This document shows, piece by piece, positions 1-64,000 of a DNA stretch of 64,000 bases. The notes under the pieces were generated by a model. That model was not told the DNA's origin and made no database searches. It saw only the letters and a list, made by a program, of their open reading frames with translations. The first letter of the stretch is position 1, and the number at the start of each line of letters is the position of its first letter. The position numbers and the translations under genes are program-made. Origin of the DNA: Flavobacteriaceae bacterium GSB9 (lineage in GTDB: Bacteria > Bacteroidota > Bacteroidia > Flavobacteriales > Flavobacteriaceae). The stretch spans positions 2,666,001 to 2,730,000 of the forward strand of contig CP062007.1 of NCBI GenBank assembly GCA_022749295.1. Reading direction: 5' to 3'.

Positions 1-15
1 AAAATTGCTAAATGA
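1..15 (+). CDS. 3' end of an upstream gene (partial)
   Basis: Only the last four codons (Lys-Ile-Ala-Lys) and a TGA stop are inside the window. The stop overlaps the ATG of the next gene in an ATGA arrangement, which is typical of translational coupling. In related flavobacteria a SCO1/SenC copper chaperone often precedes DUF420, so that is the likeliest identity, but this is inference from context only. Confidence 0.4.
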   Translation, partial: KIAK

Positions 16-548
16 ATAATTCAAAAGAAATTTTAGACGAGAAGAAATATAACAAATTAATTTTGGTGTTATCTATTTTAATACCAGTAGTGGTTGCTGT
101 TTTATTTGGTGTTAGAATACCTAATGTCGAACCTTTAAGTTTTTTGCCGCCTATTTATGCTACCATAAACGGTTTAACGGCTGTTATTTTGATTATTGCC
201 TTTATTGCTATTAAGAATAAAAAATTGGTGCTACATGAAAATTTAATGACAACCGCTATTTGGTGTTCGGTTGCCTTTTTAGTGATGTATGTCGCTTACC
301 ACATGACGAGTGACTCAACCAAATTTGGAGGCGAAGGCTTGGTGAAGTATGTTTACTATTTCATCTTGATTACGCATATATTGCTATCTATAATTATTAT
401 TCCGTTTGTACTGATTACTTATGTGCGAGCCATTACCAATAACATAGAAAAGCATAAAAAAATAGCTAAAATAACATTTCCGTTATGGCTATATGTTGCT
501 ATTTCTGGCGTTATTGTTTATATTATGATTTCACCTTATTACGCATAA
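12..548 (+). CDS. DUF420 family membrane protein (YozB-like)
   Basis: A 178-residue inner-membrane protein with about five hydrophobic segments (roughly residues 16-34, 48-66, 79-96, 113-135 and 153-172). Conserved-looking His residues lie near the membrane ends, for example in VAYHMTSD and LITHILLS. Length and pattern fit DUF420, a family found beside cytochrome c oxidase and SCO genes and thought to help oxidase assembly; the exact role is unknown. The start overlaps the previous stop (ATGA), and the next gene begins two bases after this stop, so it is part of an operon. Confidence 0.8.
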   Translation: MNNSKEILDEKKYNKLILVLSILIPVVVAVLFGVRIPNVEPLSFLPPIYATINGLTAVILIIAFIAIKNKKLVLHENLMTTAIWCSVAFLVMYVAYHMTSDSTKFGGEGLVKYVYYFILITHILLSIIIIPFVLITYVRAITNNIEKHKKIAKITFPLWLYVAISGVIVYIMISPYYA

Positions 549-550
549 CA

Positions 551-769
551 ATGAAACGAAAGGCTGTTTTTCTAATATGTGCTTTTGCTTTTTTTATAGA
601 GACTAACGCCCAATGTGCTATGTGTCGTGCTGTTTTGGAAAGCGAAGAAGGACAAACCGCTGCCGAAGGCATTAACGACGGTATTGTTTATCTTATGGCC
701 ATACCTTATATTTTGGTGGCAGGTATAGGCTATGTTATTTACCGTAAGTACAATACGTTAAAAAAGTAA
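551..769 (+). CDS. Small exported CxxC membrane protein
   Basis: A 72-residue protein. An N-terminal signal-like segment (residues 1-19) ends at an Ala-Gln junction. A CAMC motif follows at once (residues 21-24), then a short soluble stretch rich in Glu and Gly, then one transmembrane helix (about 46-64) and a basic tail. The start at 551 is preferred over an in-frame codon at 485 because it gives a clean signal peptide and a two-base gap after DUF420. Function is not recognised. Its position beside an oxidase-assembly gene and its exposed cysteine pair suggest thiol or copper handling, which is inference. Confidence 0.7.
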   Translation: MKRKAVFLICAFAFFIETNAQCAMCRAVLESEEGQTAAEGINDGIVYLMAIPYILVAGIGYVIYRKYNTLKK

Positions 770-857
770 TAAAAAGTTTTATTTGCGTTTTTTGTAACAT
801 TTCTTTGTGTAGTTAGTCTTACTTTTAGGTTTTAAGGCCTACTAAATCAACAAGATT

Positions 858-1559
858 ATGTTAAAAATCCACCAACTCCACAAATCCTACCCTATAGGAG
901 ATTCCAGTTTACATGTTTTAAAAGGTATAGACCTTGAAGTAGAAGAAGGTGAAATGGTCGCCATAATGGGCTCTTCGGGCTCAGGAAAATCTACCCTTTT
1001 AAATATCATAGGCATGCTGGATGAAGCCGATTCGGGTGAGTATATTTTGGATGGGTTGCCAATTAAAAACCTAACCGAAAAGAAGGCTGCCGTTTACAGA
1101 AATAAGTTTTTAGGTTTTATTTTTCAATCCTTCAATCTTATCAATTATAAGAATGCTTTAGAAAATGTAGCGCTTCCGCTGTATTATCAGGGAATGAAGC
1201 GTAAAGAACGTCAAGAAAAAGCCATGTTTCATTTAGAAAAAGTAGGTTTGGCGGAGTGGGCAAAACATTTGCCTAAAGAATTATCGGGCGGACAAAACCA
1301 ACGTGTGGCTATAGCTAGGGCATTGGCGGCAAACCCAAAACTGCTGCTTGCCGATGAGCCAACCGGTGCATTAGATACCAAAACTTCTTATGAAATCATG
1401 GATTTTATACAGCAATTAAACGATGAGGGAAAAACCATTTTAATGGTTACCCACGAGGAAGATATTGCCAATATGTGCAAACGAATCGTTAGACTCCGCG
1501 ATGGTGTAATCATGGAGGACAAAAAAGTCAATCAAGTAAGGGCACGCCAACATGTTTGA
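858..1559 (+). CDS. ABC transporter ATP-binding protein, MacB/LolD type
   Basis: A 233-residue ABC ATPase that powers the two permeases encoded next. It has a Walker A motif GSSGSGKST at about residues 38-46, the LSGGQ signature at 142-146, and Walker B LLLADEP with the D-loop GALD at about 162-172. These features and the length fit the MacB/LolD/FtsE class of mechanotransmission ABC proteins, which do not pass substrate through the membrane themselves. The last 8 bases overlap the first permease, so the genes are translationally coupled. The substrate (antimicrobial peptide, lipid or lipoprotein) cannot be read from the sequence. Confidence 0.92.
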   Translation: MLKIHQLHKSYPIGDSSLHVLKGIDLEVEEGEMVAIMGSSGSGKSTLLNIIGMLDEADSGEYILDGLPIKNLTEKKAAVYRNKFLGFIFQSFNLINYKNALENVALPLYYQGMKRKERQEKAMFHLEKVGLAEWAKHLPKELSGGQNQRVAIARALAANPKLLLADEPTGALDTKTSYEIMDFIQQLNDEGKTILMVTHEEDIANMCKRIVRLRDGVIMEDKKVNQVRARQHV

Positions 1560-2781
1560 TTTAGACCTTTGGCGAGAAATACTCCAAAGTATCAATAAGA
1601 ACAGAACCAGAAGTTTATTGTCTGGTTTCACGGTGTCGTTTGCTATTCTTTTATTTGCCATTCTTTTTGGTATTGCTAATGGCTTGCAAAACTATTTTGC
1701 CGAAGCTTTTGGAACCGATGCCAATAATTCCATTATTATTTTTCCAGGAAGAACAACTAAGGCGCACGACGGACTTCAAGCAGGAAGACAAATTCAATTT
1801 AAAAACGACGATTATAATTTCATTTTAGATGAATTTGGCGACAAAGTGCAATACATAACAAGTAAAGTAAACCGAAGTGTTATGGCCACCTTTAAGGGCG
1901 AAAAGAATACGTATGAAATGCGGGCCGTACATCCAGAATATATGTTTATTGAAAATAATGTAGTCAGCGAGGGCAGGTATATCAACTTAAACGATTTACA
2001 AAACAAAACCAAAGTCGCTGTTATTGGTCGAGTCGTTTATAATGAATTGTTTTTAAAGGAAATGGCCATTGGCAAATACATTAATTTAAACGGAATTGCC
2101 TTTAAAATAGTTGGTGTTTTTACCGATGATGAAGGCGACAACGAAGAAAGAGTAATATACGTTCCACTTACTACAGCCCAATTTTTGTATGGCAATAACG
2201 ATTTTATCGATTTTATGCACCTTACCTACAATCCCGAGATGAACAGTAATCAGGCATTGGCATTCGGAAATGCTATAACCAGAAAACTGAAAGAGCGTTT
2301 TTCGGTGGCCAGGAGCGACCAAAGGGCTATCAGAATTCGCAATATGGCACAGGGCATGAAACAAGTGGATATGATGACTTACGGCCTAACTATAATAATA
2401 TTAGTAATAGGCTTTGGAACTTTAATCGCAGGAGTAGTAGGCATCAGCAATATCATGATTTTTATAGTTAAAGAGCGCACGAAAGAAATTGGTATTAGAA
2501 AGGCCTTGGGTGCCACACCAAAATCCATAGTATCCATCATTTTAATAGAATCAATACTTATTACAGCCGTAGCAGGATACATCGGTTTGTTAATTGGTGT
2601 TGGTGTATTGGAATGGGTAGCACCTTATTTGGAGCAATACTTTATAAAAAATCCTGGTGTAAGTAATAATTTGGTGATTGGAGCTACCGCAGTATTGATA
2701 CTTGCAGGTGCCATAGCAGGTTATGTGCCGGCAAAAAAGGCATCGAGAATTAAACCCATTGTAGCATTAAGAAACGATTAG
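1552..2781 (+). CDS. MacB-like ABC permease (first copy)
   Basis: A 409-residue permease with the MacB topology: one N-terminal transmembrane helix (about residues 21-42), a large periplasmic MacB_PCD domain (about 45-265), and a C-terminal FtsX domain with three helices (about 280-400). The cytoplasmic sequence VKERTKEIGIRKALGA (about 304-319) is the coupling element characteristic of this family. A second, related permease follows directly, so the transporter is probably a heterodimer rather than a MacB homodimer. Confidence 0.9.
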   Translation: MFDLDLWREILQSINKNRTRSLLSGFTVSFAILLFAILFGIANGLQNYFAEAFGTDANNSIIIFPGRTTKAHDGLQAGRQIQFKNDDYNFILDEFGDKVQYITSKVNRSVMATFKGEKNTYEMRAVHPEYMFIENNVVSEGRYINLNDLQNKTKVAVIGRVVYNELFLKEMAIGKYINLNGIAFKIVGVFTDDEGDNEERVIYVPLTTAQFLYGNNDFIDFMHLTYNPEMNSNQALAFGNAITRKLKERFSVARSDQRAIRIRNMAQGMKQVDMMTYGLTIIILVIGFGTLIAGVVGISNIMIFIVKERTKEIGIRKALGATPKSIVSIILIESILITAVAGYIGLLIGVGVLEWVAPYLEQYFIKNPGVSNNLVIGATAVLILAGAIAGYVPAKKASRIKPIVALRND

Positions 2782-2783
2782 TG

Positions 2784-4028
2784 ATGTTTAGGTTTTTATT
2801 CGATAGAGATACGTGGCAAGAAGTTTTTGATAGCTTCAATAAAAATAAACTCCGTTCTATTTTAACGATGGTAGGCGTTTGGTGGGGTATTTTATTGCTC
2901 ATTGGTTTGTTAGGTTCAGCGCGCGGTTTAGAAAATGCCTTTAACCGTTTGTTTGGCGATTTTGCTACCAACAGTGTATTTGTAATGGGTAGCGCCACGG
3001 GCAAACCCTTTAAAGGGTTTCAAGAGGGAAGGCGTGTACAGTTAACGTTAACCGATATTGAAAAGGTTAAAGTTAATATTGAAGGTATCGAATTTGTGGT
3101 TCCAAGAAATATGAATCAAGGACAGGTAGTAAGAAATTTTCTTTCTGGGACTTTTAATGTTATGGGCGACTATCCCGTGTTGGACCAAGTTCAAAAAAAG
3201 AAACTCGTGCATGGACGTTTTATTAACCAAAACGATATCGACGACCACAAAAAGGTAGCTGTAATTTCAGAAAGCATCTATAAACAGCTTTTTGAAAAGA
3301 ATCAAGATCCCATTGGGCAATACATTCAAATTAATAACATCAATTACATGGTTGTGGGCATGTACGATCAAGGTAAGGTTAATTTTGGTCCGAGTGAAGA
3401 TATTCATATACCGTTTACCACATTTCAGCAGGTTTACAACCAAGGTGAAAAAATAGGCTTTTTAATGATTACAGGAAAGCCGGATTTCGATATTCAGCAA
3501 ATAGAAAAGGATGCATTATTGCTGCTTCGAAATTTAAACAATGTGCATCCAGAAGACAAAAGGGCTTTTAGGAACTTTAACATCGGGAAGGAGTTTGCCA
3601 AAGTTACCGGCTTTTTAACAGGTATGCAGTTTTTAACATGGTTTGTGGGGTTGGCGACATTAGTGGCCGGTGTTTTTGCTATTGGCAATATTTTATTGAT
3701 AACCGTAAAAGAACGCACCAAAGAAATAGGGGTGCGCCGTGCTTTGGGCGCTACGCCATTTGAAATTAAAAGGCAAATTGTGGTTGAAGCCGTATTTTTA
3801 ACCTTGGTGGCCGGTTTCTTTGGAATCATTACCGGAGGCTGGATTCTTATTTTGTTGGACCATTTTTTTGGGCAAGGCGACGAAGCAGCCATTGTTAATG
3901 CATCCGTATCTATTGGTGTGGTATTTGTTGCGTTAATTATTTCAGTAGCTTTAGGAACTTTAATAGGTTTAATCCCAGCATTTAAAGCTACTAGTGTAAA
4001 ACCCATAGAAGCATTAAGAGAAGAATAA
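2784..4028 (+). CDS. MacB-like ABC permease (second copy)
   Basis: A 414-residue permease with the same plan as the preceding one: helix 1 near residues 20-42, a periplasmic domain, and an FtsX domain with VKERTKEIGVRRALGA. I place the start at the ATG two bases after the upstream stop. A GTG one codon earlier overlaps that stop and cannot be excluded. The two permeases share only family-level similarity, which suggests specialised subunits of a heterodimeric exporter. Confidence 0.9.
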   Translation: MFRFLFDRDTWQEVFDSFNKNKLRSILTMVGVWWGILLLIGLLGSARGLENAFNRLFGDFATNSVFVMGSATGKPFKGFQEGRRVQLTLTDIEKVKVNIEGIEFVVPRNMNQGQVVRNFLSGTFNVMGDYPVLDQVQKKKLVHGRFINQNDIDDHKKVAVISESIYKQLFEKNQDPIGQYIQINNINYMVVGMYDQGKVNFGPSEDIHIPFTTFQQVYNQGEKIGFLMITGKPDFDIQQIEKDALLLLRNLNNVHPEDKRAFRNFNIGKEFAKVTGFLTGMQFLTWFVGLATLVAGVFAIGNILLITVKERTKEIGVRRALGATPFEIKRQIVVEAVFLTLVAGFFGIITGGWILILLDHFFGQGDEAAIVNASVSIGVVFVALIISVALGTLIGLIPAFKATSVKPIEALREE

Positions 4029-4040
4029 ACAATCAAAAAA

Positions 4041-5171
4041 ATGAATAAAACAGTAAAAATTATTTTAGTATTAGTCGCTATCATAACACTGGCGTTTGTG
4101 TTAAAATACTTTAAAGATGCTAATTCAAAAGATATCATAGATTACAAGGTAGAAGAGCCCTTTTATACGTCTATAAACAAAAAGGCGGTGGCCACAGGAA
4201 AACTCAACCCCGAGGAAGAAGTTGAGCTTAAGCCACAAATATCGGGAATTGTCGACCAAATTTTAGTTGAAGAAGGCGATGTGGTTAAAAAGGGCGATTT
4301 AATAGCCAAGATAAGAGTGGTGCCCAACGAGCAAAGTCTGGTAAGTGCCAAAAGTAGGATATCATCAACAAGGTTGTCGTTCGATAATGCCAAAACGCTA
4401 TATGAGCGCAACAAAGCGCTGTTCGAAAAAGGGGTAATTTCAAAACAAGATTTTGAAAACAGCGAGCTTTCTTATAACCAGGCCAAAGAAACCTTGACAC
4501 AGGCACAAAATGATTATCAAATTATTAAACGCGGCTCCATTTCTGGAGGTAGCTCGGCGAATACCAATATCGTTGCCCAAATTCAAGGCACCATTTTGGA
4601 AATCCCAGTACGTGAGGGCGACCAAGTGATTCAAAGTAACAATTTTAACGCTGGTACAACCATTGCAACCATTGCAGATATGAGTAAAATGATTTTTGAA
4701 GGAAAAGTTGATGAGGCTGAAGTGGGCAAACTCAAAGAAGGGAAAGCCATAAAAGTGGTTTTGGGCGCCATAAAAGACAAAGAGTTTCCTGCGACACTAA
4801 CTTTTGTAGCTCCAAAGGGTATTGAAGAAAATGGCGCCGTACAGTTTACCATAAAAGCCGATGTTAAAATAGGTTCCGATGTGAATATAAGAGCGGGTTA
4901 CAGTGCCAATGCCGAAATGGATTTAGAAAGCAAAGATAGTGTGTTGGCCATTCGGGAAGCTTTGCTTCAATATAACCGTATTACCGAAAAACCTTTTGTT
5001 GAAATATTGGAAGGCGATAATAAGTTTAAAAAGGAAGATGTAGAATTGGGCATTTCAGATGGTATTAATGTTGAGATAAAAGAAGGTGTAAACGAAGGTG
5101 ATAAAATAAAAGTTTGGAATAAAGCATCAAAAGACAATAATGAAGAAGAAGAAGAGAATGGCAACCATTAA
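4041..5171 (+). CDS. Periplasmic adaptor (HlyD/MacA-like membrane fusion protein)
   Basis: A 376-residue adaptor with an N-terminal anchor (residues 5-24). A lipoyl-like half motif (QISGIVDQILVEEGDVVKKGD, about 70-91) is followed by a helical hairpin (about 95-155), the second lipoyl half and a beta-barrel domain. This is the usual architecture of proteins that join an inner-membrane ABC exporter to a TolC-type channel. The C-terminus is very rich in Glu, Asp and Asn. The gene overlaps the downstream TolC-like gene and belongs to the same operon. Confidence 0.9.
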   Translation: MNKTVKIILVLVAIITLAFVLKYFKDANSKDIIDYKVEEPFYTSINKKAVATGKLNPEEEVELKPQISGIVDQILVEEGDVVKKGDLIAKIRVVPNEQSLVSAKSRISSTRLSFDNAKTLYERNKALFEKGVISKQDFENSELSYNQAKETLTQAQNDYQIIKRGSISGGSSANTNIVAQIQGTILEIPVREGDQVIQSNNFNAGTTIATIADMSKMIFEGKVDEAEVGKLKEGKAIKVVLGAIKDKEFPATLTFVAPKGIEENGAVQFTIKADVKIGSDVNIRAGYSANAEMDLESKDSVLAIREALLQYNRITEKPFVEILEGDNKFKKEDVELGISDGINVEIKEGVNEGDKIKVWNKASKDNNEEEEENGNH

Positions 5172-6501
5172 ATTGAAACGCACTATACTTTTTGCAGTAC
5201 TGTTATGCTCGTTGTGGTCTTTCGCCCAACAAAAAAAATGGACTTTACAGGAATGTGTAAATTACGCGATTGAGAATAATATATCGGTGCAACAAGCCAT
5301 GCTAGACCAAAATTTAGCAGATTTAGATAAAAAACAGGCTGTTTATAATTTTTTGCCCAATTTAAATTCTAATGCATCATATAATATAAATACTGGAGCT
5401 AATATTAATCCAGCAACCAACCAATTTGAAAACTCAACCTTCCAGTCCTCTTCTGGTGGCATAAGTTCTGGAATCAATATTTTCTCGGGACTACAAAATT
5501 GGAAAAACCTCCAACGTGCCAAACTTAATAAAATGGCTGCCAGTTATCGACTGGATAAAATGAAAGACGATATTTCGCTTTTTGTAGCTAATTCATTTTT
5601 ACAAATCTTGGCGAATAAGGAGCGCCTCAGAGTATTACAGGGTCAAAACAAAATAACGAAAGAAAATATAAAAAACACAACAGAACTTGTAGAATCTGGG
5701 GTTTTACCAGAAGGCGATTTGTTAGAGATTAAGGCTACCGATGCATCACAGCAGCAACAGATTATTCAAGCGGAAAACACCCTTTTTATTTCGAAATTAG
5801 GTTTGGCCCAGACCCTTCAATTGAAAGATTATGAAATGTTTGATGTTGTTGATATGGATTACGACATAGTGCCTGCTGACATGTTATCGAAAAAACCAAA
5901 AGAGATTGTTGAGAAAGCCAAGGAAACCGTTAATGATATAAAAATAGCAACCTCCAATTTAGATTTGGCCAAAAAAGATTTAGAAATAACTAAGGCTAGC
6001 TATTATCCTACACTTTCAGGGTTTGTGAGTTACAATGCACGGTGGTCTAGTTCGCAAATTAATCCATTTACAGGAGAAGAAATTAATTTTATAGACCAGC
6101 TTTACTTGTTTGATGGAACAGCTGTTGGATTACGCCTAAATGTGCCAATTTTCAATCAGTTTAGCACAAGAAATAGTATAAGACGTAGTGAAATTAATGT
6201 AAAGCGACTGGAAAATCAGGCAAAACAAGCTAAACTCGATTTAGAGTCAACAGTATACCAGGCATATAATGATGCACAAAATGCAAAAAAAGCTTATGAT
6301 GCTGCTCTGAAGGTTGAAGAAGCTAGACAGTTAGCTTTCAATTATGCGCAAGAGCGCTATGATTTAGGCTTGTCTAACGCGTTCGATTTAAATCAATCTC
6401 GTATCCTGTTAGATAATGCACAATCGGATGTTATTCGAACTAAATTCGATTATATTTTTGGGATGAAGGTATTAGAGTTTTATTTTGGGGCATCCATATA
6501 A
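5158..6501 (+). CDS. TolC-like outer membrane efflux protein
   Basis: A 447-residue outer-membrane channel with a signal peptide (about residues 1-23, ending SFAQQ). The long alpha-helical repeats and the phrase WTLQECVNYAIENN are typical of the OEP family in Bacteroidota. The ATG at 5158 is preferred because it starts a normal signal peptide; an ATG at 5140 would only add a Lys/Arg tail. Either way the start lies inside the adaptor gene (14- or 32-base overlap). It completes a tripartite efflux system with the four preceding genes. Confidence 0.9.
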   Translation: MATIKLKRTILFAVLLCSLWSFAQQKKWTLQECVNYAIENNISVQQAMLDQNLADLDKKQAVYNFLPNLNSNASYNINTGANINPATNQFENSTFQSSSGGISSGINIFSGLQNWKNLQRAKLNKMAASYRLDKMKDDISLFVANSFLQILANKERLRVLQGQNKITKENIKNTTELVESGVLPEGDLLEIKATDASQQQQIIQAENTLFISKLGLAQTLQLKDYEMFDVVDMDYDIVPADMLSKKPKEIVEKAKETVNDIKIATSNLDLAKKDLEITKASYYPTLSGFVSYNARWSSSQINPFTGEEINFIDQLYLFDGTAVGLRLNVPIFNQFSTRNSIRRSEINVKRLENQAKQAKLDLESTVYQAYNDAQNAKKAYDAALKVEEARQLAFNYAQERYDLGLSNAFDLNQSRILLDNAQSDVIRTKFDYIFGMKVLEFYFGASI

Positions 6502-6515
6502 TAATTTAAATAGAC

Positions 6516-7187
6516 ATGTGCTACATACTTAACATAGAAACCGCAACCACAAATTGTTCAGTATCGCTTTCCAAAGACGGCGAAACCATTATTTTAAAGG
6601 AAGACAACGATAAAAGTTATTCGCATGCCGAAAGACTTCACGTTTATATTGATGCTGTTTTAAAGGAGGCTAAAATTGTCGGCGAAGATTTATCGGCTAT
6701 TGCTATTAGCAAAGGACCGGGATCGTACACAGGGTTACGCATTGGGGTTTCGGCAGCCAAAGGCCTTTGTTTTGCTTTGGATAAACCACTACTTTCAATA
6801 TCTACTTTAGAAGCCTTGGCCAATAAAGTGACTGCTAAAGAAGGCATTATAGTACCTATGCTTGATGCCCGAAGAATGGAAGTGTATTCGGCCATTTTCA
6901 ATCACAATCACGAACAAATTCGGGAAACCCAAGCACAGATTTTAGATGAAAATGCATTCGCAGAAGCATTAAACAACGGAAAGGTACATTTTGTGGGCAA
7001 TGGTGTTGAAAAGACTAAAAATTTAATTGAACATAGCAACGCCGTTTTTATTGAAGGCGAATTGCCGTCGGCCAACGAAATGGGCAAATTGGCCTATGAA
7101 AAATTCAAACGAAACGACACCGAAGATGTGGCCTACTTTGAACCTTTTTATTTAAAGGATTTTGTAGCGTTGAAATCTAAAAAATAA
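6516..7187 (+). CDS. tsaB: tRNA threonylcarbamoyladenosine biosynthesis protein TsaB
   Basis: A 223-residue ASKHA-fold protein. The N-terminal phosphate-1-like motif (NIETATTNCSVSL) and the block SKGPGSYTGLRIGVSAAKG (about residues 67-85) identify TsaB, the non-catalytic partner of TsaD in forming t6A at position 37 of ANN-decoding tRNAs. Length matches the family. It starts 14 bases after the efflux operon and may be read through from it, although the functions are unrelated. A hairpin follows the stop. Confidence 0.93.
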   Translation: MCYILNIETATTNCSVSLSKDGETIILKEDNDKSYSHAERLHVYIDAVLKEAKIVGEDLSAIAISKGPGSYTGLRIGVSAAKGLCFALDKPLLSISTLEALANKVTAKEGIIVPMLDARRMEVYSAIFNHNHEQIRETQAQILDENAFAEALNNGKVHFVGNGVEKTKNLIEHSNAVFIEGELPSANEMGKLAYEKFKRNDTEDVAYFEPFYLKDFVALKSKK

Positions 7188-7213
7188 GCCCCGTTACAAA
7201 CCTGTAACAGGGC
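7188..7213. terminator. Terminator hairpin between convergent tsaB and mscS
   Basis: An inverted repeat with 11-base arms (7188-7198 and 7203-7213) and one mismatch directly follows the tsaB stop. On the minus strand it is followed by a T-rich run, so it could serve both convergent genes. Confidence 0.65.
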
Positions 7214-7241
7214 ATTGTATTTAAGATATAAAAAATAGGTT

Positions 7242-8057
7242 TTAGCCTTGTTTTTGAATTTCCACTTGGTGAGGATAAGGAATATCGATTCCTGCCTCAT
7301 CAAACGCTTCTTTGGTGCGCTCGATAATATCAAAATTCACGGCCCAATAATCTTCTTTCTTTACCCATACACGGGTAAAAAAGTTTATAGAGCTGTCTGC
7401 TAGTTCCGATACGTTTATAGCAGGGGCAGGATCTTTCAATATTTGTGGATTGGAATTAATCACTCTAAGAATAACTTCTTTTGTTTTCTTAATGTCTGAG
7501 TCATATCCAACTCCAAAAGTAAAATCTACGCGGCGTGTGTCTTCTGTGCTGTAGTTGGTAATATTGCCGTTAGAAAGGCTTCCATTTGGAATAATAATTT
7601 CCTTATTATCTGGCGTAGTTAATTTGGTTGTAAATATTTCAATTTCCTTTACGGTACCAGATTCGCCTTGAGCTTGAATAAAGTCGCCAATTTTAAAGGG
7701 TTTAAAAATCATAATTAAAACACCTCCGGCAAAATTTCCTAAAGAACCCTGTAACGCTAAACCAATAGCCAAACCTGCAGCAGCAATAACAGCCGCAAAC
7801 GAGGTGGTTTCAACACCAACAGTGCCCAGTACTACAATAATTAAAACTACTTTTAAAGTCCAACCTAATAAATTCATTAGGAATTTTTGAAGACTTTCTT
7901 CATAGTTTCTTTTGGTCATGACTTTTCTGGTGGCCTTTAACAGCTTTTTTATTACCCAAGCGCCTATTATCCATATAATAATGGCACCGAGTATTTTTAA
8001 GCCGTAATCTGTTGCAAGGTCAATCCACTTTTCTGTGTCTACATTTTCTAAATCCAT
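7242..8057 (-). CDS. mscS: Small-conductance mechanosensitive channel (MscS)
   Basis: A 271-residue MscS-type channel that releases solutes during osmotic downshock. Three transmembrane helices are visible. The pore helix is the Gly/Ala-rich block starting at AAVIAAAGLAIGLALQ (about residues 89-104) and continuing through SLGNFAGGVLIMIF. The beta domain carries the family phrase IIIPNGSLSNGNITNYS. The length is close to E. coli MscS (286), so there is no extra N-terminal module. A promoter-like pair lies upstream. Confidence 0.92.
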   Translation of the reverse strand: MDLENVDTEKWIDLATDYGLKILGAIIIWIIGAWVIKKLLKATRKVMTKRNYEESLQKFLMNLLGWTLKVVLIIVVLGTVGVETTSFAAVIAAAGLAIGLALQGSLGNFAGGVLIMIFKPFKIGDFIQAQGESGTVKEIEIFTTKLTTPDNKEIIIPNGSLSNGNITNYSTEDTRRVDFTFGVGYDSDIKKTKEVILRVINSNPQILKDPAPAINVSELADSSINFFTRVWVKKEDYWAVNFDIIERTKEAFDEAGIDIPYPHQVEIQKQG

Positions 8058-8084
8058 AAATATTTAAGTTAATTATTAGTTATA

Positions 8085-8112
8085 CAAAATTAAATTTATT
8101 GAAAAGGACAAA
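8085..8112 (-). promoter_or_regulatory. Promoter candidate for mscS
   Basis: On the minus strand TTTG (8112-8109) is followed after 16 bases by TAATTTTG (8092-8085), the Bacteroidota -33/-7 pattern. The -7 box ends 27 bases before the mscS ATG. Confidence 0.45.
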
Positions 8113-8135
8113 TTGTTTTAAATGTGAAAATATAG

Positions 8136-8526
8136 TTAAATTTTAAAAACTAGGCTTAATAGCGCAAGAATAGCGGGAATGGCCTGAATGTAAAATAACT
8201 TTATCCGTTGTGATGAGTAAGACCCATAAATTCCGGCAAGCGTCACTCATATCAAAAAAAACAGCAGTATTAGTTTCTTTTTGAATCATGGAATAAATAG
8301 GCCCAGCGGCCAAAAATCCATTTTAAAGTCCTTGGTTGGCCGCCAGTACTTTGGTGTCTTCAGCAAATTGTTTTGATTTTAAACCAAATGCTTTGATGCC
8401 TTTGGGCTTGGTCCATAAAAATATTTCCAAGATTAGGAAGTAGATATGTTCGAGGACAACAAATAGTGCTAAAATATCGATAGAGAGGTCATGCTGAAAA
8501 TACTCAAAATATTGAATGCCCTTCAA
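8136..8526 (-). pseudogene. Decayed DUF1304 membrane protein gene
   Basis: Reading the minus strand gives a recognisable DUF1304 protein in pieces. The first part contains VVLEHIYFLILEIFLW and FAEDTKVLAANQGL. A TAA stop (8325-8323) then stands where the family has Tyr in the phrase GLYNGFLAAG, and the frame continues NGFLAAGPIY. After an eight-base homopolymer (8254-8261) the match moves to another frame with TLAGIYGSYSS and a normal C-terminus ending at 8136. One nonsense change and at least one frameshift are needed, so the gene is almost certainly dead. The original start is uncertain; another indel near residue 12 is possible. Confidence 0.8.
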
Positions 8527-8544
8527 AGTTAATTAAAATAGCAT

Positions 8545-8570
8545 AAAAAAAGCGCTCTTTAAGGAGCGCT
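8545..8570 (-). terminator. Terminator of the nfu gene
   Basis: A GC-rich hairpin (8551-8570, AGCGCTC arms) is followed on the minus strand by a T run (8550-8545). It lies just downstream of the minus-strand Nfu gene. Confidence 0.75.
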
Positions 8571-8597
8571 TTCACTTTGGTTATTATGTTTTTCTAA

Positions 8598-9500
8598 TTA
8601 TCCGTTTATGGCTTCTACCATTTCAACCTTTCCGGGAAGCATTTGTTTTAGCATGTTTTCTATACCACTTTTCAGGGTAAGGGTTGATGAAGGGCATCCA
8701 CTACATGCACCTTGCAGCAAAACGCTTACGTTTTTAGTGTCTTGGTCGTACGAGATAAACTGGATATTACCGCCATCACTAGCTACGGCCGGTTTTACAT
8801 ATTCTTCAAGTATGTTTACGATTTCTTTAGATGTATCATCCAAATTATCGAAACGGTGATCGAGCTGCTCGGTAGATTTTTCTAATTTTTCGGCTGCATC
8901 AGGAGATACGATTTCTTCGCCTCTTTCAATATAATCCTTTATAAATTCGCGCAGCTGGATGGTGATTTCCTGCCATTCGGTAATGTCAAATTTGGTTATC
9001 GAAACATAGTTTTCGTCCAGAAAAACACTTTTTACAAATGGAAAATGGAACAATTGCGTGGCCAATGGTGATAGTTTGGCGTCTTCTATTGAGGTAAACT
9101 CGAACATGGTGTTAACAATTTTCTTGTTGGCCACAAATTTCATTACCGCTGGATTGGGTGTGCTTTCAGCATATACGGTAACCGGTACTTTTTTAGGGGC
9201 AGCCTCTTCTTCAACCACAACGCCGCCGTCATTTAAATAGGCTTCAATTTGTTCTGCAACTTCACCTTGTACATCGTTCCATTCAACAATGTTGTAGCGC
9301 TCAACAGCAATAAAGTTGCTAGCGACATACACCTTTTTTACAAATGGAAGGTAAAATAGTTGTTGGGCCAATGGCGAATGCTTGGCTTCGTCAATATTAT
9401 TAAACTCGAAACTTTGATGTTTGGTAATAAACTGGTTTACTTCGAATTTTAGTATGGCATTATTTGATGTTTCTTGTACAGAAACCTTGTAAGTATTCAT
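8598..9500 (-). CDS. Nfu-type iron-sulfur scaffold/carrier with two N-terminal domains
   Basis: A 300-residue protein with two consecutive Nfu_N domains. The first is about residues 1-90; the second, about 107-195, begins with TPNPAVMKF. A linker and a C-terminal NifU-like domain follow (about 220-300). The C-terminal domain carries the cluster-binding CxxC as GACSGCPSSTLTLK (Cys266 and Cys269). The protein is expected to hold and pass on a 4Fe-4S cluster delivered by the SUF machinery encoded at the other end of this window. The first Nfu_N copy has lost the usual TPNP phrase, consistent with an old duplication. Confidence 0.9.
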   Translation of the reverse strand: MNTYKVSVQETSNNAILKFEVNQFITKHQSFEFNNIDEAKHSPLAQQLFYLPFVKKVYVASNFIAVERYNIVEWNDVQGEVAEQIEAYLNDGGVVVEEEAAPKKVPVTVYAESTPNPAVMKFVANKKIVNTMFEFTSIEDAKLSPLATQLFHFPFVKSVFLDENYVSITKFDITEWQEITIQLREFIKDYIERGEEIVSPDAAEKLEKSTEQLDHRFDNLDDTSKEIVNILEEYVKPAVASDGGNIQFISYDQDTKNVSVLLQGACSGCPSSTLTLKSGIENMLKQMLPGKVEMVEAING

Positions 9501-9516
9501 TTTAGCTAATTTTTTA

Positions 9517-9524
9517 CAAAAATA
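9517..9524 (-). promoter_or_regulatory. -7 box candidate for nfu
   Basis: TATTTTTG on the minus strand matches TAnnTTTG and ends 16 bases before the Nfu start codon. No convincing -33 box was found. Confidence 0.4.
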
Positions 9525-9668
9525 CTAAAAGAAAACGTTAGATATCATATATTTGAGTTTTGTGTGAGTTTAAATTGTACAAAAAAGTATAATTACAACG
9601 CGGTGTAAAATGTGAATTATAACACTGAGACGTATGTGTAAAAGCTAAGCCTACTTGGTACATCAGTT

Positions 9669-10679
9669 ATGAAACTAAGGATTTTTATTTTATCAATAAC
9701 GATTTTTCTATGCTCCAAATTATCTACATCGCAAGAGGGGTTGCCTGTTTATACCGATTATCTTACCGATAATTACTACTTGATTCACCCATCTATGGCT
9801 GGTGTTGCAAACTGTTCAAAAGTTAGGCTAACGGCCAGACAACAATGGTTTGGACAAGATGATGCTCCAAAACTTTTAACCTTAAATATGAATGGAAGGA
9901 TTGGTGATTCGCAATCGGGTATTGGCGGTATTGTGTTTGCCGATAAAAACGGCTATCATTCGCAAAAAGGTGCTTATGCTACGTATGCACATCATATTAT
10001 GTTTTCTAGAACCGAAACGGACTTGAACATGTTGTCTTTTGGTTTAAGTGCCGGTTTTATACAGTACCAGTTGGATGAAACAGACTTTTTAGGTGACGCA
10101 CCTATTTCAGATCCAATAATTAGCGGGATTGTTCAAAACGAAACTAATTTTAATATAGATTTTGGCTTTTCATACCATTTTCTTGATTTTTATGCCCATG
10201 CGACGGTTAAAAATCTATTGAAGAATTCTGGAATAAACAACAATATTCAAATAACCAGTAACTTAAGACGCTATTTACTTTCTGTTGGAAATGTATTTAA
10301 CAAATATGGAAGTTCTTGGAGTTACGAACCTTCTGTAATGTTGCAATATAGAGACGGTACACAGGAAACCACACTCGATTTTAATGGTAAAGTTTACAAG
10401 CAAATGGAGTTTGGTAAATTGTGGGGTGGACTTTCCTATAGGCAAAGTTTGGACGGAGCCGAATTTAGAACAGATTCAGGGGCAATCGATAGTCAAAAGC
10501 TACAGCAAATTACCCCAATTTTGGGTGTAGACTACAACAACTTTATGTTTGCTTATACGTACACTTACCAGACCAACTCAGTGGTGTTTACCAATGGAGG
10601 CTTTCACCAATTAACCTTGGGTTATAACTTTAATTGCAGAAGAAAATCATACGATTGCAATTGCCCAGCGGTAAACTAA
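9669..10679 (+). CDS. PorP/SprF family type IX secretion-associated protein
   Basis: A 336-residue exported protein with a signal peptide (about 1-21). The family opening (YTDYLTDNYYLIHPSMAG followed by RLTARQQWFG) is clear, and the rest is predicted outer-membrane beta-barrel. PorP/SprF proteins act with type IX secretion, often each with a dedicated large gliding or adhesin substrate encoded next door. No such partner lies nearby, so this copy is an orphan here. A short Cys-rich tail (NCRRKSYDCNCP) ends the protein. Confidence 0.85.
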   Translation: MKLRIFILSITIFLCSKLSTSQEGLPVYTDYLTDNYYLIHPSMAGVANCSKVRLTARQQWFGQDDAPKLLTLNMNGRIGDSQSGIGGIVFADKNGYHSQKGAYATYAHHIMFSRTETDLNMLSFGLSAGFIQYQLDETDFLGDAPISDPIISGIVQNETNFNIDFGFSYHFLDFYAHATVKNLLKNSGINNNIQITSNLRRYLLSVGNVFNKYGSSWSYEPSVMLQYRDGTQETTLDFNGKVYKQMEFGKLWGGLSYRQSLDGAEFRTDSGAIDSQKLQQITPILGVDYNNFMFAYTYTYQTNSVVFTNGGFHQLTLGYNFNCRRKSYDCNCPAVN

Positions 10680-10816
10680 CCATTTTTTATTATTTGTTTT
10701 AAAACATTAAACCTAAAACAAAAGGGCTTAAGTTTTAATTTTTTATGTTATTAGGCTTGGTTAACATCGACTAACCCAATATTTCGTAATTTTACGTTTA
10801 TTAGAATTTTAGTTAA

Positions 10817-13192
10817 ATGGATATTAATACAGGAATTGAATCCCCGTTATTGCTAAACGTTAGTTTTAATAAATTGTTAGAGCAATACGAGACTTTAGCA
10901 GAAGGAGACAACGAGTTTGTAGCGGCCAAGGCAAAGCGTATTTTAAAAAGCGTTGAAGCCTACCCAGAATTGCGTAATGGTTTTAGTGAAACGTCTGTTT
11001 TAAAAGAACGCGCCAACGAAATTCGTTTTGTGCTTCAAGATACGTTTAGTCCGTTATTAACCAATAATGAAATTAAAACGGCATCGGTGCCGCTACATAA
11101 TTTAATTTTTAATTCGTCAGAGCGCTTCAAAAACATTATCAAAACGGCCGGTGATAACTTCGAGCTTCAAATAAAAAACATGCCTCAAGACGATACCTAT
11201 ATTATCGCCTGTACCATTATTCTAAATTTTTATTATGGTTATAATCTTAATTTTAAAAGACCGTTTTTCTACGAAATACCCGATGTGAATGGCATAAAGC
11301 GCTATTATAAGATTTTGTACAACGGTGATTTTTGTGAAATTATTCCAACGGAAAGGGCCAAAAAAATTACAAAAGGTGATTTTGATGAACTATTGGACAA
11401 TTTTGAAAATATAGATTTATGGCGAGAAAAATTTCCGCCCCAAAGTTATATTTTTAAGGGTTTTGTAATATCCAATATTTTTGATGTTACCGATGATCAA
11501 TCGATATCAAACATAAAATCGAGCCTTATTGTTGGTGGTAAGCGCAATGATGAGGGGTTTATGGATAATTTTGAAGAGATTTTCCGCTCATTATTGGGGA
11601 TAAAAAATCTTAGGGCCGGTTTTTCTTTATATAACAAAGAAGAAAGTACATTTGAGTGTGTACACAATTCTGGCTTGCACAGTTTTTTGTTAGGAAATAA
11701 CGATAGCGCAAAATGTCTGGAAGTGATGTGTGGACAATCTTACAAAAGCCTAATGACTGAAAAGAAGTACATTACTGTATCCAACGTAGATAAAATGCTT
11801 AGTGGTACCGAACAACAGCCTCATATTGTTCGTTTGAACAAACAAGGTATAAAAAGCGCTATTTTTGCACCTATTGCCAATGATGATGGTGTTATGGGGG
11901 TTTTAGAAATCGTATCAACCCAACCCATGGTGTTAAACAGTATAAATGCCAATAAATTGGTTGATGTTATGCCATTTATAGTGTCTGCGGTTGAACGTTC
12001 AAAAAACGAAGAGCAAAATACTATTGAAGCCATAATACAGCAAGAATGTACATCAATACATTCCAGTGTTTATTGGAAATTTGTTGCAGCTGCACGTCAG
12101 TTTTTAAAGGATAAATCGGTCATAGGTAGCAAGGCTGCGTTTCAGGAAATTGTTTTTGATGATATATATCCTCTATTTGGGCAAATAGATGTCAAAGGCT
12201 CTTCCGAAGCCCGGAATTTGGCTACCCAAAAAGACCTTCTGCTTCAACTATCATTGGCCGAAAACATAGTTTCCCAAATTAGTAAACTTGAACCTTTACC
12301 AATCTATGAAGAAATTCTTTTTCAAATAAGGAGTTTTGTTAATAGTCTTAAAACAGATTTCAAAGTAGATAGTGAACATGGTATAGTGGCTTTCTTAAAA
12401 AAAGATATTGAGCCTTTACTAGAATATCAGTTGGAAAAGAATGAAGGTTTAAAGCAGGAAATACGTGGTTATTTTGAAAGGGTAGATAGCGATTTAAACA
12501 TGGTGTATCACCATCGTAAACGTTATGATGAAACCATAATGCTTATAAACAAAAACATGGCTTCTATATTAGATGAAAAGCAAAAAGCAGCCCAGGCCAT
12601 GTACCCGCATTATTTTGAGCGTTTTAAAACAGACGGTGTAGAGCATAACATGTATATTGGTGAGTCTATTACCAAGACCGATAGTTTTAATCCAGTCTAT
12701 TTGTACAACCTAAGGCTTTGGCAATTGCAGGTAATGTGCGAAATGGAAAACGAATATTACAGTAATCAGCACTTATACCCAATAACGCTCGATGTAGCCT
12801 CCATGATATTGGTTTTTAATCAACCCCTTTCCATAAGGTTTAGAATGGACGAAAAACAATTTGATGTAGACGGTACCTACAATGCGCGCTACGAAGTAGT
12901 TAAAAAACGTGTAGATAAGGCCTTTATAAAAGGTACTCAAGAGCGCATTACGCAAAATGGAAAAATTACCATAGTGTATTCGCAAAAAGAAGACGAAGAA
13001 GAATATTTAAGATACATCAGGTTTTTTCAAAGTAAAAAAGCATTAAATAAAGATGTCGAAATTTTAGAGTTGGAAGATTTACAGGGTGTTACAGGTTTAA
13101 AAGCCATTAGGGTTGGTATTCTTTATCATAACAAAAATGATGATGAAGCCCTTTACACTTATGATGATTTAATGAAAGAAATTAAAGTTTAA
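10817..13192 (+). CDS. GAF domain protein of unknown function
   Basis: A 791-residue protein with no signal peptide. A GAF-like sensory domain spans about residues 250-395, recognisable from the pattern around GIKSAIFAPIANDDGVMGVL. The long C-terminal part is mostly helical and shows no catalytic signature (no histidine kinase, cyclase, GGDEF or phosphatase motif). It resembles a conserved cytosolic protein of flavobacteria, but I cannot assign a function. Its 3' end overlaps the convergent HD/DUF5706 gene by four bases. A near-consensus -7 box (TAATTTTA, 10787-10794) lies 22 bases before the start. Confidence 0.75.
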   Translation: MDINTGIESPLLLNVSFNKLLEQYETLAEGDNEFVAAKAKRILKSVEAYPELRNGFSETSVLKERANEIRFVLQDTFSPLLTNNEIKTASVPLHNLIFNSSERFKNIIKTAGDNFELQIKNMPQDDTYIIACTIILNFYYGYNLNFKRPFFYEIPDVNGIKRYYKILYNGDFCEIIPTERAKKITKGDFDELLDNFENIDLWREKFPPQSYIFKGFVISNIFDVTDDQSISNIKSSLIVGGKRNDEGFMDNFEEIFRSLLGIKNLRAGFSLYNKEESTFECVHNSGLHSFLLGNNDSAKCLEVMCGQSYKSLMTEKKYITVSNVDKMLSGTEQQPHIVRLNKQGIKSAIFAPIANDDGVMGVLEIVSTQPMVLNSINANKLVDVMPFIVSAVERSKNEEQNTIEAIIQQECTSIHSSVYWKFVAAARQFLKDKSVIGSKAAFQEIVFDDIYPLFGQIDVKGSSEARNLATQKDLLLQLSLAENIVSQISKLEPLPIYEEILFQIRSFVNSLKTDFKVDSEHGIVAFLKKDIEPLLEYQLEKNEGLKQEIRGYFERVDSDLNMVYHHRKRYDETIMLINKNMASILDEKQKAAQAMYPHYFERFKTDGVEHNMYIGESITKTDSFNPVYLYNLRLWQLQVMCEMENEYYSNQHLYPITLDVASMILVFNQPLSIRFRMDEKQFDVDGTYNARYEVVKKRVDKAFIKGTQERITQNGKITIVYSQKEDEEEYLRYIRFFQSKKALNKDVEILELEDLQGVTGLKAIRVGILYHNKNDDEALYTYDDLMKEIKV

Positions 13193-14466
13193 GCAGCAAA
13201 CAGGTATGCGGTTACGTTCGTTTTTCGTGTTTCATGGTCATATAAAAATGATGTAGGGTCTTCTGGCAAAACACTTTCTATTTCTGCACCATTGCTTTTT
13301 AACGCTATTCCAAAGGAAATAACAGAAATAATCATCCCAATCATAAAAATGGTATAGGTAATTCTTAAGATTCTGTATTTTCGTTCCAGTACTTTTCCAA
13401 GAAAATAAAGGTCTTTGGTAAGCGATTTATAAACATAGTTTTTGTCCTTTAACAATTCGCTAACGGCCCACTCGTACTCTTTGAGGCCCATTTTATGGAA
13501 ATTACCAAAAAAAGTAAGGTTTACCTCTTTATTGGCTACGTCCTCTTTAGTGAATTCGCCACTTGTTACGTTTGGCCTGGTAGCAATAATGGATAATACC
13601 ATAGATATTACACAAGACAACGTGAAAATAGCTGTTGGGTAAATTAAATATGGGTTATTGTCAAGTTTAGAGATTAGGTTTGCCAACACTAGCGAAATAA
13701 TAATAGCATTTACCGAAAGTAAAATATTGGCTTTGGTATCTGCAATATCGCTCAATTTTATATGGTTGCGTAAAGCCACTCTATAAAATGTTTGTATGCC
13801 GCGCTCGGGGCTTTCGTTTTTATATTGCGCCTTATACTTAGCTTTTATTTCTTCTCTTAGCAGCTTCTCTTTTTGCTTTTTCTTTGCCTTAATGAGTTTA
13901 GATAGGTTTTTTTCCTTCTCCTTTTGCCAGTTTTTCAAGGCGTAATCTGTGTAGAATTCATGCTTTTTGGTCAGTACTTTTATGTTTTCGTTAAGCCACT
14001 CAGATGGCGAATAGGTTTTTATGCCTTGAATTTCAAGTTCTTTTCTTAAAAACTCACTGGCTTCAGAAAAGTATGCTTTCCCAAAATGGGAAGAGTCTGC
14101 ATCTCTCAGTATTTTACCAATTTCGGTTTTAGGTACAATTTTGAGTTTTGTAGCTATAATGCATGAACTTACAGCCTCTATAGTTTCAGTGTCAACGTTA
14201 TTTTCCTTTAAAAAGGCCGTGGCTATTTTTACACTTTCTTCTTCGTGGTTCTCGTGTGTTTTCGTGTAGCCCGTATCGTGCAATAGTGCTGCAAGTTCTA
14301 TTGTTTCAGCATCTTTTTTGTCTATGTCGGAATGTTCAATTATTTCTCTGGCACTTCGTAATACACGCTCGGTATGGGTATGGTTATGGTATAAAAATGT
14401 ACTATCCAGTTTTTGCTTAAATAACTCAAAAACAAACTTTTCTGTAGCTTCTATTAATTTCGACAT
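13189..14466 (-). CDS. HD phosphohydrolase fused to a Pycsar-effector-like membrane module (DUF5706)
   Basis: A 425-residue two-part protein. Residues 1-130 form an HD domain with an intact metal set: His near 31, the His63-Asp64 pair, His71/74 and Asp122/124 in LRDADSSHFG. A Lys/Glu-rich helical linker (about 180-215) follows. The C-terminal half matches DUF5706: it opens with SDIADTKANILLSVNA, has helices at about 247-266 and 275-295, an ATRP phrase, and a third helix at about 370-390. DUF5706 is the PycTM effector of Pycsar anti-phage systems, where cCMP or cUMP triggers membrane damage. No cyclase gene is beside it, so defence is not shown. The HD domain could hydrolyse or sense a nucleotide. 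Confidence 0.82.
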   Translation of the reverse strand: MSKLIEATEKFVFELFKQKLDSTFLYHNHTHTERVLRSAREIIEHSDIDKKDAETIELAALLHDTGYTKTHENHEEESVKIATAFLKENNVDTETIEAVSSCIIATKLKIVPKTEIGKILRDADSSHFGKAYFSEASEFLRKELEIQGIKTYSPSEWLNENIKVLTKKHEFYTDYALKNWQKEKEKNLSKLIKAKKKQKEKLLREEIKAKYKAQYKNESPERGIQTFYRVALRNHIKLSDIADTKANILLSVNAIIISLVLANLISKLDNNPYLIYPTAIFTLSCVISMVLSIIATRPNVTSGEFTKEDVANKEVNLTFFGNFHKMGLKEYEWAVSELLKDKNYVYKSLTKDLYFLGKVLERKYRILRITYTIFMIGMIISVISFGIALKSNGAEIESVLPEDPTSFLYDHETRKTNVTAYLFAA

Positions 14467-14626
14467 AAATGAAATTGATTTTTCAATACAAATTACTAAA
14501 ATTTAAATATATTATACGTGCTTAGTCTATAAAGATTGTATCGGTAAGAAACTGCAATTGTTTTCGACTTATGCAAGTGTTAAAGTTTTTATTAGACATA
14601 TATAAAAAAGAAAGGACTGAATTAGT

Positions 14627-15088
14627 ATGATAACTTGGAAAGATATTATAAATTTTTCTGTAAATGGAAACCCAGAGCCAGAAAAACGGGTTGAAAAAAC
14701 CGAAGCTGAATGGAAGTCGCAATTAACACCCGAACAGTTTAGAATAACTAGGCTTAAAGGTACCGAGCGTCCACATAGTGGCGCGCTTTGTTCAGTTTAT
14801 GCAGCAGGAAAGTATAGCTGTGTGTGCTGCAATACGCCACTTTTCGACTCTACAATAAAGTTTAATTCGGGCACCGGGTGGCCTAGTTTTACCCAACCCA
14901 TAAAAGAAAATGCTATCAAATATGAAAGAGACACCACATTGGGTATGGTAAGGGTTGAGGTTATGTGCAATACCTGCGATGCACATCTAGGACATGTATT
15001 TCCCGATGGGCCAGAGCCAAGTGGTTTAAGATATTGTATTAATTCAGAATCTATGCAATTAGAAAAGGAAACAACAAATGACAAATAA
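14627..15088 (+). CDS. msrB: Peptide-methionine (R)-S-oxide reductase MsrB
   Basis: A 153-residue MsrB that reduces methionine-R-sulfoxide in proteins. The zinc site is formed by two CxxC pairs (Cys65/68 and Cys114/117). The catalytic Cys137 sits in RYCINS, and the substrate block GTGWPSF is present at about 82-88. Cys55 could be the resolving residue. There is no signal peptide, so it acts in the cytosol. It overlaps msrA by 11 bases and leads a four-gene redox operon. Confidence 0.95.
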   Translation: MITWKDIINFSVNGNPEPEKRVEKTEAEWKSQLTPEQFRITRLKGTERPHSGALCSVYAAGKYSCVCCNTPLFDSTIKFNSGTGWPSFTQPIKENAIKYERDTTLGMVRVEVMCNTCDAHLGHVFPDGPEPSGLRYCINSESMQLEKETTNDK

Positions 15089-15620
15089 AAATTTACAAGT
15101 AGCTACCGTTGGTGGTGGATGTTTTTGGTGTACCGAAGCGGTATTCCAAGAAATACAAGGCGTTAAAAAAGTAATATCTGGGTATTCTGGAGGTAATGCT
15201 CCGGGGCATCCAACCTATCGTGAGGTTTGCTCGGGACTAACGGGGCATGCTGAGGTGGTGCAAATCACCTTTGATGCTAACATTATTTCTTATGAAGATA
15301 TATTGTTCATTTTCATGACTACCCACGACCCAACCACATTAAATAGGCAAGGTGGAGACCACGGTACGCAGTACCGTTCGGTTATTTTTTATCATGATGA
15401 AAGCCAAAAAGCTACAGCCGAGAATATTATGGATAAGGTGTCACCTTATTATGATGACCCCATAGTTACTGAAATAAAGGCGTTGGATGTATTCTATGAA
15501 GCCGAAGGTTACCACCAAAACTATTATCGCAATAATACCACAGAAGGCTTTTGTAGTTTTGTAATAACGCCAAAATTGGCAAAATTAAGAAAGCTACATG
15601 CCGATAAACTGAGCACATGA
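15078..15620 (+). CDS. msrA: Peptide-methionine (S)-S-oxide reductase MsrA
   Basis: A 180-residue MsrA with the catalytic GCFWCTE motif (nucleophile Cys15) and the other family blocks: SGYSGG, GHAEVVQITFD, and GGDHGTQYRS with the Asp and Tyr that bind the sulfoxide. It repairs the S epimer and complements MsrB. Its stop overlaps the selO start by four bases. No export signal is visible, so the operon serves cytosolic proteins. Confidence 0.96.
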   Translation: MTNKNLQVATVGGGCFWCTEAVFQEIQGVKKVISGYSGGNAPGHPTYREVCSGLTGHAEVVQITFDANIISYEDILFIFMTTHDPTTLNRQGGDHGTQYRSVIFYHDESQKATAENIMDKVSPYYDDPIVTEIKALDVFYEAEGYHQNYYRNNTTEGFCSFVITPKLAKLRKLHADKLST

Positions 15621-17176
15621 AACTTAATATAAACGATAGATTTAATATTGATTTACCCGCAGATTCTTTAAAAGAGAATTCAAGACGGCAGGTGTTAAAT
15701 GCATGTTATTCTTATGTTTCTCCAAAAAAAACTTCAAACCCAGAATTGATACACGTTTCACCAGAAATGTTGGAAAGCCTAGGTATTCAAGAGAATGAAG
15801 TTAAGAGTGAAACGTTTTTGAATCTGTTCACTGGAAACGAAATATATCCAAATACCCAACCTTATGCCATGTGTTATGGCGGACATCAATTTGGTAATTG
15901 GGCAGGACAGTTGGGCGATGGCCGCGCCATAAACCTTTTTGAGATAGAGCATGAAAATAAACATTGGATGGTTCAATTAAAAGGGGCGGGCGAAACGCCG
16001 TATTCGCGTTCAGCTGATGGGCTGGCCGTGCTACGCTCATCCATACGGGAGTATTTGTGCAGCGAGGCCATGTTCCATTTGGGAGTTCCTACAACTAGGG
16101 CTTTATCGTTGGCTTTAACCGGCGATAGCGTTTTGCGCGATGTCATGTACGATGGCAATCCGGCTTATGAAAAAGGTGCTATAGTGACTCGTGTGGCAAC
16201 AAGTTTTTTACGGTTTGGTAGCTATCAAATATTTGCTGCAAGACAGGATTATGATACCCTAAAAACGTTGGTTGATTTCACCATAGAACACCATTTTTCG
16301 CATTTGGGAGCACCTTCAAAGAATAGTTATATCGAGTTTTTTAAAGCGGTCTCAGAACGCACTCTCGATATGATTATCCATTGGCAACGCGTAGGATTTG
16401 TGCATGGTGTGATGAATACCGATAACATGTCTGTTTTAGGGCTTACTATCGATTACGGTCCGTATGGTTGGTTAGAAGGTTTCGATTATGGTTGGACACC
16501 GAATACTACAGATAGCCAACATAAACGTTACCGTTATGGAAATCAGCCCAATATCGGACTATGGAATTTATACCAATTGGCTAATACACTTTATCCTTTA
16601 GTGGAAGAAGCCGAGCCTTTTCAAACGATTTTAGATGACTATAAAACAAAATTTGATGCGAAGTCTTTAAAGATGATGCAATCTAAATTGGGCTTAGTTG
16701 AAGACGATGTTTTCGATAAATCACTAATTCAAGAATTGGAAGACAACCTCTTGCTTGCCGAAACCGATATGACTATTTTCTTTAGAAGTTTAAGCAATTT
16801 TAAACCTGACACTTCCGAAGGACTGAAGATTGTAGAAAAGGCATTTTATAACCTAGATGAACTTTCAGAAGACATTAAACAAAAATGGAACAATTGGTTT
16901 AATCGTTATGCATCGAGGTTGAATTTGGAAGCGCTTTCCAATGAATCGCGTAAGGAAAAAATGAATTTAGTAAACCCCAAATATGTGCTTAGAAACTACA
17001 TGGCCCAATTGGCTATTGACGATGCCGAAAAAGGGGATTACAAATTAATTGATGAACTGTTTCAACTTTTAAAAAAGCCCTATTCCGAGCAACCCGAATA
17101 CGAAAAATGGTATGCTAAAAGACCAGAGTGGGCGCGCCATAAAGTAGGCTGTTCTATGTTGTCGTGCAGTTCGTAA
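15617..17176 (+). CDS. selO: Protein adenylyltransferase SelO (YdiU/UPF0061)
   Basis: A 519-residue pseudokinase-fold enzyme that attaches AMP to Ser, Thr or Tyr of target proteins. The family block LKGAGETPYSR contains Lys122, and SSIREYLCSEAM follows. The active-site loop is MNTDNMS (Asn267, Asp269, Asn270), with the metal Asp279 in IDYGPYG. The C-terminus ends CSMLSCSS (Cys512 and Cys517), matching the redox-sensitive tail where some homologues carry selenocysteine. E. coli SelO is linked to oxidative stress and protein glutathionylation, which fits its place between methionine sulfoxide reductase genes. It overlaps msrA by four bases. Confidence 0.94.
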   Translation: MKLNINDRFNIDLPADSLKENSRRQVLNACYSYVSPKKTSNPELIHVSPEMLESLGIQENEVKSETFLNLFTGNEIYPNTQPYAMCYGGHQFGNWAGQLGDGRAINLFEIEHENKHWMVQLKGAGETPYSRSADGLAVLRSSIREYLCSEAMFHLGVPTTRALSLALTGDSVLRDVMYDGNPAYEKGAIVTRVATSFLRFGSYQIFAARQDYDTLKTLVDFTIEHHFSHLGAPSKNSYIEFFKAVSERTLDMIIHWQRVGFVHGVMNTDNMSVLGLTIDYGPYGWLEGFDYGWTPNTTDSQHKRYRYGNQPNIGLWNLYQLANTLYPLVEEAEPFQTILDDYKTKFDAKSLKMMQSKLGLVEDDVFDKSLIQELEDNLLLAETDMTIFFRSLSNFKPDTSEGLKIVEKAFYNLDELSEDIKQKWNNWFNRYASRLNLEALSNESRKEKMNLVNPKYVLRNYMAQLAIDDAEKGDYKLIDELFQLLKKPYSEQPEYEKWYAKRPEWARHKVGCSMLSCSS

Positions 17177-17177
17177 T

Positions 17178-17702
17178 ATGGCTGCTTTAAGTAAAATAGC
17201 GTTTGGTGGTGGTTGCCATTGGTGTACCGAAGCAGTGTTTCAATCGTTATTTGGTGTGGAGCAGGTCGAGCAAGGTTTTGTCGCTTCAAAAGATGAAAAC
17301 CGAGCCTTTTCTGAGGCGGTTATTGTTCACTTCAATCCAAAGCAAATTCATCTTGAAACGTTAATTGAAATTCATTTGAATACCCATAAAAGATCGTCTT
17401 TACATTCCATGCGAAAAAAATACCGTTCGGCTATTTATACTTTTACAAACCAACAGGCTTTAATTTGTAAAAGGCATCTTTCAGATTTGCAAGACTGTTT
17501 CAAAACAGAAATTATAACCCGAGTGATGCCATTTAAAAGTTTTAAACCTTCAAGGAAACAAATACAAAATTATTATTTCAGCAACCCAGAGAAGCCATTT
17601 TGCAAAACATATATAAATCCAAAATTACAGTTGCTTATTAACAGTTATTCTGGTGTTGTTAACCATAATCGGTTAGCACATTTGAAAAATCAGAAAAAAT
17701 AA
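17178..17702 (+). CDS. Divergent MsrA-like protein
   Basis: A 174-residue MsrA paralogue that starts one base after the selO stop. The nucleophile region is GGCHWCTE (Cys13, with His in place of the usual Phe). The GHAE block is degraded to FSEAVIVHFNP, keeping the Glu. The DxGTQYRS block has become SMRKKYRS, which keeps Tyr but loses the conserved Asp. The YYF and PFC sequences near the C-terminus are retained. It may therefore be a reductase with altered substrate choice, or a partner or sensor for SelO or MsrA. The ordinary msrA lies two genes upstream, so this copy is free to diverge. Confidence 0.82.
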   Translation: MAALSKIAFGGGCHWCTEAVFQSLFGVEQVEQGFVASKDENRAFSEAVIVHFNPKQIHLETLIEIHLNTHKRSSLHSMRKKYRSAIYTFTNQQALICKRHLSDLQDCFKTEIITRVMPFKSFKPSRKQIQNYYFSNPEKPFCKTYINPKLQLLINSYSGVVNHNRLAHLKNQKK

Positions 17703-17806
17703 ATAAGGTTTTCTAGAAGGCATACCCGATGAAAAATAGTGTTTGCTTTTTTCGGACAATTATTTTTTAAAATGCAATATCTTTAGGGTTTCAGAAAAGG
17801 CGGAAA

Positions 17807-20800
17807 ATGAAAACAGTTAGATGTATACTGGCTTTGGTGTTATTTTTTGTTGTAGGTGCGTGTGCAACTTATAAGCCGCAGTATGCCAATGAATATCATG
17901 ATGATGTTACTTTTCCTAATAAAGAGGTAGATAAAACATTTTATTTAATTGGGGATGCAGGTTTGTCGCCTTCCGGGGGTATGTCTAAAGCCTTAAAAGC
18001 TTTCAATAAACATATTATTGGAACTTCAAAAGAAGAGGATTATGTTCTTTTTTTGGGAGATAACGTTTACCCTTCTGGTTTGCCCAAAAAGGATGATAAG
18101 AACAGGGTAACCGCCGAAAATGGATTGCATGCCCAGATAAATGCCGTCAAAAATTTTAAAGGCGAGGTTCTTTTCATTCCGGGAAATCATGATTGGTATG
18201 CCAATGGGTTAAAGGGGTTAAAACGGCAAGAAGAATACATAGAAGATGCTTTGGGGAAAAACACGTTTCAACCAGAAAATGGTTGTCCGCTTGAAAGCAT
18301 TGATATTGGTGAAACCATACAATTAATTATTATCGATACGCAGTGGTATCTTGAAAATTGGAACCACCACCCAGCGATAAACGACAAGTGTGAGATAAAA
18401 ACGAGAGAACGTTTTTTGCAGGAAGTAGAGGGTGAGTTAAAAAAAGCTCAAAATAAAACCATTGTGTTTGCTATGCATCACCCTATGTATACAAATGGTA
18501 TCCACGGCGGAAACTATGCGATTAATAAACATCTTTACCCGTTACAAAAAAAAATACCAATGCCTGGCATCGCCTCGTTGGTGGCTCAAATACGAACGCA
18601 AGGCGGAGTATCTCCGCAGGATAGGTATAACGAGCGCTATCAAGAGCTAATGAGCCGATTGGAAACTATGGCTATCGATTCCAAAAACCTTGTGTTTGTT
18701 TCTGGACATGAGCATACTTTACAATATATTGAGGGGGAAGGTGTAAAGCAAATTGTTGCAGGGTCTGGTGCCAAAGAATCTTCTGTTGGCTTGAAAAATA
18801 ACGGACTGTTTTCATATGGGAAACAAGGGTTTTCCGAGTTAACGGTTTTTAAGGACGGAAGCAGTTGGGCAAGGTATTTTGGAGAGGAAAATGGCGAACC
18901 CAAATTATTGTTTACAACTGAAGTTCACCCACCTAAAACATCGTATGATGTTTCAGAACTACCGGATACTTTTCCAAAAACTGTAGAAGTCTCCATTTAT
19001 TCAAAGGAAGAAACCGATGTTTCAGGTTTTTTTAAATCTGTTTGGGGCGATCACTATCGCGATGTTTACAGCACAAAAATAAAGGCGAAAGTTGCTACTT
19101 TGGATACGCTTTTTGGTGGCTTGGAAATTGTTAGAAAAGGAGGTGGGCATCAAACACGTTCGTTGCGGTTAAAAACAAAAGATGGCCATGAACTCAACAT
19201 GAGAGCCTTGAGAAAGAGTGCCACACAATACTTGCAAACTGTACTTTTTAAGGATACTTACGTGCAAGACGAGTTTGAAAAAACAGCGGTAGAAGAACTT
19301 ATTTTGGATTTTTACACAGCAGCCCATCCTTATGCGTTTATGGTTGTTCCAGAGTTGTCTGATGCCGTAAGTGTAATGCACACCAATCCGAATCTGTTTT
19401 TTATACCTAAGCATAAACATTTGGGCGATTTCAATGAAGAATATGGTGGCGAACTTTATATGGTTGAAGAACGTCCCGAAAAAAGTTATGCTAAACAAAA
19501 AACTTTTGGTTATGCTAACGATATTGAGAGTACACATGATATTATTGAAAAAATAAGAGAAGATGAAGAACATAAAATTGAAGAAAATGCCTTTATAAAG
19601 GCGCGTTTGTTCGATATGCTTATAGGCGATTGGGACAGACATCAAGACCAATGGCGTTGGGCACAGTTTGATATGGATAACGGTGACCATTTTTATAGAC
19701 CGATTCCGCGCGATAGAGATCAGGTGTTCTCTAATTTTGATGGAGCATTGCTTGATGTGATGCGCATTATTTCTGGTTCAACAAAGCAACTTCAAGTTTA
19801 CGACGAGACCCTCAAGAATATAAATTGGATGAACAGTGCAGGTATTAAATTAGACCGCATTTTAGTTCAAAAATCAGAAAAAGACACCTGGGTTGAACAA
19901 GCAAAATTTATTCAAGAACACCTTACAGATGCCGTTATAGATAAAGCTTTTTTAAAGGTTCCTAAAGCAGTTCAAGACAAAACATTAAGCCAGGTAAAAG
20001 AAAAGCTTAAGGGAAGGCGGGACAATCTTCGGGATATTGCCGAACGATATTACAATCATTTAAATAAATTGGTGATTTTAACGGGCACCGATAAAGACGA
20101 CTATTTTGAAATAACACGAAAGAATAATGACGAAACCCATGTGAAAATCACTCGTATAATTGATGGCGAAAAGGATAAGGTTATTGTAGATCGAACCTTT
20201 AATAAAGGAATTACTAAAGAAATATGGGTTTATGGGCTCGACGATAAGGATGTGTTTGAGGTTAAAGGTAAAACGAACAAGTATATTTTTATGAGGCTCA
20301 TTGGTGGACAGGATAACGACTCGTACATCATAAGAAATGGTAAACGTATTAGGGTTTACGACCATAAGAGCAAAAAAAATACGATTAAGGAAAATAAGGG
20401 TGCACGAATAAGATTAACGGATATTTACGGGTTAAACCTATTCGATTTTAATAAAAACATTACAAAAACTAGCTTAATTACTCCTGCGATTGGTTTTAAT
20501 CCTGATGATGGATTTTTAGTGGGATTATCTTATGCTTTAACAACTAAAGGGTTTCAGCGTAACCCTTTTTCGAGGCAACATAAATTTAAAGGTGGGTATT
20601 ATTTCGCTACTGGAGGATTTTCCCTTGATTACAATGGGGAGTTTGCTAATGTTTTTGGTGATTGGAACTTGCATGTTGGCAGCCAGTTTACTTCCGAAAA
20701 CTACACTAATAATTTTTTTGGATATGGAAACGAAACGAAAAACAATGATGGTGAACTCGGTTTGGATTTCAATCGTGTTAAAACAGGTGTTTACGCATTA

Positions 20801-21511
20801 AATGCAGGCGTTTTTAAAAAAGGCGATTTTGGTAGCAACTATGGTGTTAGGGCTGTTTTTGAAGGAATAGAAATAGAAGACACCGAAAATCGTTTTATAG
20901 CTGATTTTGTACCAATAAGTAATTCCAATTTTTACAAACGACGTTTTTTTGGAGGCCTCGAAGCCCAGTTTGATTATCAAAGTTACGACGATAAAATAAA
21001 CCCGAAAAGAGGGATGGTTTTTAATTTTCAAATTGGAGGTAAAACCGAGTTTAAGGAAACAAAAAACACCTATGGTTACCTAAATTCCAGTATTGGCTTC
21101 TATAATGCGTTAACCACAAATAAAAAATTGGTTTTAAAATCCGATTTGCGAACCCAATGGCGAATGGGAGACGATTTGCTGTTTTACCAAGCGGCCAATA
21201 TAGGTGGCGATAATGGCCTCCGCGGTTATAGAACCGAACGTTTTACTGGTAAAAATGCATTGGTTGGTAGTACCGATTTGCGGTACAGTTTCCCATCTTT
21301 TAAAACGAGAACATTGCCGTTTCAAATTGGTGTTTTTGGTGGTGCCGATGTTGGGCGCGTATGGCTAAAGAATGATTTTTCTGAAAAATGGCACAACGAT
21401 TACGGTGGTGGTTTTTGGATTACAGCAGCTGAAAGTCTTTCTGGAACGTTCAACTTTTTTAATAGCGTGGAAGGTTTAAGGTTTTCTTTTGCGTTTGGTT
21501 TAAATTTTTAA
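17807..21511 (+). CDS. Lipoprotein metallophosphatase with kinase-like middle region and Omp85-type barrel
   Basis: A 1234-residue envelope protein. A lipobox (VGAC, Cys19) ends the signal sequence. Residues 45-330 form a calcineurin-like phosphatase with all metal motifs: IGDAG (Asp50), GDN (84-86), GNHD (126-129), HH in FAMHHP, and GHEH (300-303). Residues about 385-700 are unassigned but contain GDWDRHQDQW (607-616) and PRDRDQVF (635-642), reminiscent of the catalytic and metal loops of atypical kinases. From about 880 to the end lies a BamA/TamA-like barrel with GGDNGLRGY near 1135. A near-consensus -7 box TATCTTTA (17778-17785) precedes the gene. The substrate is unknown. Confidence 0.8.
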   Translation: MKTVRCILALVLFFVVGACATYKPQYANEYHDDVTFPNKEVDKTFYLIGDAGLSPSGGMSKALKAFNKHIIGTSKEEDYVLFLGDNVYPSGLPKKDDKNRVTAENGLHAQINAVKNFKGEVLFIPGNHDWYANGLKGLKRQEEYIEDALGKNTFQPENGCPLESIDIGETIQLIIIDTQWYLENWNHHPAINDKCEIKTRERFLQEVEGELKKAQNKTIVFAMHHPMYTNGIHGGNYAINKHLYPLQKKIPMPGIASLVAQIRTQGGVSPQDRYNERYQELMSRLETMAIDSKNLVFVSGHEHTLQYIEGEGVKQIVAGSGAKESSVGLKNNGLFSYGKQGFSELTVFKDGSSWARYFGEENGEPKLLFTTEVHPPKTSYDVSELPDTFPKTVEVSIYSKEETDVSGFFKSVWGDHYRDVYSTKIKAKVATLDTLFGGLEIVRKGGGHQTRSLRLKTKDGHELNMRALRKSATQYLQTVLFKDTYVQDEFEKTAVEELILDFYTAAHPYAFMVVPELSDAVSVMHTNPNLFFIPKHKHLGDFNEEYGGELYMVEERPEKSYAKQKTFGYANDIESTHDIIEKIREDEEHKIEENAFIKARLFDMLIGDWDRHQDQWRWAQFDMDNGDHFYRPIPRDRDQVFSNFDGALLDVMRIISGSTKQLQVYDETLKNINWMNSAGIKLDRILVQKSEKDTWVEQAKFIQEHLTDAVIDKAFLKVPKAVQDKTLSQVKEKLKGRRDNLRDIAERYYNHLNKLVILTGTDKDDYFEITRKNNDETHVKITRIIDGEKDKVIVDRTFNKGITKEIWVYGLDDKDVFEVKGKTNKYIFMRLIGGQDNDSYIIRNGKRIRVYDHKSKKNTIKENKGARIRLTDIYGLNLFDFNKNITKTSLITPAIGFNPDDGFLVGLSYALTTKGFQRNPFSRQHKFKGGYYFATGGFSLDYNGEFANVFGDWNLHVGSQFTSENYTNNFFGYGNETKNNDGELGLDFNRVKTGVYALNAGVFKKGDFGSNYGVRAVFEGIEIEDTENRFIADFVPISNSNFYKRRFFGGLEAQFDYQSYDDKINPKRGMVFNFQIGGKTEFKETKNTYGYLNSSIGFYNALTTNKKLVLKSDLRTQWRMGDDLLFYQAANIGGDNGLRGYRTERFTGKNALVGSTDLRYSFPSFKTRTLPFQIGVFGGADVGRVWLKNDFSEKWHNDYGGGFWITAAESLSGTFNFFNSVEGLRFSFAFGLNF

Positions 21512-22306
21512 GCTAAAAGTGTATAAATTCCCGCCTTCACTTTTGTTTCTTTCATCGGTAATGTAAACACTTTTATTGTTCTTAAAGCAAACCCCTTCTT
21601 TTTGCGAATCGTGTTTAAATTCAAGTTCTTTTATGTGACCTTTAAAAAACGAATCCGATTCAAAGTTCGTTATTTTCCATAGTTTGTCGTGGTTTAAAAG
21701 CACAACGGTTTTGCCATCGTCACTAATATCGGCCGAAGTTATTTTGTGATGTTTCCCTTCAAGGTTAAAGTCAGCGATCAATTCAGCTGTATGTTCTCCA
21801 ACCGTATTAGGCACTTTTAATAAAATGCTCGTTTTGTTCTCTTTGCTAAAAATGTAAAAGTTGTCGTTAAAAAGAAAAAAGGCTTCAAAATCTTCTGTAT
21901 TTACACCCTTAGGAAGCCTAAATCCTATAGTTTTGGCTGTGGAATTATTTGTTTCAAAATCCGATACTTTATAAATTGTAAAATGTTTCCTTTTTTTATT
22001 GTTGTTTCCAAAATCGCCAATGTAAAGATGACCTTCGTGGTCTGATGTTAAATCTTCCCAATCAATATTTACGGCATTTTTAATATTTATGGTTTTTATT
22101 AAATTACCCCGCTTATTAAAGCCGTAAATAGTGCTTTCGTTTCCGGCATCTTCAATCGTCCAGAGTAAATCGGAATTCGTAATGGTTTCAACCGCCGAAG
22201 CTTCTTTTAATTGGCTTGGTAAATTTGCAACTACGTTTAGTTTTCCTGTATTACACGAACTTAACATAAATAAAACATACCATATTTTCGGAATCTGATA
22301 AACCAT
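21500..22306 (-). CDS. Beta-propeller-like lipoprotein
   Basis: A 268-residue protein with a short hydrophobic N-terminus ending in a lipobox (LSSC, Cys18). Repeated beta-strand-like units follow, with phrases such as WTIEDAGNES, DWEDLTSD and LYIGDFGNN. This is typical of six-bladed propeller proteins distantly related to phytase-like or SdiA-regulated proteins. No enzyme activity is evident. Its 3' end overlaps the phosphatase-barrel gene by 12 bases in a convergent arrangement. Confidence 0.7.
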   Translation of the reverse strand: MVYQIPKIWYVLFMLSSCNTGKLNVVANLPSQLKEASAVETITNSDLLWTIEDAGNESTIYGFNKRGNLIKTINIKNAVNIDWEDLTSDHEGHLYIGDFGNNNKKRKHFTIYKVSDFETNNSTAKTIGFRLPKGVNTEDFEAFFLFNDNFYIFSKENKTSILLKVPNTVGEHTAELIADFNLEGKHHKITSADISDDGKTVVLLNHDKLWKITNFESDSFFKGHIKELEFKHDSQKEGVCFKNNKSVYITDERNKSEGGNLYTFSLKI

Positions 22307-22438
22307 GAATCTAAATTTTAAACCAAAGTACTCACTTTACAATGTAATGTGAAATTAAAATTCTTAAACTATTTTTAAAAGATGATTAAAAAGCTTTAAT
22401 AATTTAATAGCTTTATACTCATAAAAATTGAGTTATAG

Positions 22439-23308
22439 ATGACCACAGTTGATGATTTATTGAATTTGCTGATATTAGAAAAAGTGACCGAAAGCGAGTT
22501 TAACGGGGTAAGCAAAACTGTAGGGAGCCCAATAGTTTTCGGTGGTCAGGTATTGGCACAGGCTATTAACGCAGCAAGCAGGACCATTACCAATAAAAGG
22601 ATTCTCCATTCCATGCATGCTTATTTTTTGGAACCGGGCGATTTAAACCAGCCAATCACTTATAACGTTAGCAAGGTTCGTGATGGCGGTAGTTTTTCAG
22701 TTCGTCGGGTAACAGCGCATCAAAAAGACAATACAATTTTTATTTTATCGGCCTCTTTCCATAAAAAAGAAGAAGGCTATAACCATCAAATAGACATAAA
22801 AAAAGGCTTAAAGCAGCCAGAAGAACTTTTGAGTTGGACCGATATTTTACATCAATTTGGTGATTTTTTACCAAAAAGCCTGAAATCGTTTTTTGAGATA
22901 GACCGTCCCGTGGAGTTTAAACCAACAGAAATTCCTAATCCATTAGAGCAAATAGATTTGCCACCATTTACCGATGTATGGTTTAAGTTAAAAGGCGATG
23001 TAAGTGGTTTGGATTTGGCTAAAAAACAGCAAATACTAACCTATATTTCAGATTATAATATTTTGGTGTCGGCATTAAACCCACATGCCAGTCAGGCTAA
23101 CTGGGGCAACACCCAAACCGCCAGTTTAGACCACTCGATGTGGTATTTTAGAGATTTTAATTTTGATGATTGGCTATTGTTTTCCATGGAATCGCCAAGT
23201 ACATCAAATGCGCGAGGTTTTGCAAGAGGAAACATTTTTACTCGGGAGGGTAAACTAATTGCTTCGGTAGCACAAGAAGGTCTTATGCGGCCAAAGAATA
23301 AAAAATGA
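22439..23308 (+). CDS. tesB: Acyl-CoA thioesterase II (TesB-like)
   Basis: A 289-residue double-hotdog thioesterase that releases free fatty acid from acyl-CoA. The N-terminal hotdog shows FGGQVLAQAI and LHSMHAYFLEPGD. The C-terminal one has SLDHSMWYFRDF with the catalytic Asp, and ASVAQEGLMR with the catalytic Gln. Length agrees with E. coli TesB (286). It is first in a compact operon; the next gene begins within its last four bases. Confidence 0.93.
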   Translation: MTTVDDLLNLLILEKVTESEFNGVSKTVGSPIVFGGQVLAQAINAASRTITNKRILHSMHAYFLEPGDLNQPITYNVSKVRDGGSFSVRRVTAHQKDNTIFILSASFHKKEEGYNHQIDIKKGLKQPEELLSWTDILHQFGDFLPKSLKSFFEIDRPVEFKPTEIPNPLEQIDLPPFTDVWFKLKGDVSGLDLAKKQQILTYISDYNILVSALNPHASQANWGNTQTASLDHSMWYFRDFNFDDWLLFSMESPSTSNARGFARGNIFTREGKLIASVAQEGLMRPKNKK

Positions 23309-23997
23309 AGACTAAAGTATGTTTAAAAATGGGGCATAGAGGTGCATTGGCATATATTGCAGAAAACACCATTCCGTCGATAGAAAAAGCATTAAGTTTC
23401 AATGTTGACGGAATTGAAATTGATGTACATCTGTGTGCCTCTGGCGAATTAGTTGTATTTCACGATTTTACTCTAGATCGTGTAACCAACGGTACTGGTG
23501 AAGTAAGAAAACATACGCTATCTGAGTTAAAACAACTACGTGTAATGGAGGAGTTTGAGATACCTACTTTACAGGAAGTCTTAAATCTCATTGATAAAAA
23601 ATGTTTGTTAAATATTGAATTGAAAGGGCGTGGTACCGCAGCTAAAACCTGTGAGGTTATAGAGGCCTATACAAGAGAAAAAGGCTGGAGTTATAGTGAT
23701 TTTATTGTGTCCAGTTTCCAGCATCACGAGTTGGAACATGTTTATAAAATCAATAAGAAAATTCCGCTAGGGATTTTAACTAAGGCGAGTGTAGCTGAAG
23801 CTATCGAATTTGCAGAAACCATAAACACTAAAATTATCCATCCTAATTTTGCATTGTTAACACGCGAGAACGTAAAAAAAGCGCAGCAAGATGGCTATAT
23901 AATTAATACATGGACAGTTAACGATTCAGAAACCATTGCCCGAATGAAAGATTATGGTGTTGATGGTATTATCTCAGATTTTCCCGATAGACTATGA
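23305..23997 (+). CDS. Glycerophosphodiester phosphodiesterase (UgpQ type)
   Basis: A 230-residue TIM-barrel enzyme with the GDPD signature: GHRGALAYIAENT near residues 10-22, DGIEIDVHL, and FHDFTLDR supplying the second catalytic His. It splits glycerophosphodiesters into glycerol-3-phosphate and an alcohol. No signal peptide is seen, so it acts in the cytosol like UgpQ. Four-base overlaps with both neighbours show translational coupling in a lipid-related operon with tesB. Confidence 0.92.
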   Translation: MKTKVCLKMGHRGALAYIAENTIPSIEKALSFNVDGIEIDVHLCASGELVVFHDFTLDRVTNGTGEVRKHTLSELKQLRVMEEFEIPTLQEVLNLIDKKCLLNIELKGRGTAAKTCEVIEAYTREKGWSYSDFIVSSFQHHELEHVYKINKKIPLGILTKASVAEAIEFAETINTKIIHPNFALLTRENVKKAQQDGYIINTWTVNDSETIARMKDYGVDGIISDFPDRL

Positions 23998-25202
23998 ATC
24001 AAAAAGACGTTGTGGTAATTGGAGGTGGGGCTGCTGGTTTTTTCGCAGCCATTAACGTGGCTGAACAAAACCCAGATTTAAGCGTAGCTATTTTAGAGCG
24101 TGGAAAAGAAGGCTTGGCCAAGGTTAAAATTTCTGGTGGTGGGCGTTGTAATGTAACGCATGCCGAGTTTATTCCGCAGGAGCTGGTTCAGAATTATCCG
24201 CGTGGCGAAAAGGAATTGCTGGGACCCTTCCATCAATTTATGACGGGCGATACTATTGAATGGTTTGAAAAACGTGGCGTAGCATTGAAAATTGAAGAAG
24301 ATGGTAGAATGTTTCCTGTCTCAAATTCTTCGCAAACCATTATCGATTGCTTTTTAAATGAAGCCAAAAAACATCATGTGGAAGTGTTTTATAGCCATTC
24401 GGTAAAATCGATAACGCAACCCAATGGTAGTTTTAAAATAGAAACCAACCAAACCTCGTTTTCCGCAGAAAAGGTATTGTTGGCCACGGGTAGTAATCCA
24501 AAAATTTGGCGTCTTTTAGAAGAGTTGGGCCATACTATCTCGCTACCAGTGCCTTCGCTTTTCACTTTTAATATAAATGATAGACGTATTGCCGATATTC
24601 CTGGGGTTGTAGCCCAAAACGTTGAGGTTAAAGTTTTAGAAACCAATTTATATAGCGAAGGGCCTTTGCTCATTACCCATTGGGGTATGAGTGCGCCTTC
24701 TATTTTAAAACTTTCGGCCTTTGGTGCGTTGGAATTAGCCAAACGAAATTACAAGTTTCAAATAGAAATCAATTTTATTAGGCATTCTTTTGATGATTGT
24801 TTGAGTATTTTAAAAATAAAAAAACAGGAATTGGCTAAAAAAACGGTTTATAAATCTACACAGTTCAATTTGCCCAAACGGTTGTGGCATCAGTTGGTTT
24901 TAGCTTCAAAAATAGATGTCGAGACACGATGGGCAGACCTAAACAAAACGCATTTAGAAGATTTGACCAGTCAGCTTACTTCAGCTGTTTTTAATGTAAA
25001 CGGTAAAAGTACGTTTAAGGAAGAGTTTGTAACGGCAGGAGGAGTAAACTTAAAAGAGGTGAATTTTAAAACGTTTGAGAGCAAAGTGGTTAAAAATCTA
25101 TACTTTGCTGGTGAAGTCCTAAATATTGACGCGGTTACTGGCGGATTCAATTTTCAAAATGCATGGACGGGTGCTTTCATTGCTGCTAAAAATATGGTGT
25201 AA
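23994..25202 (+). CDS. HI0933/BaiN-like flavoprotein
   Basis: A 402-residue FAD-binding protein. It has the dinucleotide motif VVIGGGAAGFFAAI at the N-terminus, the family phrase KISGGGRCNVTH, and a C-terminal FAD motif LYFAGEVLNIDAVTGGFNFQ. These mark the HI0933/BaiN family, for which a general reductase role is assumed but the natural substrate is mostly unknown. It overlaps the GDPD gene by four bases and is followed two bases later by the DUF1697 gene. Confidence 0.88.
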   Translation: MNQKDVVVIGGGAAGFFAAINVAEQNPDLSVAILERGKEGLAKVKISGGGRCNVTHAEFIPQELVQNYPRGEKELLGPFHQFMTGDTIEWFEKRGVALKIEEDGRMFPVSNSSQTIIDCFLNEAKKHHVEVFYSHSVKSITQPNGSFKIETNQTSFSAEKVLLATGSNPKIWRLLEELGHTISLPVPSLFTFNINDRRIADIPGVVAQNVEVKVLETNLYSEGPLLITHWGMSAPSILKLSAFGALELAKRNYKFQIEINFIRHSFDDCLSILKIKKQELAKKTVYKSTQFNLPKRLWHQLVLASKIDVETRWADLNKTHLEDLTSQLTSAVFNVNGKSTFKEEFVTAGGVNLKEVNFKTFESKVVKNLYFAGEVLNIDAVTGGFNFQNAWTGAFIAAKNMV

Positions 25203-25204
25203 AA

Positions 25205-25741
25205 ATGGATACTTTTATTGCACTGCTAAGAGGTATAAACGTAAGCGGACAAAAGAAAGTCCCGATGGCCAATTTACGTCAATTATTCACAGAAACTGGT
25301 TTCGAAAAGGTTAAAACCTATATTCAAAGTGGAAATGTTGTTTTTCAATCTGCTGAAGACGATGTCCAAAAAATAGAAAGGAAAATCCAAAAAGCGATAA
25401 AAGATTCTTTTGATTTCGAGGTGCCTGTTTTGGTGAAGACACCAAGCCAACTTCAGCAAATATTCAAAGCCTGTCCTTTTGCACAGGAAAAGAAAGAAAA
25501 TAGTTATTTTGTTATGCTTTATTCGATACCTGAAAAAGAATTGGTCGATAGATTAAAGGAAATAAGTTACCCTAACGAAACGTTTTCAATAACCGAAAAC
25601 TGTGTTTATTTTTACTGTTCAACGGGTTACGGACAGGCGAAAATGAATAATAATTTTTTCGAACGGAAACTAAAAGTTACGGCTACGGCCAGAAACAATA
25701 AAACGATGGTTAAGTTAATAGCAATGCTAGCAGAAAGTTAA
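25205..25741 (+). CDS. DUF1697 family protein
   Basis: A 178-residue soluble protein. The N-terminal phrase ALLRGINVSGQKKVPMANLR and the following TYIQSGNVVF are the hallmarks of DUF1697, a widespread family without an established function. It is the last gene of the tesB operon; a new promoter lies 20 bases after its stop. Confidence 0.88.
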   Translation: MDTFIALLRGINVSGQKKVPMANLRQLFTETGFEKVKTYIQSGNVVFQSAEDDVQKIERKIQKAIKDSFDFEVPVLVKTPSQLQQIFKACPFAQEKKENSYFVMLYSIPEKELVDRLKEISYPNETFSITENCVYFYCSTGYGQAKMNNNFFERKLKVTATARNNKTMVKLIAMLAES

Positions 25742-25760
25742 AAAAGCCATCGGGAATCAC

Positions 25761-25768
25761 TATTTTTG
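25761..25768 (+). promoter_or_regulatory. -7 box candidate for the mevalonate decarboxylase gene
   Basis: TATTTTTG matches TAnnTTTG and ends 25 bases before the ATG at 25794. Confidence 0.5.
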
Positions 25769-25793
25769 CTAAAATTGGTACTAAAACCTAATC

Positions 25794-26876
25794 ATGACAG
25801 AGCGTAATTTTATTCCTGAACCCTATTCAAAAACAGTTGATTCTGGTGTTTTTCAATGGTCATCGCCCAGCAATATTGCCTTAGTAAAATATTGGGGAAA
25901 GAAGAAAAACCAAATCCCAGAAAACCCATCTATAAGTTTTACGCTAGATTATTGTAAAACAATAACGAAACTAAGCTTTTCTAAAAAAGAGAGCCACGAC
26001 AATTTTTCATTCGACGTGTTTTTAGATGGTGAAAAAAAAGACAGTTTTAAGCCAAAAATCAGTACGTTTTTTGAACGTATAGAACCCTATTTGCCATTTT
26101 TAAAACAGTATTATTTTAAGATTGAAACAGAAAATACCTTTCCGCATAGTTCGGGGATTGCCTCCTCGGCCTCGGGAATGAGTGCTTTAGCCTTGTGTTT
26201 AATGAGTGTTGAAAATACTTTGAGTGATGGTGTTTCCGAAGCGTTTTTTACAAAAAAAGCATCATTTTTGGCTCGATTGGGCTCTGGAAGTGCTTGCCGC
26301 AGTATTGAAGGTGAGTTAGTAGTTTGGGGGACGCATAATTTGGTGGAAGGTAGCAGCGACCTCTTTGGTTTAAAATACCCTTGTCAAGTACACGACAATT
26401 TTAAAAATTATCAGGATACGATTTTATTGGTTGATAAAGGCGAAAAACAAGTGAGCAGTACGGTAGGGCATAATTTAATGCACGGTCACCCATTTGCCGA
26501 AAAACGTTTTGAGCAGGCTGAAAATAATATTTCAGAAATAAAAAATATTCTTGAGCGTGGTGATTTGGATGCGTTTATTGCATTAGTAGAAAGCGAAGCC
26601 TTAACCCTGCATGCCATGATGATGACTAGTATGCCATACTTTATTTTAATGAAACCCAATACCCTTCAAATTATAAATAAAATCTGGACGTTTCGAGAAA
26701 ATACAGGTTCAAAGGTTTGTTTTACGTTGGATGCAGGCGCCAATGTGCATGTGCTGTACCCGGAAAAAGAAGCTGCTCATGTTTTGAAATTCATTAAGAA
26801 TGAATTAGTTGTGTATTGTCAAAATGGTCATTATATTTGCGACGTTGTTGGTTTGGGAGCCAAAAACATTTTATAA
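25794..26876 (+). CDS. mvaD: Diphosphomevalonate decarboxylase
   Basis: A 360-residue GHMP-fold enzyme that makes isopentenyl diphosphate from diphosphomevalonate. Diagnostic blocks are SNIALVKYWGK near residue 21, the nucleotide loop SSGIASSASGMSALAL, and GSGSACRSIEGELVVWG. Flavobacteria make isoprenoids through mevalonate, and the next gene is another GHMP kinase of the pathway. It has its own -7 box. Confidence 0.93.
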   Translation: MTERNFIPEPYSKTVDSGVFQWSSPSNIALVKYWGKKKNQIPENPSISFTLDYCKTITKLSFSKKESHDNFSFDVFLDGEKKDSFKPKISTFFERIEPYLPFLKQYYFKIETENTFPHSSGIASSASGMSALALCLMSVENTLSDGVSEAFFTKKASFLARLGSGSACRSIEGELVVWGTHNLVEGSSDLFGLKYPCQVHDNFKNYQDTILLVDKGEKQVSSTVGHNLMHGHPFAEKRFEQAENNISEIKNILERGDLDAFIALVESEALTLHAMMMTSMPYFILMKPNTLQIINKIWTFRENTGSKVCFTLDAGANVHVLYPEKEAAHVLKFIKNELVVYCQNGHYICDVVGLGAKNIL

Positions 26877-26901
26877 ACACAATTTTTGTTTAAAAAAATT
26901 G

Positions 26902-26909
26902 TATATTTG
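26902..26909 (+). promoter_or_regulatory. -7 box candidate for the mevalonate kinase gene
   Basis: TATATTTG matches TAnnTTTG and ends 32 bases before the ATG at 26942. A TTTTTG lies only 13 bases upstream, closer than usual for a -33 box. Confidence 0.5.
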
Positions 26910-26941
26910 TTAAACAAGGCGTTCTTAAACCGAAGAACATT

Positions 26942-27871
26942 ATGAAAGGACCTCTATTTTATTCTAAGATTTTACTTTTTGGTGAGTATGGCATTATCAA
27001 AGATTCCAAAGGTCTGTCTATTCCTTACAGTTTTTACAACGGTGCTTTAAAAAATGACGGCAATACTTCTGTGAATGCCTTAAAATCTAACGAGAGTTTA
27101 AAACGCTTTGCTTCATATTTAGAAAAAATCGAAAGTGATTTGGTGCGTTTTGATATGGATAAGTTATCCGAAGATGTTAATGCGGGAATGTATTTCGATT
27201 CCTCTATTCCACAAGGCTATGGTGTAGGAAGTAGCGGTGCTTTGGTTGCGGCCATTTATGATAAGTACGCTTTCGATAAAATAACGGTACTTGAAAATCT
27301 AACACGCGAGAAGCTACTAAAATTAAAGTCGATTTTTTCGGCTATGGAATCTTTTTTCCACGGAAAATCATCGGGTCTTGATCCTTTAAACAGTTATTTG
27401 AGCATTCCTATACTTATTAACTCGAAAGATAATATTGAAGCAACCGGGATTCCTGCACAGCAACCAGAAGGCAAAGGTGCCGTATTCTTAATTGATAGTG
27501 GCATAATAGGGGAAACAGCTCCTATGGTAAGTCTTTTTATGGAAAATATGAAGCAGGAAGGTTTCAGAAATATGCTTAAAACCCAATTTATCAAGCATAC
27601 CGATGCTTGTGTGGACGACTTTCTTAAAGGAAATATTAAATCCTTGTTTAAAAATACCAAACAGCTTTCTAAAGTGGTGCTTAATCACTTTAAACCAATG
27701 ATACCGCAGCAGTTTCACGATCTTTGGAAAAAGGGTATCGATACCAACGCCTATTACTTAAAACTATGTGGTTCTGGTGGCGGAGGCTATATTTTAGGCT
27801 TTACTGAAGATTTTGAAAAAGCCAAAAAAGCCCTCGGAGCATACAAACTCGAGGTCGTTTATAACTTCTAA
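26942..27871 (+). CDS. Mevalonate kinase-like GHMP kinase
   Basis: A 309-residue GHMP kinase. The opening SKILLFGEYGIIKDSKGLSI, the ATP loop PQGYGVGSSGAL (about residues 80-91) and the HGKSSGLDPLNSY block carrying the catalytic Asp are typical of mevalonate kinase. A glycine-rich block LCGSGGGGYILGF closes the fold. Mevalonate kinase is the best call; phosphomevalonate kinase is less likely because the DP..S block is that of mevalonate kinases. Confidence 0.85.
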   Translation: MKGPLFYSKILLFGEYGIIKDSKGLSIPYSFYNGALKNDGNTSVNALKSNESLKRFASYLEKIESDLVRFDMDKLSEDVNAGMYFDSSIPQGYGVGSSGALVAAIYDKYAFDKITVLENLTREKLLKLKSIFSAMESFFHGKSSGLDPLNSYLSIPILINSKDNIEATGIPAQQPEGKGAVFLIDSGIIGETAPMVSLFMENMKQEGFRNMLKTQFIKHTDACVDDFLKGNIKSLFKNTKQLSKVVLNHFKPMIPQQFHDLWKKGIDTNAYYLKLCGSGGGGYILGFTEDFEKAKKALGAYKLEVVYNF

Positions 27872-27885
27872 CACTGTATTTTTCT

Positions 27886-27893
27886 TAGCTTTG
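27886..27893 (+). promoter_or_regulatory. -7 box candidate for the prenyltransferase gene
   Basis: TAGCTTTG matches TAnnTTTG and ends 29 bases before the ATG at 27923. Confidence 0.45.
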
Positions 27894-27922
27894 CTTTCGG
27901 GAAAACATTAAAACAAGCGTTT

Positions 27923-28825
27923 ATGTTAAGTAGGAAGCAGAAATACATTCTTTTAAAGTTTTTTAGTATGTTTTCTGTTGTACGCGGCTATAATGTACTG
28001 GTTATAGTTATTGCTCAATATTTGGCGTCTATTTATATTTTGGCACATGATAGGCCTTTAAACGAGGTGCTTTTTGATGTGAATTTACTAATGCTTGTTT
28101 TGGCATCGGCAGCCACAATTGCTGGAGGCTATATTATCAACAATTTTTACGATTCAGAAAAAGACTTAATAAATCGTCCCATAAAGTCAAAGTTGGACAG
28201 ACTCGTGAGTCAAAACACCAAGCTTTCATTTTATTTTGTGCTCAACTTTATGGCCGTAGTGATGGCAAGCTATGTGTCGTTCAATGCCGTATTGTTTTTT
28301 GCCATTTATATTTTCGGAATTTGGTTTTATTCGCACAAGCTCAAAAAAAGACCATTCATAGGCAATGTAACCTCCGCCTTTTTAACCATTACTCCGTTTT
28401 TCGCCATTTTTATGTACTATAAAAATTTTGAAACGGTTATTTTTGTGCATGCCATGTTTTTGTTCTTGTTGGTTTACATGCGCGAGCTTACTAAAGATTT
28501 AGAAAACCTAAAAGGCGACTTCTTACAGGGTTATAAAACCATACCAGTGGTGTATGGCGACAAAGCCTCTAAAGTAATGTTAACTATATTGGCCATTCTA
28601 ACTTTGGTTCCAACATATTTGCTGCTTTTTAGTTTTGATGTAGGCTATATGTATATTTATCTTTATTTGAGTATCGCTTTATTGCTCCTTTTTCTTTTTA
28701 TACTTTGGAAGGCAAAAACCAAAACACACTACTTGATTCTGCATAATATTTTAAAATTTATAATCGTTGCGGGTGTGTTCTCGATTGTAATGATAAAAGT
28801 AAGCGTGGTTTTAAATCGGATTTAA
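27923..28825 (+). CDS. UbiA-family prenyltransferase
   Basis: A 300-residue integral membrane protein with eight or nine helices. It carries the two Asp-rich motifs of the UbiA superfamily: NNFYDSEKDLINRP (about residues 73-86), and KDLENLKGD before GYKTIPVVYG. In Bacteroidota such proteins are often annotated as geranylgeranylglycerol-phosphate geranylgeranyltransferase-like. The acceptor (quinone ring, glycerol phosphate or other) cannot be decided. Position after two mevalonate-pathway genes fits use of their product. Confidence 0.85.
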   Translation: MLSRKQKYILLKFFSMFSVVRGYNVLVIVIAQYLASIYILAHDRPLNEVLFDVNLLMLVLASAATIAGGYIINNFYDSEKDLINRPIKSKLDRLVSQNTKLSFYFVLNFMAVVMASYVSFNAVLFFAIYIFGIWFYSHKLKKRPFIGNVTSAFLTITPFFAIFMYYKNFETVIFVHAMFLFLLVYMRELTKDLENLKGDFLQGYKTIPVVYGDKASKVMLTILAILTLVPTYLLLFSFDVGYMYIYLYLSIALLLLFLFILWKAKTKTHYLILHNILKFIIVAGVFSIVMIKVSVVLNRI

Positions 28826-28897
28826 AAGTATCACGTTCTATCTTCTACGAAAAGGAACAAAACAATGCTCTTAAAGCACAATCAAAATATTTAAGTA

Positions 28898-28905
28898 TAT
28901 CTTTG
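28898..28905 (+). promoter_or_regulatory. -7 box candidate for the pseudouridine synthase-like gene
   Basis: TATCTTTG matches TAnnTTTG and ends 17 bases before the ATG at 28923. Confidence 0.5.
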
Positions 28906-28922
28906 CATAAAATTTAATTGAC

Positions 28923-29765
28923 ATGAACAGACATCAAGGGGGTAAAGGAAAAGGAAAGCCATCAGGGCGAGGAAGCGGCAATAAGCGTTTTACGAGTTAC
29001 GCAAGAGGAAATGCGCCCATTAAAAAGTCTGCCCCAAACCAAAAAACGCCAAGTAATCCTGATGAAATCAGATTAAATAAATATGTTGCCAACGCAGGTA
29101 TATGCTCGCGTCGTGAGGCCGATGTACACATCGCCACTGGTTTGGTGACAGTTAACGGTAAAGTTATTACCGAAATGGGCTATAAAGTAAAGCCAGGCGA
29201 CGATGTGCGTTACGATGGTTCAAGAATTAGTCCTGAGAGCAAGGCTTATGTACTACTTAATAAACCAAAAGGCTTTGCCACTACAACAAGCGAAAGCAAA
29301 GGACGAACCGTTATGGATTTGGTCGCTAATGCAACTAACGCCAGCATAAAACCCATTGGTAGATTAGGGCGCAATTCAAAAGGCTTGTTGTTGTTTACTA
29401 ACGACGAAGCCATTGTGAAAAAGTTCACGAATTCTAAAAGAGGCGTACCACGGTTATTTCATATTGAGTTAGATAAAAATTTGAAACACGAAGATTTTAA
29501 GAAAATTCAAGCTGGTTTTAAAATTGATGGAAAACTCATTGAAGTTGAAGATATCAGTTATATCGATGGTGCCAAAAAGCGGGAAATAGGCTTGAAAATA
29601 AAAAATACGGGCAACACCATTATCCGTACTATTTTTGAGTATTTCAACTACGATATCGTCAGTTTAGATTGTGTAGCTATTGGGCATTTAACCAAAAAAG
29701 ATATTCCACGTGGCCACTGGAAGCACTTAACTGAACAAGAACTTAATACTTTAAAAATGCTTTAA
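28923..29765 (+). CDS. RsuA/RluB-family pseudouridine synthase-like protein with an altered catalytic motif
   Basis: A 280-residue protein. A basic Gly/Lys/Arg-rich tail (1-50) precedes an S4 RNA-binding domain (about 55-110, with RLNKYVANAGICSRREAD) and a pseudouridine synthase domain. The catalytic motif of this family is GRLDxxTxGLLLxTND, where Asp attacks the uridine. Here it reads GRLGRNSKGLLLFTND, with Gly149 (codon GGG) at the Asp position. Other blocks such as YVLLNKPKG are kept. Either the protein is catalytically dead and only binds ribosomal RNA, or another residue substitutes. Confidence 0.85.
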   Translation: MNRHQGGKGKGKPSGRGSGNKRFTSYARGNAPIKKSAPNQKTPSNPDEIRLNKYVANAGICSRREADVHIATGLVTVNGKVITEMGYKVKPGDDVRYDGSRISPESKAYVLLNKPKGFATTTSESKGRTVMDLVANATNASIKPIGRLGRNSKGLLLFTNDEAIVKKFTNSKRGVPRLFHIELDKNLKHEDFKKIQAGFKIDGKLIEVEDISYIDGAKKREIGLKIKNTGNTIIRTIFEYFNYDIVSLDCVAIGHLTKKDIPRGHWKHLTEQELNTLKML

Positions 29766-30038
29766 TTTAAAAGTATAAGTTCATTTTAACTTTGTTTCCT
29801 GTTTTTTTAATGTAACACGCTTTGGTAATCGGCAGGTGAGTTTATACTTCCCAAGTTAATTCAAGGTTAAATGCCTGTGCGAACATTTGAGAATGTACGT
29901 AAAATCTAACAGAACTATAACAGTATAAAACCAAGCTGTTTGAAGAAAATTTTTATTTTTGGAACAGTAATTGTAATTTCTTTACAGAAAACAATAAATA
30001 ATGTATATAGAAGTTACATTATTCAAGTCCCAAATACA
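29766..30038 (+). other. Intergenic region before DUF3108
   Basis: A 273-base stretch without a convincing gene. It holds two TAnnTTTG boxes (TAACTTTG at 29787-29794 and TATTTTTG at 29954-29961), the second 77 bases before the next ATG. An in-frame TTG at 29940 could extend the next gene, but that would destroy its signal peptide. Confidence 0.4.
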
Positions 30039-30821
30039 ATGAAAAAAATATTACTAATATTAACAGTTTTTGCTTCGTTTCAGGCGCTTTTTGCACAGCA
30101 AGAATCGGCTTTCGGTGATGGCGAATGGTTTAAATTTAGGATGAGCTATAGCAATTGGTTAAAAGCTGGTAATGCTACACTCACCGTAAAAGATTCTAAA
30201 CTGAACGACAAAGATGTATACCATGTGGTAGGCAAAGGTTGGACTACGGGCATGATTAAATGGTTTTTTAAAGTGAAAGACAGGTATGAAACTTATTTTG
30301 ATAAAAAAACCATTAAGCCTTACAAATTTATAAGAGATATAGACGAAGGCGGATATACCAAGAATTTAGAGATTAATTTCGATCAAGACAATAACAAGGC
30401 CTATATAACCGATAAAAAACACAACACAAAAAAGGTAGTCGATACCAAACCCAATGTTCAGGATTTGGTGTCTGCATTTTATTATTTAAGGAATAATTTG
30501 AATACCAGTGAATTAAAAGTTGGTGACGAAGCAAGGGTCGAGATGTTTTTTGATGAGGAAAGCTATGGTTTTAAGCTAATTTACTTGGGTGAAGAAACTA
30601 TAGAAACTGATTTTGGTTTTATAAAGTCTTTAAAGTTTAGACCCTATGTAATGGCAGGTCGTGTTTTTAAAGAAGAAGAAAGTTTAACCTTATGGGTATC
30701 CAACGATAAAAATAAAATACCATTGCGTGTTAAAGCCGATTTAGCCGTAGGTTCGCTCAGGGCAGATTTAGAAGCATTTAAAGGGCTTAAGCATCCTTTT
30801 AGAATAGTAGTTAATAATTAA
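30039..30821 (+). CDS. DUF3108 family exported protein
   Basis: A 260-residue periplasmic protein. The chosen ATG gives a clean signal peptide (MKKILLILTVFASFQALFAQ). The mature part has the DUF3108 pattern, including GEWFKFRMSYSNWLKAGNA and the closing strand KIPLRVKADLAVGSLRADL. Function of the family is unknown; members are thought to be lipid- or envelope-related beta-sheet proteins. It starts an operon with tryptophan dioxygenase, an M23 peptidase and pgi. Confidence 0.82.
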   Translation: MKKILLILTVFASFQALFAQQESAFGDGEWFKFRMSYSNWLKAGNATLTVKDSKLNDKDVYHVVGKGWTTGMIKWFFKVKDRYETYFDKKTIKPYKFIRDIDEGGYTKNLEINFDQDNNKAYITDKKHNTKKVVDTKPNVQDLVSAFYYLRNNLNTSELKVGDEARVEMFFDEESYGFKLIYLGEETIETDFGFIKSLKFRPYVMAGRVFKEEESLTLWVSNDKNKIPLRVKADLAVGSLRADLEAFKGLKHPFRIVVNN

Positions 30822-30827
30822 CAGACT

Positions 30828-31745
30828 TTGAAAACCAACATAAACAAAAAACTAAAAGAAAAGTACGAGGCCATTGACCAAGATGTTGAGGCACATTTGG
30901 AGGGTTTGCTGCACAGCAAACCCATTAATTATTGGGATTATGTCCAAACCGATGCTTTGCTAAACTTGCAAGTACAGCGTACCGTTTTTCCGGACGAGAA
31001 GGTTTTTATTATGTACCACCAAATTTCAGAATTGCTTTTTAAAATGATTCTTAGTGAAATCGAGCAGGTGGCTAAAGCAGATACTGTAAGTGTAGATATT
31101 TTTACCGATAAAATTATGCGCATCAGTCGCTATTTTGATGTGCTTACTTCGTCGTTCAGCATTATGAAAGATGGCATGGATATCGACCAGTACAATAAAT
31201 TTAGAACAACTTTAATACCAGCCAGCGGTTTTCAAAGTGCTCAATACAGAAAAATCGAGTTCGCATCTACCGAGCTTATCAATCTAATCGATAAACGGTT
31301 TCGGGATACAATCGATAGAAATTCATCGTACGAGCATGCTTTTGAGCATCTGTATTGGCAAGCGGCCGGCAAAGACTTCAAAACAGGAAAAAAGACTTAT
31401 ACTTTATCGGCTTTTGAAGCCCGATATAAAGAGGAATTTATTAGATTTACAAAATTTTATCAATTTAATAATTTGTGGACCAAGTTTAAAACCCTACCCA
31501 AAGCTTCACAGGCCAATAAAGATTTGATAAAAGCCATGCGCCATTACGATTATACCGTCAATATAAAATGGGTTATGGCACATTATAACACGGCAAATCA
31601 TTATTTGAACATTGGAGGGAAAACAACAGAAGCCACAGGAGGAAGTGAGTGGGTAAAGTATATGCACCCAAAATACCAAAAAAGAATATTTTTTCCAGAT
31701 TTATGGACAGAGAAAGAAAAAGAGGAGTGGGGAACAAGTGTTTAA
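30828..31745 (+). CDS. Tryptophan 2,3-dioxygenase family protein
   Basis: A 305-residue haem dioxygenase that opens the indole ring of tryptophan to give N-formylkynurenine. Family blocks seen are INYWDYVQTDALLNLQ, FIMYHQISELLFKMIL (with the distal His) and a C-terminal WVMAHYNTANHYL carrying the likely haem-ligand His. The GxTxGT-like loop appears as EATGGSEW. The gene begins with TTG seven bases after DUF3108; no ATG is available that would keep the conserved N-terminus. No kynurenine-pathway neighbours are present. Confidence 0.88.
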   Translation: MKTNINKKLKEKYEAIDQDVEAHLEGLLHSKPINYWDYVQTDALLNLQVQRTVFPDEKVFIMYHQISELLFKMILSEIEQVAKADTVSVDIFTDKIMRISRYFDVLTSSFSIMKDGMDIDQYNKFRTTLIPASGFQSAQYRKIEFASTELINLIDKRFRDTIDRNSSYEHAFEHLYWQAAGKDFKTGKKTYTLSAFEARYKEEFIRFTKFYQFNNLWTKFKTLPKASQANKDLIKAMRHYDYTVNIKWVMAHYNTANHYLNIGGKTTEATGGSEWVKYMHPKYQKRIFFPDLWTEKEKEEWGTSV

Positions 31746-33022
31746 TCTTGCTAGTGTGCATAGCAAGTTTTATGGGCTGTAAAACAGAAGAAAAAAAGCC
31801 CACAAATGAAAAAAATGAATTAGCCGTAGTAGAAGAGCCCAAGGAAGTCTTTGAATTTGGGTTTAAACTCAACGATTACATTGTAAAGCGAGACACTATT
31901 AGAAGTGGCGATAGTTTTGGTGAAATTTTAGAGCGCAACAAAGTAGGTTATCCCAAAATTTTCCACATCGCTGAAAAGGCAAGGGATACTTTCGATATTA
32001 GGCGGCTCCAGGTTGGTAAACCCTATACATTACTTTGCACTAAGGATTCCTTAGAAACGCCCAAATGTTTTATCTACCAACCTAATTTGGAAGATTTTGT
32101 GGTGATTAATTTTCAAGACTCCATTCATGCCTACACTAGTACCAAGCCCATTAAATATGTAGAAAAAACAGCTACGGGTGTAATTAACAGTAATATTTCT
32201 GAAACGCTGGAGGAACAAGGTTTAAGTCCGAGACTAGCTTATAAAATGGCCGATGAAATTTATGCATGGACTATCGATTTTAGGCGTCTTCAAAAAGGCG
32301 ACCGGTTCAAGGTAATTTATACAGATAAGTACATCGACGATAGTATTTACACAGGTTTACACGATGTAAAAGCAGCTTATTTTGAGCATAATAGCGAGCC
32401 ATTTTATGCTTTTAGGTTTCAAACCGATAGTGTTAAGGGCATAGTAGATTATTTTAACGAGGAAGCCAAGAATTTACGCCGGGCGTTTTTAAAGGCTCCC
32501 GTAAAGTTTAGCCGAATATCTTCGCGCTACAACTTAAAAAGGCGTATTGCAGTTTATGGCTACAAAGTGCGCCCGCATAAAGGTACCGATTTTGCCGCGC
32601 CAATAGGTACGCCTATTATGGCTACCGCCAACGGAACGGTTACCGAATCGAGAAGAAGGGGCGGTAACGGTAATTATGTAAAAATACGGCACAATGCGAC
32701 ATACGAAACCCAGTATTTGCACATGAGTAGGCGCAAAGCTAAAGTTGGTGATTTTGTTAAGCAGGGTGATGTTATTGGCTGGGTTGGAATGACGGGGAAT
32801 ACAGGTGGTCCGCACGTTTGCTACCGTTTCTGGAAACACGGTAGACAAGTAGACCCCTTTAAGCAAAAATTACCAGAAGCTAAACCTATTTCAGATAGCC
32901 TTAAAGTAAAATATCTCGATTTTATCGAACCTATTAAATATAAATTGGATAATTTGTATTTTAAACCAGAAATAAAAAAAGACCAACCTGTTCAACCCGT
33001 AATCACTCAAGCAAATTCGTAA
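31703..33022 (+). CDS. M23 family metallopeptidase lipoprotein with LysM-like region
   Basis: A 439-residue envelope protein. The start lies 43 bases inside the previous gene; an ATG at 31649 or a GTG at 31727 are alternatives. The signal sequence ends CIASFMGC, a probable lipobox. A LysM/OapA-like stretch ([15 protein letters not shown]) precedes the M23 domain. Zinc residues His292 and Asp296 (HKGTD) and His340 (YLHMS) are present. The usual GPHLHF motif is GPHVCYRF, so the last ligand is Cys373 rather than His. I believe the variant also occurs in other Bacteroidota. The protein probably trims peptidoglycan or regulates a trimming enzyme. Confidence 0.85.
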
Positions 33023-33023
33023 C

Positions 33024-34643
33024 ATGGCACTACCAACTAACAATCCAACAAGCACAAACGCCTGGAAAAAATTACAGGGACATTTTGAAAACGTTAAAAG
33101 TCTTCAAATGAAAGATTTATTTGCAAAAGATGTTAATCGTGCAAATAATTTTACCATAAAATGGGATGACTTTTATGTTGATTATTCTAAAAACCGAATT
33201 ACAGAGGAAACCTTAAAATACTTGTTGCAATTGGCCGATGAGGTACAGTTGAAAGATGCCATAAAAAGTCAGTTTTCTGGTGAAACCATAAATAAAACCG
33301 AAGGCAGAGCTGTATTGCACACAGCGCTTAGAGCACCTAAAACAGCCGATTTTAAGGTTGATGGTGTAAATGTTATGCCCGAGATTGATGGTGTAAAAGA
33401 AAAAATAAAAACCTTTACTAATGAAGTTTTAAACGGCGATAGAAAAGGGTACACCGGAAAACCATTCACCGATATTGTTAATATTGGTATTGGCGGATCC
33501 GATTTAGGCCCAGCTATGGTGGTTGATGCTTTACAATATTATAAAAACCATTTAACAACGCATTTTGTAAGCAATGTAGATGGCGATCACGTCAACGAGG
33601 TTATCAAAAAGTTAGATCCTGAAACCACATTGTTTGTAATTGTTTCAAAAACCTTCACAACTCAAGAAACTCTTTCAAATGCTAATACCATTAAAGAATG
33701 GTTTTTAAAATCGGCTTTAGAAAACGCCATAGCTAAGCATTTTGTGGCGGTATCTACAAACATTAAAAACGTTAAGGCATTTGGTATTGATGAAAACAAT
33801 ATTTTTCCTATGTGGGATTGGGTTGGTGGTCGTTTTTCATTATGGAGCGCTGTTGGTTTAAGCATCAGTTTAGCCGTCGGTTACGATAATTTCGATAGTT
33901 TGTTAAGTGGCGCACATAAAATGGATGAGCATTTTAAAAATGAAGATTTCAGCTCCAATATCCCAGTAATCTTAGCGCTTATTAGTGTTTGGTACAATAA
34001 CTTCTTTGAAGCAGAAAGCGAAGCTATTATTCCATATTCGCAGTACTTAAACCAGTTCGCCACCTATTTGCAACAAGGAATCATGGAAAGCAATGGTAAA
34101 AGTGTCGATAGAAATGGAAAACCAATAGACTACCAAACGGGAACCATAATTTGGGGAGAGCCTGGCACAAATGCCCAGCATGCCTTTTTCCAATTAATAC
34201 ATCAAGGCACCAAATTAATACCTGCCGATTTTATTGGTTTTGCCGAATCGTTGCATGGTAACCAAGACCATCAAGATAAATTAATGTCTAACTTTTTGGC
34301 GCAAACCGAAGCTTTGTTAAATGGTAAAACCGAACAGCAAGTTATAGCAGAGAGCACGCAATCTAATGTCATCGCATTCAAGGTTTTTAAGGGGAATAAA
34401 CCTACAAATACCATCTTTATTAACAAATTAACCCCCGAAAGCTTAGGAAAATTAATAGCCATGTACGAGCATAAAATATTTGTGCAAGGTATTATTTGGA
34501 ATATTTTTAGTTACGATCAATTTGGCGTTGAATTAGGAAAGCAATTAGCCAATAAAATTTTGCAGGAATTTAACAATAGCGCAACAAACAGCCATGATTC
34601 CTCAACTCAAAATTTGTTGAATTATTATAAGGGAAAACGATAA
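33024..34643 (+). CDS. pgi: Glucose-6-phosphate isomerase
   Basis: A 539-residue phosphoglucose isomerase, close to the E. coli length of 549. The block [12 protein letters not shown] (about residues 153-164) and the sugar-phosphate loop [13 protein letters not shown] (about 210-222) are diagnostic, as is the catalytic-region phrase [13 protein letters not shown]. It converts glucose-6-phosphate and fructose-6-phosphate in glycolysis. It starts one base after the M23 gene and is followed by a terminator. Confidence 0.96.
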
Positions 34644-34671
34644 TTTACTTCTAAAAATATCGTAAAAAACT

Positions 34672-34712
34672 AAAAAAGGTGCGAATATTTTAAATGTTTG
34701 TGCCTTTTTTTT
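34672..34712 (+). terminator. Terminator after pgi
   Basis: A long imperfect hairpin (arm 34672-34685, partner 34697-34710, with some G-U pairs) has an A run on its 5' side and an eight-T run on its 3' side. It separates the pgi operon from the TonB receptor. Confidence 0.7.
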
Positions 34713-34768
34713 ATGAACAAATTTAGCTTTTGTTAACAATACGGTAAACTTAAAACATTGATTTTGCG

Positions 34769-34776
34769 TATTTTTG
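34769..34776 (+). promoter_or_regulatory. -7 box candidate for the first TonB receptor
   Basis: TATTTTTG matches TAnnTTTG and ends 26 bases before the ATG at 34803. A -33 box at normal spacing was not found. Confidence 0.5.
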
Positions 34777-34802
34777 CGTCGACTAATTTCAAATAATTAA
34801 TT

Positions 34803-37406
34803 ATGAAAAGAACTACGCATTTTTTAATGTACGCTGTAGTGTTATTGTTTTCTACAGTTTTAATGGCGCAAAGTACCGTGTCTGGTACTATTTTGGAAGC
34901 AGGGACAAACATTCCGCTTCCTGGTGCTAATGTTATCGAGAAAGGCACCTCTAACGGTGTAACCACCGATTTTGATGGTAACTTTAAACTTACAACCCAA
35001 TCTTCATCGGGAGAGATTGTAATTACATTTATAGGTTACAATTCAAAAACAATTTCTTTTTCCGGCGACCTTAACTTAGGTAACACAGTATTAGAGTCGA
35101 GCCAAGTGGGCTTAGATGAAGTTCAAATTATTGCCTCTGTAGCTGTTGATAGAAAGACCCCGGTAGCGGTATCAACAGTTAAGGCACAAGAGATTGAGTT
35201 AAAATTAGGAACTCAAGAGTTTCCTGAAATTTTAAAATCAACACCGGGTGTTTATGCAACAAAAGCAGGTGGTGGTTATGGAGACGGTAGAATTAATCTT
35301 AGAGGGTTTAATTCTGAAAATGTGGCTGTTATGATTAACGGTATTCCTGTAAACGATATGGAAAATGGTAGAGTATACTGGTCTAACTGGGCAGGACTAG
35401 GAGATGTTACTTCAACAATGCAGGTTCAAAGAGGTTTGGGTGCTGCTAAGATTGCTGTTCCGTCTATAGGTGGGACCATAAACATTATAACAAAAACTAC
35501 TGATGCTGAAGAAGGAGGTAACGTGTATACAACCTTGGGTAACGACGGTTATAAAAAATATGGGTTAACATACTCTACAGGTTTGATGGATAATGGTTTT
35601 GCCGCAACAGTTTCTGCAGCTAAAACAGATGGCGATGGTTATGTTGATGGTACTGAGTTTACCGGCCTATCTTACTTTGTGAATATTTCTAAAGAAATTA
35701 ATGAGGCGCATACATTATCATTTTCTGCTTTTGGAGCGAAACAACGTCATGGCCAAAGGCAAAACATGCAATTAATTGAAACATATAGGCTTGCTGAAAG
35801 CGGAAGAAAGTTTAACGCCGATTGGGGGTATAAAAACGGTCAGGTTACTCATCAAGAAGACAACTTTTATAACAAACCCCAAATGTCTTTAAACCATTAT
35901 TGGGATTTAAACGATAATACCTCTATAAACACCTCTGCATATGCATCTTTCGGATCTGGTGGTGGTGGTGGAACCGCTGGAGACTATAAATTTGGTTTTG
36001 ACGCTACTACAGGTCAGGGCGATTACAGAATAGGAAATTTTGGCCCTATAGATTTTGATAAAATAGTAGATGAAAATGTGGCTGCCGGAGCAAACGGAGC
36101 AGAAACCTATTTAAGAGCTTCAAGAAATGATCACAACTGGTACGGTGTTCTTTCTACATTAAAGACCAATCTTTCTGATGATTTAGTGTTGTTGGCAGGA
36201 TTAGATTATAGAAACTACAAAGGGATACATTTTTCTGAAGTAACAGATCTATTAGGTGCTCAGTACGCTTTAGATGATGGTAACGTTAACAACCCAAATG
36301 CAGCACTACAAGTTGGTGACAAAAGAGATTATTACAACGACGGTTTAGTTGGATGGTTAGGAGCTTTTGGTCAGTTAGAATATGATGTAAACGAAAACTT
36401 CAACACGTTTATATCATTAGCAGCATCTAACACATCTTACAAAAGAATTGATTATTTTAACTATTTAGATAGTGACCCATTACAAGAAACAGATCGTTAT
36501 AACTTCTTTGGGTTTAGTGCAAAAGGTGGAGCTAACTATAGAATTGACGGAAACCATAATGTATTCGCAAACCTTGGGTATTTTGAAAAAGCACCAGGTT
36601 TTGATGCTGTTTTCTTAAACTTCTCCAATGATAACATTAACGCCGATGCCGAAAACCAAAAAATATCTAGTTTTGAATTAGGTTATGGTTACAGAGGAGA
36701 AAAATTGTCTGCCAACCTAAACCTTTATCACACAAGATGGAATGATAGAACTGAAATTGCTTCGTTTCAACAGCCTGACGGAACGAGAGCGGCTGCAAAC
36801 ATTCTTGGGGTTAACGCAATTCATCAAGGTATTGAGTTAGATTTTGTTTATAGACCAACTAATAAATTAGATGTTACAGGAATGGTTTCTTTAGGAGATT
36901 GGACGTGGGATAACAACGTACGAGACGTGAGAATTTTTGATGAAGATCAAAATGAAATAAATGATTCTCCTGTAAACTTACACATTGCTGGTTTGAAGGT
37001 AGCTGATGCTGCCCAAACCACTGCGGCATTGGGGTTAAACTACAAGTTTTCGACAGACACAAAATTAATAGTTGATTATAACTATTATGCCGATTTATAT
37101 GCGGATTTTGACCCTAGTGATAGAGGGTTGTCACCAAATCTAACTCCAGAGGAAGTTGATGCTATTTTGGCTACAGACCCAATGCAAACTTGGAAAATGC
37201 CAGATTATGGACTCTTTGATGTAGCAATGACTCATGGGTTTAAATTTGGGCCTTTTGATGCCAGTCTAACTGCACGAATGAATAATGTATTCGATACTGA
37301 ATACATTTCTGACGCTCAAGATGCTACTGGTTCAACTGCCGATACAGCTTTGGTTTACTATGGTTTCGGAAGAACCTTTAGTGTTGGTGCAAAACTTAAC
37401 TTTTAA
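34803..37406 (+). CDS. TonB-dependent receptor with carboxypeptidase-like N-domain
   Basis: An 867-residue outer-membrane receptor. A signal peptide (1-21) is followed by a carboxypeptidase-regulatory-like domain (about 23-100: VSGTILEAGTNIPLPGANV). A plug domain (about 115-225) contains RINLRGFNSENVAVMINGIP and WSNWAGLGD. A 22-strand barrel ends in an aromatic-type C-terminus (KLNF). It resembles the second receptor at 41727, with shared phrases in plug and barrel. The companion lipoprotein starts 5 bases downstream, as in SusC/SusD pairs, though that partner is not SusD-like. It imports an unidentified substrate. Confidence 0.92.
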   Translation: MKRTTHFLMYAVVLLFSTVLMAQSTVSGTILEAGTNIPLPGANVIEKGTSNGVTTDFDGNFKLTTQSSSGEIVITFIGYNSKTISFSGDLNLGNTVLESSQVGLDEVQIIASVAVDRKTPVAVSTVKAQEIELKLGTQEFPEILKSTPGVYATKAGGGYGDGRINLRGFNSENVAVMINGIPVNDMENGRVYWSNWAGLGDVTSTMQVQRGLGAAKIAVPSIGGTINIITKTTDAEEGGNVYTTLGNDGYKKYGLTYSTGLMDNGFAATVSAAKTDGDGYVDGTEFTGLSYFVNISKEINEAHTLSFSAFGAKQRHGQRQNMQLIETYRLAESGRKFNADWGYKNGQVTHQEDNFYNKPQMSLNHYWDLNDNTSINTSAYASFGSGGGGGTAGDYKFGFDATTGQGDYRIGNFGPIDFDKIVDENVAAGANGAETYLRASRNDHNWYGVLSTLKTNLSDDLVLLAGLDYRNYKGIHFSEVTDLLGAQYALDDGNVNNPNAALQVGDKRDYYNDGLVGWLGAFGQLEYDVNENFNTFISLAASNTSYKRIDYFNYLDSDPLQETDRYNFFGFSAKGGANYRIDGNHNVFANLGYFEKAPGFDAVFLNFSNDNINADAENQKISSFELGYGYRGEKLSANLNLYHTRWNDRTEIASFQQPDGTRAAANILGVNAIHQGIELDFVYRPTNKLDVTGMVSLGDWTWDNNVRDVRIFDEDQNEINDSPVNLHIAGLKVADAAQTTAALGLNYKFSTDTKLIVDYNYYADLYADFDPSDRGLSPNLTPEEVDAILATDPMQTWKMPDYGLFDVAMTHGFKFGPFDASLTARMNNVFDTEYISDAQDATGSTADTALVYYGFGRTFSVGAKLNF

Positions 37407-37411
37407 AAACA

Positions 37412-38530
37412 TTGAAAATGAAAAGAATAATTTTTTACTTATTAATTATAGGAACCACCACATTGGTTGGGTGCAATCCTTTAGATGATATTTATGATGA
37501 AATTGATGCGAAAGACACTCCTGTTGTAGGAGATGTTGTTTATGAATTAACAGACGAAGATTATGACGAACTGGATTTAAATTTTGGTAATTTTAATTCT
37601 GTAGACGATGCTAAAGAAATGATACCTGGGCTATTGTCAGATTTATATCCTGTTTGGGGGCAAGGTTCATCAGCTTTGGTGACTTTTAAATGGTATAATC
37701 CAGTTGAAACCTATGAGGCTGAAGTTTACGAACTATCTGATGAAGAGCATAATGCAATTACTGGTAATACCTATGGTAACTTCGATGAAAATGGTCATGT
37801 ATATGAGTATTTAAATGCTACTTACCCTGATGCTGAAGAGGGTGATTTTGTGTCATTGCGATATCGTTTTTATAACGGATCAGAAAGTACGCTAACAGAT
37901 GGTTTTGCTTACGAAGACGGTGAATGGATAAAATTTACAGGTTTTACCGAAGACCAATACGAAGCTATGGGCGAAGGGTTTCCTAACTTTTCAAGTGAAG
38001 ACGAAGCCAATCAGAAAATTCCAATTGCGCTTCTAGATGTTTACAAGTATAACCCTAAAAATGCTGGCGATATAGTGTTGTCTATGTATGAGTTGTATGT
38101 AGGAGGAGGCGTAACAGAAAGTTATACTGCAGCTTATATTTTCGATGGAGAGGTTTTTATGCCCTATGATAATGTTGCAGAAGAAACGATTCAGTTTGGA
38201 CACGACGGAACAACTTGGGTGCCAGATAATACAATAAAGTATACTTTGTCTAGTGCAGATGTAACTTTTATTTCAGATACATTTATCGATAAATACCCAG
38301 GTCCAGCAGATAACGTAGGATTCTTTGGAAGTTTTGATAGAAGATCAGGAAGTTCAAATTATTGGTCTGATGATATGTTATTGGAAGCCTTTAATGCATT
38401 ATTGGATAATATAAATCCAACTGCAGAAGAAGGTCAAAAGTATGTGCTTACATATATTATTTATAATGGCTCTACAACCAATGAGACTAAGAGTGTTATA
38501 AAAGAGGGTGGCGTTTGGATATACCAGTAA
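37412..38530 (+). CDS. Receptor-associated lipoprotein with a repeated domain
   Basis: A 372-residue lipoprotein (lipobox LVGC, Cys21). After a short linker it shows about four copies of one module, near residues 44-98, 106-175, 176-256 and 277-372. Each begins with a YxLTDEDY-like phrase, then an acidic helical part ending in a xxIPxLLxxxYP-like phrase, then beta strands like VxYxxYNG and a closing GxWIxY. I do not recognise a named family. It is strongly acidic. The 5-base spacing to the receptor implies one transcript and suggests a surface substrate-capture role. Confidence 0.75.
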   Translation: MKMKRIIFYLLIIGTTTLVGCNPLDDIYDEIDAKDTPVVGDVVYELTDEDYDELDLNFGNFNSVDDAKEMIPGLLSDLYPVWGQGSSALVTFKWYNPVETYEAEVYELSDEEHNAITGNTYGNFDENGHVYEYLNATYPDAEEGDFVSLRYRFYNGSESTLTDGFAYEDGEWIKFTGFTEDQYEAMGEGFPNFSSEDEANQKIPIALLDVYKYNPKNAGDIVLSMYELYVGGGVTESYTAAYIFDGEVFMPYDNVAEETIQFGHDGTTWVPDNTIKYTLSSADVTFISDTFIDKYPGPADNVGFFGSFDRRSGSSNYWSDDMLLEAFNALLDNINPTAEEGQKYVLTYIIYNGSTTNETKSVIKEGGVWIYQ

Positions 38531-38553
38531 GCAAAGACCCTTAAATAGAACAT

Positions 38554-38589
38554 AACCTCTTGCCTTGTTTATGGGTAAGGGGTTTTTTT
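38554..38589 (+). terminator. Terminator after the repeat lipoprotein
   Basis: An 11-base stem (38554-38564 with 38572-38584) followed by seven T residues. It ends the receptor/lipoprotein transcript before the endonuclease gene. Confidence 0.75.
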
Positions 38590-38602
38590 AACAAGAATTT
38601 TT

Positions 38603-39952
38603 ATGAAGAAACTATCAATATATATTTTACTAACAATTTTCATGGCCTGCAGTAGTTCTAGCAATGATGATACGCCAACTCCCGAACCAGAGCCCAATCA
38701 ACTTCCCGTTGCTGTTGACGATACAGCAACAACAATAGAAGATGAGGAGGTCGACATTCAAGGTTTGCTTGACAACGATACGGTAGTAGACAATGCAAGA
38801 ATAACATCGTTTGATGCAACAACTGTTCAAGGTGGAACCGTTGAAGACAACCGAGATGGCTCCTATGCTTACACGCCGCCAGCAGGTTTTGTTGGCAAAG
38901 ATTCCTTTATATACACCCTTTGCGATCGTGATGACGAGCCCGATTGCTCAACGGCAACGGTAACCATTACAGTAACCGATGAAGGAAATCCTACTGCTGA
39001 AAACGATGCCATTATGGCTCTTTTCAATAGTACTAAAACAATAACAAATCTTCTTGAAAATGATGTTCTTATCGACGATCCAGAAATAGCTTCCGTTGAT
39101 AGCTCGTTATCCTTAGGAACAGTAATATTAAATTTTGATGGCTCTATAAGCTATACGCCTCAAACGGATTTTTTGGGTGAAGATACATTCACCTATACGA
39201 TTTGTGATGACGATACACCAGAACCGTCTTGCTCCACGGCAACGGTTACGGTAACAGTTATTCGAGCAGCTAGTTTTAACATTCCCGTTGAACTACAAGG
39301 TTACTATGAAGGGGTGATTTTTTCAGAAGATAGTGATTTAACTTTTGAAGAAGTAGAAAATCTTACTGTAACCAAACACACTACAATATTGTCGTATGGT
39401 CAAAGGCACAACTATTTGTACAACGCCGATGCCGATTTAAGCAATAGTGATAACGTAATTTTAATGTACTCTGGTGAAAGCCGATACTGGAAAGAGTACA
39501 CCTCTGGAACAAACTCATATTCGCCACAAACTTTTAACACAGAGCATATTTATCCGCAGTCGTTATTAACTGCTGAAAATGCCGTAACCGATTTGCACCA
39601 CTTGCGAGCTTGCGATGCCTCTGTTAATAGCGATAGGCTTAATTATCCCTTTGCCGACGGAAGTGGGGCGTATCAATTAATTGGAGAAACCTGGTACCCG
39701 GGAGACGAGTGGAAAGGGGATGTGGCAAGAATGGTTTTATACTTAAACATTCGCTATGGGGAAACTTTCACAAAAGTAGGTAGTCTAGATTTATTTTTAA
39801 AGTGGAACATCGAAGATCCTGTTTCTCCATTCGAAGCGCAACGAAATAATGTTATTTATGCTGCACAGGGCAATAGAAATCCTTTTATTGATAATCCGTA
39901 CATAGCCACTCTAATTTGGGGAGGTGATGATGCCGAAAATAAGTGGAATTAA
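38603..39952 (+). CDS. Surface endonuclease I lipoprotein with two Ig/cadherin-like repeats
   Basis: A 449-residue lipoprotein (lipobox FMAC, Cys16). Two Ig/cadherin-like repeats (about 35-130 and 132-220) each end in a STATVTITV-type strand and carry paired Cys. A C-terminal endonuclease I domain (about 225-445) follows. The catalytic core NTEHIYPQSLL, then LHHLRACDASVNSDRLNYPF, fits the beta-beta-alpha-metal fold of periplasmic or secreted DNase I-like enzymes such as EndA and Vvn. It should cut DNA (and perhaps RNA) outside the cell. The signal and lipobox place it in the envelope, probably on the surface. Confidence 0.88.
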   Translation: MKKLSIYILLTIFMACSSSSNDDTPTPEPEPNQLPVAVDDTATTIEDEEVDIQGLLDNDTVVDNARITSFDATTVQGGTVEDNRDGSYAYTPPAGFVGKDSFIYTLCDRDDEPDCSTATVTITVTDEGNPTAENDAIMALFNSTKTITNLLENDVLIDDPEIASVDSSLSLGTVILNFDGSISYTPQTDFLGEDTFTYTICDDDTPEPSCSTATVTVTVIRAASFNIPVELQGYYEGVIFSEDSDLTFEEVENLTVTKHTTILSYGQRHNYLYNADADLSNSDNVILMYSGESRYWKEYTSGTNSYSPQTFNTEHIYPQSLLTAENAVTDLHHLRACDASVNSDRLNYPFADGSGAYQLIGETWYPGDEWKGDVARMVLYLNIRYGETFTKVGSLDLFLKWNIEDPVSPFEAQRNNVIYAAQGNRNPFIDNPYIATLIWGGDDAENKWN

Positions 39953-39979
39953 CAGTGGTTTAGTGGAATGAAAAGATTT

Positions 39980-40010
39980 AAAAACCGTTTCAAAGTGAAG
40001 CGGTTTTTTT
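39980..40010 (+). terminator. Terminator after the endonuclease I gene
   Basis: Arms 39980-39991 and 39997-40008 (one G-U pair) form a hairpin around a short loop, followed by a T run. Confidence 0.75.
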
Positions 40011-40024
40011 ATGTTTTAAATTGC

Positions 40025-40032
40025 TACATTTG
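40025..40032 (+). promoter_or_regulatory. -7 box candidate for the 40058 gene
   Basis: TACATTTG matches TAnnTTTG and ends 25 bases before the ATG at 40058. Confidence 0.5.
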
Positions 40033-40057
40033 TAACAACAAATAAAATTAAAAATTC

Positions 40058-40498
40058 ATGTACGACGTTGTAAAATCACTGCATTCTTATTGGGCATATT
40101 TAGTATTATTGGTTTTGGTAATTGCCACCTTCAATGCCATAATTAAAACTTTTGGAGATAAAGAATACGAAGCCAACGATTTTAGAAAATCATTATTTAC
40201 ACTAATTGTTTCCCATATTCAATTGCTTATTGGTTTGGTGCTTTATTTTGTGTCACCAAGATTGCAACTTTTTAGCGAATTGGGCATGGGTGAAGTTATG
40301 AAAGATGCAACAAATAGGCTCTATTTAGTTGAACACCCCCTCATAAATATTATAGCCGTTGCATTAATAACCATAGGCTATTCCAAACATAAAAAGAAAC
40401 TGACTTCAAAGGTTAAATTAAAAACTATTGCCATATTTTACAGCATCGCACTGGTTCTTTTTTTGTCAAGAATTCCTTGGAATACATGGTTTGCATAA
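40058..40498 (+). CDS. Four-helix membrane protein, cytochrome b-like
   Basis: A 146-residue integral membrane protein with four helices (about 10-28, 46-66, 91-108 and 123-140). His residues sit at helix ends in SLHSYWAY, SHIQLLIGLVLYF and VEHPLINI. The spacing resembles small di-His membrane cytochromes, and homologues in Bacteroidota are sometimes labelled cytochrome B, but haem binding is not demonstrated. It lies between nuclease genes without an evident link to them. Confidence 0.65.
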   Translation: MYDVVKSLHSYWAYLVLLVLVIATFNAIIKTFGDKEYEANDFRKSLFTLIVSHIQLLIGLVLYFVSPRLQLFSELGMGEVMKDATNRLYLVEHPLINIIAVALITIGYSKHKKKLTSKVKLKTIAIFYSIALVLFLSRIPWNTWFA

Positions 40499-40567
40499 AA
40501 CACAATTTGAAACAATTATAAACCAACAGGGCTATTAAGTTATTTAGAATTTAATAGGTCTTTTGTT

Positions 40568-41623
40568 TTAATCTTCAGAAGCCGTTCTAATCAAATAGAT
40601 ATATACCGGAAAATGGTCACTAAAACCGTTGCTAAAACCGCTATTGCTCCAACTTCGGTGCGGATAGCCTTTGTAAGTACCGCTATCTTGAATTAAGTAA
40701 TTTTTATTGAATATGCTGGCTTTATATAATCTAAATGATGTAAAGTCTTTTTCCAGAAATGGTTTGGTAACCATAATTTGGTCAAACAAGCTCCAATTGT
40801 CGCGATAGGCTGTTGTGCCTAAACCATCGTTGTAAAAGTCCATATAGGGGTTGTAAATACCCTTTAAGGGAACTTTTTCTTGTTTGTTTTTCGCTTTTAA
40901 AATTTTTTTTACGCTTTTATTGTTTGGGTTGTCGTTTAGATCACCCATGGTTATAATTTTGGCATAGGGGTCTATAACGTGTAACGAGTCTATTAAATAT
41001 TTGTTCAATTTTGCAGCAGCTATACGTTTAGGTTCGCTTCGGGCTTCACCACCACGTCTGGATGGCCAATGGTTTACAATAACGTGTATCAGATCGTTTT
41101 CAAGTTTACCACTTACTAACAGTTGGTCTCTGGTGTAAATCCGTTTTTGATTTTGGTCGTCAAAAATTTTTAATTCATGTCTACTTGAGCTTATTGGAGT
41201 AAAGGCCTTTTTTTGATACAACAATGCCACATCAATACCCCGCACATCAGGCGCATCAAAATGAATAATGCCATAATCTTTATCGATTAATAGAGAATCG
41301 TTTACTAAATCTTCTAAAACGGTTTTGTTTTCAACTTCACAAACTCCAATTATACTGGGCGAATTATTGGAAACATCTTTGCCTATGTCAGAAATCACCT
41401 TGGCCATGTTTCGTATTTTTTGCTCGTAAGCATTTTGTTTATTGGTTTTTAGCTCCATTATGGGGCTATACTCGTCAAACTTTTTGGGGTCGTTAATGGT
41501 GTCGAACAAATTTTCAAGATTATAAAAAGCAACCGTGTGAATTTTATAGGTCTTTTTTTGGGCTTCAACATGAAAACTCAAACTGAATATGGCAATGAAG
41601 AGATAGATTTTAAATACACTCAT
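40568..41623 (-). CDS. Secreted endonuclease/exonuclease/phosphatase (EEP) family protein
   Basis: A 351-residue enzyme of the DNase I/synaptojanin fold. The ATG at 41623 gives a signal peptide ending near HVEAQ; a longer frame from 41665 would spoil it. Motifs seen are FYNLENLFD, CEVENKTVL (metal Glu), VRGIDVALLY, VNHWPSRRGG (catalytic His), GDLNDNP (catalytic Asp and Asn) and SDHFPVYI (final Asp-His). It probably cuts nucleic acids or another phosphodiester in the envelope. It is divergent from the second TonB receptor gene, with a shared upstream region of about 100 bases. Confidence 0.87.
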   Translation of the reverse strand: MSVFKIYLFIAIFSLSFHVEAQKKTYKIHTVAFYNLENLFDTINDPKKFDEYSPIMELKTNKQNAYEQKIRNMAKVISDIGKDVSNNSPSIIGVCEVENKTVLEDLVNDSLLIDKDYGIIHFDAPDVRGIDVALLYQKKAFTPISSSRHELKIFDDQNQKRIYTRDQLLVSGKLENDLIHVIVNHWPSRRGGEARSEPKRIAAAKLNKYLIDSLHVIDPYAKIITMGDLNDNPNNKSVKKILKAKNKQEKVPLKGIYNPYMDFYNDGLGTTAYRDNWSLFDQIMVTKPFLEKDFTSFRLYKASIFNKNYLIQDSGTYKGYPHRSWSNSGFSNGFSDHFPVYIYLIRTASED

Positions 41624-41662
41624 AATGGTAGCGGTATACTTTTTTAAACACAAAACCCAAGC

Positions 41663-41740
41663 CAAATTTATATATTTATTATAAATGTCGTAAATTTCTA
41701 CTGTAAATGTAAATTTATTTTTCTTTTTGTGTCGTAAATT
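41663..41740. promoter_or_regulatory. Shared control region of the EEP gene and second TonB receptor
   Basis: On the minus strand TAAATTTG (41670-41663) is a -7 box candidate 39 bases before the EEP start. The 11-base sequence TGTCGTAAATT occurs twice in direct orientation (41686-41696 and 41730-41740), exactly 44 bases or about four helical turns apart. The second copy overlaps the first codons of the receptor gene. A regulator site is possible. Confidence 0.35.
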
Positions 41741-44546
41741 ATATATAAAAAAAGCGTTGCTCTTATTTCTGTTCAGCCTATTTTCGCTAGCTGTCTATGC
41801 TCAGCAAAGCCACATTAAAGGTAGTGTGGTTGATGCGTATTCAAACACTCCTATTGAAGATGTTACCGTAACCATAGAAGAAACCAAACAATTCGTTTTA
41901 ACTAATATTTCAGGTGAATTTGAATTTAAAGAAAATGTACCATTGGGCGAGCAGATTTTAAAAATTTCCAAAACAGGATATTTAACCAATCGCTATCCTA
42001 TTGTGGTGAATGCAGGCCAAACAGTTAATATTTCGGATATGGTTTTAGAGCGAAACACGGCCCATGCAGCCGATTTGTTTACCATTACTTTGTCGGACGA
42101 TGAACTTAATGACGATACGAGTGCAGCCGATAATATTTCCGGTCTTTTGGCCTCATCGCTCGATGTGTTCCAGCGCACGGCAGCTTTCGAGTTTAGTTCG
42201 TCTTTTTTTAGGCTTCGTGGTCTAGACTCTAAAAACGGTACGATTTTAATCAACGGTATTGAAATGAACAAAACTTATAATGGTAGGCCACAATGGAGCA
42301 ATTGGGGCGGTATAAACGATGTGTTGAGAAATCAGGAGTTATCGTTAGGTTTAACACCGTCAAACTATACCTTTGGTGGTATTCTTGGTACTACAAATAT
42401 TAACGTAAGTGCATCGCAGGCGCGACCGGGCGGGCGTATTACCTATTCGTCTTCCAACAGAAGTTATGCCAATAGGCTTATGGCAACCTACGCTTCTGGT
42501 ATGTTAAAAAACAATTGGGCATTTATGGTATCGCTGGGCAAGCGTTGGGGCAACGAAGGTTTTCAGGATGCCACGGTGTACAACGCGAATTCGTTTTTTG
42601 CTTCCGCAGAAAAGAAAATTAACGACAAGCACAGTTTAAATGTAACGACTATTTATACACCCAATCGGCGTGGAAAATCGTCACCCAATACCCAAGAAGT
42701 TTTCGATTTAAAAGGGATTGAGTATAACGAATATTGGGGCTGGCAAAATGGTGAAAAGCGAAACTCAAGAGTAAAGGAGATCAATGAGCCTATAATGATG
42801 CTGAACCATTATTGGATATTGAATAAGGGGACGGAACTAAATACCAACGTAGCTTATCAATTTGGAAAACTTGGCAACAGCCGATTGGACTATAACGGCA
42901 CCGATTTGGTAGATGGGTTTCCACAAGGTGGGGGCGCTAACCCAAGTCCAACTTATTACCAAAAACTGCCTAGTTATTCAGAACGTGAGTTTCCAAACAA
43001 CTTACAATATGCTTACAAGGCACTAAAAGCATTTCAAAATAATGGGCAAATAGATTGGACTAGTATATATCAAGCCAACATAAGTAATGCCGAACGTGGT
43101 GGTAATGCGATATATGCTCTTTATGAAGACCGTGTGGACGATAACCATTTAACAGTCAATGCTATTTTAACAAAAAAAATCAACAATCGTATGATTTTAA
43201 ATGCAGGTGTGAATTACAAAAACCTAAAATCTGAGAATTTTGCTGAGGTAATCGATTTGTTAGGGGCTTCAACTTATCTAGATATTGATGGGTTTGCCAC
43301 AAAAATTGATGAGGCCCAAAATGATTTGCGCAACCCAAACCGATTGGTTTCCGAAGGCGACAAATTTAAATACCGCTACAACATTTTTGCTAACGACATC
43401 GGTGCTTTTGCTCAGGCGCAATTCACCTATAAAAAAATTGATTTTTATACGGCATTACGTTTTAAAAATACACAGTACCAGCGCGAGGGACTTTATCAAA
43501 ATGGCGGTTTTCCCGACAATTCTTTTGGCAAAGGCGAAAAGTTAAGTTTTACTGGCTTTGGTGGAAAAATGGGGTTGACCTACAAATTGTCGGGCAAGCA
43601 TGTTTTTAATTTTAATACGGGGTTTTTGTTGCGGCCACCAACTATTCAAAATACGTTTTCAAATTCTCGTGAAAATCACAATGTCGTTCCCAATATTTCA
43701 GAAGAAAAAATAATTGGTGGCGATCTGAGTTATATTTTTCGGTCGCCCATAGTAAAAGCTAAACTCACGGGCTATTACACAAAAATTAGTGATGCCAGCG
43801 AAATATCATTTTATTTTGCCGATGGCATTGGTGGTGATAATGCAGTGTTTGTTCAGGAAATTCTACAAGGTATCGATAAAAAACATTTTGGCACCGAGTT
43901 GGGTGTTGAAGCCCAAGTGAATCCAACCATTAAGTTGAAAGGGGTAGCAGCCGTTGGGCAATTTAGTTATGGTAATAATCCCAATTTATACTTGTCCACA
44001 GAACCAGATGACGAATCGGTAGCGGCTGGTTTTGTTGATGGTTTTAAGGATTTTGGTAAATCAAACCTGAAAAATTACCGACTTGCTTCAGGGCCTCAAA
44101 ATGCATATTCGGTGGGCTTTGAATACCGTGATCCCGATTATTGGTGGTTTGGCGCTACCGCCAATTTTTTTAGTAATACCTATGTTGATGTGAGCCCATT
44201 AACGCGCTCTTCAAATTTCAATACTGATTTTGATGGCAATGTGTTTAACGATTACGACGAAGATTTAGCAAAAAAACTACTTAAGCAAGAGCGTTTTGAT
44301 GACTACATGGTGGTGAATCTCGTGGGCGGAAAGTCGTGGAAAATCGGAAAATATTACGTGGGGTTGTTCGCTAGTATCAACAATCTTTTAGATGCCGTTT
44401 ATAAAACTGGAGGTTTCGAGCAGGGTAGAAATGCGAATTACCGGGAATTACGTGACGATAAAGCTTTGGCCACGCCCGTTTTCGGACCAAAATATTGGTA
44501 TGGACGAGGTACGACCTATTTTTTGAATTTGAACTTTAGGTTTTAG
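41727..44546 (+). CDS. TonB-dependent receptor (second copy)
   Basis: A 939-residue outer-membrane receptor with a signal peptide ending VYAQQ, a carboxypeptidase-like domain (about 25-110), a plug domain and a barrel. The start is a TTG at 41727; no ATG fits, and this start gives the basic N-terminus a signal peptide needs. The plug phrase WSNWGGIND and barrel phrases LNHYW and IDLLGAS parallel the first receptor (WSNWAGLGD, LNHYW, TDLLGAQ), so the two are paralogues. A DUF5689 lipoprotein follows. The substrate is unknown; nuclease genes flank it on both sides. Confidence 0.88.
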   Translation: MCRKLYIKKALLLFLFSLFSLAVYAQQSHIKGSVVDAYSNTPIEDVTVTIEETKQFVLTNISGEFEFKENVPLGEQILKISKTGYLTNRYPIVVNAGQTVNISDMVLERNTAHAADLFTITLSDDELNDDTSAADNISGLLASSLDVFQRTAAFEFSSSFFRLRGLDSKNGTILINGIEMNKTYNGRPQWSNWGGINDVLRNQELSLGLTPSNYTFGGILGTTNINVSASQARPGGRITYSSSNRSYANRLMATYASGMLKNNWAFMVSLGKRWGNEGFQDATVYNANSFFASAEKKINDKHSLNVTTIYTPNRRGKSSPNTQEVFDLKGIEYNEYWGWQNGEKRNSRVKEINEPIMMLNHYWILNKGTELNTNVAYQFGKLGNSRLDYNGTDLVDGFPQGGGANPSPTYYQKLPSYSEREFPNNLQYAYKALKAFQNNGQIDWTSIYQANISNAERGGNAIYALYEDRVDDNHLTVNAILTKKINNRMILNAGVNYKNLKSENFAEVIDLLGASTYLDIDGFATKIDEAQNDLRNPNRLVSEGDKFKYRYNIFANDIGAFAQAQFTYKKIDFYTALRFKNTQYQREGLYQNGGFPDNSFGKGEKLSFTGFGGKMGLTYKLSGKHVFNFNTGFLLRPPTIQNTFSNSRENHNVVPNISEEKIIGGDLSYIFRSPIVKAKLTGYYTKISDASEISFYFADGIGGDNAVFVQEILQGIDKKHFGTELGVEAQVNPTIKLKGVAAVGQFSYGNNPNLYLSTEPDDESVAAGFVDGFKDFGKSNLKNYRLASGPQNAYSVGFEYRDPDYWWFGATANFFSNTYVDVSPLTRSSNFNTDFDGNVFNDYDEDLAKKLLKQERFDDYMVVNLVGGKSWKIGKYYVGLFASINNLLDAVYKTGGFEQGRNANYRELRDDKALATPVFGPKYWYGRGTTYFLNLNFRF

Positions 44547-44604
44547 CCGATAATTGGCATTTGAAAAAAGAACTCCGAACTCTAAAAAGAATAAAAATTA
44601 AACG

Positions 44605-46041
44605 ATGAAAAAAGTAAAATCATTTTTAACAATTTTCGCACTACTGTTTCTTTTGTCATCTTGTGTTAATGACGATGATTTCAGCACGCCCGACATTTCA
44701 ATCACCGAACCTGAAGTACCCCTAGAACAAATCACCACGTTTAAGGCTATAAAAAGTGTGTACGAGCAAGCCGTAAATAATGGCAACAGTACAGCCATGA
44801 TTGATGATGAAACCGATTTATATATTGAAGGCTTTGTGGTGTCCTCCGACAGGTCAGGTAACTTTTTTGAGGAACTCATCATTCAAAATAAAACGGACGA
44901 TAGCAACCCCGATAACGACCCGAGGTTGGGTTTTAGAATTGATATTAATGTAGGTAGTCTTTCGGATACCTATCAATTCGGACAAAAAATATATATAAAC
45001 ATGCGTGGTTTAACCGTTGGTAAGGAAAATGGTGTGCTCACCATTGGTAAAGGCGACGGTGCCTCTGTAAAACAAATTCAGGCGGCCGAGTACAAAGAAA
45101 TCATTTTAAGAAGTAACGAAATCGCTGAAATAATCCCAAAAACAGTAGAGTTGGAATCGTTGACTGCGTGGGATGAAAACACCCTTATAAAACTGGAAAA
45201 CATGCAGCTAAACCGTTTTGAAATGGGGGCTACTTTTGCCAGCGAATCGTTTGATGAATTTGATGGCTTTCGTTTGTTGGAAAGCTGCGATTCGGGCATT
45301 CCCATTATGATGCAGACCAGTACGTTTGCCGATTTTAAATCGTTGATTGTGCCTCAAGGAAAAGGTAGTGTAATTGGGATTTACAGTCGCGATTTTGGTG
45401 ACGATTTTAATGTGTTGATTTTGAATAGTTCGGCCGATATCACTTTTGAAGATACACAACGATGTGACCCGATGGAGTTAAGTTGCGGTATGGCTTCAGC
45501 CTTAGGTACAGGAAATTTATTGTATGAAGATTTTGAACCCCAAAGAAACAACAGACCCATTGAAATTGAAGGCTGGGCGAACTATATTGAGGCGGGCACC
45601 GAGGCTTGGGAAGGCTATTCCTCAAGCTCGTCTAATGCGTCTTTGGGGCGTTCGGCCCGGTTTAAATCGGCCAGTTCTGGCGACGTCAGTAATATTGGTT
45701 GGCTCATTACGCCTGCTATCGATTTGGATGCTCATCAAGGGGTAACGGTTCGGTTTAAAACTTCAAATAGTTTGGCCGATAGTAGTTACTTGGAGGTTCT
45801 GTATTCACAAGATTGGGATGGCGATGAGGCTACGATAACTTCAGCCACTTGGGGCGTGCTATCGGATGCCTATGTGGTGAAGGACACCGATAGTTTTGCT
45901 GAATGGTTTAACTCGGGTACGGTAGATCTATCGTGTGCGACGGGCACAATTTATATTGCCTTTAAATATACGGGCAGCGGACTCGATAATTTTGATGGCG
46001 TTTATGAGTTAGATGAAATTAGCGTGGATTATGTAGAATGA
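44605..46041 (+). CDS. DUF5689 surface lipoprotein with choice-of-anchor-like C-domain
   Basis: A 478-residue lipoprotein (lipobox LSSC, Cys20). Residues about 40-285 match DUF5689, with the repeated beta phrases LYIEGFVVSSDRSGNFFEEL and KIYINMRGLTVGKENG that suggest an OB-like fold. The C-terminal part (about 300-478: LLYEDFEP, GWLITPAIDLD) resembles a jelly-roll choice-of-anchor domain seen on secreted proteins. It follows the second TonB receptor by 58 bases, as in many Bacteroidota, and probably binds that receptor's substrate. An OB-like fold would suit a nucleic-acid ligand, which is inference. Confidence 0.83.
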   Translation: MKKVKSFLTIFALLFLLSSCVNDDDFSTPDISITEPEVPLEQITTFKAIKSVYEQAVNNGNSTAMIDDETDLYIEGFVVSSDRSGNFFEELIIQNKTDDSNPDNDPRLGFRIDINVGSLSDTYQFGQKIYINMRGLTVGKENGVLTIGKGDGASVKQIQAAEYKEIILRSNEIAEIIPKTVELESLTAWDENTLIKLENMQLNRFEMGATFASESFDEFDGFRLLESCDSGIPIMMQTSTFADFKSLIVPQGKGSVIGIYSRDFGDDFNVLILNSSADITFEDTQRCDPMELSCGMASALGTGNLLYEDFEPQRNNRPIEIEGWANYIEAGTEAWEGYSSSSSNASLGRSARFKSASSGDVSNIGWLITPAIDLDAHQGVTVRFKTSNSLADSSYLEVLYSQDWDGDEATITSATWGVLSDAYVVKDTDSFAEWFNSGTVDLSCATGTIYIAFKYTGSGLDNFDGVYELDEISVDYVE

Positions 46042-46075
46042 GTTTCTAAAAGAATATATTTGCCAAAAAAACAGA

Positions 46076-46453
46076 ATGACTACTTTCGACGCCCTTTTTT
46101 ATCATGTTTTTCAACATTATAAAACCAAGAAAAACAAAAAGGCCAACAGTATTGCTGTAATTTACATTACATTTTTACAATGCAGCTTGCTTCTGGCTTT
46201 AGGTGTTTTTTTTGCAGGTTTTTTTAGAAGTATGCATGTTAGTACAATGTCGGCCACCAAAGCATGGACACTTTTTGTATTGGTTGTGATTTTTATTCAT
46301 TTTAAAAACTGGATGAAATACGGCGGAAGAAAACGCAAAGTTTTAAATGCCAAAATGCTTAAAAACAAAAAGCTGAATTATAGTATTTGGTTGCTTTGGT
46401 TTTTGCCTATTGGTATTTTAGGCCTAGCTTTTGTATTGTTGCAAGCGGTTTGA
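46076..46453 (+). CDS. Small membrane protein of unknown function
   Basis: A 125-residue protein with three helices (about 26-48, 61-77 and 103-122) and strongly basic loops (KTKKNKK, GGRKRKVLNAK). It begins 34 bases after the DUF5689 gene and may be on the same transcript. No family is recognised. Helix-loop proteins of this size are common next to unrelated genes in flavobacteria, so a link to the receptor is uncertain. Confidence 0.65.
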   Translation: MTTFDALFYHVFQHYKTKKNKKANSIAVIYITFLQCSLLLALGVFFAGFFRSMHVSTMSATKAWTLFVLVVIFIHFKNWMKYGGRKRKVLNAKMLKNKKLNYSIWLLWFLPIGILGLAFVLLQAV

Positions 46454-46460
46454 TTTTCCT

Positions 46461-46542
46461 TGTCATTCCAAGCGCAGTGGGGAATCTGTATAGTTTTAAT
46501 TCTAAACCTTAGATTGTCACATCGTTGCTCCTAGGAATGATG
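46461..46542. repeat. Palindromic intergenic repeat, GTCATTCC type
   Basis: An 82-base imperfect inverted repeat. The left end begins TGTCATTCC and includes GGAATCT; the right end contains AGATTGTC and closes with GGAATGATG. It lies between convergent genes and resembles the short palindromic repeats scattered between flavobacterial genes. It has no coding content and may act as a transcription stop. Confidence 0.6.
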
Positions 46543-46543
46543 T

Positions 46544-47512
46544 TTACTTCTTAAAAATCACATATACCGGAAAATGATCGCTATAACCGCCCTGATATTT
46601 CGGTCCAACATAGGTTCTAAATGGCTTGCCCTTATATTTTCCTTTAAAAAGTTTTAAAAATTGGATATCGAAAATATCAGCTTTATCGAAGCTCAAAGTA
46701 TCAGGTGTTGCTTCAAAAAAGTTGGTTGTAAAGATAATTTGGTCAAATAAATTCCATTTAAAATTATGGCTGGTCGTTCCTCTGGTATAGGTGTGTAAAA
46801 TTTCCATGGGGTTGTACAGACCGTGGCTGTTAACCATATGTTTAATGCTATTACTTGAGGGGTCGTCATTAAAATCGCCAATAATCACTATTTTGGCATC
46901 ATGTTCTTCTGATTTCAATCGGTTAATAATTTCAATAACCTTATCGGCAGCGGCAAAACGTTTAAATTCAGTTTCTTTGGCACCTTCTCGTCTGGACGAC
47001 CAATGGTTAACAATTACGTGTATTTTTTCGCCATCCAGCAAACCCGAAACCAACAAAATATCGCGGGTGTAGTCGGGTTCGCCATCGTTGTCAACCAAAG
47101 GAACGCTAAAGGTTTCAGAATATAAAAGCTGAAATACATCGGCGTCATAAATTAACGCCGTATCGATACCGCGCTCGTCGGGCGAATTATAGTGTACATA
47201 ACTGTAATTATAATCTTCCAGGTGTTTTGCGTTCAATAAATCTTCAATCACCTTGGCATTTTCAACTTCAGCTAAGCCTACAATGGCTGGGTGCTTTCCG
47301 GTTTCTTGTCTTCCAATATTCGAAATGGCAAAACTCAGTTTCCGCAGTTTATTGTCGTAGCGTTTTGGTGTCCATCGTTTTTTGGAAGTCGGTAGGAAAT
47401 CATTATCATTCGTCTGAGGATTATCTTTAAAATCAAACAGGTTTTCAAGATTATAAAACCCAATGGTTTGCAAATCGTCCCGAACAGGAATGTCTTTAAA
47501 ATCAATATTCAT
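46544..47512 (-). CDS. Cytosolic EEP-family endonuclease/phosphatase
   Basis: A 322-residue paralogue of the secreted enzyme at 40568, with the same ordered motifs: FYNLENLFD, AEVENAKV, ERGIDTALIY, VNHWSSRREG, GDFNDDPSSNS and SDHFPVYV. It has no signal peptide, so it should act in the cytosol, perhaps on products brought in by the receptors. Its -7 box is so close to the ATG that the transcript may be leaderless. It is divergent from hflX. Confidence 0.87.
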   Translation of the reverse strand: MNIDFKDIPVRDDLQTIGFYNLENLFDFKDNPQTNDNDFLPTSKKRWTPKRYDNKLRKLSFAISNIGRQETGKHPAIVGLAEVENAKVIEDLLNAKHLEDYNYSYVHYNSPDERGIDTALIYDADVFQLLYSETFSVPLVDNDGEPDYTRDILLVSGLLDGEKIHVIVNHWSSRREGAKETEFKRFAAADKVIEIINRLKSEEHDAKIVIIGDFNDDPSSNSIKHMVNSHGLYNPMEILHTYTRGTTSHNFKWNLFDQIIFTTNFFEATPDTLSFDKADIFDIQFLKLFKGKYKGKPFRTYVGPKYQGGYSDHFPVYVIFKK

Positions 47513-47516
47513 GAGC

Positions 47517-47524
47517 CAAAAATA
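47517..47524 (-). promoter_or_regulatory. -7 box candidate for the cytosolic EEP gene
   Basis: TATTTTTG on the minus strand matches TAnnTTTG and ends only four bases before the ATG at 47512. If real, transcription would begin at or next to the start codon, giving a leaderless message. Confidence 0.4.
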
Positions 47525-47562
47525 GGTTTTAAAATATTAAAATTAAAATGCTGTGAATTATG

Positions 47563-47570
47563 TAACTTTG
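47563..47570 (+). promoter_or_regulatory. -7 box candidate for hflX
   Basis: TAACTTTG matches TAnnTTTG and ends 23 bases before the hflX ATG at 47594. This supports 47594 rather than an upstream in-frame start at 47468. Confidence 0.5.
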
Positions 47571-47593
47571 TAGCATTATTAGAAAAGAGATTT

Positions 47594-48787
47594 ATGGGTT
47601 TAGAAAAGGCGGTTTTAATAGGAATTGTAACCAAAGAACAGGACGAAGACAAATTAAAAGAGTATTTGGATGAGCTGGAGTTTTTAACATACACAGCTGG
47701 TGGTGATGCCATTAAGCGGTTTACGCAAAAAATGGATATGCCCAACCCTAAAACCTTTATCGGCTCTGGTAAAATGGAGGAGGTTCGTCAATTTATAAAA
47801 GAAAACGATATCGACACCGCTATTTTTGATGATGAACTATCGGCAGCACAAGAACGTAATATCAGTAAAATACTGAACGTAAAAGTGTTGGACAGAACGA
47901 ACTTGATATTGGATATTTTTGCCCAACGCGCACAAACCAGTTATGCCCGTACCCAAGTAGAATTGGCGCAATGCGAATATTTATTGCCTAGACTTCGAGG
48001 TATGTGGACCCACCTTGAACGCCAAAAAGGGGGTATTGGTATGCGTGGTCCTGGGGAAACCGAAATAGAAACTGACAGACGTATTGTGCGTGACAAAATA
48101 GCCCTGCTTAAAAAACGTATTGAAACCATCGACAAACAAATGGCGGTACAGCGCGGTAACCGAGGTAAAATGGTACGTGTAGCGCTTGTAGGATATACTA
48201 ATGTGGGAAAATCGACTTTGATGAATACAATTAGTAAAAGTGAGGTGTTTGCCGAAAACAAACTGTTCGCTACCTTAGATACTACGGTGCGCAAAGTGGT
48301 GATTCAAAATTTACCCTTTTTGTTGAGTGATACGGTTGGCTTCATTAGAAAGTTGCCCACGCAATTGGTAGAGAGTTTTAAAAGTACGCTCGATGAAGTG
48401 CGCGAAGCCGATTTGTTATTACATGTCGTTGATATTTCGCATCCTAATTTTGAAGAGCATATTGATTCTGTGAACAAAATTTTGGGTGAAATTGATAGTA
48501 GCGACAAACCTATCATTATGGTGTTTAATAAAATTGATGCCTATGAACCTGAGCCTTATGAGGAAGAAGATTTAGAAACCGAACGCACCGAAAGGCATTA
48601 TACTCTCGCTGAATGGAAAAAAACCTGGATGAATAAAATAGGAGATAATGCTTTGTTCATTTCGGCGTTAAATAAGCAGAATTTAGAGGACTTCAAAAAA
48701 CGGGTTTATGATGAAGTAAGGCAAATTCATGTAACACGCTTTCCGTACAATCACTTTTTGTACCCCGATTATGAGGAGGAAAGCTAG
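47594..48787 (+). CDS. hflX: Ribosome-associated GTPase HflX
   Basis: A 397-residue GTPase that splits stalled or stressed 70S ribosomes. The N-terminal HflX domain contains FIGSGKMEEV and the glycine-rich MRGPGETEIETDRR linker. The G domain has G1 GYTNVGKST, G3 DTVGFIRKLP and G4 FNKID. The start was chosen where homology begins (MGLEKAVLIG) and where the -7 box fits. A longer frame from 47468 would overlap the divergent nuclease gene. Confidence 0.94.
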   Translation: MGLEKAVLIGIVTKEQDEDKLKEYLDELEFLTYTAGGDAIKRFTQKMDMPNPKTFIGSGKMEEVRQFIKENDIDTAIFDDELSAAQERNISKILNVKVLDRTNLILDIFAQRAQTSYARTQVELAQCEYLLPRLRGMWTHLERQKGGIGMRGPGETEIETDRRIVRDKIALLKKRIETIDKQMAVQRGNRGKMVRVALVGYTNVGKSTLMNTISKSEVFAENKLFATLDTTVRKVVIQNLPFLLSDTVGFIRKLPTQLVESFKSTLDEVREADLLLHVVDISHPNFEEHIDSVNKILGEIDSSDKPIIMVFNKIDAYEPEPYEEEDLETERTERHYTLAEWKKTWMNKIGDNALFISALNKQNLEDFKKRVYDEVRQIHVTRFPYNHFLYPDYEEES

Positions 48788-48848
48788 TCTGTGGTGATAC
48801 CGAATAAGCCTTATTCCTAAGTGTTCTGAACATAAAATTTGGTTGTAG

Positions 48849-48966
48849 CGTCAGTTCGAGTGATTTTGAGGAACGAAAAATTGTATCGAGAACTCTTTGG
48901 TCATCAAAATTCTAATTCTCGATAAAAATTTTTCTCATTGCAATCGAAAAATTCATTCGAATTGAC
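48849..48966. repeat. Palindromic intergenic repeat, GTCAGTTCGAGTGA type
   Basis: A 118-base imperfect palindrome. Its ends are about 20-base inverted repeats with a few mismatches (CGTCAGTTCGAGTGA and, at the right, TTCGAATTGACG). An inner pair TATCGAGAA (48883-48891) and TTCTCGATA (48916-48924) extends the hairpin. It resembles non-coding MITE-like repeats found in many flavobacterial genomes. No coding frame is present. Confidence 0.65.
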
Positions 48967-49030
48967 GAATTGCATTAGAACAAATTGTACTGATTTTTTG
49001 TTGTCGAGGCGGCCTATAAGTAATTAAATA

Positions 49031-49117
49031 GTGTCATTGCGAGAAATCTTATTTCGAAGCAATCTCATAGTCAGTAACTTGATTTTGAAAGATTCCTTCA
49101 CCTTGGTCGGAATGACG
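49031..49117. repeat. Palindromic intergenic repeat, GTCATTGCGAG type
   Basis: An 87-base element with ends TGTCATTGCGAG and CGGAATGACG that form an imperfect inverted repeat, and an internal AAGCAATCTC. It is a different repeat class from the element 65 bases upstream. Together they fill most of the 386-base gap between hflX and the penicillin-binding protein gene, where I see no gene. Confidence 0.6.
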
Positions 49118-49173
49118 ATCTTTAAAAGCCTCATTATAAAAATTTTAATTAAAACAAATCCATTACATTCCAC

Positions 49174-51420
49174 ATGAACAGATTTTCAAACCTATTCAAA
49201 AACAAATGGATAAAATGGAGTCTCATTTTAGCAGTTGCGGTAGTTGCTTTTTTTGTCATTTTGTATTTCAGTATTTATTGGGGCGCTTTTGGGAAGTTGC
49301 CCACTAAAGAAGCGCTGAGTTCTATTAAGCAGGAAGAAGCCACCCAGGTATTGGATAAAAATGGGAAACTGATTGGCAAATATTTTGTTTACGACAGGCA
49401 GCCTGCCGAGTTCAGCGATTTTCCCAAGCACTTGATTGAGGCACTTATAGCCACTGAAGATGTTCGGTTTTACGAGCACGACGGGGTCGATAACGTGAGT
49501 TTGGGTCGTGTGTTTGTAAAAAGTATTTTGTTGCGCGATAAATCGGCCGGCGGCGGAAGTACCATAACACTTCAACTTGCTAAAAACCTTTTCGGGCGGA
49601 AAGATTATATGTTGTTTAGTATGCTTATCAATAAATTTAAGGAAGCCATTATCGCCAAACGTATTGAAGACATTTATTCCAAAAACGATATTTTAACCCT
49701 CTATTTTAACACGGTACCATTTTCTGATAATACCTACGGCATTGAAAGCGCTTCGCAAAAATTTTTTAATAAAACGACGTCGGAATTAACGGTTTCCGAA
49801 GCCGCTACGTTGATTGGTACGCTAAAAGCCAATCATTATTTTAATCCGCGGTTGAATGTGGATCGTAGTCAAGACCGTCGTAACGTGGTGCTCAACCAAA
49901 TGTATAAATACGATTATATATCCAAAGATTCATTGGAAACTTTTCAAAATGAAACCTTGGAATTGAATTATCGCTCGTTCAACCATGATTTGGGCGTGGC
50001 GCCCTATTTTCGAGAACAGGTAAAAAAAGAAATGTCTGCTATTTTAGATTCCATAAAGAAACCCAATGGCGATGCTTACGATTTATACAAAGACGGATTG
50101 AAGGTCTATACCACCTTAGATTATAACATGCAGGTTTTGGCCGAAGAGGCCATGAAAGAACATCTATCGAAATTACAGGCTGATTTTGAAGCCTCCTATG
50201 GCAGTAACGCTCCCTGGAAAACCAATAAAGCGCTTGTCAATGCCGCAATGAAAAACTTGCCGATTTGGAAAACTTCAAAAGAAAAAGGATTTTCAGAAGA
50301 AAGCATACAAGATTCACTGGCTAAAAAACGCCCTGTAGAGTTGTTTGGTTGGGCAGGTGATACCATCCAAAATATATCGGTAAAAGACAGTTTACAGCAT
50401 TACCTTAAATTTTTAAATACTGGTATGGTGAGTATTGAGCCCAGCACGGGGGCGGTTCGCACTTATATTGGCGGTATTGATTACCGTTTTTTTAAGTACG
50501 ATCACGTGTCGCAAAGCGAACGGCAAGTCGGTTCTACATTCAAACCCTTTGTTTATACCGCCGCGATAGATGACGGTATGAAACCATGCACCTATTTTTC
50601 GTTGGCTGAGGTCACTTACACCAATTACGACGATTGGACGCCTAGCAATTCGGGTGGTGAAGACGAAGACCCACACATCAATTACACTTTGGAAAAAGCT
50701 CTGAGCCAATCGGTCAACACTATTGCCGTAAAGGTTTTGGACAAAGTTGGCATCGCCAAAGTTCACGAGCAGGTAAAAAAACTGGGCATAGACAAGGAAT
50801 TACCCAACGAGCCCTCATTGGCTTTAGGTGTTGCCGAAATCAACCTTAAAAACTTAACAGGTGCCTATGCCAGTTATGTCAACCATTCTAAACCTGTTAA
50901 GCCTTATAGCATTAGCAGAATTGAAGACAAACATGGTAAAGTGATTGCTGAATTCAAACCAAAAGACAACCAAGCCGAAGCCTTTAGTAATTACACCCGC
51001 GAAGTGATGCTAGAAATTATGAAAGCCACCGTAAACAGCGGTACGGCGGTACGTTTGCGAAGCACTTACGGCTTAAAAAACGATATCGCCGGAAAAACGG
51101 GCACCACACAAAACAATAAAGATGGCTGGTTTGTGGGCATTACCCCTAAATTAGTTACCGTGACCTGGGTGGGCAATGATAACCACAGCATAGGTTTTAA
51201 AACCACCGGACTCGGGCAGGGCGCCAACTCGGCATTGCCTGTTTTTGCTAAGTTTTACCAAAAACTGAATGCCGATATTCAATTTAATGGGATTACGAAT
51301 GCACAATTTGAACTCCCCGCAAACGAGGTGTTAGAGGATTTAGACTGCGAACCCGAAAAGCGTGATGGCTTTTTTAAACGCTTGTTTGGGCGGAAGAAGA
51401 AGGTGCGGAAGTTTAAATAA
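49174..51420 (+). CDS. Class A penicillin-binding protein (transglycosylase/transpeptidase)
   Basis: A 748-residue bifunctional peptidoglycan synthase. An N-terminal membrane anchor spans about 15-35. The transglycosylase domain has TEDVRFYEHDGVD with catalytic Glu95, and GGGSTITLQLAKNLF. The transpeptidase domain has the active-site STFK (Ser454, Lys457), SQSVNT and the KTGT box (641-644). A basic tail (RKKKVRKFK) closes the protein. Length is typical of PBP1A/1C-like enzymes of Bacteroidota. Confidence 0.93.
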   Translation: MNRFSNLFKNKWIKWSLILAVAVVAFFVILYFSIYWGAFGKLPTKEALSSIKQEEATQVLDKNGKLIGKYFVYDRQPAEFSDFPKHLIEALIATEDVRFYEHDGVDNVSLGRVFVKSILLRDKSAGGGSTITLQLAKNLFGRKDYMLFSMLINKFKEAIIAKRIEDIYSKNDILTLYFNTVPFSDNTYGIESASQKFFNKTTSELTVSEAATLIGTLKANHYFNPRLNVDRSQDRRNVVLNQMYKYDYISKDSLETFQNETLELNYRSFNHDLGVAPYFREQVKKEMSAILDSIKKPNGDAYDLYKDGLKVYTTLDYNMQVLAEEAMKEHLSKLQADFEASYGSNAPWKTNKALVNAAMKNLPIWKTSKEKGFSEESIQDSLAKKRPVELFGWAGDTIQNISVKDSLQHYLKFLNTGMVSIEPSTGAVRTYIGGIDYRFFKYDHVSQSERQVGSTFKPFVYTAAIDDGMKPCTYFSLAEVTYTNYDDWTPSNSGGEDEDPHINYTLEKALSQSVNTIAVKVLDKVGIAKVHEQVKKLGIDKELPNEPSLALGVAEINLKNLTGAYASYVNHSKPVKPYSISRIEDKHGKVIAEFKPKDNQAEAFSNYTREVMLEIMKATVNSGTAVRLRSTYGLKNDIAGKTGTTQNNKDGWFVGITPKLVTVTWVGNDNHSIGFKTTGLGQGANSALPVFAKFYQKLNADIQFNGITNAQFELPANEVLEDLDCEPEKRDGFFKRLFGRKKKVRKFK

Positions 51421-51464
51421 ATGTAACAATATTTGTTACATTTAAAAAATTATAGTTAATTTTG
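51421..51464 (+). promoter_or_regulatory. Promoter and perfect palindromic operator of the Rrf2 gene
   Basis: A perfect inverted repeat, ATGTAACAA-TAT-TTGTTACAT (51421-51441), is followed by a -7 box TAATTTTG (51457-51464). The TTTG inside the right arm (51432-51435) stands 21 bases before the -7 box and serves as a -33 box, so a repressor on the palindrome would block the promoter. The -7 box ends seven bases before the Rrf2 ATG, giving a very short or absent leader. Confidence 0.65.
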
Positions 51465-51471
51465 ATTTATT

Positions 51472-51882
51472 ATGAACAATACAAGATTTGCCACAGTACT
51501 CCATATTCTAACTCTTCTTGCAAATAATAAAGGTGAATGGTTGAACTCTGAGTGGATTGCGGGAAGTATTAATATTAATTCAGTGGTAGTCCGTAAAGAA
51601 ATTAGCAATTTAAGTGAAGCGGGTTTAGTAAAGAGTAGACGAGGTAAGTCGGGAGGGGCTATGCTAGCTAAAAGCAGTTCAGATATTACTTTGGATTCTG
51701 TATACTTGGTGGTTAAAAATTCCGAAGTATTGGGCAAAAGAAATATAAAAACTAATCCTAAATGCCCAATAGGTAAAGTAATCAACCAAAAATTAGACAA
51801 CTTATTTTCAAGTATTGATGAATCTGTAGTTAAGGAGTTGAAAAGTAAAACACTTGAAAATTTTGTATCTGAATTTCGTTGA
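51472..51882 (+). CDS. Rrf2-family transcriptional regulator with a single cysteine
   Basis: A 136-residue regulator with an N-terminal winged helix (about 1-65), including RKEISNLSEAGLVKSRRGKSGGAML, and a dimer helix behind it. Fe-S-binding Rrf2 proteins such as IscR have three Cys; this one has one, Cys98 in NPKCPIGK, so it resembles YwnA-like members and may sense thiol-reactive or quinone compounds. It precedes a quinone-reductase-like gene, probably its target, and likely also controls itself through the palindrome upstream. Confidence 0.87.
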   Translation: MNNTRFATVLHILTLLANNKGEWLNSEWIAGSININSVVVRKEISNLSEAGLVKSRRGKSGGAMLAKSSSDITLDSVYLVVKNSEVLGKRNIKTNPKCPIGKVINQKLDNLFSSIDESVVKELKSKTLENFVSEFR

Positions 51883-51898
51883 CATTTTTTAATTATTA

Positions 51899-51917
51899 AT
51901 GTAATAAAATTACTTAT
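51899..51917 (+). promoter_or_regulatory. Second, imperfect operator candidate before the QorB-like gene
   Basis: ATGTAATAAAATTACTTAT has GTAAT/ATTAC arms and begins with the same ATGTAA as the perfect palindrome at 51421. It lies 19 bases before the QorB-like start, where a regulator could act on that gene separately. Confidence 0.4.
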
Positions 51918-51935
51918 AATTTAATATTGAATATT

Positions 51936-52775
51936 ATGAAAATAGGAATTACCGGAGCAACCGGGCAACTAGGAACTCTAGTCTTGGAGCAGTTAAAGAA
52001 AAAAACGGATTTATCTAACTTAGTAGCATTAGTTCGTTCTCCTGAAAAGGTAGAAGGGATAGAGGCAAGGGCTTTTGACTACGAAAAGGCTAATGACTTA
52101 CCTGGTGCTTTAAAGGGAATCGATACACTACTGTTAATTTCAGGAAATGAAATTGGAAAAAGAGCCAGTCAGCATAAAAATGTGATTGAAGCAGCAAAAA
52201 AGGCTGATGTTCAATGGATAGTTTATACAAGTTTGCTAAGGGCTGATACATCTACTATAAGTCTTGCAGGAGAGCACCTAACTACAGAAAAATTATTAAA
52301 AGACTCAGGTATTCCATATACACTTTTGAGAAATGGATGGTATTCAGAAAACTATACGGGTTCTGTTGCGGGAGCTGTGGAGGCAGGAGCATTTATTGGC
52401 AGTGCGGAACAAGGAAAAATATCATCAGCAAGTAGAAAAGACTTTGCAGAGGCTGCAGCCGTAGTGCTGACTGACGAAAAACATAAAGGCGAAACATATG
52501 AACTTGCAGGTGATGAGGCCTATACACTTACAGAATTGGCGAATGAAATTTCCAAACAGACAGGTAAAAAAATTCCTTATCAAAATTTACCTGAAGAAGC
52601 GTACAGCAAAGCCCTAAAAGGGTATGGAGTGCCTGATATTTTTGCTGAAGGAATTGCAAGTTGGGATATTAGTGCGTCTAAGGGAGATTTGTATGATGAT
52701 AGCAAAACACTATCAAAACTAATTGGACGTGGTACAACTCCAATTTCTGAATCGGTTAAAGATGTATTGAGTTAA
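51936..52775 (+). CDS. NAD(P)H:quinone oxidoreductase, QorB (YtfG)-like
   Basis: A 279-residue atypical short-chain dehydrogenase with the NAD(P)-binding GITGATGQLG at the N-terminus. The phrases LLISGNEIGKRASQHKNVI, IVYTSLLRADTS, YTLLRNGWYSENY and YDDSKTLSKLIG closely follow E. coli YtfG/QorB, which reduces quinones with NADPH. The ATG at 51936 matches that N-terminus; a TTG nine bases earlier is less likely. It sits 53 bases after the Rrf2 gene. Confidence 0.9.
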   Translation: MKIGITGATGQLGTLVLEQLKKKTDLSNLVALVRSPEKVEGIEARAFDYEKANDLPGALKGIDTLLLISGNEIGKRASQHKNVIEAAKKADVQWIVYTSLLRADTSTISLAGEHLTTEKLLKDSGIPYTLLRNGWYSENYTGSVAGAVEAGAFIGSAEQGKISSASRKDFAEAAAVVLTDEKHKGETYELAGDEAYTLTELANEISKQTGKKIPYQNLPEEAYSKALKGYGVPDIFAEGIASWDISASKGDLYDDSKTLSKLIGRGTTPISESVKDVLS

Positions 52776-52911
52776 TAGATGAACTATAGAAGCTTTGAGT
52801 ATATACTTTTCTTTGATATTTTGAAAAAGTACTTAAAAAGCAACATAAAGTTCTAATAACTACTGATGCCTCAATCATTATAAATAAAATTAGTAAAAGA
52901 CAACAGACATT

Positions 52912-52948
52912 AAAAAAAACGCCTTCTGCTTGCAGAAGGCGTTTTTTT
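52912..52948. terminator. Bidirectional terminator
   Basis: A perfect stem of at least 11 bases (ACGCCTTCTGC, with its partner) and a two-base loop is flanked by A and T runs on both sides. It lies between the converging QorB-like and DUF3078 genes and is the strongest terminator in the window. Confidence 0.9.
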
Positions 52949-52976
52949 AGAGTTAGTCTGTATTCTAAAGCAATTT

Positions 52977-53921
52977 TTAGAACTTATACGAAACACCTAC
53001 GGTATAATAGGTTTGTAATTTATTATCTACGTTATCGAAGGTTGGCTCGGTTTGAGCGGGTACGGCATCGGGGTCATACTGGCCCAAAGCGTATTTTAAA
53101 GCTTCTTGCTTGTTGCCACGCAAGCCAAAATCGAAACCAACACCAATCATTTTCCAAAGGGTATAGCTAAACGAGTTGGTCCACGTAAAGTTTGATAGGT
53201 CGCTCGATTCATAGCTTTGGAAGGTCGAGAAATTGGTTTTAAAGTTAACGGCACCAATTTGTCGCGTATAATCGGCCACAATTTTAGTACCCAACGACGA
53301 ATTGAAAACGGCATCGTTATCGGCAAATACTATGTTGTAGTTTAAAGGGTGGATAACCACGATAAGGTTTTCAATGGGCGTCCAAGTGGCACCAATACCA
53401 AGGTCTAAGTAGCCAGGGTCGTTAAAGTTATCCAAAAGGGTGGTACGGTATTCCATTAAACCAGAAGCCGCTAATGTTTTGGTAAGGTTTCTACCATAAA
53501 GTGACGATAGGTTAAACACATCAGTAGTAGGGTTAAAACTATCATCGTCATTGGGATTGTCTTTATCATCCAACTTTACCCAATTTAAATTGGTGGTTAA
53601 TGAGTTTCTCCAGAAAAATTTATCTTCTATTAAATTGGCATAAGCATTCAAGGTAAGACCAATGTTACCAGAAACGTTGTTTGGCGTGCCTTGGGCATAC
53701 CAGTTGTTAAAGCTAGATAAGCTACCACCAATGGTGCCAAAAGCGCCTGTTCTCCATCCGGGAAGGGCATCTATTTTTTTCTGAATGGCGTTGGCCTCTT
53801 TTTGGGCAGCATCGGCCTCAGCCTGTTTTGCGGCTTTTTGGGCCTGTAATTCTTCTTTTGTTTGAGCGTTTATCGAAATAATTCCGATAAAGAAAGTAAG
53901 TGCTAATAACGTTCTTTTCAT
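52977..53921 (-). CDS. DUF3078 family outer-membrane protein
   Basis: A 314-residue exported protein. The ATG at 53921 gives a signal peptide ending ISINAQ. A short coiled-coil (KEELQAQKAAKQAEADAAQ, about 21-39) follows. The rest is beta-barrel-like, with the family opening GTIGGSLSSFNNWYAQG and an aromatic C-terminal strand (YTVGVSYKF). DUF3078 proteins are conserved in Bacteroidota without known function. A frame extending to 54044 lacks a plausible start. Confidence 0.85.
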   Translation of the reverse strand: MKRTLLALTFFIGIISINAQTKEELQAQKAAKQAEADAAQKEANAIQKKIDALPGWRTGAFGTIGGSLSSFNNWYAQGTPNNVSGNIGLTLNAYANLIEDKFFWRNSLTTNLNWVKLDDKDNPNDDDSFNPTTDVFNLSSLYGRNLTKTLAASGLMEYRTTLLDNFNDPGYLDLGIGATWTPIENLIVVIHPLNYNIVFADNDAVFNSSLGTKIVADYTRQIGAVNFKTNFSTFQSYESSDLSNFTWTNSFSYTLWKMIGVGFDFGLRGNKQEALKYALGQYDPDAVPAQTEPTFDNVDNKLQTYYTVGVSYKF

Positions 53922-54133
53922 TTTCAGATTTTTAATAAAATGTAGGTAAATATAAACTAAATTTTGATTTTTGCTTATATAAAAATCAACTGTAGTTAAG
54001 ACACTTTTTTGAGGGAAGGTCACATTTCGTTTACATAAAGTCATCGCAAATCATGATTTAGATCATGAGGTAATAATTTTAAACAGACTGCCACGCCAAC
54101 TTTATTGTATTTCGTTTTCTCGCAGTGACGTTT

Positions 54134-54640
54134 TTACTTCTTTTTGTAGAGCGGCACCGAAGAGCAGGCCTCACCGTACATAATGGATTTTGCTACGGGT
54201 TTTAGTTTGATGGCCAGCATGATATAGGCATTTTCGGGTACGGGTTTTTTAGAACAGCCTTTTATAATAAGCGGTTTGTCTTGAAACTCAGTAACATCTA
54301 GATTATTGATAACATCTTGATAAATAGATGTTTCTAAGAGTTCAAGGTCTCCTATTACGACTTTGTTGGCATAAGGCTCCAAATGCATACTGATGAGCAT
54401 AAACGCCCAACCCGGAATGATGGCATCCGAACTGCAGGTTAGTGCCACAAAACTGTTTTGATACTTCGACCAGTCGTGTTCACTAACCTGATTTCTAAAG
54501 TCTTTTTCGCGCAAAACGAAGCCTTCAAAAAGCCAATCTTTTATATCGAAAAGCACACGTTCCCCCTTTGGGTAATAATCCTCAAGGTTTACAGTAACCA
54601 ATTTACTGTTTGCTACGCGATTGATAATGTCGTCTGCCAT
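54134..54640 (-). CDS. DUF2480 family protein (suf-associated)
   Basis: A 168-residue soluble protein, recognisable from MADDIINRVANSKLVTVNLE and the terminal GEACSSVPLYK. Three cysteines, Cys69 (LTCSSD), Cys129 (KGCSKKP) and Cys159, sit in conserved-looking positions. The family is confined largely to Bacteroidota and clusters with suf genes. The Cys set could bind a metal or an Fe-S cluster, but no activity is established. It follows the cupin gene by 20 bases. Confidence 0.82.
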   Translation of the reverse strand: MADDIINRVANSKLVTVNLEDYYPKGERVLFDIKDWLFEGFVLREKDFRNQVSEHDWSKYQNSFVALTCSSDAIIPGWAFMLISMHLEPYANKVVIGDLELLETSIYQDVINNLDVTEFQDKPLIIKGCSKKPVPENAYIMLAIKLKPVAKSIMYGEACSSVPLYKKK

Positions 54641-54660
54641 GGGTTAAATAAAATGGTGAA

Positions 54661-54996
54661 TTATAGAAAATCTTCGCGAATAGGGTTGAAGCTATCAATC
54701 AATCGAACGTTTTCTGTTAAGGTTTGAACCGAATGGTTAAGGTTGGATGCAATCTTGAATACGTCACCTTCGTTTAAAAGGTACTCGCGGTCTTCTACAA
54801 ATAGTTTTAACGATCCACTTGCTACGTAAGTAATTTGTTCATGAGGATGATTATGTGGAGGATCAGGTTGTTCCATAGGGCCGTTGGTAAAATCGATTAC
54901 CGTAACCATTAAATCATCTAAATGAACCACTTTACGGTTTAAGTTAGGGGTTAAGGCTTCAAAACCTTCACTGCTTTTTATTACTTCTTTAGACAT
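54661..54996 (-). CDS. Small cupin-domain protein
   Basis: A 111-residue single-domain cupin. The metal-binding motif PHNHPHEQITYVASG has His, His and Glu ligands, and LNHSVQ supplies the last His (about residues 48-62 and 86-91). Such small cupins can be dioxygenases, isomerases or plain ligand binders, so the substrate is open. It lies between DUF59 and DUF2480 genes on the same strand. Confidence 0.82.
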   Translation of the reverse strand: MSKEVIKSSEGFEALTPNLNRKVVHLDDLMVTVIDFTNGPMEQPDPPHNHPHEQITYVASGSLKLFVEDREYLLNEGDVFKIASNLNHSVQTLTENVRLIDSFNPIREDFL

Positions 54997-55021
54997 AATA
55001 TTATTTAGTTGGTTTTTGTTA

Positions 55022-55348
55022 TCAAAGCATTCCTAATTCAAGTTTAGCCTCCTCGCTCATAAGTTCTTGGGTCCATGGCGGGTCGAAAGTAATCTCTACC
55101 TCGGCATTATTTACGGCATCCAAAGATTTTACTTTTTCTTCAACTTCCAAAGGCAAGGTTTCGGCCACTGGGCAATTGGGTGTGGTTAGGGTCATCAGGA
55201 TTTTTACATCGTTATCTTCATTAACAAATACGTCGTAAATCAATCCCAATTCGTAAATATCAACGGGAATTTCGGGGTCGTAAATGGTTTTTAAAACATT
55301 CACGATTTTTTCTCCTAACTCTGCGGTGTCTATGGTTGTTTCACTCAT
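55022..55348 (-). CDS. DUF59 family Fe-S assembly protein (SUF-associated)
   Basis: A 108-residue MIP18/DUF59 domain protein. Diagnostic blocks are TIYDPEIPVDIYELGLIY near residues 21-38 and TTPNCPVAETLP with the conserved Cys. Such single-domain proteins in suf operons help load or transfer Fe-S clusters (SufT/PaaD-like). It lies 25 bases before the cupin gene and belongs with sufE upstream. Confidence 0.9.
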   Translation of the reverse strand: MSETTIDTAELGEKIVNVLKTIYDPEIPVDIYELGLIYDVFVNEDNDVKILMTLTTPNCPVAETLPLEVEEKVKSLDAVNNAEVEITFDPPWTQELMSEEAKLELGML

Positions 55349-55364
55349 AATTATACTTTTTTTA

Positions 55365-55418
55365 TTTCCGCGAAGGCGGAAATCTCATTTAATAGATTCC
55401 TGCTTCCACAGGAATGAC
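55365..55418. repeat. Double-hairpin intergenic repeat
   Basis: Two small perfect hairpins (55365-55382, TTTCCGC with GCGGAAA; 55396-55415, ATTCCTG with CAGGAAT), ending in GGAATGAC. It resembles common flavobacterial intergenic repeats and fills the space between sufE and the DUF59 gene. It may weaken read-through within the suf region. Confidence 0.6.
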
Positions 55419-55424
55419 AAAACG

Positions 55425-55847
55425 CTATTTCAATTGCGTTTGGTATGCAATAGCATACATTTTTAATTGTTTCACCATGCTTACCAGTCCGTTGGCGCGC
55501 GTTGGTGATAAATGTTCCTTTAAACCAATTTTATCGATAAAATCGGTATCGGCATCAATAATATCCTTTGGGCGCTGATTTGAAAAAACACGGATTAAAA
55601 TAGCAATAATACCTTTGGTGATAATGGCATCACTATCGGCGGTAAATTCTACTTTATCGTCTTTCATTTCGGCGTGTACCCAAACTTTACTTTGGCAGCC
55701 TTTTATAATATTGTTGTCCGTTTTGTATTGGTCGTCAATAAGGGGTAATTCTTTCCCTAAATCTATCATATATTGATAACGTTCTTCCCAATCTTCAAAC
55801 ATGGAAAACTCGTCGATTATTTCGTTTTGGATATCTTCAATACTCAC
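55425..55847 (-). CDS. sufE: Cysteine desulfuration protein SufE
   Basis: A 140-residue SufE that takes sulfur from SufS and hands it to the SufBCD scaffold. The active Cys51 lies in IIKGCQSKVWVH, and the family phrases DEFSMFEDWEERYQYMIDLG and GLVSMVKQLK are present. The start is a GTG at 55847, matching the family N-terminus (MSIEDIQ); an upstream frame to 55880 has no ATG and would add an unlikely tail. Confidence 0.93.
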   Translation of the reverse strand: MSIEDIQNEIIDEFSMFEDWEERYQYMIDLGKELPLIDDQYKTDNNIIKGCQSKVWVHAEMKDDKVEFTADSDAIITKGIIAILIRVFSNQRPKDIIDADTDFIDKIGLKEHLSPTRANGLVSMVKQLKMYAIAYQTQLK

Positions 55848-55886
55848 AATAATATATTTTACGCAAAAATACAATAACAAAAGTTG

Positions 55887-56315
55887 CTATTCAATGTTTT
55901 CTGCAATTGATAAGATTTCTTTAACAAGATCAGCGATTTCTTTTGGTGGGTTGCCATGATCAAAACTTTTAGTTTTAAAGGAAGCATCATTAATTCTAAT
56001 GGTTAAATGGGCTATGGCAGCAGCATCAAATTCAAATTTTTTACTGGGTGCTTTTAGATTGGATATGGTTTTGATATCTATGTATTTTAATAAGTTGGTA
56101 AGTGTTTCCCAAACGCGATGATTACACGGTTTTATAATGGGAGAACCGCCTCTGACCTTGATAACGGAAATAATCTTTTTATTGATTTTAATTTCTTTGA
56201 AAGTGCCTCTTGACTGAGCCGAGTACTCTATAGCCATTGAATCTTGATGGATTTCAGGTTGTGAGTAACCATTACTGGCTATTGCAATTGATAGTAAGAT
56301 TAAAATGAGTTTCAT
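55887..56315 (-). CDS. Small exported protein of unknown function
   Basis: A 142-residue protein with a signal peptide (about 1-18, ending NGYSQ) and no recognised domain. One Cys (KPCNHRVWETL) and a basic, beta-rich central part are visible. It lies between the M43 protease gene and sufE, inside the suf region but with its own terminator-bearing boundary upstream. No link to Fe-S chemistry is evident. Confidence 0.65.
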   Translation of the reverse strand: MKLILILLSIAIASNGYSQPEIHQDSMAIEYSAQSRGTFKEIKINKKIISVIKVRGGSPIIKPCNHRVWETLTNLLKYIDIKTISNLKAPSKKFEFDAAAIAHLTIRINDASFKTKSFDHGNPPKEIADLVKEILSIAENIE

Positions 56316-56343
56316 GGTAATAGGCTTGTTACAGTGTAAAATT

Positions 56344-56378
56344 TTAAAAAAGACGCCAATTTTGGCGCCTTTTTTAAA
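56344..56378 (-). terminator. Terminator after the M43 protease gene
   Basis: Arms CGCCAA and TTGGCG with one mismatch outside them, inside flanking A and T runs (A run 56346-56351, T run 56369-56375). It lies directly downstream of the minus-strand protease gene and could also act on the other strand. Confidence 0.7.
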
Positions 56379-56394
56379 ATATATTTAAAATGGG

Positions 56395-57465
56395 TTAATT
56401 ACTTACCATTCCTGCTCTAGGACCTCCAGAAGCAAAAATAGCACGCATTCTGTTTCTTTGTCCATCTGTAAACATGTACATACATGCATCATCTGTATAA
56501 TCCATGTAATTCATGGTCATGTCTGTAGATTTACAGTTTACCGTTGGATAATTTGGGCAACCATAATTTGGGCCGTCTGATGAAGGTGTGTCTTCTACAA
56601 AATCATCTTGTCTACATCTACCATCACCCCAAATATGTCGTAAGTTTAAATAGTGGCCAATCTCGTGAGTTGCTGTTCTTCCTAAATTATAGGGAGCCGC
56701 TGATCCATCGGGTAGGCTTGAGTATAATAAAACAATACCGTCTGTTGCTGGATCTCCACCTGGGAACTGCGCATATCCCAAAATACCGCGACCAATGTTA
56801 CATACCCAAATATTAAGATGAGTTTCTGGAGTTATTGGAGGATAGGTAGCTTTTATAGCATCATTTGTTCCCCAAGAAGATTTAGAGTCTTCATGTCTAA
56901 AGGTTTCTGTTAAAGTAAAGCTGATATCGGTAATAGTAGCATCATTTACAAAGTTTACTGCTCCAGAAGGAAGTAGGTTTGCATTGGTATTGTTAAAATC
57001 AGCATTTAAAACATCTATTTGCGACTGTACTTGACCATCGGTTACATCGTCTGGATTAGGTAACACAATATGTACATAAACAGGAATATTAATTGTATTT
57101 AAATCATCAGGAATCGCTAGCACATCAATATCTGTTTCACTGGTGCTTCCGCTACCACCACCGCCAGGATTTTTTGGCCTACCCTTGGTAACAAGGAATT
57201 TTCTTGTGTGGTATTCTATGGCATACATTTTTTGTTCCAAACTTGGGTTTTCCCTTAACTGTCTGTTTAAAACATCCATAGTAGAACATGGGTTATAATT
57301 TCCTTTGGAATTGGTGGATTTAGCGCTTAAATTATCATTGGAATCCGTATAAACAAAAAAATCACTCATATCAATTTCTTGTTCTTGAGTAATATCCACA
57401 TCATTGCTATTACATGCTGTAAACAACAATAGAACAGCAGTTATTCTTAAAAAAAGGGTTTTCAT
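56395..57465 (-). CDS. M43-family (pappalysin-like) zinc metalloprotease lipoprotein
   Basis: A 356-residue lipoprotein (lipobox FTAC, Cys18) with a propeptide-like region and a C-terminal protease domain. The extended zinc motif HEIGHYLNLRH (His267, Glu268, His271, His277) and the Met-turn MNYMDYTDDACMYMF are complete, so it should be active. Several Cys after the zinc site could form the usual disulfides. A Gly-rich linker near 105 separates the halves. It cuts the suf gene order between sufS and sufE, with a terminator behind it. Confidence 0.9.
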   Translation of the reverse strand: MKTLFLRITAVLLLFTACNSNDVDITQEQEIDMSDFFVYTDSNDNLSAKSTNSKGNYNPCSTMDVLNRQLRENPSLEQKMYAIEYHTRKFLVTKGRPKNPGGGGSGSTSETDIDVLAIPDDLNTINIPVYVHIVLPNPDDVTDGQVQSQIDVLNADFNNTNANLLPSGAVNFVNDATITDISFTLTETFRHEDSKSSWGTNDAIKATYPPITPETHLNIWVCNIGRGILGYAQFPGGDPATDGIVLLYSSLPDGSAAPYNLGRTATHEIGHYLNLRHIWGDGRCRQDDFVEDTPSSDGPNYGCPNYPTVNCKSTDMTMNYMDYTDDACMYMFTDGQRNRMRAIFASGGPRAGMVSN

Positions 57466-57606
57466 TATATAGTAGTTTTTTGGTTCAATTGTACTAAAGT
57501 ATGGTTTTTTATAAAAAGTTGCCCAAAAACCATTCTAAAGTATAAAGTTCTCGATAAAAAGTACATTTTATTATTCGGGGAATTAAATAAGTAAATGAAA
57601 AATGTT

Positions 57607-58821
57607 TTATGAAAGCATCATTTTAGCCTTTTTAACGCCCTCTACCAAAGCATCAATCTCATCCTTGGTGTTGTAAAATGCGAATGAGGCACGTATTGTG
57701 CCCGGGATTTTATAAAAATCCATGATGGGTTGGGCACAGTGGTGACCAGTACGAACGGCAATGCCCATTTTGTCTAGAATAGTTCCTACATCATAGGGGT
57801 GGATACCTTCCAAATTAAATGAAATTACCGATGTTTTGTGTTTTGATGTGCCGTAGATTTTTAAGCCTTCAACGGCCAAGAGTTTTTCGGTGGCATATTC
57901 AAGTAGCTCATGCTCGTGATTGGCAATAGCATTAAAACCTATGTTGTTCATATAATCTATGGCTGCGCCAAAAACAATACCACCTGCAATGTTTGGCGTA
58001 CCGGCCTCAAATTTATGGGGCAATTCGGCGTAGGTGGTTTTTTCGAAAGTCACTTCGGCAATCATTTCGCCACCACCTTGGTAGGGAGGTAGTTTTTTAA
58101 GCCATTCTTCTTTTCCGTAAAGCATACCAACGCCCGTTGGGCCACACATTTTGTGTGCTGAAGCCACATAAAAATCAACATCCAGTTTTTGTACATCGGG
58201 TTTTAAATGTGGACATGATTGTGCGCCATCAATTAAAACAGCTGCACTAAATTTATGCGCTTTATCAATGATATATTCAATGGGGTTGATGGTTCCCAAA
58301 GCATTGGAAATATGATTAACGAAAACAAGTTTGGTATTTTTGGAAAGGAGTTTGTCGAACTCATCCATTAACAATTCTCCTTCCTCATTCATAGGGATAA
58401 CCTTTAAAGTGGCTCCAGTTCGTTCACAGAGCATTTGCCAAGGCACAATATTGCTGTGATGCTCTAAGGCAGAAACGATAATGTCGTCGCCTTTTTTTAG
58501 AAGTGATGAAAAGCCATTGGCCACCAAATTAATACCGTGGGTAGTGCCGGAAGTGAAAATAATCTCGTGGGCAAATTGGGCGTTAAAATGGGTTCTTATT
58601 TTTTCGCGCGATTGCTCGTAAAGGTCGGTCGCTTCTTGGCTCAATGTGTGCACACCACGGTGAATATTGGCGTTGTAGTTTGAATAATAATCTACAATAG
58701 CATCGATAACCTGTTGCGGGGTTTGCGATGTGGCAGCATTATCAAAATAAACCAAAGGTTTCCCGTTTACTTGTCGTGAAAGTATCGGGAAATCTTTTCG
58801 GATGTCTTGTACATTGAACAT
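57607..58821 (-). CDS. sufS: Cysteine desulfurase SufS
   Basis: A 404-residue PLP enzyme that removes sulfur from cysteine for Fe-S cluster assembly. The PLP lysine is Lys224 in SAHKMCGPTG, and the sulfur-accepting Cys362 is in TGHHCAQPIM, the group II (SufS) spacing. Length is close to E. coli SufS (406). It follows sufD by 120 bases, which include a short repeat remnant, and works with SufE encoded downstream. Confidence 0.95.
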   Translation of the reverse strand: MFNVQDIRKDFPILSRQVNGKPLVYFDNAATSQTPQQVIDAIVDYYSNYNANIHRGVHTLSQEATDLYEQSREKIRTHFNAQFAHEIIFTSGTTHGINLVANGFSSLLKKGDDIIVSALEHHSNIVPWQMLCERTGATLKVIPMNEEGELLMDEFDKLLSKNTKLVFVNHISNALGTINPIEYIIDKAHKFSAAVLIDGAQSCPHLKPDVQKLDVDFYVASAHKMCGPTGVGMLYGKEEWLKKLPPYQGGGEMIAEVTFEKTTYAELPHKFEAGTPNIAGGIVFGAAIDYMNNIGFNAIANHEHELLEYATEKLLAVEGLKIYGTSKHKTSVISFNLEGIHPYDVGTILDKMGIAVRTGHHCAQPIMDFYKIPGTIRASFAFYNTKDEIDALVEGVKKAKMMLS

Positions 58822-58941
58822 GGCTAATGGGTTAGCCCCGATTGAGGTCTTTCGACTCCGCTCAAAAAAACTCTTATTCCTTTTTAATAAGTGAAGTTAA
58901 AAGTTATTGCAGCGGTTATCGGGAAGCTAGTTTCAAAAAAA

Positions 58942-60255
58942 TTAAAGATCAAAACCAATATTTACCCCTAGTTTTTCAGCGATAATTTTGGTGATACGTT
59001 GTTTTATTTCAGGAATTTTAACCGAGCTTAACACATCGTTGCTAAATGCAAACATTAACAAACCTTTGGCTTCTTTTTCTGGGATGCCACGCGAACGCAT
59101 ATAAAACAGGGCGCTTTCGTCCAATTGACCAATAGTGCAGCCGTGTGAACATTTAACATCATCGGCAAAAATCTCCAATTGTGGTTTGGTATTAATAGTG
59201 GACTTATCGCTTACCAACATGTTGTTGTTGGCCTGAAATGCATTGGTTTTTTGGGCTTCTTTTTCAACAATCACTTTGCCATTAAATACACCAGTAGAAT
59301 TTTCGTCAAAAATACCTTTGTAATCTTGGTGGCTTTCGCAATTGGGTTCAATATGGTGCACCAACGTATTGTGGTCAACATGTTGCTTATTGCCAATTAT
59401 AGTGACGCCTTTTAGTGTAGAATCGATGTGCTCGCCTTTTTGGAAAAAATTAAGGTTATTGCGCGTTAATTTACCTCCAAAACTAAAAGTGTGTACCGAA
59501 ACATGACTTTGCTGTTTTTGGCTGATAAAGGTATTGTCTATCAAAGACGCATTATCGTTATCGTTTTGGATTTTGTAATAATCAACAATACCGCGCTTGT
59601 TTGCGAAAATTTCGGTAACGCTATTGGTTAAAACGGCATTATCGGTTAAACTTTGGTGGCGTTCGATGATTTGAACATGCGAATTCTCATCAACAACAAT
59701 TAAGTTACGCGGTTGAAGCATAGTTGCCGCCTCGTTACCTGTTGAAAAATGTATGATTTGAATAGGCTTTTCAACCAGTTTGTTTTTTGGAATATGGATA
59801 TAGGCACCTTCTTGTGAAAAGGCCGTATTTAATGATGATAAGCTATCTTTTGTGGCCGCTTTATTGAAATAATTCTCAATAACCAATCGGTATTTCGGTT
59901 TAGATAATGCAGCCGACATTAAGCAAACGTCAATCCCATCATGGGTGGTTTGCGATAAGTGTGACGAATACTTGCCATCGATAAATACAATTTTATAACT
60001 GTCGATATCGTGAATGAAATACTGTCTTACTTCACTGTATTCCAAAATTCTTTCCCGTTTTGGAAAAACACTGTAGTCTTCCTTTAATACTTTATTTAAA
60101 GACGTGTACTTCCAAGCCTCTTCCTTTTTTGAGGGAAAGCCTTTTTCTTCAAATATTTTTATAGCATCACTTCTAAGCCCGTGAACATAAGCGTCTACGT
60201 CAACGTCGTTCTCAAAGGCCATAAATGATGATACTAATTTGTCTTTTAATTCCAT
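58942..60255 (-). CDS. sufD: Fe-S cluster assembly protein SufD
   Basis: A 437-residue scaffold subunit of SufBCD. The C-terminal block KCSHGCTIGQLDESALFYMRS carries the His important for iron entry, and GIPEKEAKGLLMFAF follows, as in the family. It has an N-terminal helical part and a central beta-helix. It lies 73 bases downstream of sufC, the gap being filled by a CAGT-rich repeat. Confidence 0.94.
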   Translation of the reverse strand: MELKDKLVSSFMAFENDVDVDAYVHGLRSDAIKIFEEKGFPSKKEEAWKYTSLNKVLKEDYSVFPKRERILEYSEVRQYFIHDIDSYKIVFIDGKYSSHLSQTTHDGIDVCLMSAALSKPKYRLVIENYFNKAATKDSLSSLNTAFSQEGAYIHIPKNKLVEKPIQIIHFSTGNEAATMLQPRNLIVVDENSHVQIIERHQSLTDNAVLTNSVTEIFANKRGIVDYYKIQNDNDNASLIDNTFISQKQQSHVSVHTFSFGGKLTRNNLNFFQKGEHIDSTLKGVTIIGNKQHVDHNTLVHHIEPNCESHQDYKGIFDENSTGVFNGKVIVEKEAQKTNAFQANNNMLVSDKSTINTKPQLEIFADDVKCSHGCTIGQLDESALFYMRSRGIPEKEAKGLLMFAFSNDVLSSVKIPEIKQRITKIIAEKLGVNIGFDL

Positions 60256-60260
60256 TTTTA

Positions 60261-60328
60261 TCAGTTTGCAGTCCCAGTCATCAGTAGGCAGTCAAACGGC
60301 TTACTTGGTCTGGATACTGATTACTAAA
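60261..60328. repeat. CAGT-rich tandem-like intergenic sequence
   Basis: The sufC-sufD gap holds several CAGT/GCAGTC units (CAGTTTGCAGTC, CAGTCATCAGTAGGCAGTC, then ATACTGATTACT). Degenerate CAGT/ACTG decamers like these are common between flavobacterial genes. No function is known. Confidence 0.45.
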
Positions 60329-61081
60329 CTATGCTTTAACTCCTTCTTTTAACCAATCGTATCCTTTTTCCTCTAATTCGTGAGCGAGTTCTTTAGGTCC
60401 GGATTTTACGATTTTTCCGTTATGTAAAACGTGAACAAAATCAGGAACAATATAATCTAACAAGCGTTGGTAGTGGGTAATCACTAGTACAGCGTTATTT
60501 TTGCTTTTTAATTTGTTAACCCCGTTTGCCACAATACGAAGGGCATCGATATCTAGACCAGAATCGGTTTCGTCAAGAATAGCCAATTTAGGTTCTAACA
60601 TGGCCATCTGGAAAATTTCGTTACGTTTTTTTTCTCCTCCTGAAAACCCTTCGTTTAGCGAACGCGATAAAAACTTGCGGTCAATATCAAGTAGTTCTGA
60701 TTTTTCGCGGATGAGTTTTAACATATCCTTAGCGGGCATTTCGTCCAATCCTTTGGCCTTGCGGGTTTCGTTTATGGACGTTTTGATAAAGTTGGTTACC
60801 GATACCCCTGGAATTTCAACTGGGTATTGGAATGACAAAAAGATGCCTTTGTGTGCACGCTCCTCAGCAGCCAATTCATCAATATCTTCACCTTCAAATT
60901 CAATGCTTCCTTCAGTAACTTCGTACTCTTCCTTTCCGGCAACCACTGATGCCAAGGTACTTTTTCCTGAACCGTTTGGTCCCATAATGGCGTGCACTTC
61001 TCCTGCTTTCACTTCAAGGTTGATACCCTTTAAGATACTTTTGTCTTCAACACCTGCGTGTAAATTGTTAATTTTTAACAT
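60329..61081 (-). CDS. sufC: Fe-S assembly ATPase SufC
   Basis: A 250-residue cytosolic ABC ATPase that drives structural change in SufBCD. It has Walker A GPNGSGKST (about residues 34-42), the FSGGEKKRNEIFQ signature and Walker B AILDETDSGLD. These exact phrases set SufC apart from transport ATPases. It starts two bases after the lipoprotein gene, and sufD follows it. Confidence 0.96.
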   Translation of the reverse strand: MLKINNLHAGVEDKSILKGINLEVKAGEVHAIMGPNGSGKSTLASVVAGKEEYEVTEGSIEFEGEDIDELAAEERAHKGIFLSFQYPVEIPGVSVTNFIKTSINETRKAKGLDEMPAKDMLKLIREKSELLDIDRKFLSRSLNEGFSGGEKKRNEIFQMAMLEPKLAILDETDSGLDIDALRIVANGVNKLKSKNNAVLVITHYQRLLDYIVPDFVHVLHNGKIVKSGPKELAHELEEKGYDWLKEGVKA

Positions 61082-61083
61082 AA

Positions 61084-61500
61084 CTACTCTTGTCCTAATT
61101 TTATAACGTTATTTTTATCTTCAGAAAGCGGGCTTACACTAATTATTTCTGTAATGTCAACCTTCTTTTCCCAAAGAATTTTATCGTCTTTTTGGTTTGT
61201 TACTTTTCCTTTTATTGTTACTTCGACCATGTCGGTCGGTTCGCTTTTGTATTGTTCGGCAATCTTATTCAGCTCTTTTGACTTTTCGGTAATAAATACA
61301 CCATAGATATCGGCTTTCGTCTGTAAAACAGCAGCGTCATTATAAAACACATATTCGCCTTTTAATAGCATTAAACCATTTTGCGCTTCGGTGTTTTCTT
61401 TGTTTTCAATGGAAATTGTTTCTTCTTGGTCCGCTTTTTTTTCGTTTTTACAGCTTAAAAAAACCGCTAAAATCAACGTAACTGAAACTATTTTTCTCAT
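61084..61500 (-). CDS. Lipoprotein gene inside the suf operon
   Basis: A 138-residue lipoprotein (lipobox FLSC, Cys17) followed by a Lys/Glu/Asn-rich linker and a small beta domain with a phrase like VEVTIKGKVTNQKDDKILWEK. No family is recognised. It lies 33 bases after sufB and two bases before sufC, so it is co-transcribed with cytosolic Fe-S genes although its product faces the envelope. It may be a recent, functionally neutral insertion. Confidence 0.75.
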   Translation of the reverse strand: MRKIVSVTLILAVFLSCKNEKKADQEETISIENKENTEAQNGLMLLKGEYVFYNDAAVLQTKADIYGVFITEKSKELNKIAEQYKSEPTDMVEVTIKGKVTNQKDDKILWEKKVDITEIISVSPLSEDKNNVIKLGQE

Positions 61501-61533
61501 TTAAAGTTCTGTTTTAAGATGCTTAAATTACAA

Positions 61534-62982
61534 TTAGCCAACACTGCCTTCTAAGCTTATTTCCAATAATTTTTGAGCTTCTACCGCAAATTCCATCGGT
61601 AGTTTGTTTAGCACTTCTTTGCTAAAACCATTTACAATTATCGCAATGGCCTTTTCGGTATCGATACCACGTTGGTTGCAGTAAAAAATTTGGTCTTCGC
61701 CAATTTTACTGGTTGTGGCCTCGTGCTCGATTTTAGCCGATTTGTTTTTTGCTTCTATGTACGGAAAGGTGTGCGCCCCACATTCGTTGCCCATCAATAA
61801 ACTATCGCATTGCGAAAAGTTACGGGCATTTTCTGCTCTTGAATTAATTTGTACCAGTCCGCGATAGCTGTTTTGTGATTTACCAGCTGAAATACCTTTT
61901 GAAATGATGGTCGATTTAGTGTTTTTTCCTAAATGAATCATTTTGGTACCCGTATCTGCCTGTTGGTAATTATTGGTTACTGCTATAGAATAAAATTCGC
62001 CTACCGAGTTATCACCTTTCAGCACACAACTTGGGTATTTCCAGGTTACGGCCGATCCGGTTTCAACCTGTGTCCAAGAAATTTTTGAATTTTTCTCGCA
62101 CAGACCACGTTTGGTTACAAAGTTGTAAACTCCACCTTTACCTTCGGCGTTTCCTGGGAACCAGTTTTGTACGGTACTGTATTTTATTTCTGCGTCATCT
62201 AAAGCAATAAGCTCAACTACGGCCGCATGTAATTGGTTTTCATCACGACTTGGTGCGGTACAGCCTTCTAAATAGCTTACGTAACTGCCCTCGTCTGCAA
62301 TAACCAATGTTCTTTCAAACTGACCGGTGCCGGCTTGGTTAATTCTAAAATACGTAGACAACTCCATAGGGCATTTTACGCCTTTTGGTATGTAGCAGAA
62401 CGACCCGTCACTAAACACGGCCGAATTTAAAGCTGCATAAAAATTATCTGTTTTAGGAACAACGGTACCAATGTATTTTTTTACAAGTTCTGGATGCTCT
62501 TTTATGGCTTCGGAAATACTCATAAAAATAATGCCTTGTTCGGCCAATGTTTTCTTAAAAGTAGTTGCTACCGAAACCGAATCGACAACAACATCCATGG
62601 CCACGCCAGCCAACTTTTTCTGCTCGTCTAACGAAATACCAAGTTTATTGAAGGTGTCCAATAATTCGGGGTCTACTTCATCCAAACTTTCGTATTTTGG
62701 TTTTTTATTAGGTGCTGAATAGTAAGAAATAGCTTGAAAGTCTGGTTTTTTGTATTTAACATTGGCCCATTCAGGCTCTTCCATGCTTTTCCAAACACGA
62801 AATGCTTCCAATCGCCATTCGGTCATCCATTCAGGCTCTTCCTTTTTTACAGAAATAGCACGTACAATATCTTCGTTTAAACCAACAGGAAACGTGTCCG
62901 ATTCAATATCGGTGTAAAAACCATATTCGTATTCCTTGGTTTTAAGTTCTTCGCGAAGATCATCTTCTGTATACTTCGACAT
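61534..62982 (-). CDS. sufB: Fe-S cluster assembly protein SufB
   Basis: A 482-residue scaffold subunit on which the cluster is built. Family blocks are [59 protein letters not shown] and, near the C-terminus, [20 protein letters not shown], which supplies the Cys used for sulfur transfer. Length fits the family. It starts 16 bases after the sufA-type gene. Confidence 0.96.
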
Positions 62983-62998
62983 AATTCTTCTTTAAATT

Positions 62999-63328
62999 TT
63001 ATAGTGAAAATGATTCGCCACAACCGCATGTACGGTTGGCATTAGGGTTGTTAAACACGAACCCCGTTCCGTTTAACCCTCCAGAATATTCCAGAGTGGT
63101 GCCAATGAGGTATAAAAAGCTTTTTTTATCTACAATAATTTTAACGCCATTATCTTCAAATACTTTATCGCCTTCTTGTTGTTCTTTATCAAATTTTAAA
63201 TCGTATGATAATCCAGAGCAACCCCCACTTTTAACGCCCACACGAATGTAATCGGTGGCAGCGTTAAAACCATCATCAGCCATGAGCTCAATCACCTTCT
63301 TTTTAGCTGTTTCAGATACTTTTATCAT
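62999..63328 (-). CDS. sufA: A-type Fe-S carrier (SufA/IscA/HesB-like)
   Basis: A 109-residue A-type carrier with the three cluster ligands Cys37 (SGGCSGLSYDL), Cys101 and Cys103 (TCGCGESF). It receives clusters from SufBCD and hands them to target proteins. It is the first gene of the suf operon and has a promoter with a palindrome 20-45 bases upstream. Confidence 0.94.
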   Translation of the reverse strand: MIKVSETAKKKVIELMADDGFNAATDYIRVGVKSGGCSGLSYDLKFDKEQQEGDKVFEDNGVKIIVDKKSFLYLIGTTLEYSGGLNGTGFVFNNPNANRTCGCGESFSL

Positions 63329-63349
63329 TGTTTATTATTAATTAGATTA

Positions 63350-63372
63350 ACTCTAAATAGAGTGCAAATATA
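63350..63372 (-). promoter_or_regulatory. suf operon promoter with palindromic operator candidate
   Basis: On the minus strand the -7 box TATATTTG (63372-63365) is followed directly by a perfect 14-base palindrome, ACTCTA-AA-TAGAGT on the plus strand (63350-63363), at the expected transcription start. A TTG (63399-63397) is 24 bases before the -7 box. A repressor bound here would block initiation; no regulator gene is adjacent. Confidence 0.5.
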
Positions 63373-63437
63373 CAATATAAGTCACGGATTACCATACAAC
63401 CTAACATTATATTAGTATATACTTTTATAGTTTTTTG

Positions 63438-64000
63438 TTATTGGTTGTTAAAGGCCGAATTATTAATGAATTCGTAATCTGAGAGGGAAAGTAAAAAGGC
63501 TTTTAAATCGGTTTTGTCTTTTTCGGAAAGCTCCACGCCGCCTTGTGCAACTTTTTTCATCAAAGGGTCTATGGTACTTGAATTTTTCAAGCCTTCACTG
63601 TAATGATTGATGACCTCTTCTAATGTTGTAAACCTGCCATCGTGCATGTAAGGCGCTGTGAATGCCAAATTGCGAAGCGAAGGTGTTTTAAATTTACCGT
63701 TATCCGAAGTGTCGCCCGTTATGGCACCTAGTCCCAAATCGGTAAAATTTTCATCCAATCCGTTATTGTGGAATTTATTGTCGGTCCATAACGGATTTTT
63801 GTCACTACCATGGCAATGGAAACAATCGCCGCGGTTTTCGTCCAAAAACACATTAAAACCGTTAAGTTCTTCTGGGGTAAGGGTGGTTTCACCTAAAAGG
63901 TATTTATCAAATTTTGAGTTTGCCGAAATTAAGGTGCGTTCAAATTGTGCAATGGCTTTAGTTACCATAGTGGAATCGATGTTTTGCGCACCAAAAGCTT
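63438..64000 (-). CDS. Di-haem cytochrome c peroxidase/MauG-family protein (5' part outside the window)
   Basis: The last 187 or so codons of a periplasmic di-haem peroxidase; the frame stays open to the window edge, so the N-terminus and first haem are missing. A CFHCH haem c motif and the block APYMHDGRFTTLEEVINHYSEG with the conserved Met and Glu are seen. The family reduces hydrogen peroxide or oxidises proteins. It lies upstream of the suf operon on the same strand, with the suf promoter between. Confidence 0.87.
   Translation of the reverse strand, partial: AFGAQNIDSTMVTKAIAQFERTLISANSKFDKYLLGETTLTPEELNGFNVFLDENRGDCFHCHGSDKNPLWTDNKFHNNGLDENFTDLGLGAITGDTSDNGKFKTPSLRNLAFTAPYMHDGRFTTLEEVINHYSEGLKNSSTIDPLMKKVAQGGVELSEKDKTDLKAFLLSLSDYEFINNSAFNNQ

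Follow-up and report, generated by a model that had tools for sequence, protein, structure and literature searches.

The window, a stretch of 64,000 nucleotides from Flavobacteriaceae bacterium GSB9, carries an uninterrupted open reading frame of 1234 amino acids on the forward strand (17807-21511). The reading frame, profile matches and predicted folds together outline a lipoprotein made of a purple-acid-phosphatase-like domain, a kinase-fold domain, a beta domain and a BamA/TamA-like barrel, all on that strand. An initial annotation had described metallophosphatase motifs and an Omp85 barrel end within this one reading frame, and matches to PF00149 and PF03865 confirm it. The protein starts with a type II signal peptide (17807..17863, +) whose lipobox reads ...FFVVGAC19, and we propose from this sequence that Cys19 is probably lipidated. 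A rule-based search found a lipobox upstream of the phosphatase domain in 106/117 full-length relatives with a relaxed rule and in 45/117 with a stricter one. Among the 11 relatives missed, L024, L060, L092, L100 and L102 have CAT-type lipoboxes by eye and L028 is a truncated sequence; L095, L163, L165, L166 and L174 have no lipobox by rule and seemingly ordinary signal peptides.

The phosphatase-like domain spans residues 39-377 (17921..18937, +). Pfam places PF00149 (Metallophos) at residues 44-242 of the window protein (E 2.9e-11), and a fold search matched human purple acid phosphatase 2bq8 over 269 residues (Z 27.0, rmsd 3.0). Purple acid phosphatases carry the ligand set D / GDxxY / GNH(D/E) / xxH / GHxH. 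The complete set was found in the window protein, as GDAG (D50), GDNVY (D85, Y88), GNHD (N127, H128), MHH (H224, H225) and GHEH (H301, H303). Retention among 51 representatives was 43 for D50, 47 for D85, 44 for Y88, 46 for N127, 50 for H224, 49 for H301 and 43 for H303. The window protein resembles purple acid phosphatase/TRAP in fold (Z 27) and ligand residues, but differs in being bacterial, fused and a putative outer-membrane lipoprotein.

The middle of the protein, which the initial annotation had called kinase-like, is predicted to fold as a kinase of the PI4K/CotH/HipA/FAM20 type (residues 398-762; 18998..20092, +; assigned from an AlphaFold2 model, a fold search and conservation). No Pfam or NCBIfam model recognises this part in the full protein, nor does any Pfam model in 22 core sequences. 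In phmmer and hmmsearch comparisons with PDB sequences the phosphatase was the sole credible match. CotH (PF08757) was absent from the Pfam families that the window protein matched at E up to 1, and from the listed 25 of 27 families of the 22 core sequences. HipA (PF07804) appeared in 1/22 core sequences, at E 0.2 only, and FAM20C (PF06702) reached E 0.24 and 11.5 bits on the 22 core sequences against a cut-off of 26.8. A wider FAM20C search of 118 Bacteroidota genomes gave matches at E up to 1 in 19, none above the cut-off, and we attributed these to chance; PF04664 (E 0.005) and PF10163 (0.0022, two members), sub-cut-off or unrelated, were likewise dismissed.

We modelled residues 375-890 with AlphaFold2 (pLDDT 79.4, pTM 0.82) and ran a fold search (VIA), in which all 50 entries listed were kinases of the PI4K/CotH/HipA/FAM20 group (Z 14.5 to 9.7), so the non-kinase fold that would have spoken against the initial annotation is absent. 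The best match was PI4K-IIalpha (Z 14.5, 254 residues, rmsd 4.3, 8% identity), with PI4K-II entries spanning Z 14.5-14.1, and CotH (5jd9, 5jda) matched at Z 14.1 (249 residues, rmsd 3.8). The best Foldseek matches were FAM20-type Golgi casein kinase (E 2.6e-4). Model confidence is moderate near the catalytic and DFG loops (10-residue means 50-87) and below 50 for residues 472-504.

Predicted structure and sequence together place a glycine loop, a strand-3 basic residue, a catalytic-loop Asp and a metal-binding Asp in kinase order. The glycine-rich loop GGGHQT (residues 445-450; 19139..19156, +) lies between predicted strands 439-444 and 452-457, and Arg466 and Lys470 (19202..19216, +), each present in 47/47 representatives, lie in or just past the third predicted strand (462-467). 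The model, HHalign and conservation point to GDWDRHQDQW (residues 607-616; 19625..19654, +) as the catalytic-loop equivalent, with candidate catalytic Asp610, and to Asp-Arg-Asp (residues 636-638; 19712..19720, +) as the DFG equivalent, with candidate metal ligand Asp636. Both motifs had been picked out beforehand, and in the predicted fold they fall where kinases hold their catalytic and metal-binding Asp; the first was correctly placed, and for the second, PRDRDQVF, Asp636 was rightly named but the span is 634-641 rather than 635-642. Among the 47 representatives (mutual identity below 70%; matches spanning <300 model positions excluded), Lys470 was kept in 47, Asp610 in 46, Arg611 in 47, Asp636 in 44, Arg637 in 47 and Asp638 in 46, and because of this near-invariance we do not regard the two motifs as chance. 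The kinase residues are also kept in membrane-anchored stand-alone copies without the phosphatase. Most kinases have a metal-binding Asn where the window protein has Gln615; the representatives have Gln in 43, His in 3 and Asn in 1. HHalign against 11 CotH proteins aligned just 61 columns, those of the catalytic loop followed by the DFG equivalent, at 2.7% probability, and the kinase-module family against HipA gave 0.7% and no useful alignment.

A beta-rich domain (residues 765-890; 20099..20476, +; pLDDT mostly >90) links the kinase domain to an Omp85 barrel (residues 895-1234; 20489..21508, +). Pfam detected the end of an Omp85-type barrel at residues 1063-1190 (ShlB PF03865, E 5.4e-7), and the fold search gave Z 22-23 against BamA/TamA. 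Omp85 superfamily barrels bear a (V/L)RG(Y/F) motif; the window protein has LRGYR at 1138-1142, and (L/V/I/F)RG(Y/F) occurs in 106/117 full-length relatives. No POTRA profile matched the window protein in Pfam at E up to 1, and the beta-rich domain occupies its place; NCBIfam Omp85_fam scored 62.4 bits against a cut-off of 200. Omp85 barrels hold the N-terminal part of the protein in the periplasm. The enzyme domain of PlpD, an enzyme-Omp85 fusion (type Vd), is likewise periplasmic according to passages of PMC11116518, although PlpD is a patatin lipase with a POTRA domain and has neither kinase nor phosphatase. Given this topology and the PlpD precedent, the domains between Cys19 and the barrel would face the periplasm, and neither a surface protein nor a barrel used for export or display, both suggested initially, is supported.

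The kinase module was found in 112/296 Bacteroidota genomes and in 5 plasmid records, presumably all from Bacteroidota genera; phages gave no match. Kinase and barrel occur without the phosphatase in 41/138 matches (judged by length), and the phosphatase is missing from 19 fetched relatives of 780-1149 amino acids. Three lines of evidence tie the modules together: split adjacent genes, reciprocal losses in duplicates and a common locus. In L121, kinase, phosphatase and barrel are three adjoining genes on the same strand, separated by 13 and 17 bases, and L120 has three adjacent genes in the same order. In both, each enzyme is a lipoprotein of its own next to a free barrel, which argues that the barrel does not translocate enzymes in cis. 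Within one duplicated clade, at L073, L076 and L101, copies whose kinase motif is broken retain their phosphatase residues, and the tandem partner of each shows the opposite; in the tree the kinase-broken and phosphatase-broken types each cluster with 100/100 support. Three further genomes with a phosphatase-broken copy also carry an intact copy, and in L188 of genome G110 both active sites are altered. From conservation and these reciprocal losses, both active sites look to be in use.

The window protein has three conserved neighbours. A protein with an HD domain (PF01966, 4.5e-10) and a PycTM membrane domain (PF18967, 9.2e-38) is encoded at 13189..14466 (-), and PycTM lies <=10 kb from the kinase module in 52/80 genomes (19/25 families). 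A short lipoprotein gene (21500..22306, -; 49/80 near loci) has a weak Pfam match of its own; similarly placed genes in L113, L115, L164 and L174 match the SdiA-regulated beta-propeller PF06977. The third neighbour encodes 791 amino acids (10817..13192, +; 44/80 near loci), and its distant relative L163:5269-7578 contains a GAF domain (E 4e-7). SixA-type and PAP2 phosphatase genes are also among the neighbouring genes. The polyphosphate kinase gene PPK1 lies <=10 kb from the module in 18/80 genomes (11/25 families), where about 0.8 genomes were expected (0.78, with genome size taken as 4.2 Mb throughout), and is distant from it in GSB9's own genome. We rejected a co-occurrence signal, as PPK1 is present in 75/80 genomes with the module and 73/80 without, in samples picked by hand (80 of the 112 genomes that have the module and 80 of the 184 that lack it); for PPK1, adjacency alone is informative.

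The phosphatase-barrel fusion was described as early as 2014. Heinz and Lithgow (PMC4104836) describe, in the sections concerned, an Omp85 'Metallo' subfamily in which PF00149 is fused to an Omp85 barrel, label that domain a metalloprotease and discuss whether the enzyme is periplasmic or exported. The window protein matches this definition, but its kinase-fold domain has no counterpart in the subfamily description; the domain is undescribed in PMC4104836, whose text contains no word starting with 'kinase' or 'phosph'. We infer that the 'Metallo' members are the present protein family, in which case the metalloprotease label for this Omp85 class would be corrected. We found no description of the kinase part in open-licence PMC papers. 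A Riemerella metallophosphoesterase is listed as a T9SS effector in a part of PMC10202324, and sections of PMC8115612 gave no sign of the present protein.

CotH, a spore-coat kinase, shares the fold and the order of catalytic loop then Asp motif, whereas the window protein has no CotH Pfam match, is fused to phosphatase and barrel and belongs to a Gram-negative envelope. Type II PI4K, the best fold match, has a motif Asp-Arg-x-x-Asp-(Asn/Gln)-Trp that resembles the window protein's catalytic loop, but it is eukaryotic, acts at the cytosolic membrane face and differs in sequence (8% identity). FAM20C, an extracytoplasmic Golgi kinase, gave the best Foldseek match, yet its profile stays below cut-off for the kinase module; FAM20A exemplifies pseudokinase pairing.

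We consider it reasonably probable that the protein is an outer-membrane-anchored, periplasm-facing pair of putative kinase and phosphatase. Prediction supports the three folds and the sequence in which they come, together with conserved active sites and module linkage; we infer the periplasmic location, the activity of both sites, a shared substrate and the donor. Cys19 would carry a lipid anchor and the C-terminal barrel would insert in the outer membrane. The first domain, a binuclear-metal purple-acid-type phosphatase, would take phosphate off, and the second, an atypical kinase, would transfer phosphate through catalytic Asp610 and metal-binding Asp636. The two may act on a common substrate, or on related ones, held at the barrel; an outer-membrane lipid, glycolipid or protein is most likely, and its phosphorylation state would be set by the opposed enzymes. 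We know of no ATP in the periplasm, which counts against this reading, as do Gln615, the moderate model confidence around the two loops, the low HHalign probabilities, the distant PPK1 gene in GSB9 and the near-equal PPK1 frequency with and without the module, the doubly altered L188 and the many relatives that lack the phosphatase. The phosphate donor would be other than ordinary cytosolic ATP, and candidates are scavenged nucleotides and polyphosphate, the latter because the PPK1 gene often adjoins. If active, the kinase-fold family, nameless in Pfam and NCBIfam and found in more than a third of the sampled Bacteroidota genomes, raises the question of how bacteria can phosphorylate where ATP is not known, and the recurrent PPK1 neighbour offers a testable donor. 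A bolder version, a Bacteroidota outer-membrane kinase class phosphorylating an envelope lipid or protein from polyphosphate or another non-ATP donor, countered by the fused phosphatase, would amount to an outer-membrane switch for reversible phosphorylation, beyond the reach of cytosolic ATP; it strikes us as doubtful.

As a special case of the kinase/phosphatase pair, the enzymes might tune an outer-membrane inositol lipid, sphingolipid or lipid A. The PI4K-II lipid kinases lead the fold matches, and both full-length and stand-alone forms are membrane-anchored, but CotH, a protein kinase, is within 1 Z unit and substrate cannot be read from fold; we regard this as a tentative possibility. 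Rather unlikely is a pseudokinase scaffold, in which the kinase fold binds nucleotide, lipid or polyphosphate and regulates phosphatase or barrel with no transfer. Although a periplasm lacking known ATP, the Gln in the catalytic loop and the persistence of three motif-broken kinase copies in tandem would suit it, the broken copies sit alongside intact ones, and Lys470, Asp610 and Asp636 are kept across representatives and also in stand-alone copies that have no phosphatase to regulate. We think it improbable that the phosphatase releases phosphate from periplasmic organic phosphate for import through the barrel, with the kinase domain binding or trapping substrate: the purple acid phosphatase fold and the PPK1, SixA-type and PAP2 phosphatase genes nearby agree with this, but forms without the phosphatase are common, copies with a broken phosphatase and an intact kinase recur, and BamA-type barrels (BamA, TamA) are normally closed according to a section of PMC4104836. 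Type Vd-like secretion, with the barrel exporting the enzyme domains to the cell surface, would fit the PlpD-like layout but is very improbable, given the periplasmic PlpD enzyme (passages of PMC11116518) and the separate lipoprotein enzymes beside the free barrel in L120 and L121.

The protein encoded by the ORF at 17807-21511 (+) is 1234 aa long and carries a lipoprotein signal (Cys19). Pfam matched an N-terminal calcineurin-like phosphatase and a C-terminal Omp85/ShlB barrel, with no match over cut-off in residues 243-1062. A fold search of the full model (residues 35-1234; pLDDT 77.2, pTM 0.73) paired residues 39-377 with purple acid phosphatase 2bq8 (Z 27.0, 269 residues, rmsd 3.0) and residues 887-1232 with the BamA/TamA barrel (Z 22-23). 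The ligand set of purple acid phosphatases includes the Tyr of GDxxY; this set, Tyr included, is complete in the phosphatase domain. A beta-rich domain with the motifs GxDxxDxF and GGxxND lies between kinase and barrel, at 20099-20476.

The initial annotation had proposed a kinase-like region from two motifs, GDWDRHQDQW (607-616) and PRDRDQVF. Both are present, although the latter lies at 634-641, one residue lower than first placed. Structure prediction and a fold search bore out the proposal: the middle region has a predicted kinase fold. The model of residues 375-890, built from 56 sequences (55 of them relatives that share 42-82% identity with the query), had a mean pLDDT of 79.4 and a pTM of 0.82. 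Its top VIA-align match was PI4K-IIalpha (4hnd; Z 14.5, 254 residues, rmsd 4.3), followed by CotH (5jd9; Z 14.1, 249 residues, rmsd 3.8), CtkA (Z 12.1), PI3K/VPS34 (11.0), HipA (10.4) and FAM20 (10.4), and 50 of the 50 matches listed were kinases of the PI4K/CotH/HipA/FAM20 group. Foldseek on its own was weaker (best E 2.6e-4, TM-scores 0.2-0.3). Kinases run in the order P-loop, strand-3 base, catalytic loop, two strands, DFG, and the modelled motifs follow it: GGGHQT (445-450) forms the turn joining strands 439-444 and 452-457, Arg466 and Lys470 lie within or directly past strand 462-467, and a helix leads into GDWDRHQDQW, strands 617-622 and 628-633, and Asp636-Arg-Asp638, with moderate model confidence at these loops (block means 50-87).

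We reduced 135 core sequences to 47 representatives below 70% identity. All 47 keep Arg466, Lys470, Arg600, Asp603, Asp608, Trp609, Arg611, Trp616, Arg637 and Gly646; Asp610 and Asp638 are each kept in 46, Asp636 in 44, Gln615 in 43 and His612 in 42. When the family profile was compared with one of 11 CotH proteins taken from related genomes, just 61 columns aligned (2.7% probability); they comprise the catalytic loop and Asp motif, where D610 and D636 face CotH Asp residues. In CotH, D228Q and D251A are known to be inactive mutants (PMC7821199). The phosphatase-barrel fusion is already known, from PMC4104836, as an Omp85 "metalloprotease" group, a label that conflicts with PF00149, a phosphoesterase in Pfam. 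We found no description of the kinase domain in open-licence literature and no entry in Pfam or NCBIfam. The domain adds a new branch to an established group of folds, within a known membrane-protein class.

The kinase module (residues 398-762) occurs in 112 of 296 Bacteroidota genomes (at least 90% complete). By open-frame length, its 138 matches comprise 81 full-length (at least 1150 aa), 41 at 780-1050 aa, 8 at 500-600 aa, 5 at 420-440 aa and 3 others. Phosphatase, kinase and barrel occur together in 117 distinct fetched proteins of at least 1150 aa, kinase and barrel alone in 19 of 780-1149 aa, and the kinase without phosphatase or barrel in 13 shorter ones (7 at 480-779 aa, 6 below 480 aa); 6 more fell in other length bins, some of them cut-off frames. 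Copies of ~425 aa (loci L085-L087) have one N-terminal hydrophobic stretch and are otherwise kinase only. Five plasmids also carry the module (CP012852.1, NZ_CP094537.1, NZ_CP037921.1, NZ_CP049908.1, NZ_OY725747.1); they come from Persicobacter, Hymenobacter and Parabacteroides distasonis, and any feature listed for the module is annotated "hypothetical protein".

The three modules belong together. In genomes G093 (locus L121) and G288 (L120) they form three neighbouring same-strand genes in the order kinase (519 and 518 aa, respectively), phosphatase (403 aa) and free barrel (388 aa), with gaps of 13 and 17 bases in L121; the kinase and phosphatase products are lipoproteins. Tandem copies with divided roles occur in Aequorivita (L073), Pukyongia (L076) and genome G014 (L101): one copy, with the kinase residues DREHW and N or S at 636, retains every phosphatase residue, and the remaining copies have lost phosphatase ligands and retain every kinase residue. 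The three kinase-broken copies form one group in the tree and three kinase-intact partners another (each 100/100), with a phosphatase-broken pair (the third L101 copy and L094) beside them. Further phosphatase-broken, kinase-intact copies are L021 and L074 (one clade), L093 and L095; each genome of L093, L094 and L095 has another copy with both sites intact. The L073, L076 and L101 duplicates amount to a separation-of-function experiment in nature. Because this reciprocal loss would otherwise be hard to explain, the sequences suggest that both active sites matter, although L188 in genome G110 is altered at both and two Gelidibacter copies carry His or Asn at 636.

Neighbourhoods were counted in 80 genomes (25 families) thinned from the 112. 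Within 10 kb of the module, 52 genomes from 19 families encode a PycTM protein, which in many cases also has an HD domain, and 18 genomes from 11 families encode polyphosphate kinase (PPK1; chance expectation ~0.8 genomes). Within 20 kb, the PPK1 count is 27 genomes. Genomes G110 and G204 each have two PPK1 copies, each adjoining a kinase-module gene (L165, L188, L189). PPK1 is distant from the gene in the window's own case, and its presence was uncorrelated with that of the module between genomes with and without it. In 21 regions (20 from 20 genomes plus the window), grouped into blastp clusters that miss remote relatives, recurring homologous neighbours were HD-PycTM (16; 13189-14466, - strand, in the window), a propeller-like lipoprotein (12; the window's own lies outside the cluster), PPK1 (8), SixA-type phosphatase (7), PAP2 phosphatase (5) and class III adenylate/guanylate cyclase (4; domains at L166:12277-13605, L170:12273-13388, L175:10870-12798, L180:12612-13658). 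Together with the PycTM proteins, the cyclases hint at cyclic-nucleotide control.

We propose that the lipid anchor and barrel would hold the enzymes on the periplasmic side of the outer membrane, where the kinase would add phosphate to a substrate and the phosphatase remove it. The periplasm is not known to contain an ATP pool; because of the PPK1 link, polyphosphate is a candidate donor. PlpD offers a precedent, since its enzyme domain, which precedes an Omp85 barrel, can remain periplasmic (PMC11116518).

Just upstream of the gene, at 14627-17702, putative MsrB-, MsrA-, SelO-like (YdiU) and further MsrA-like ORFs stand in a row, named by reading the sequence. SelO has a kinase-like fold.
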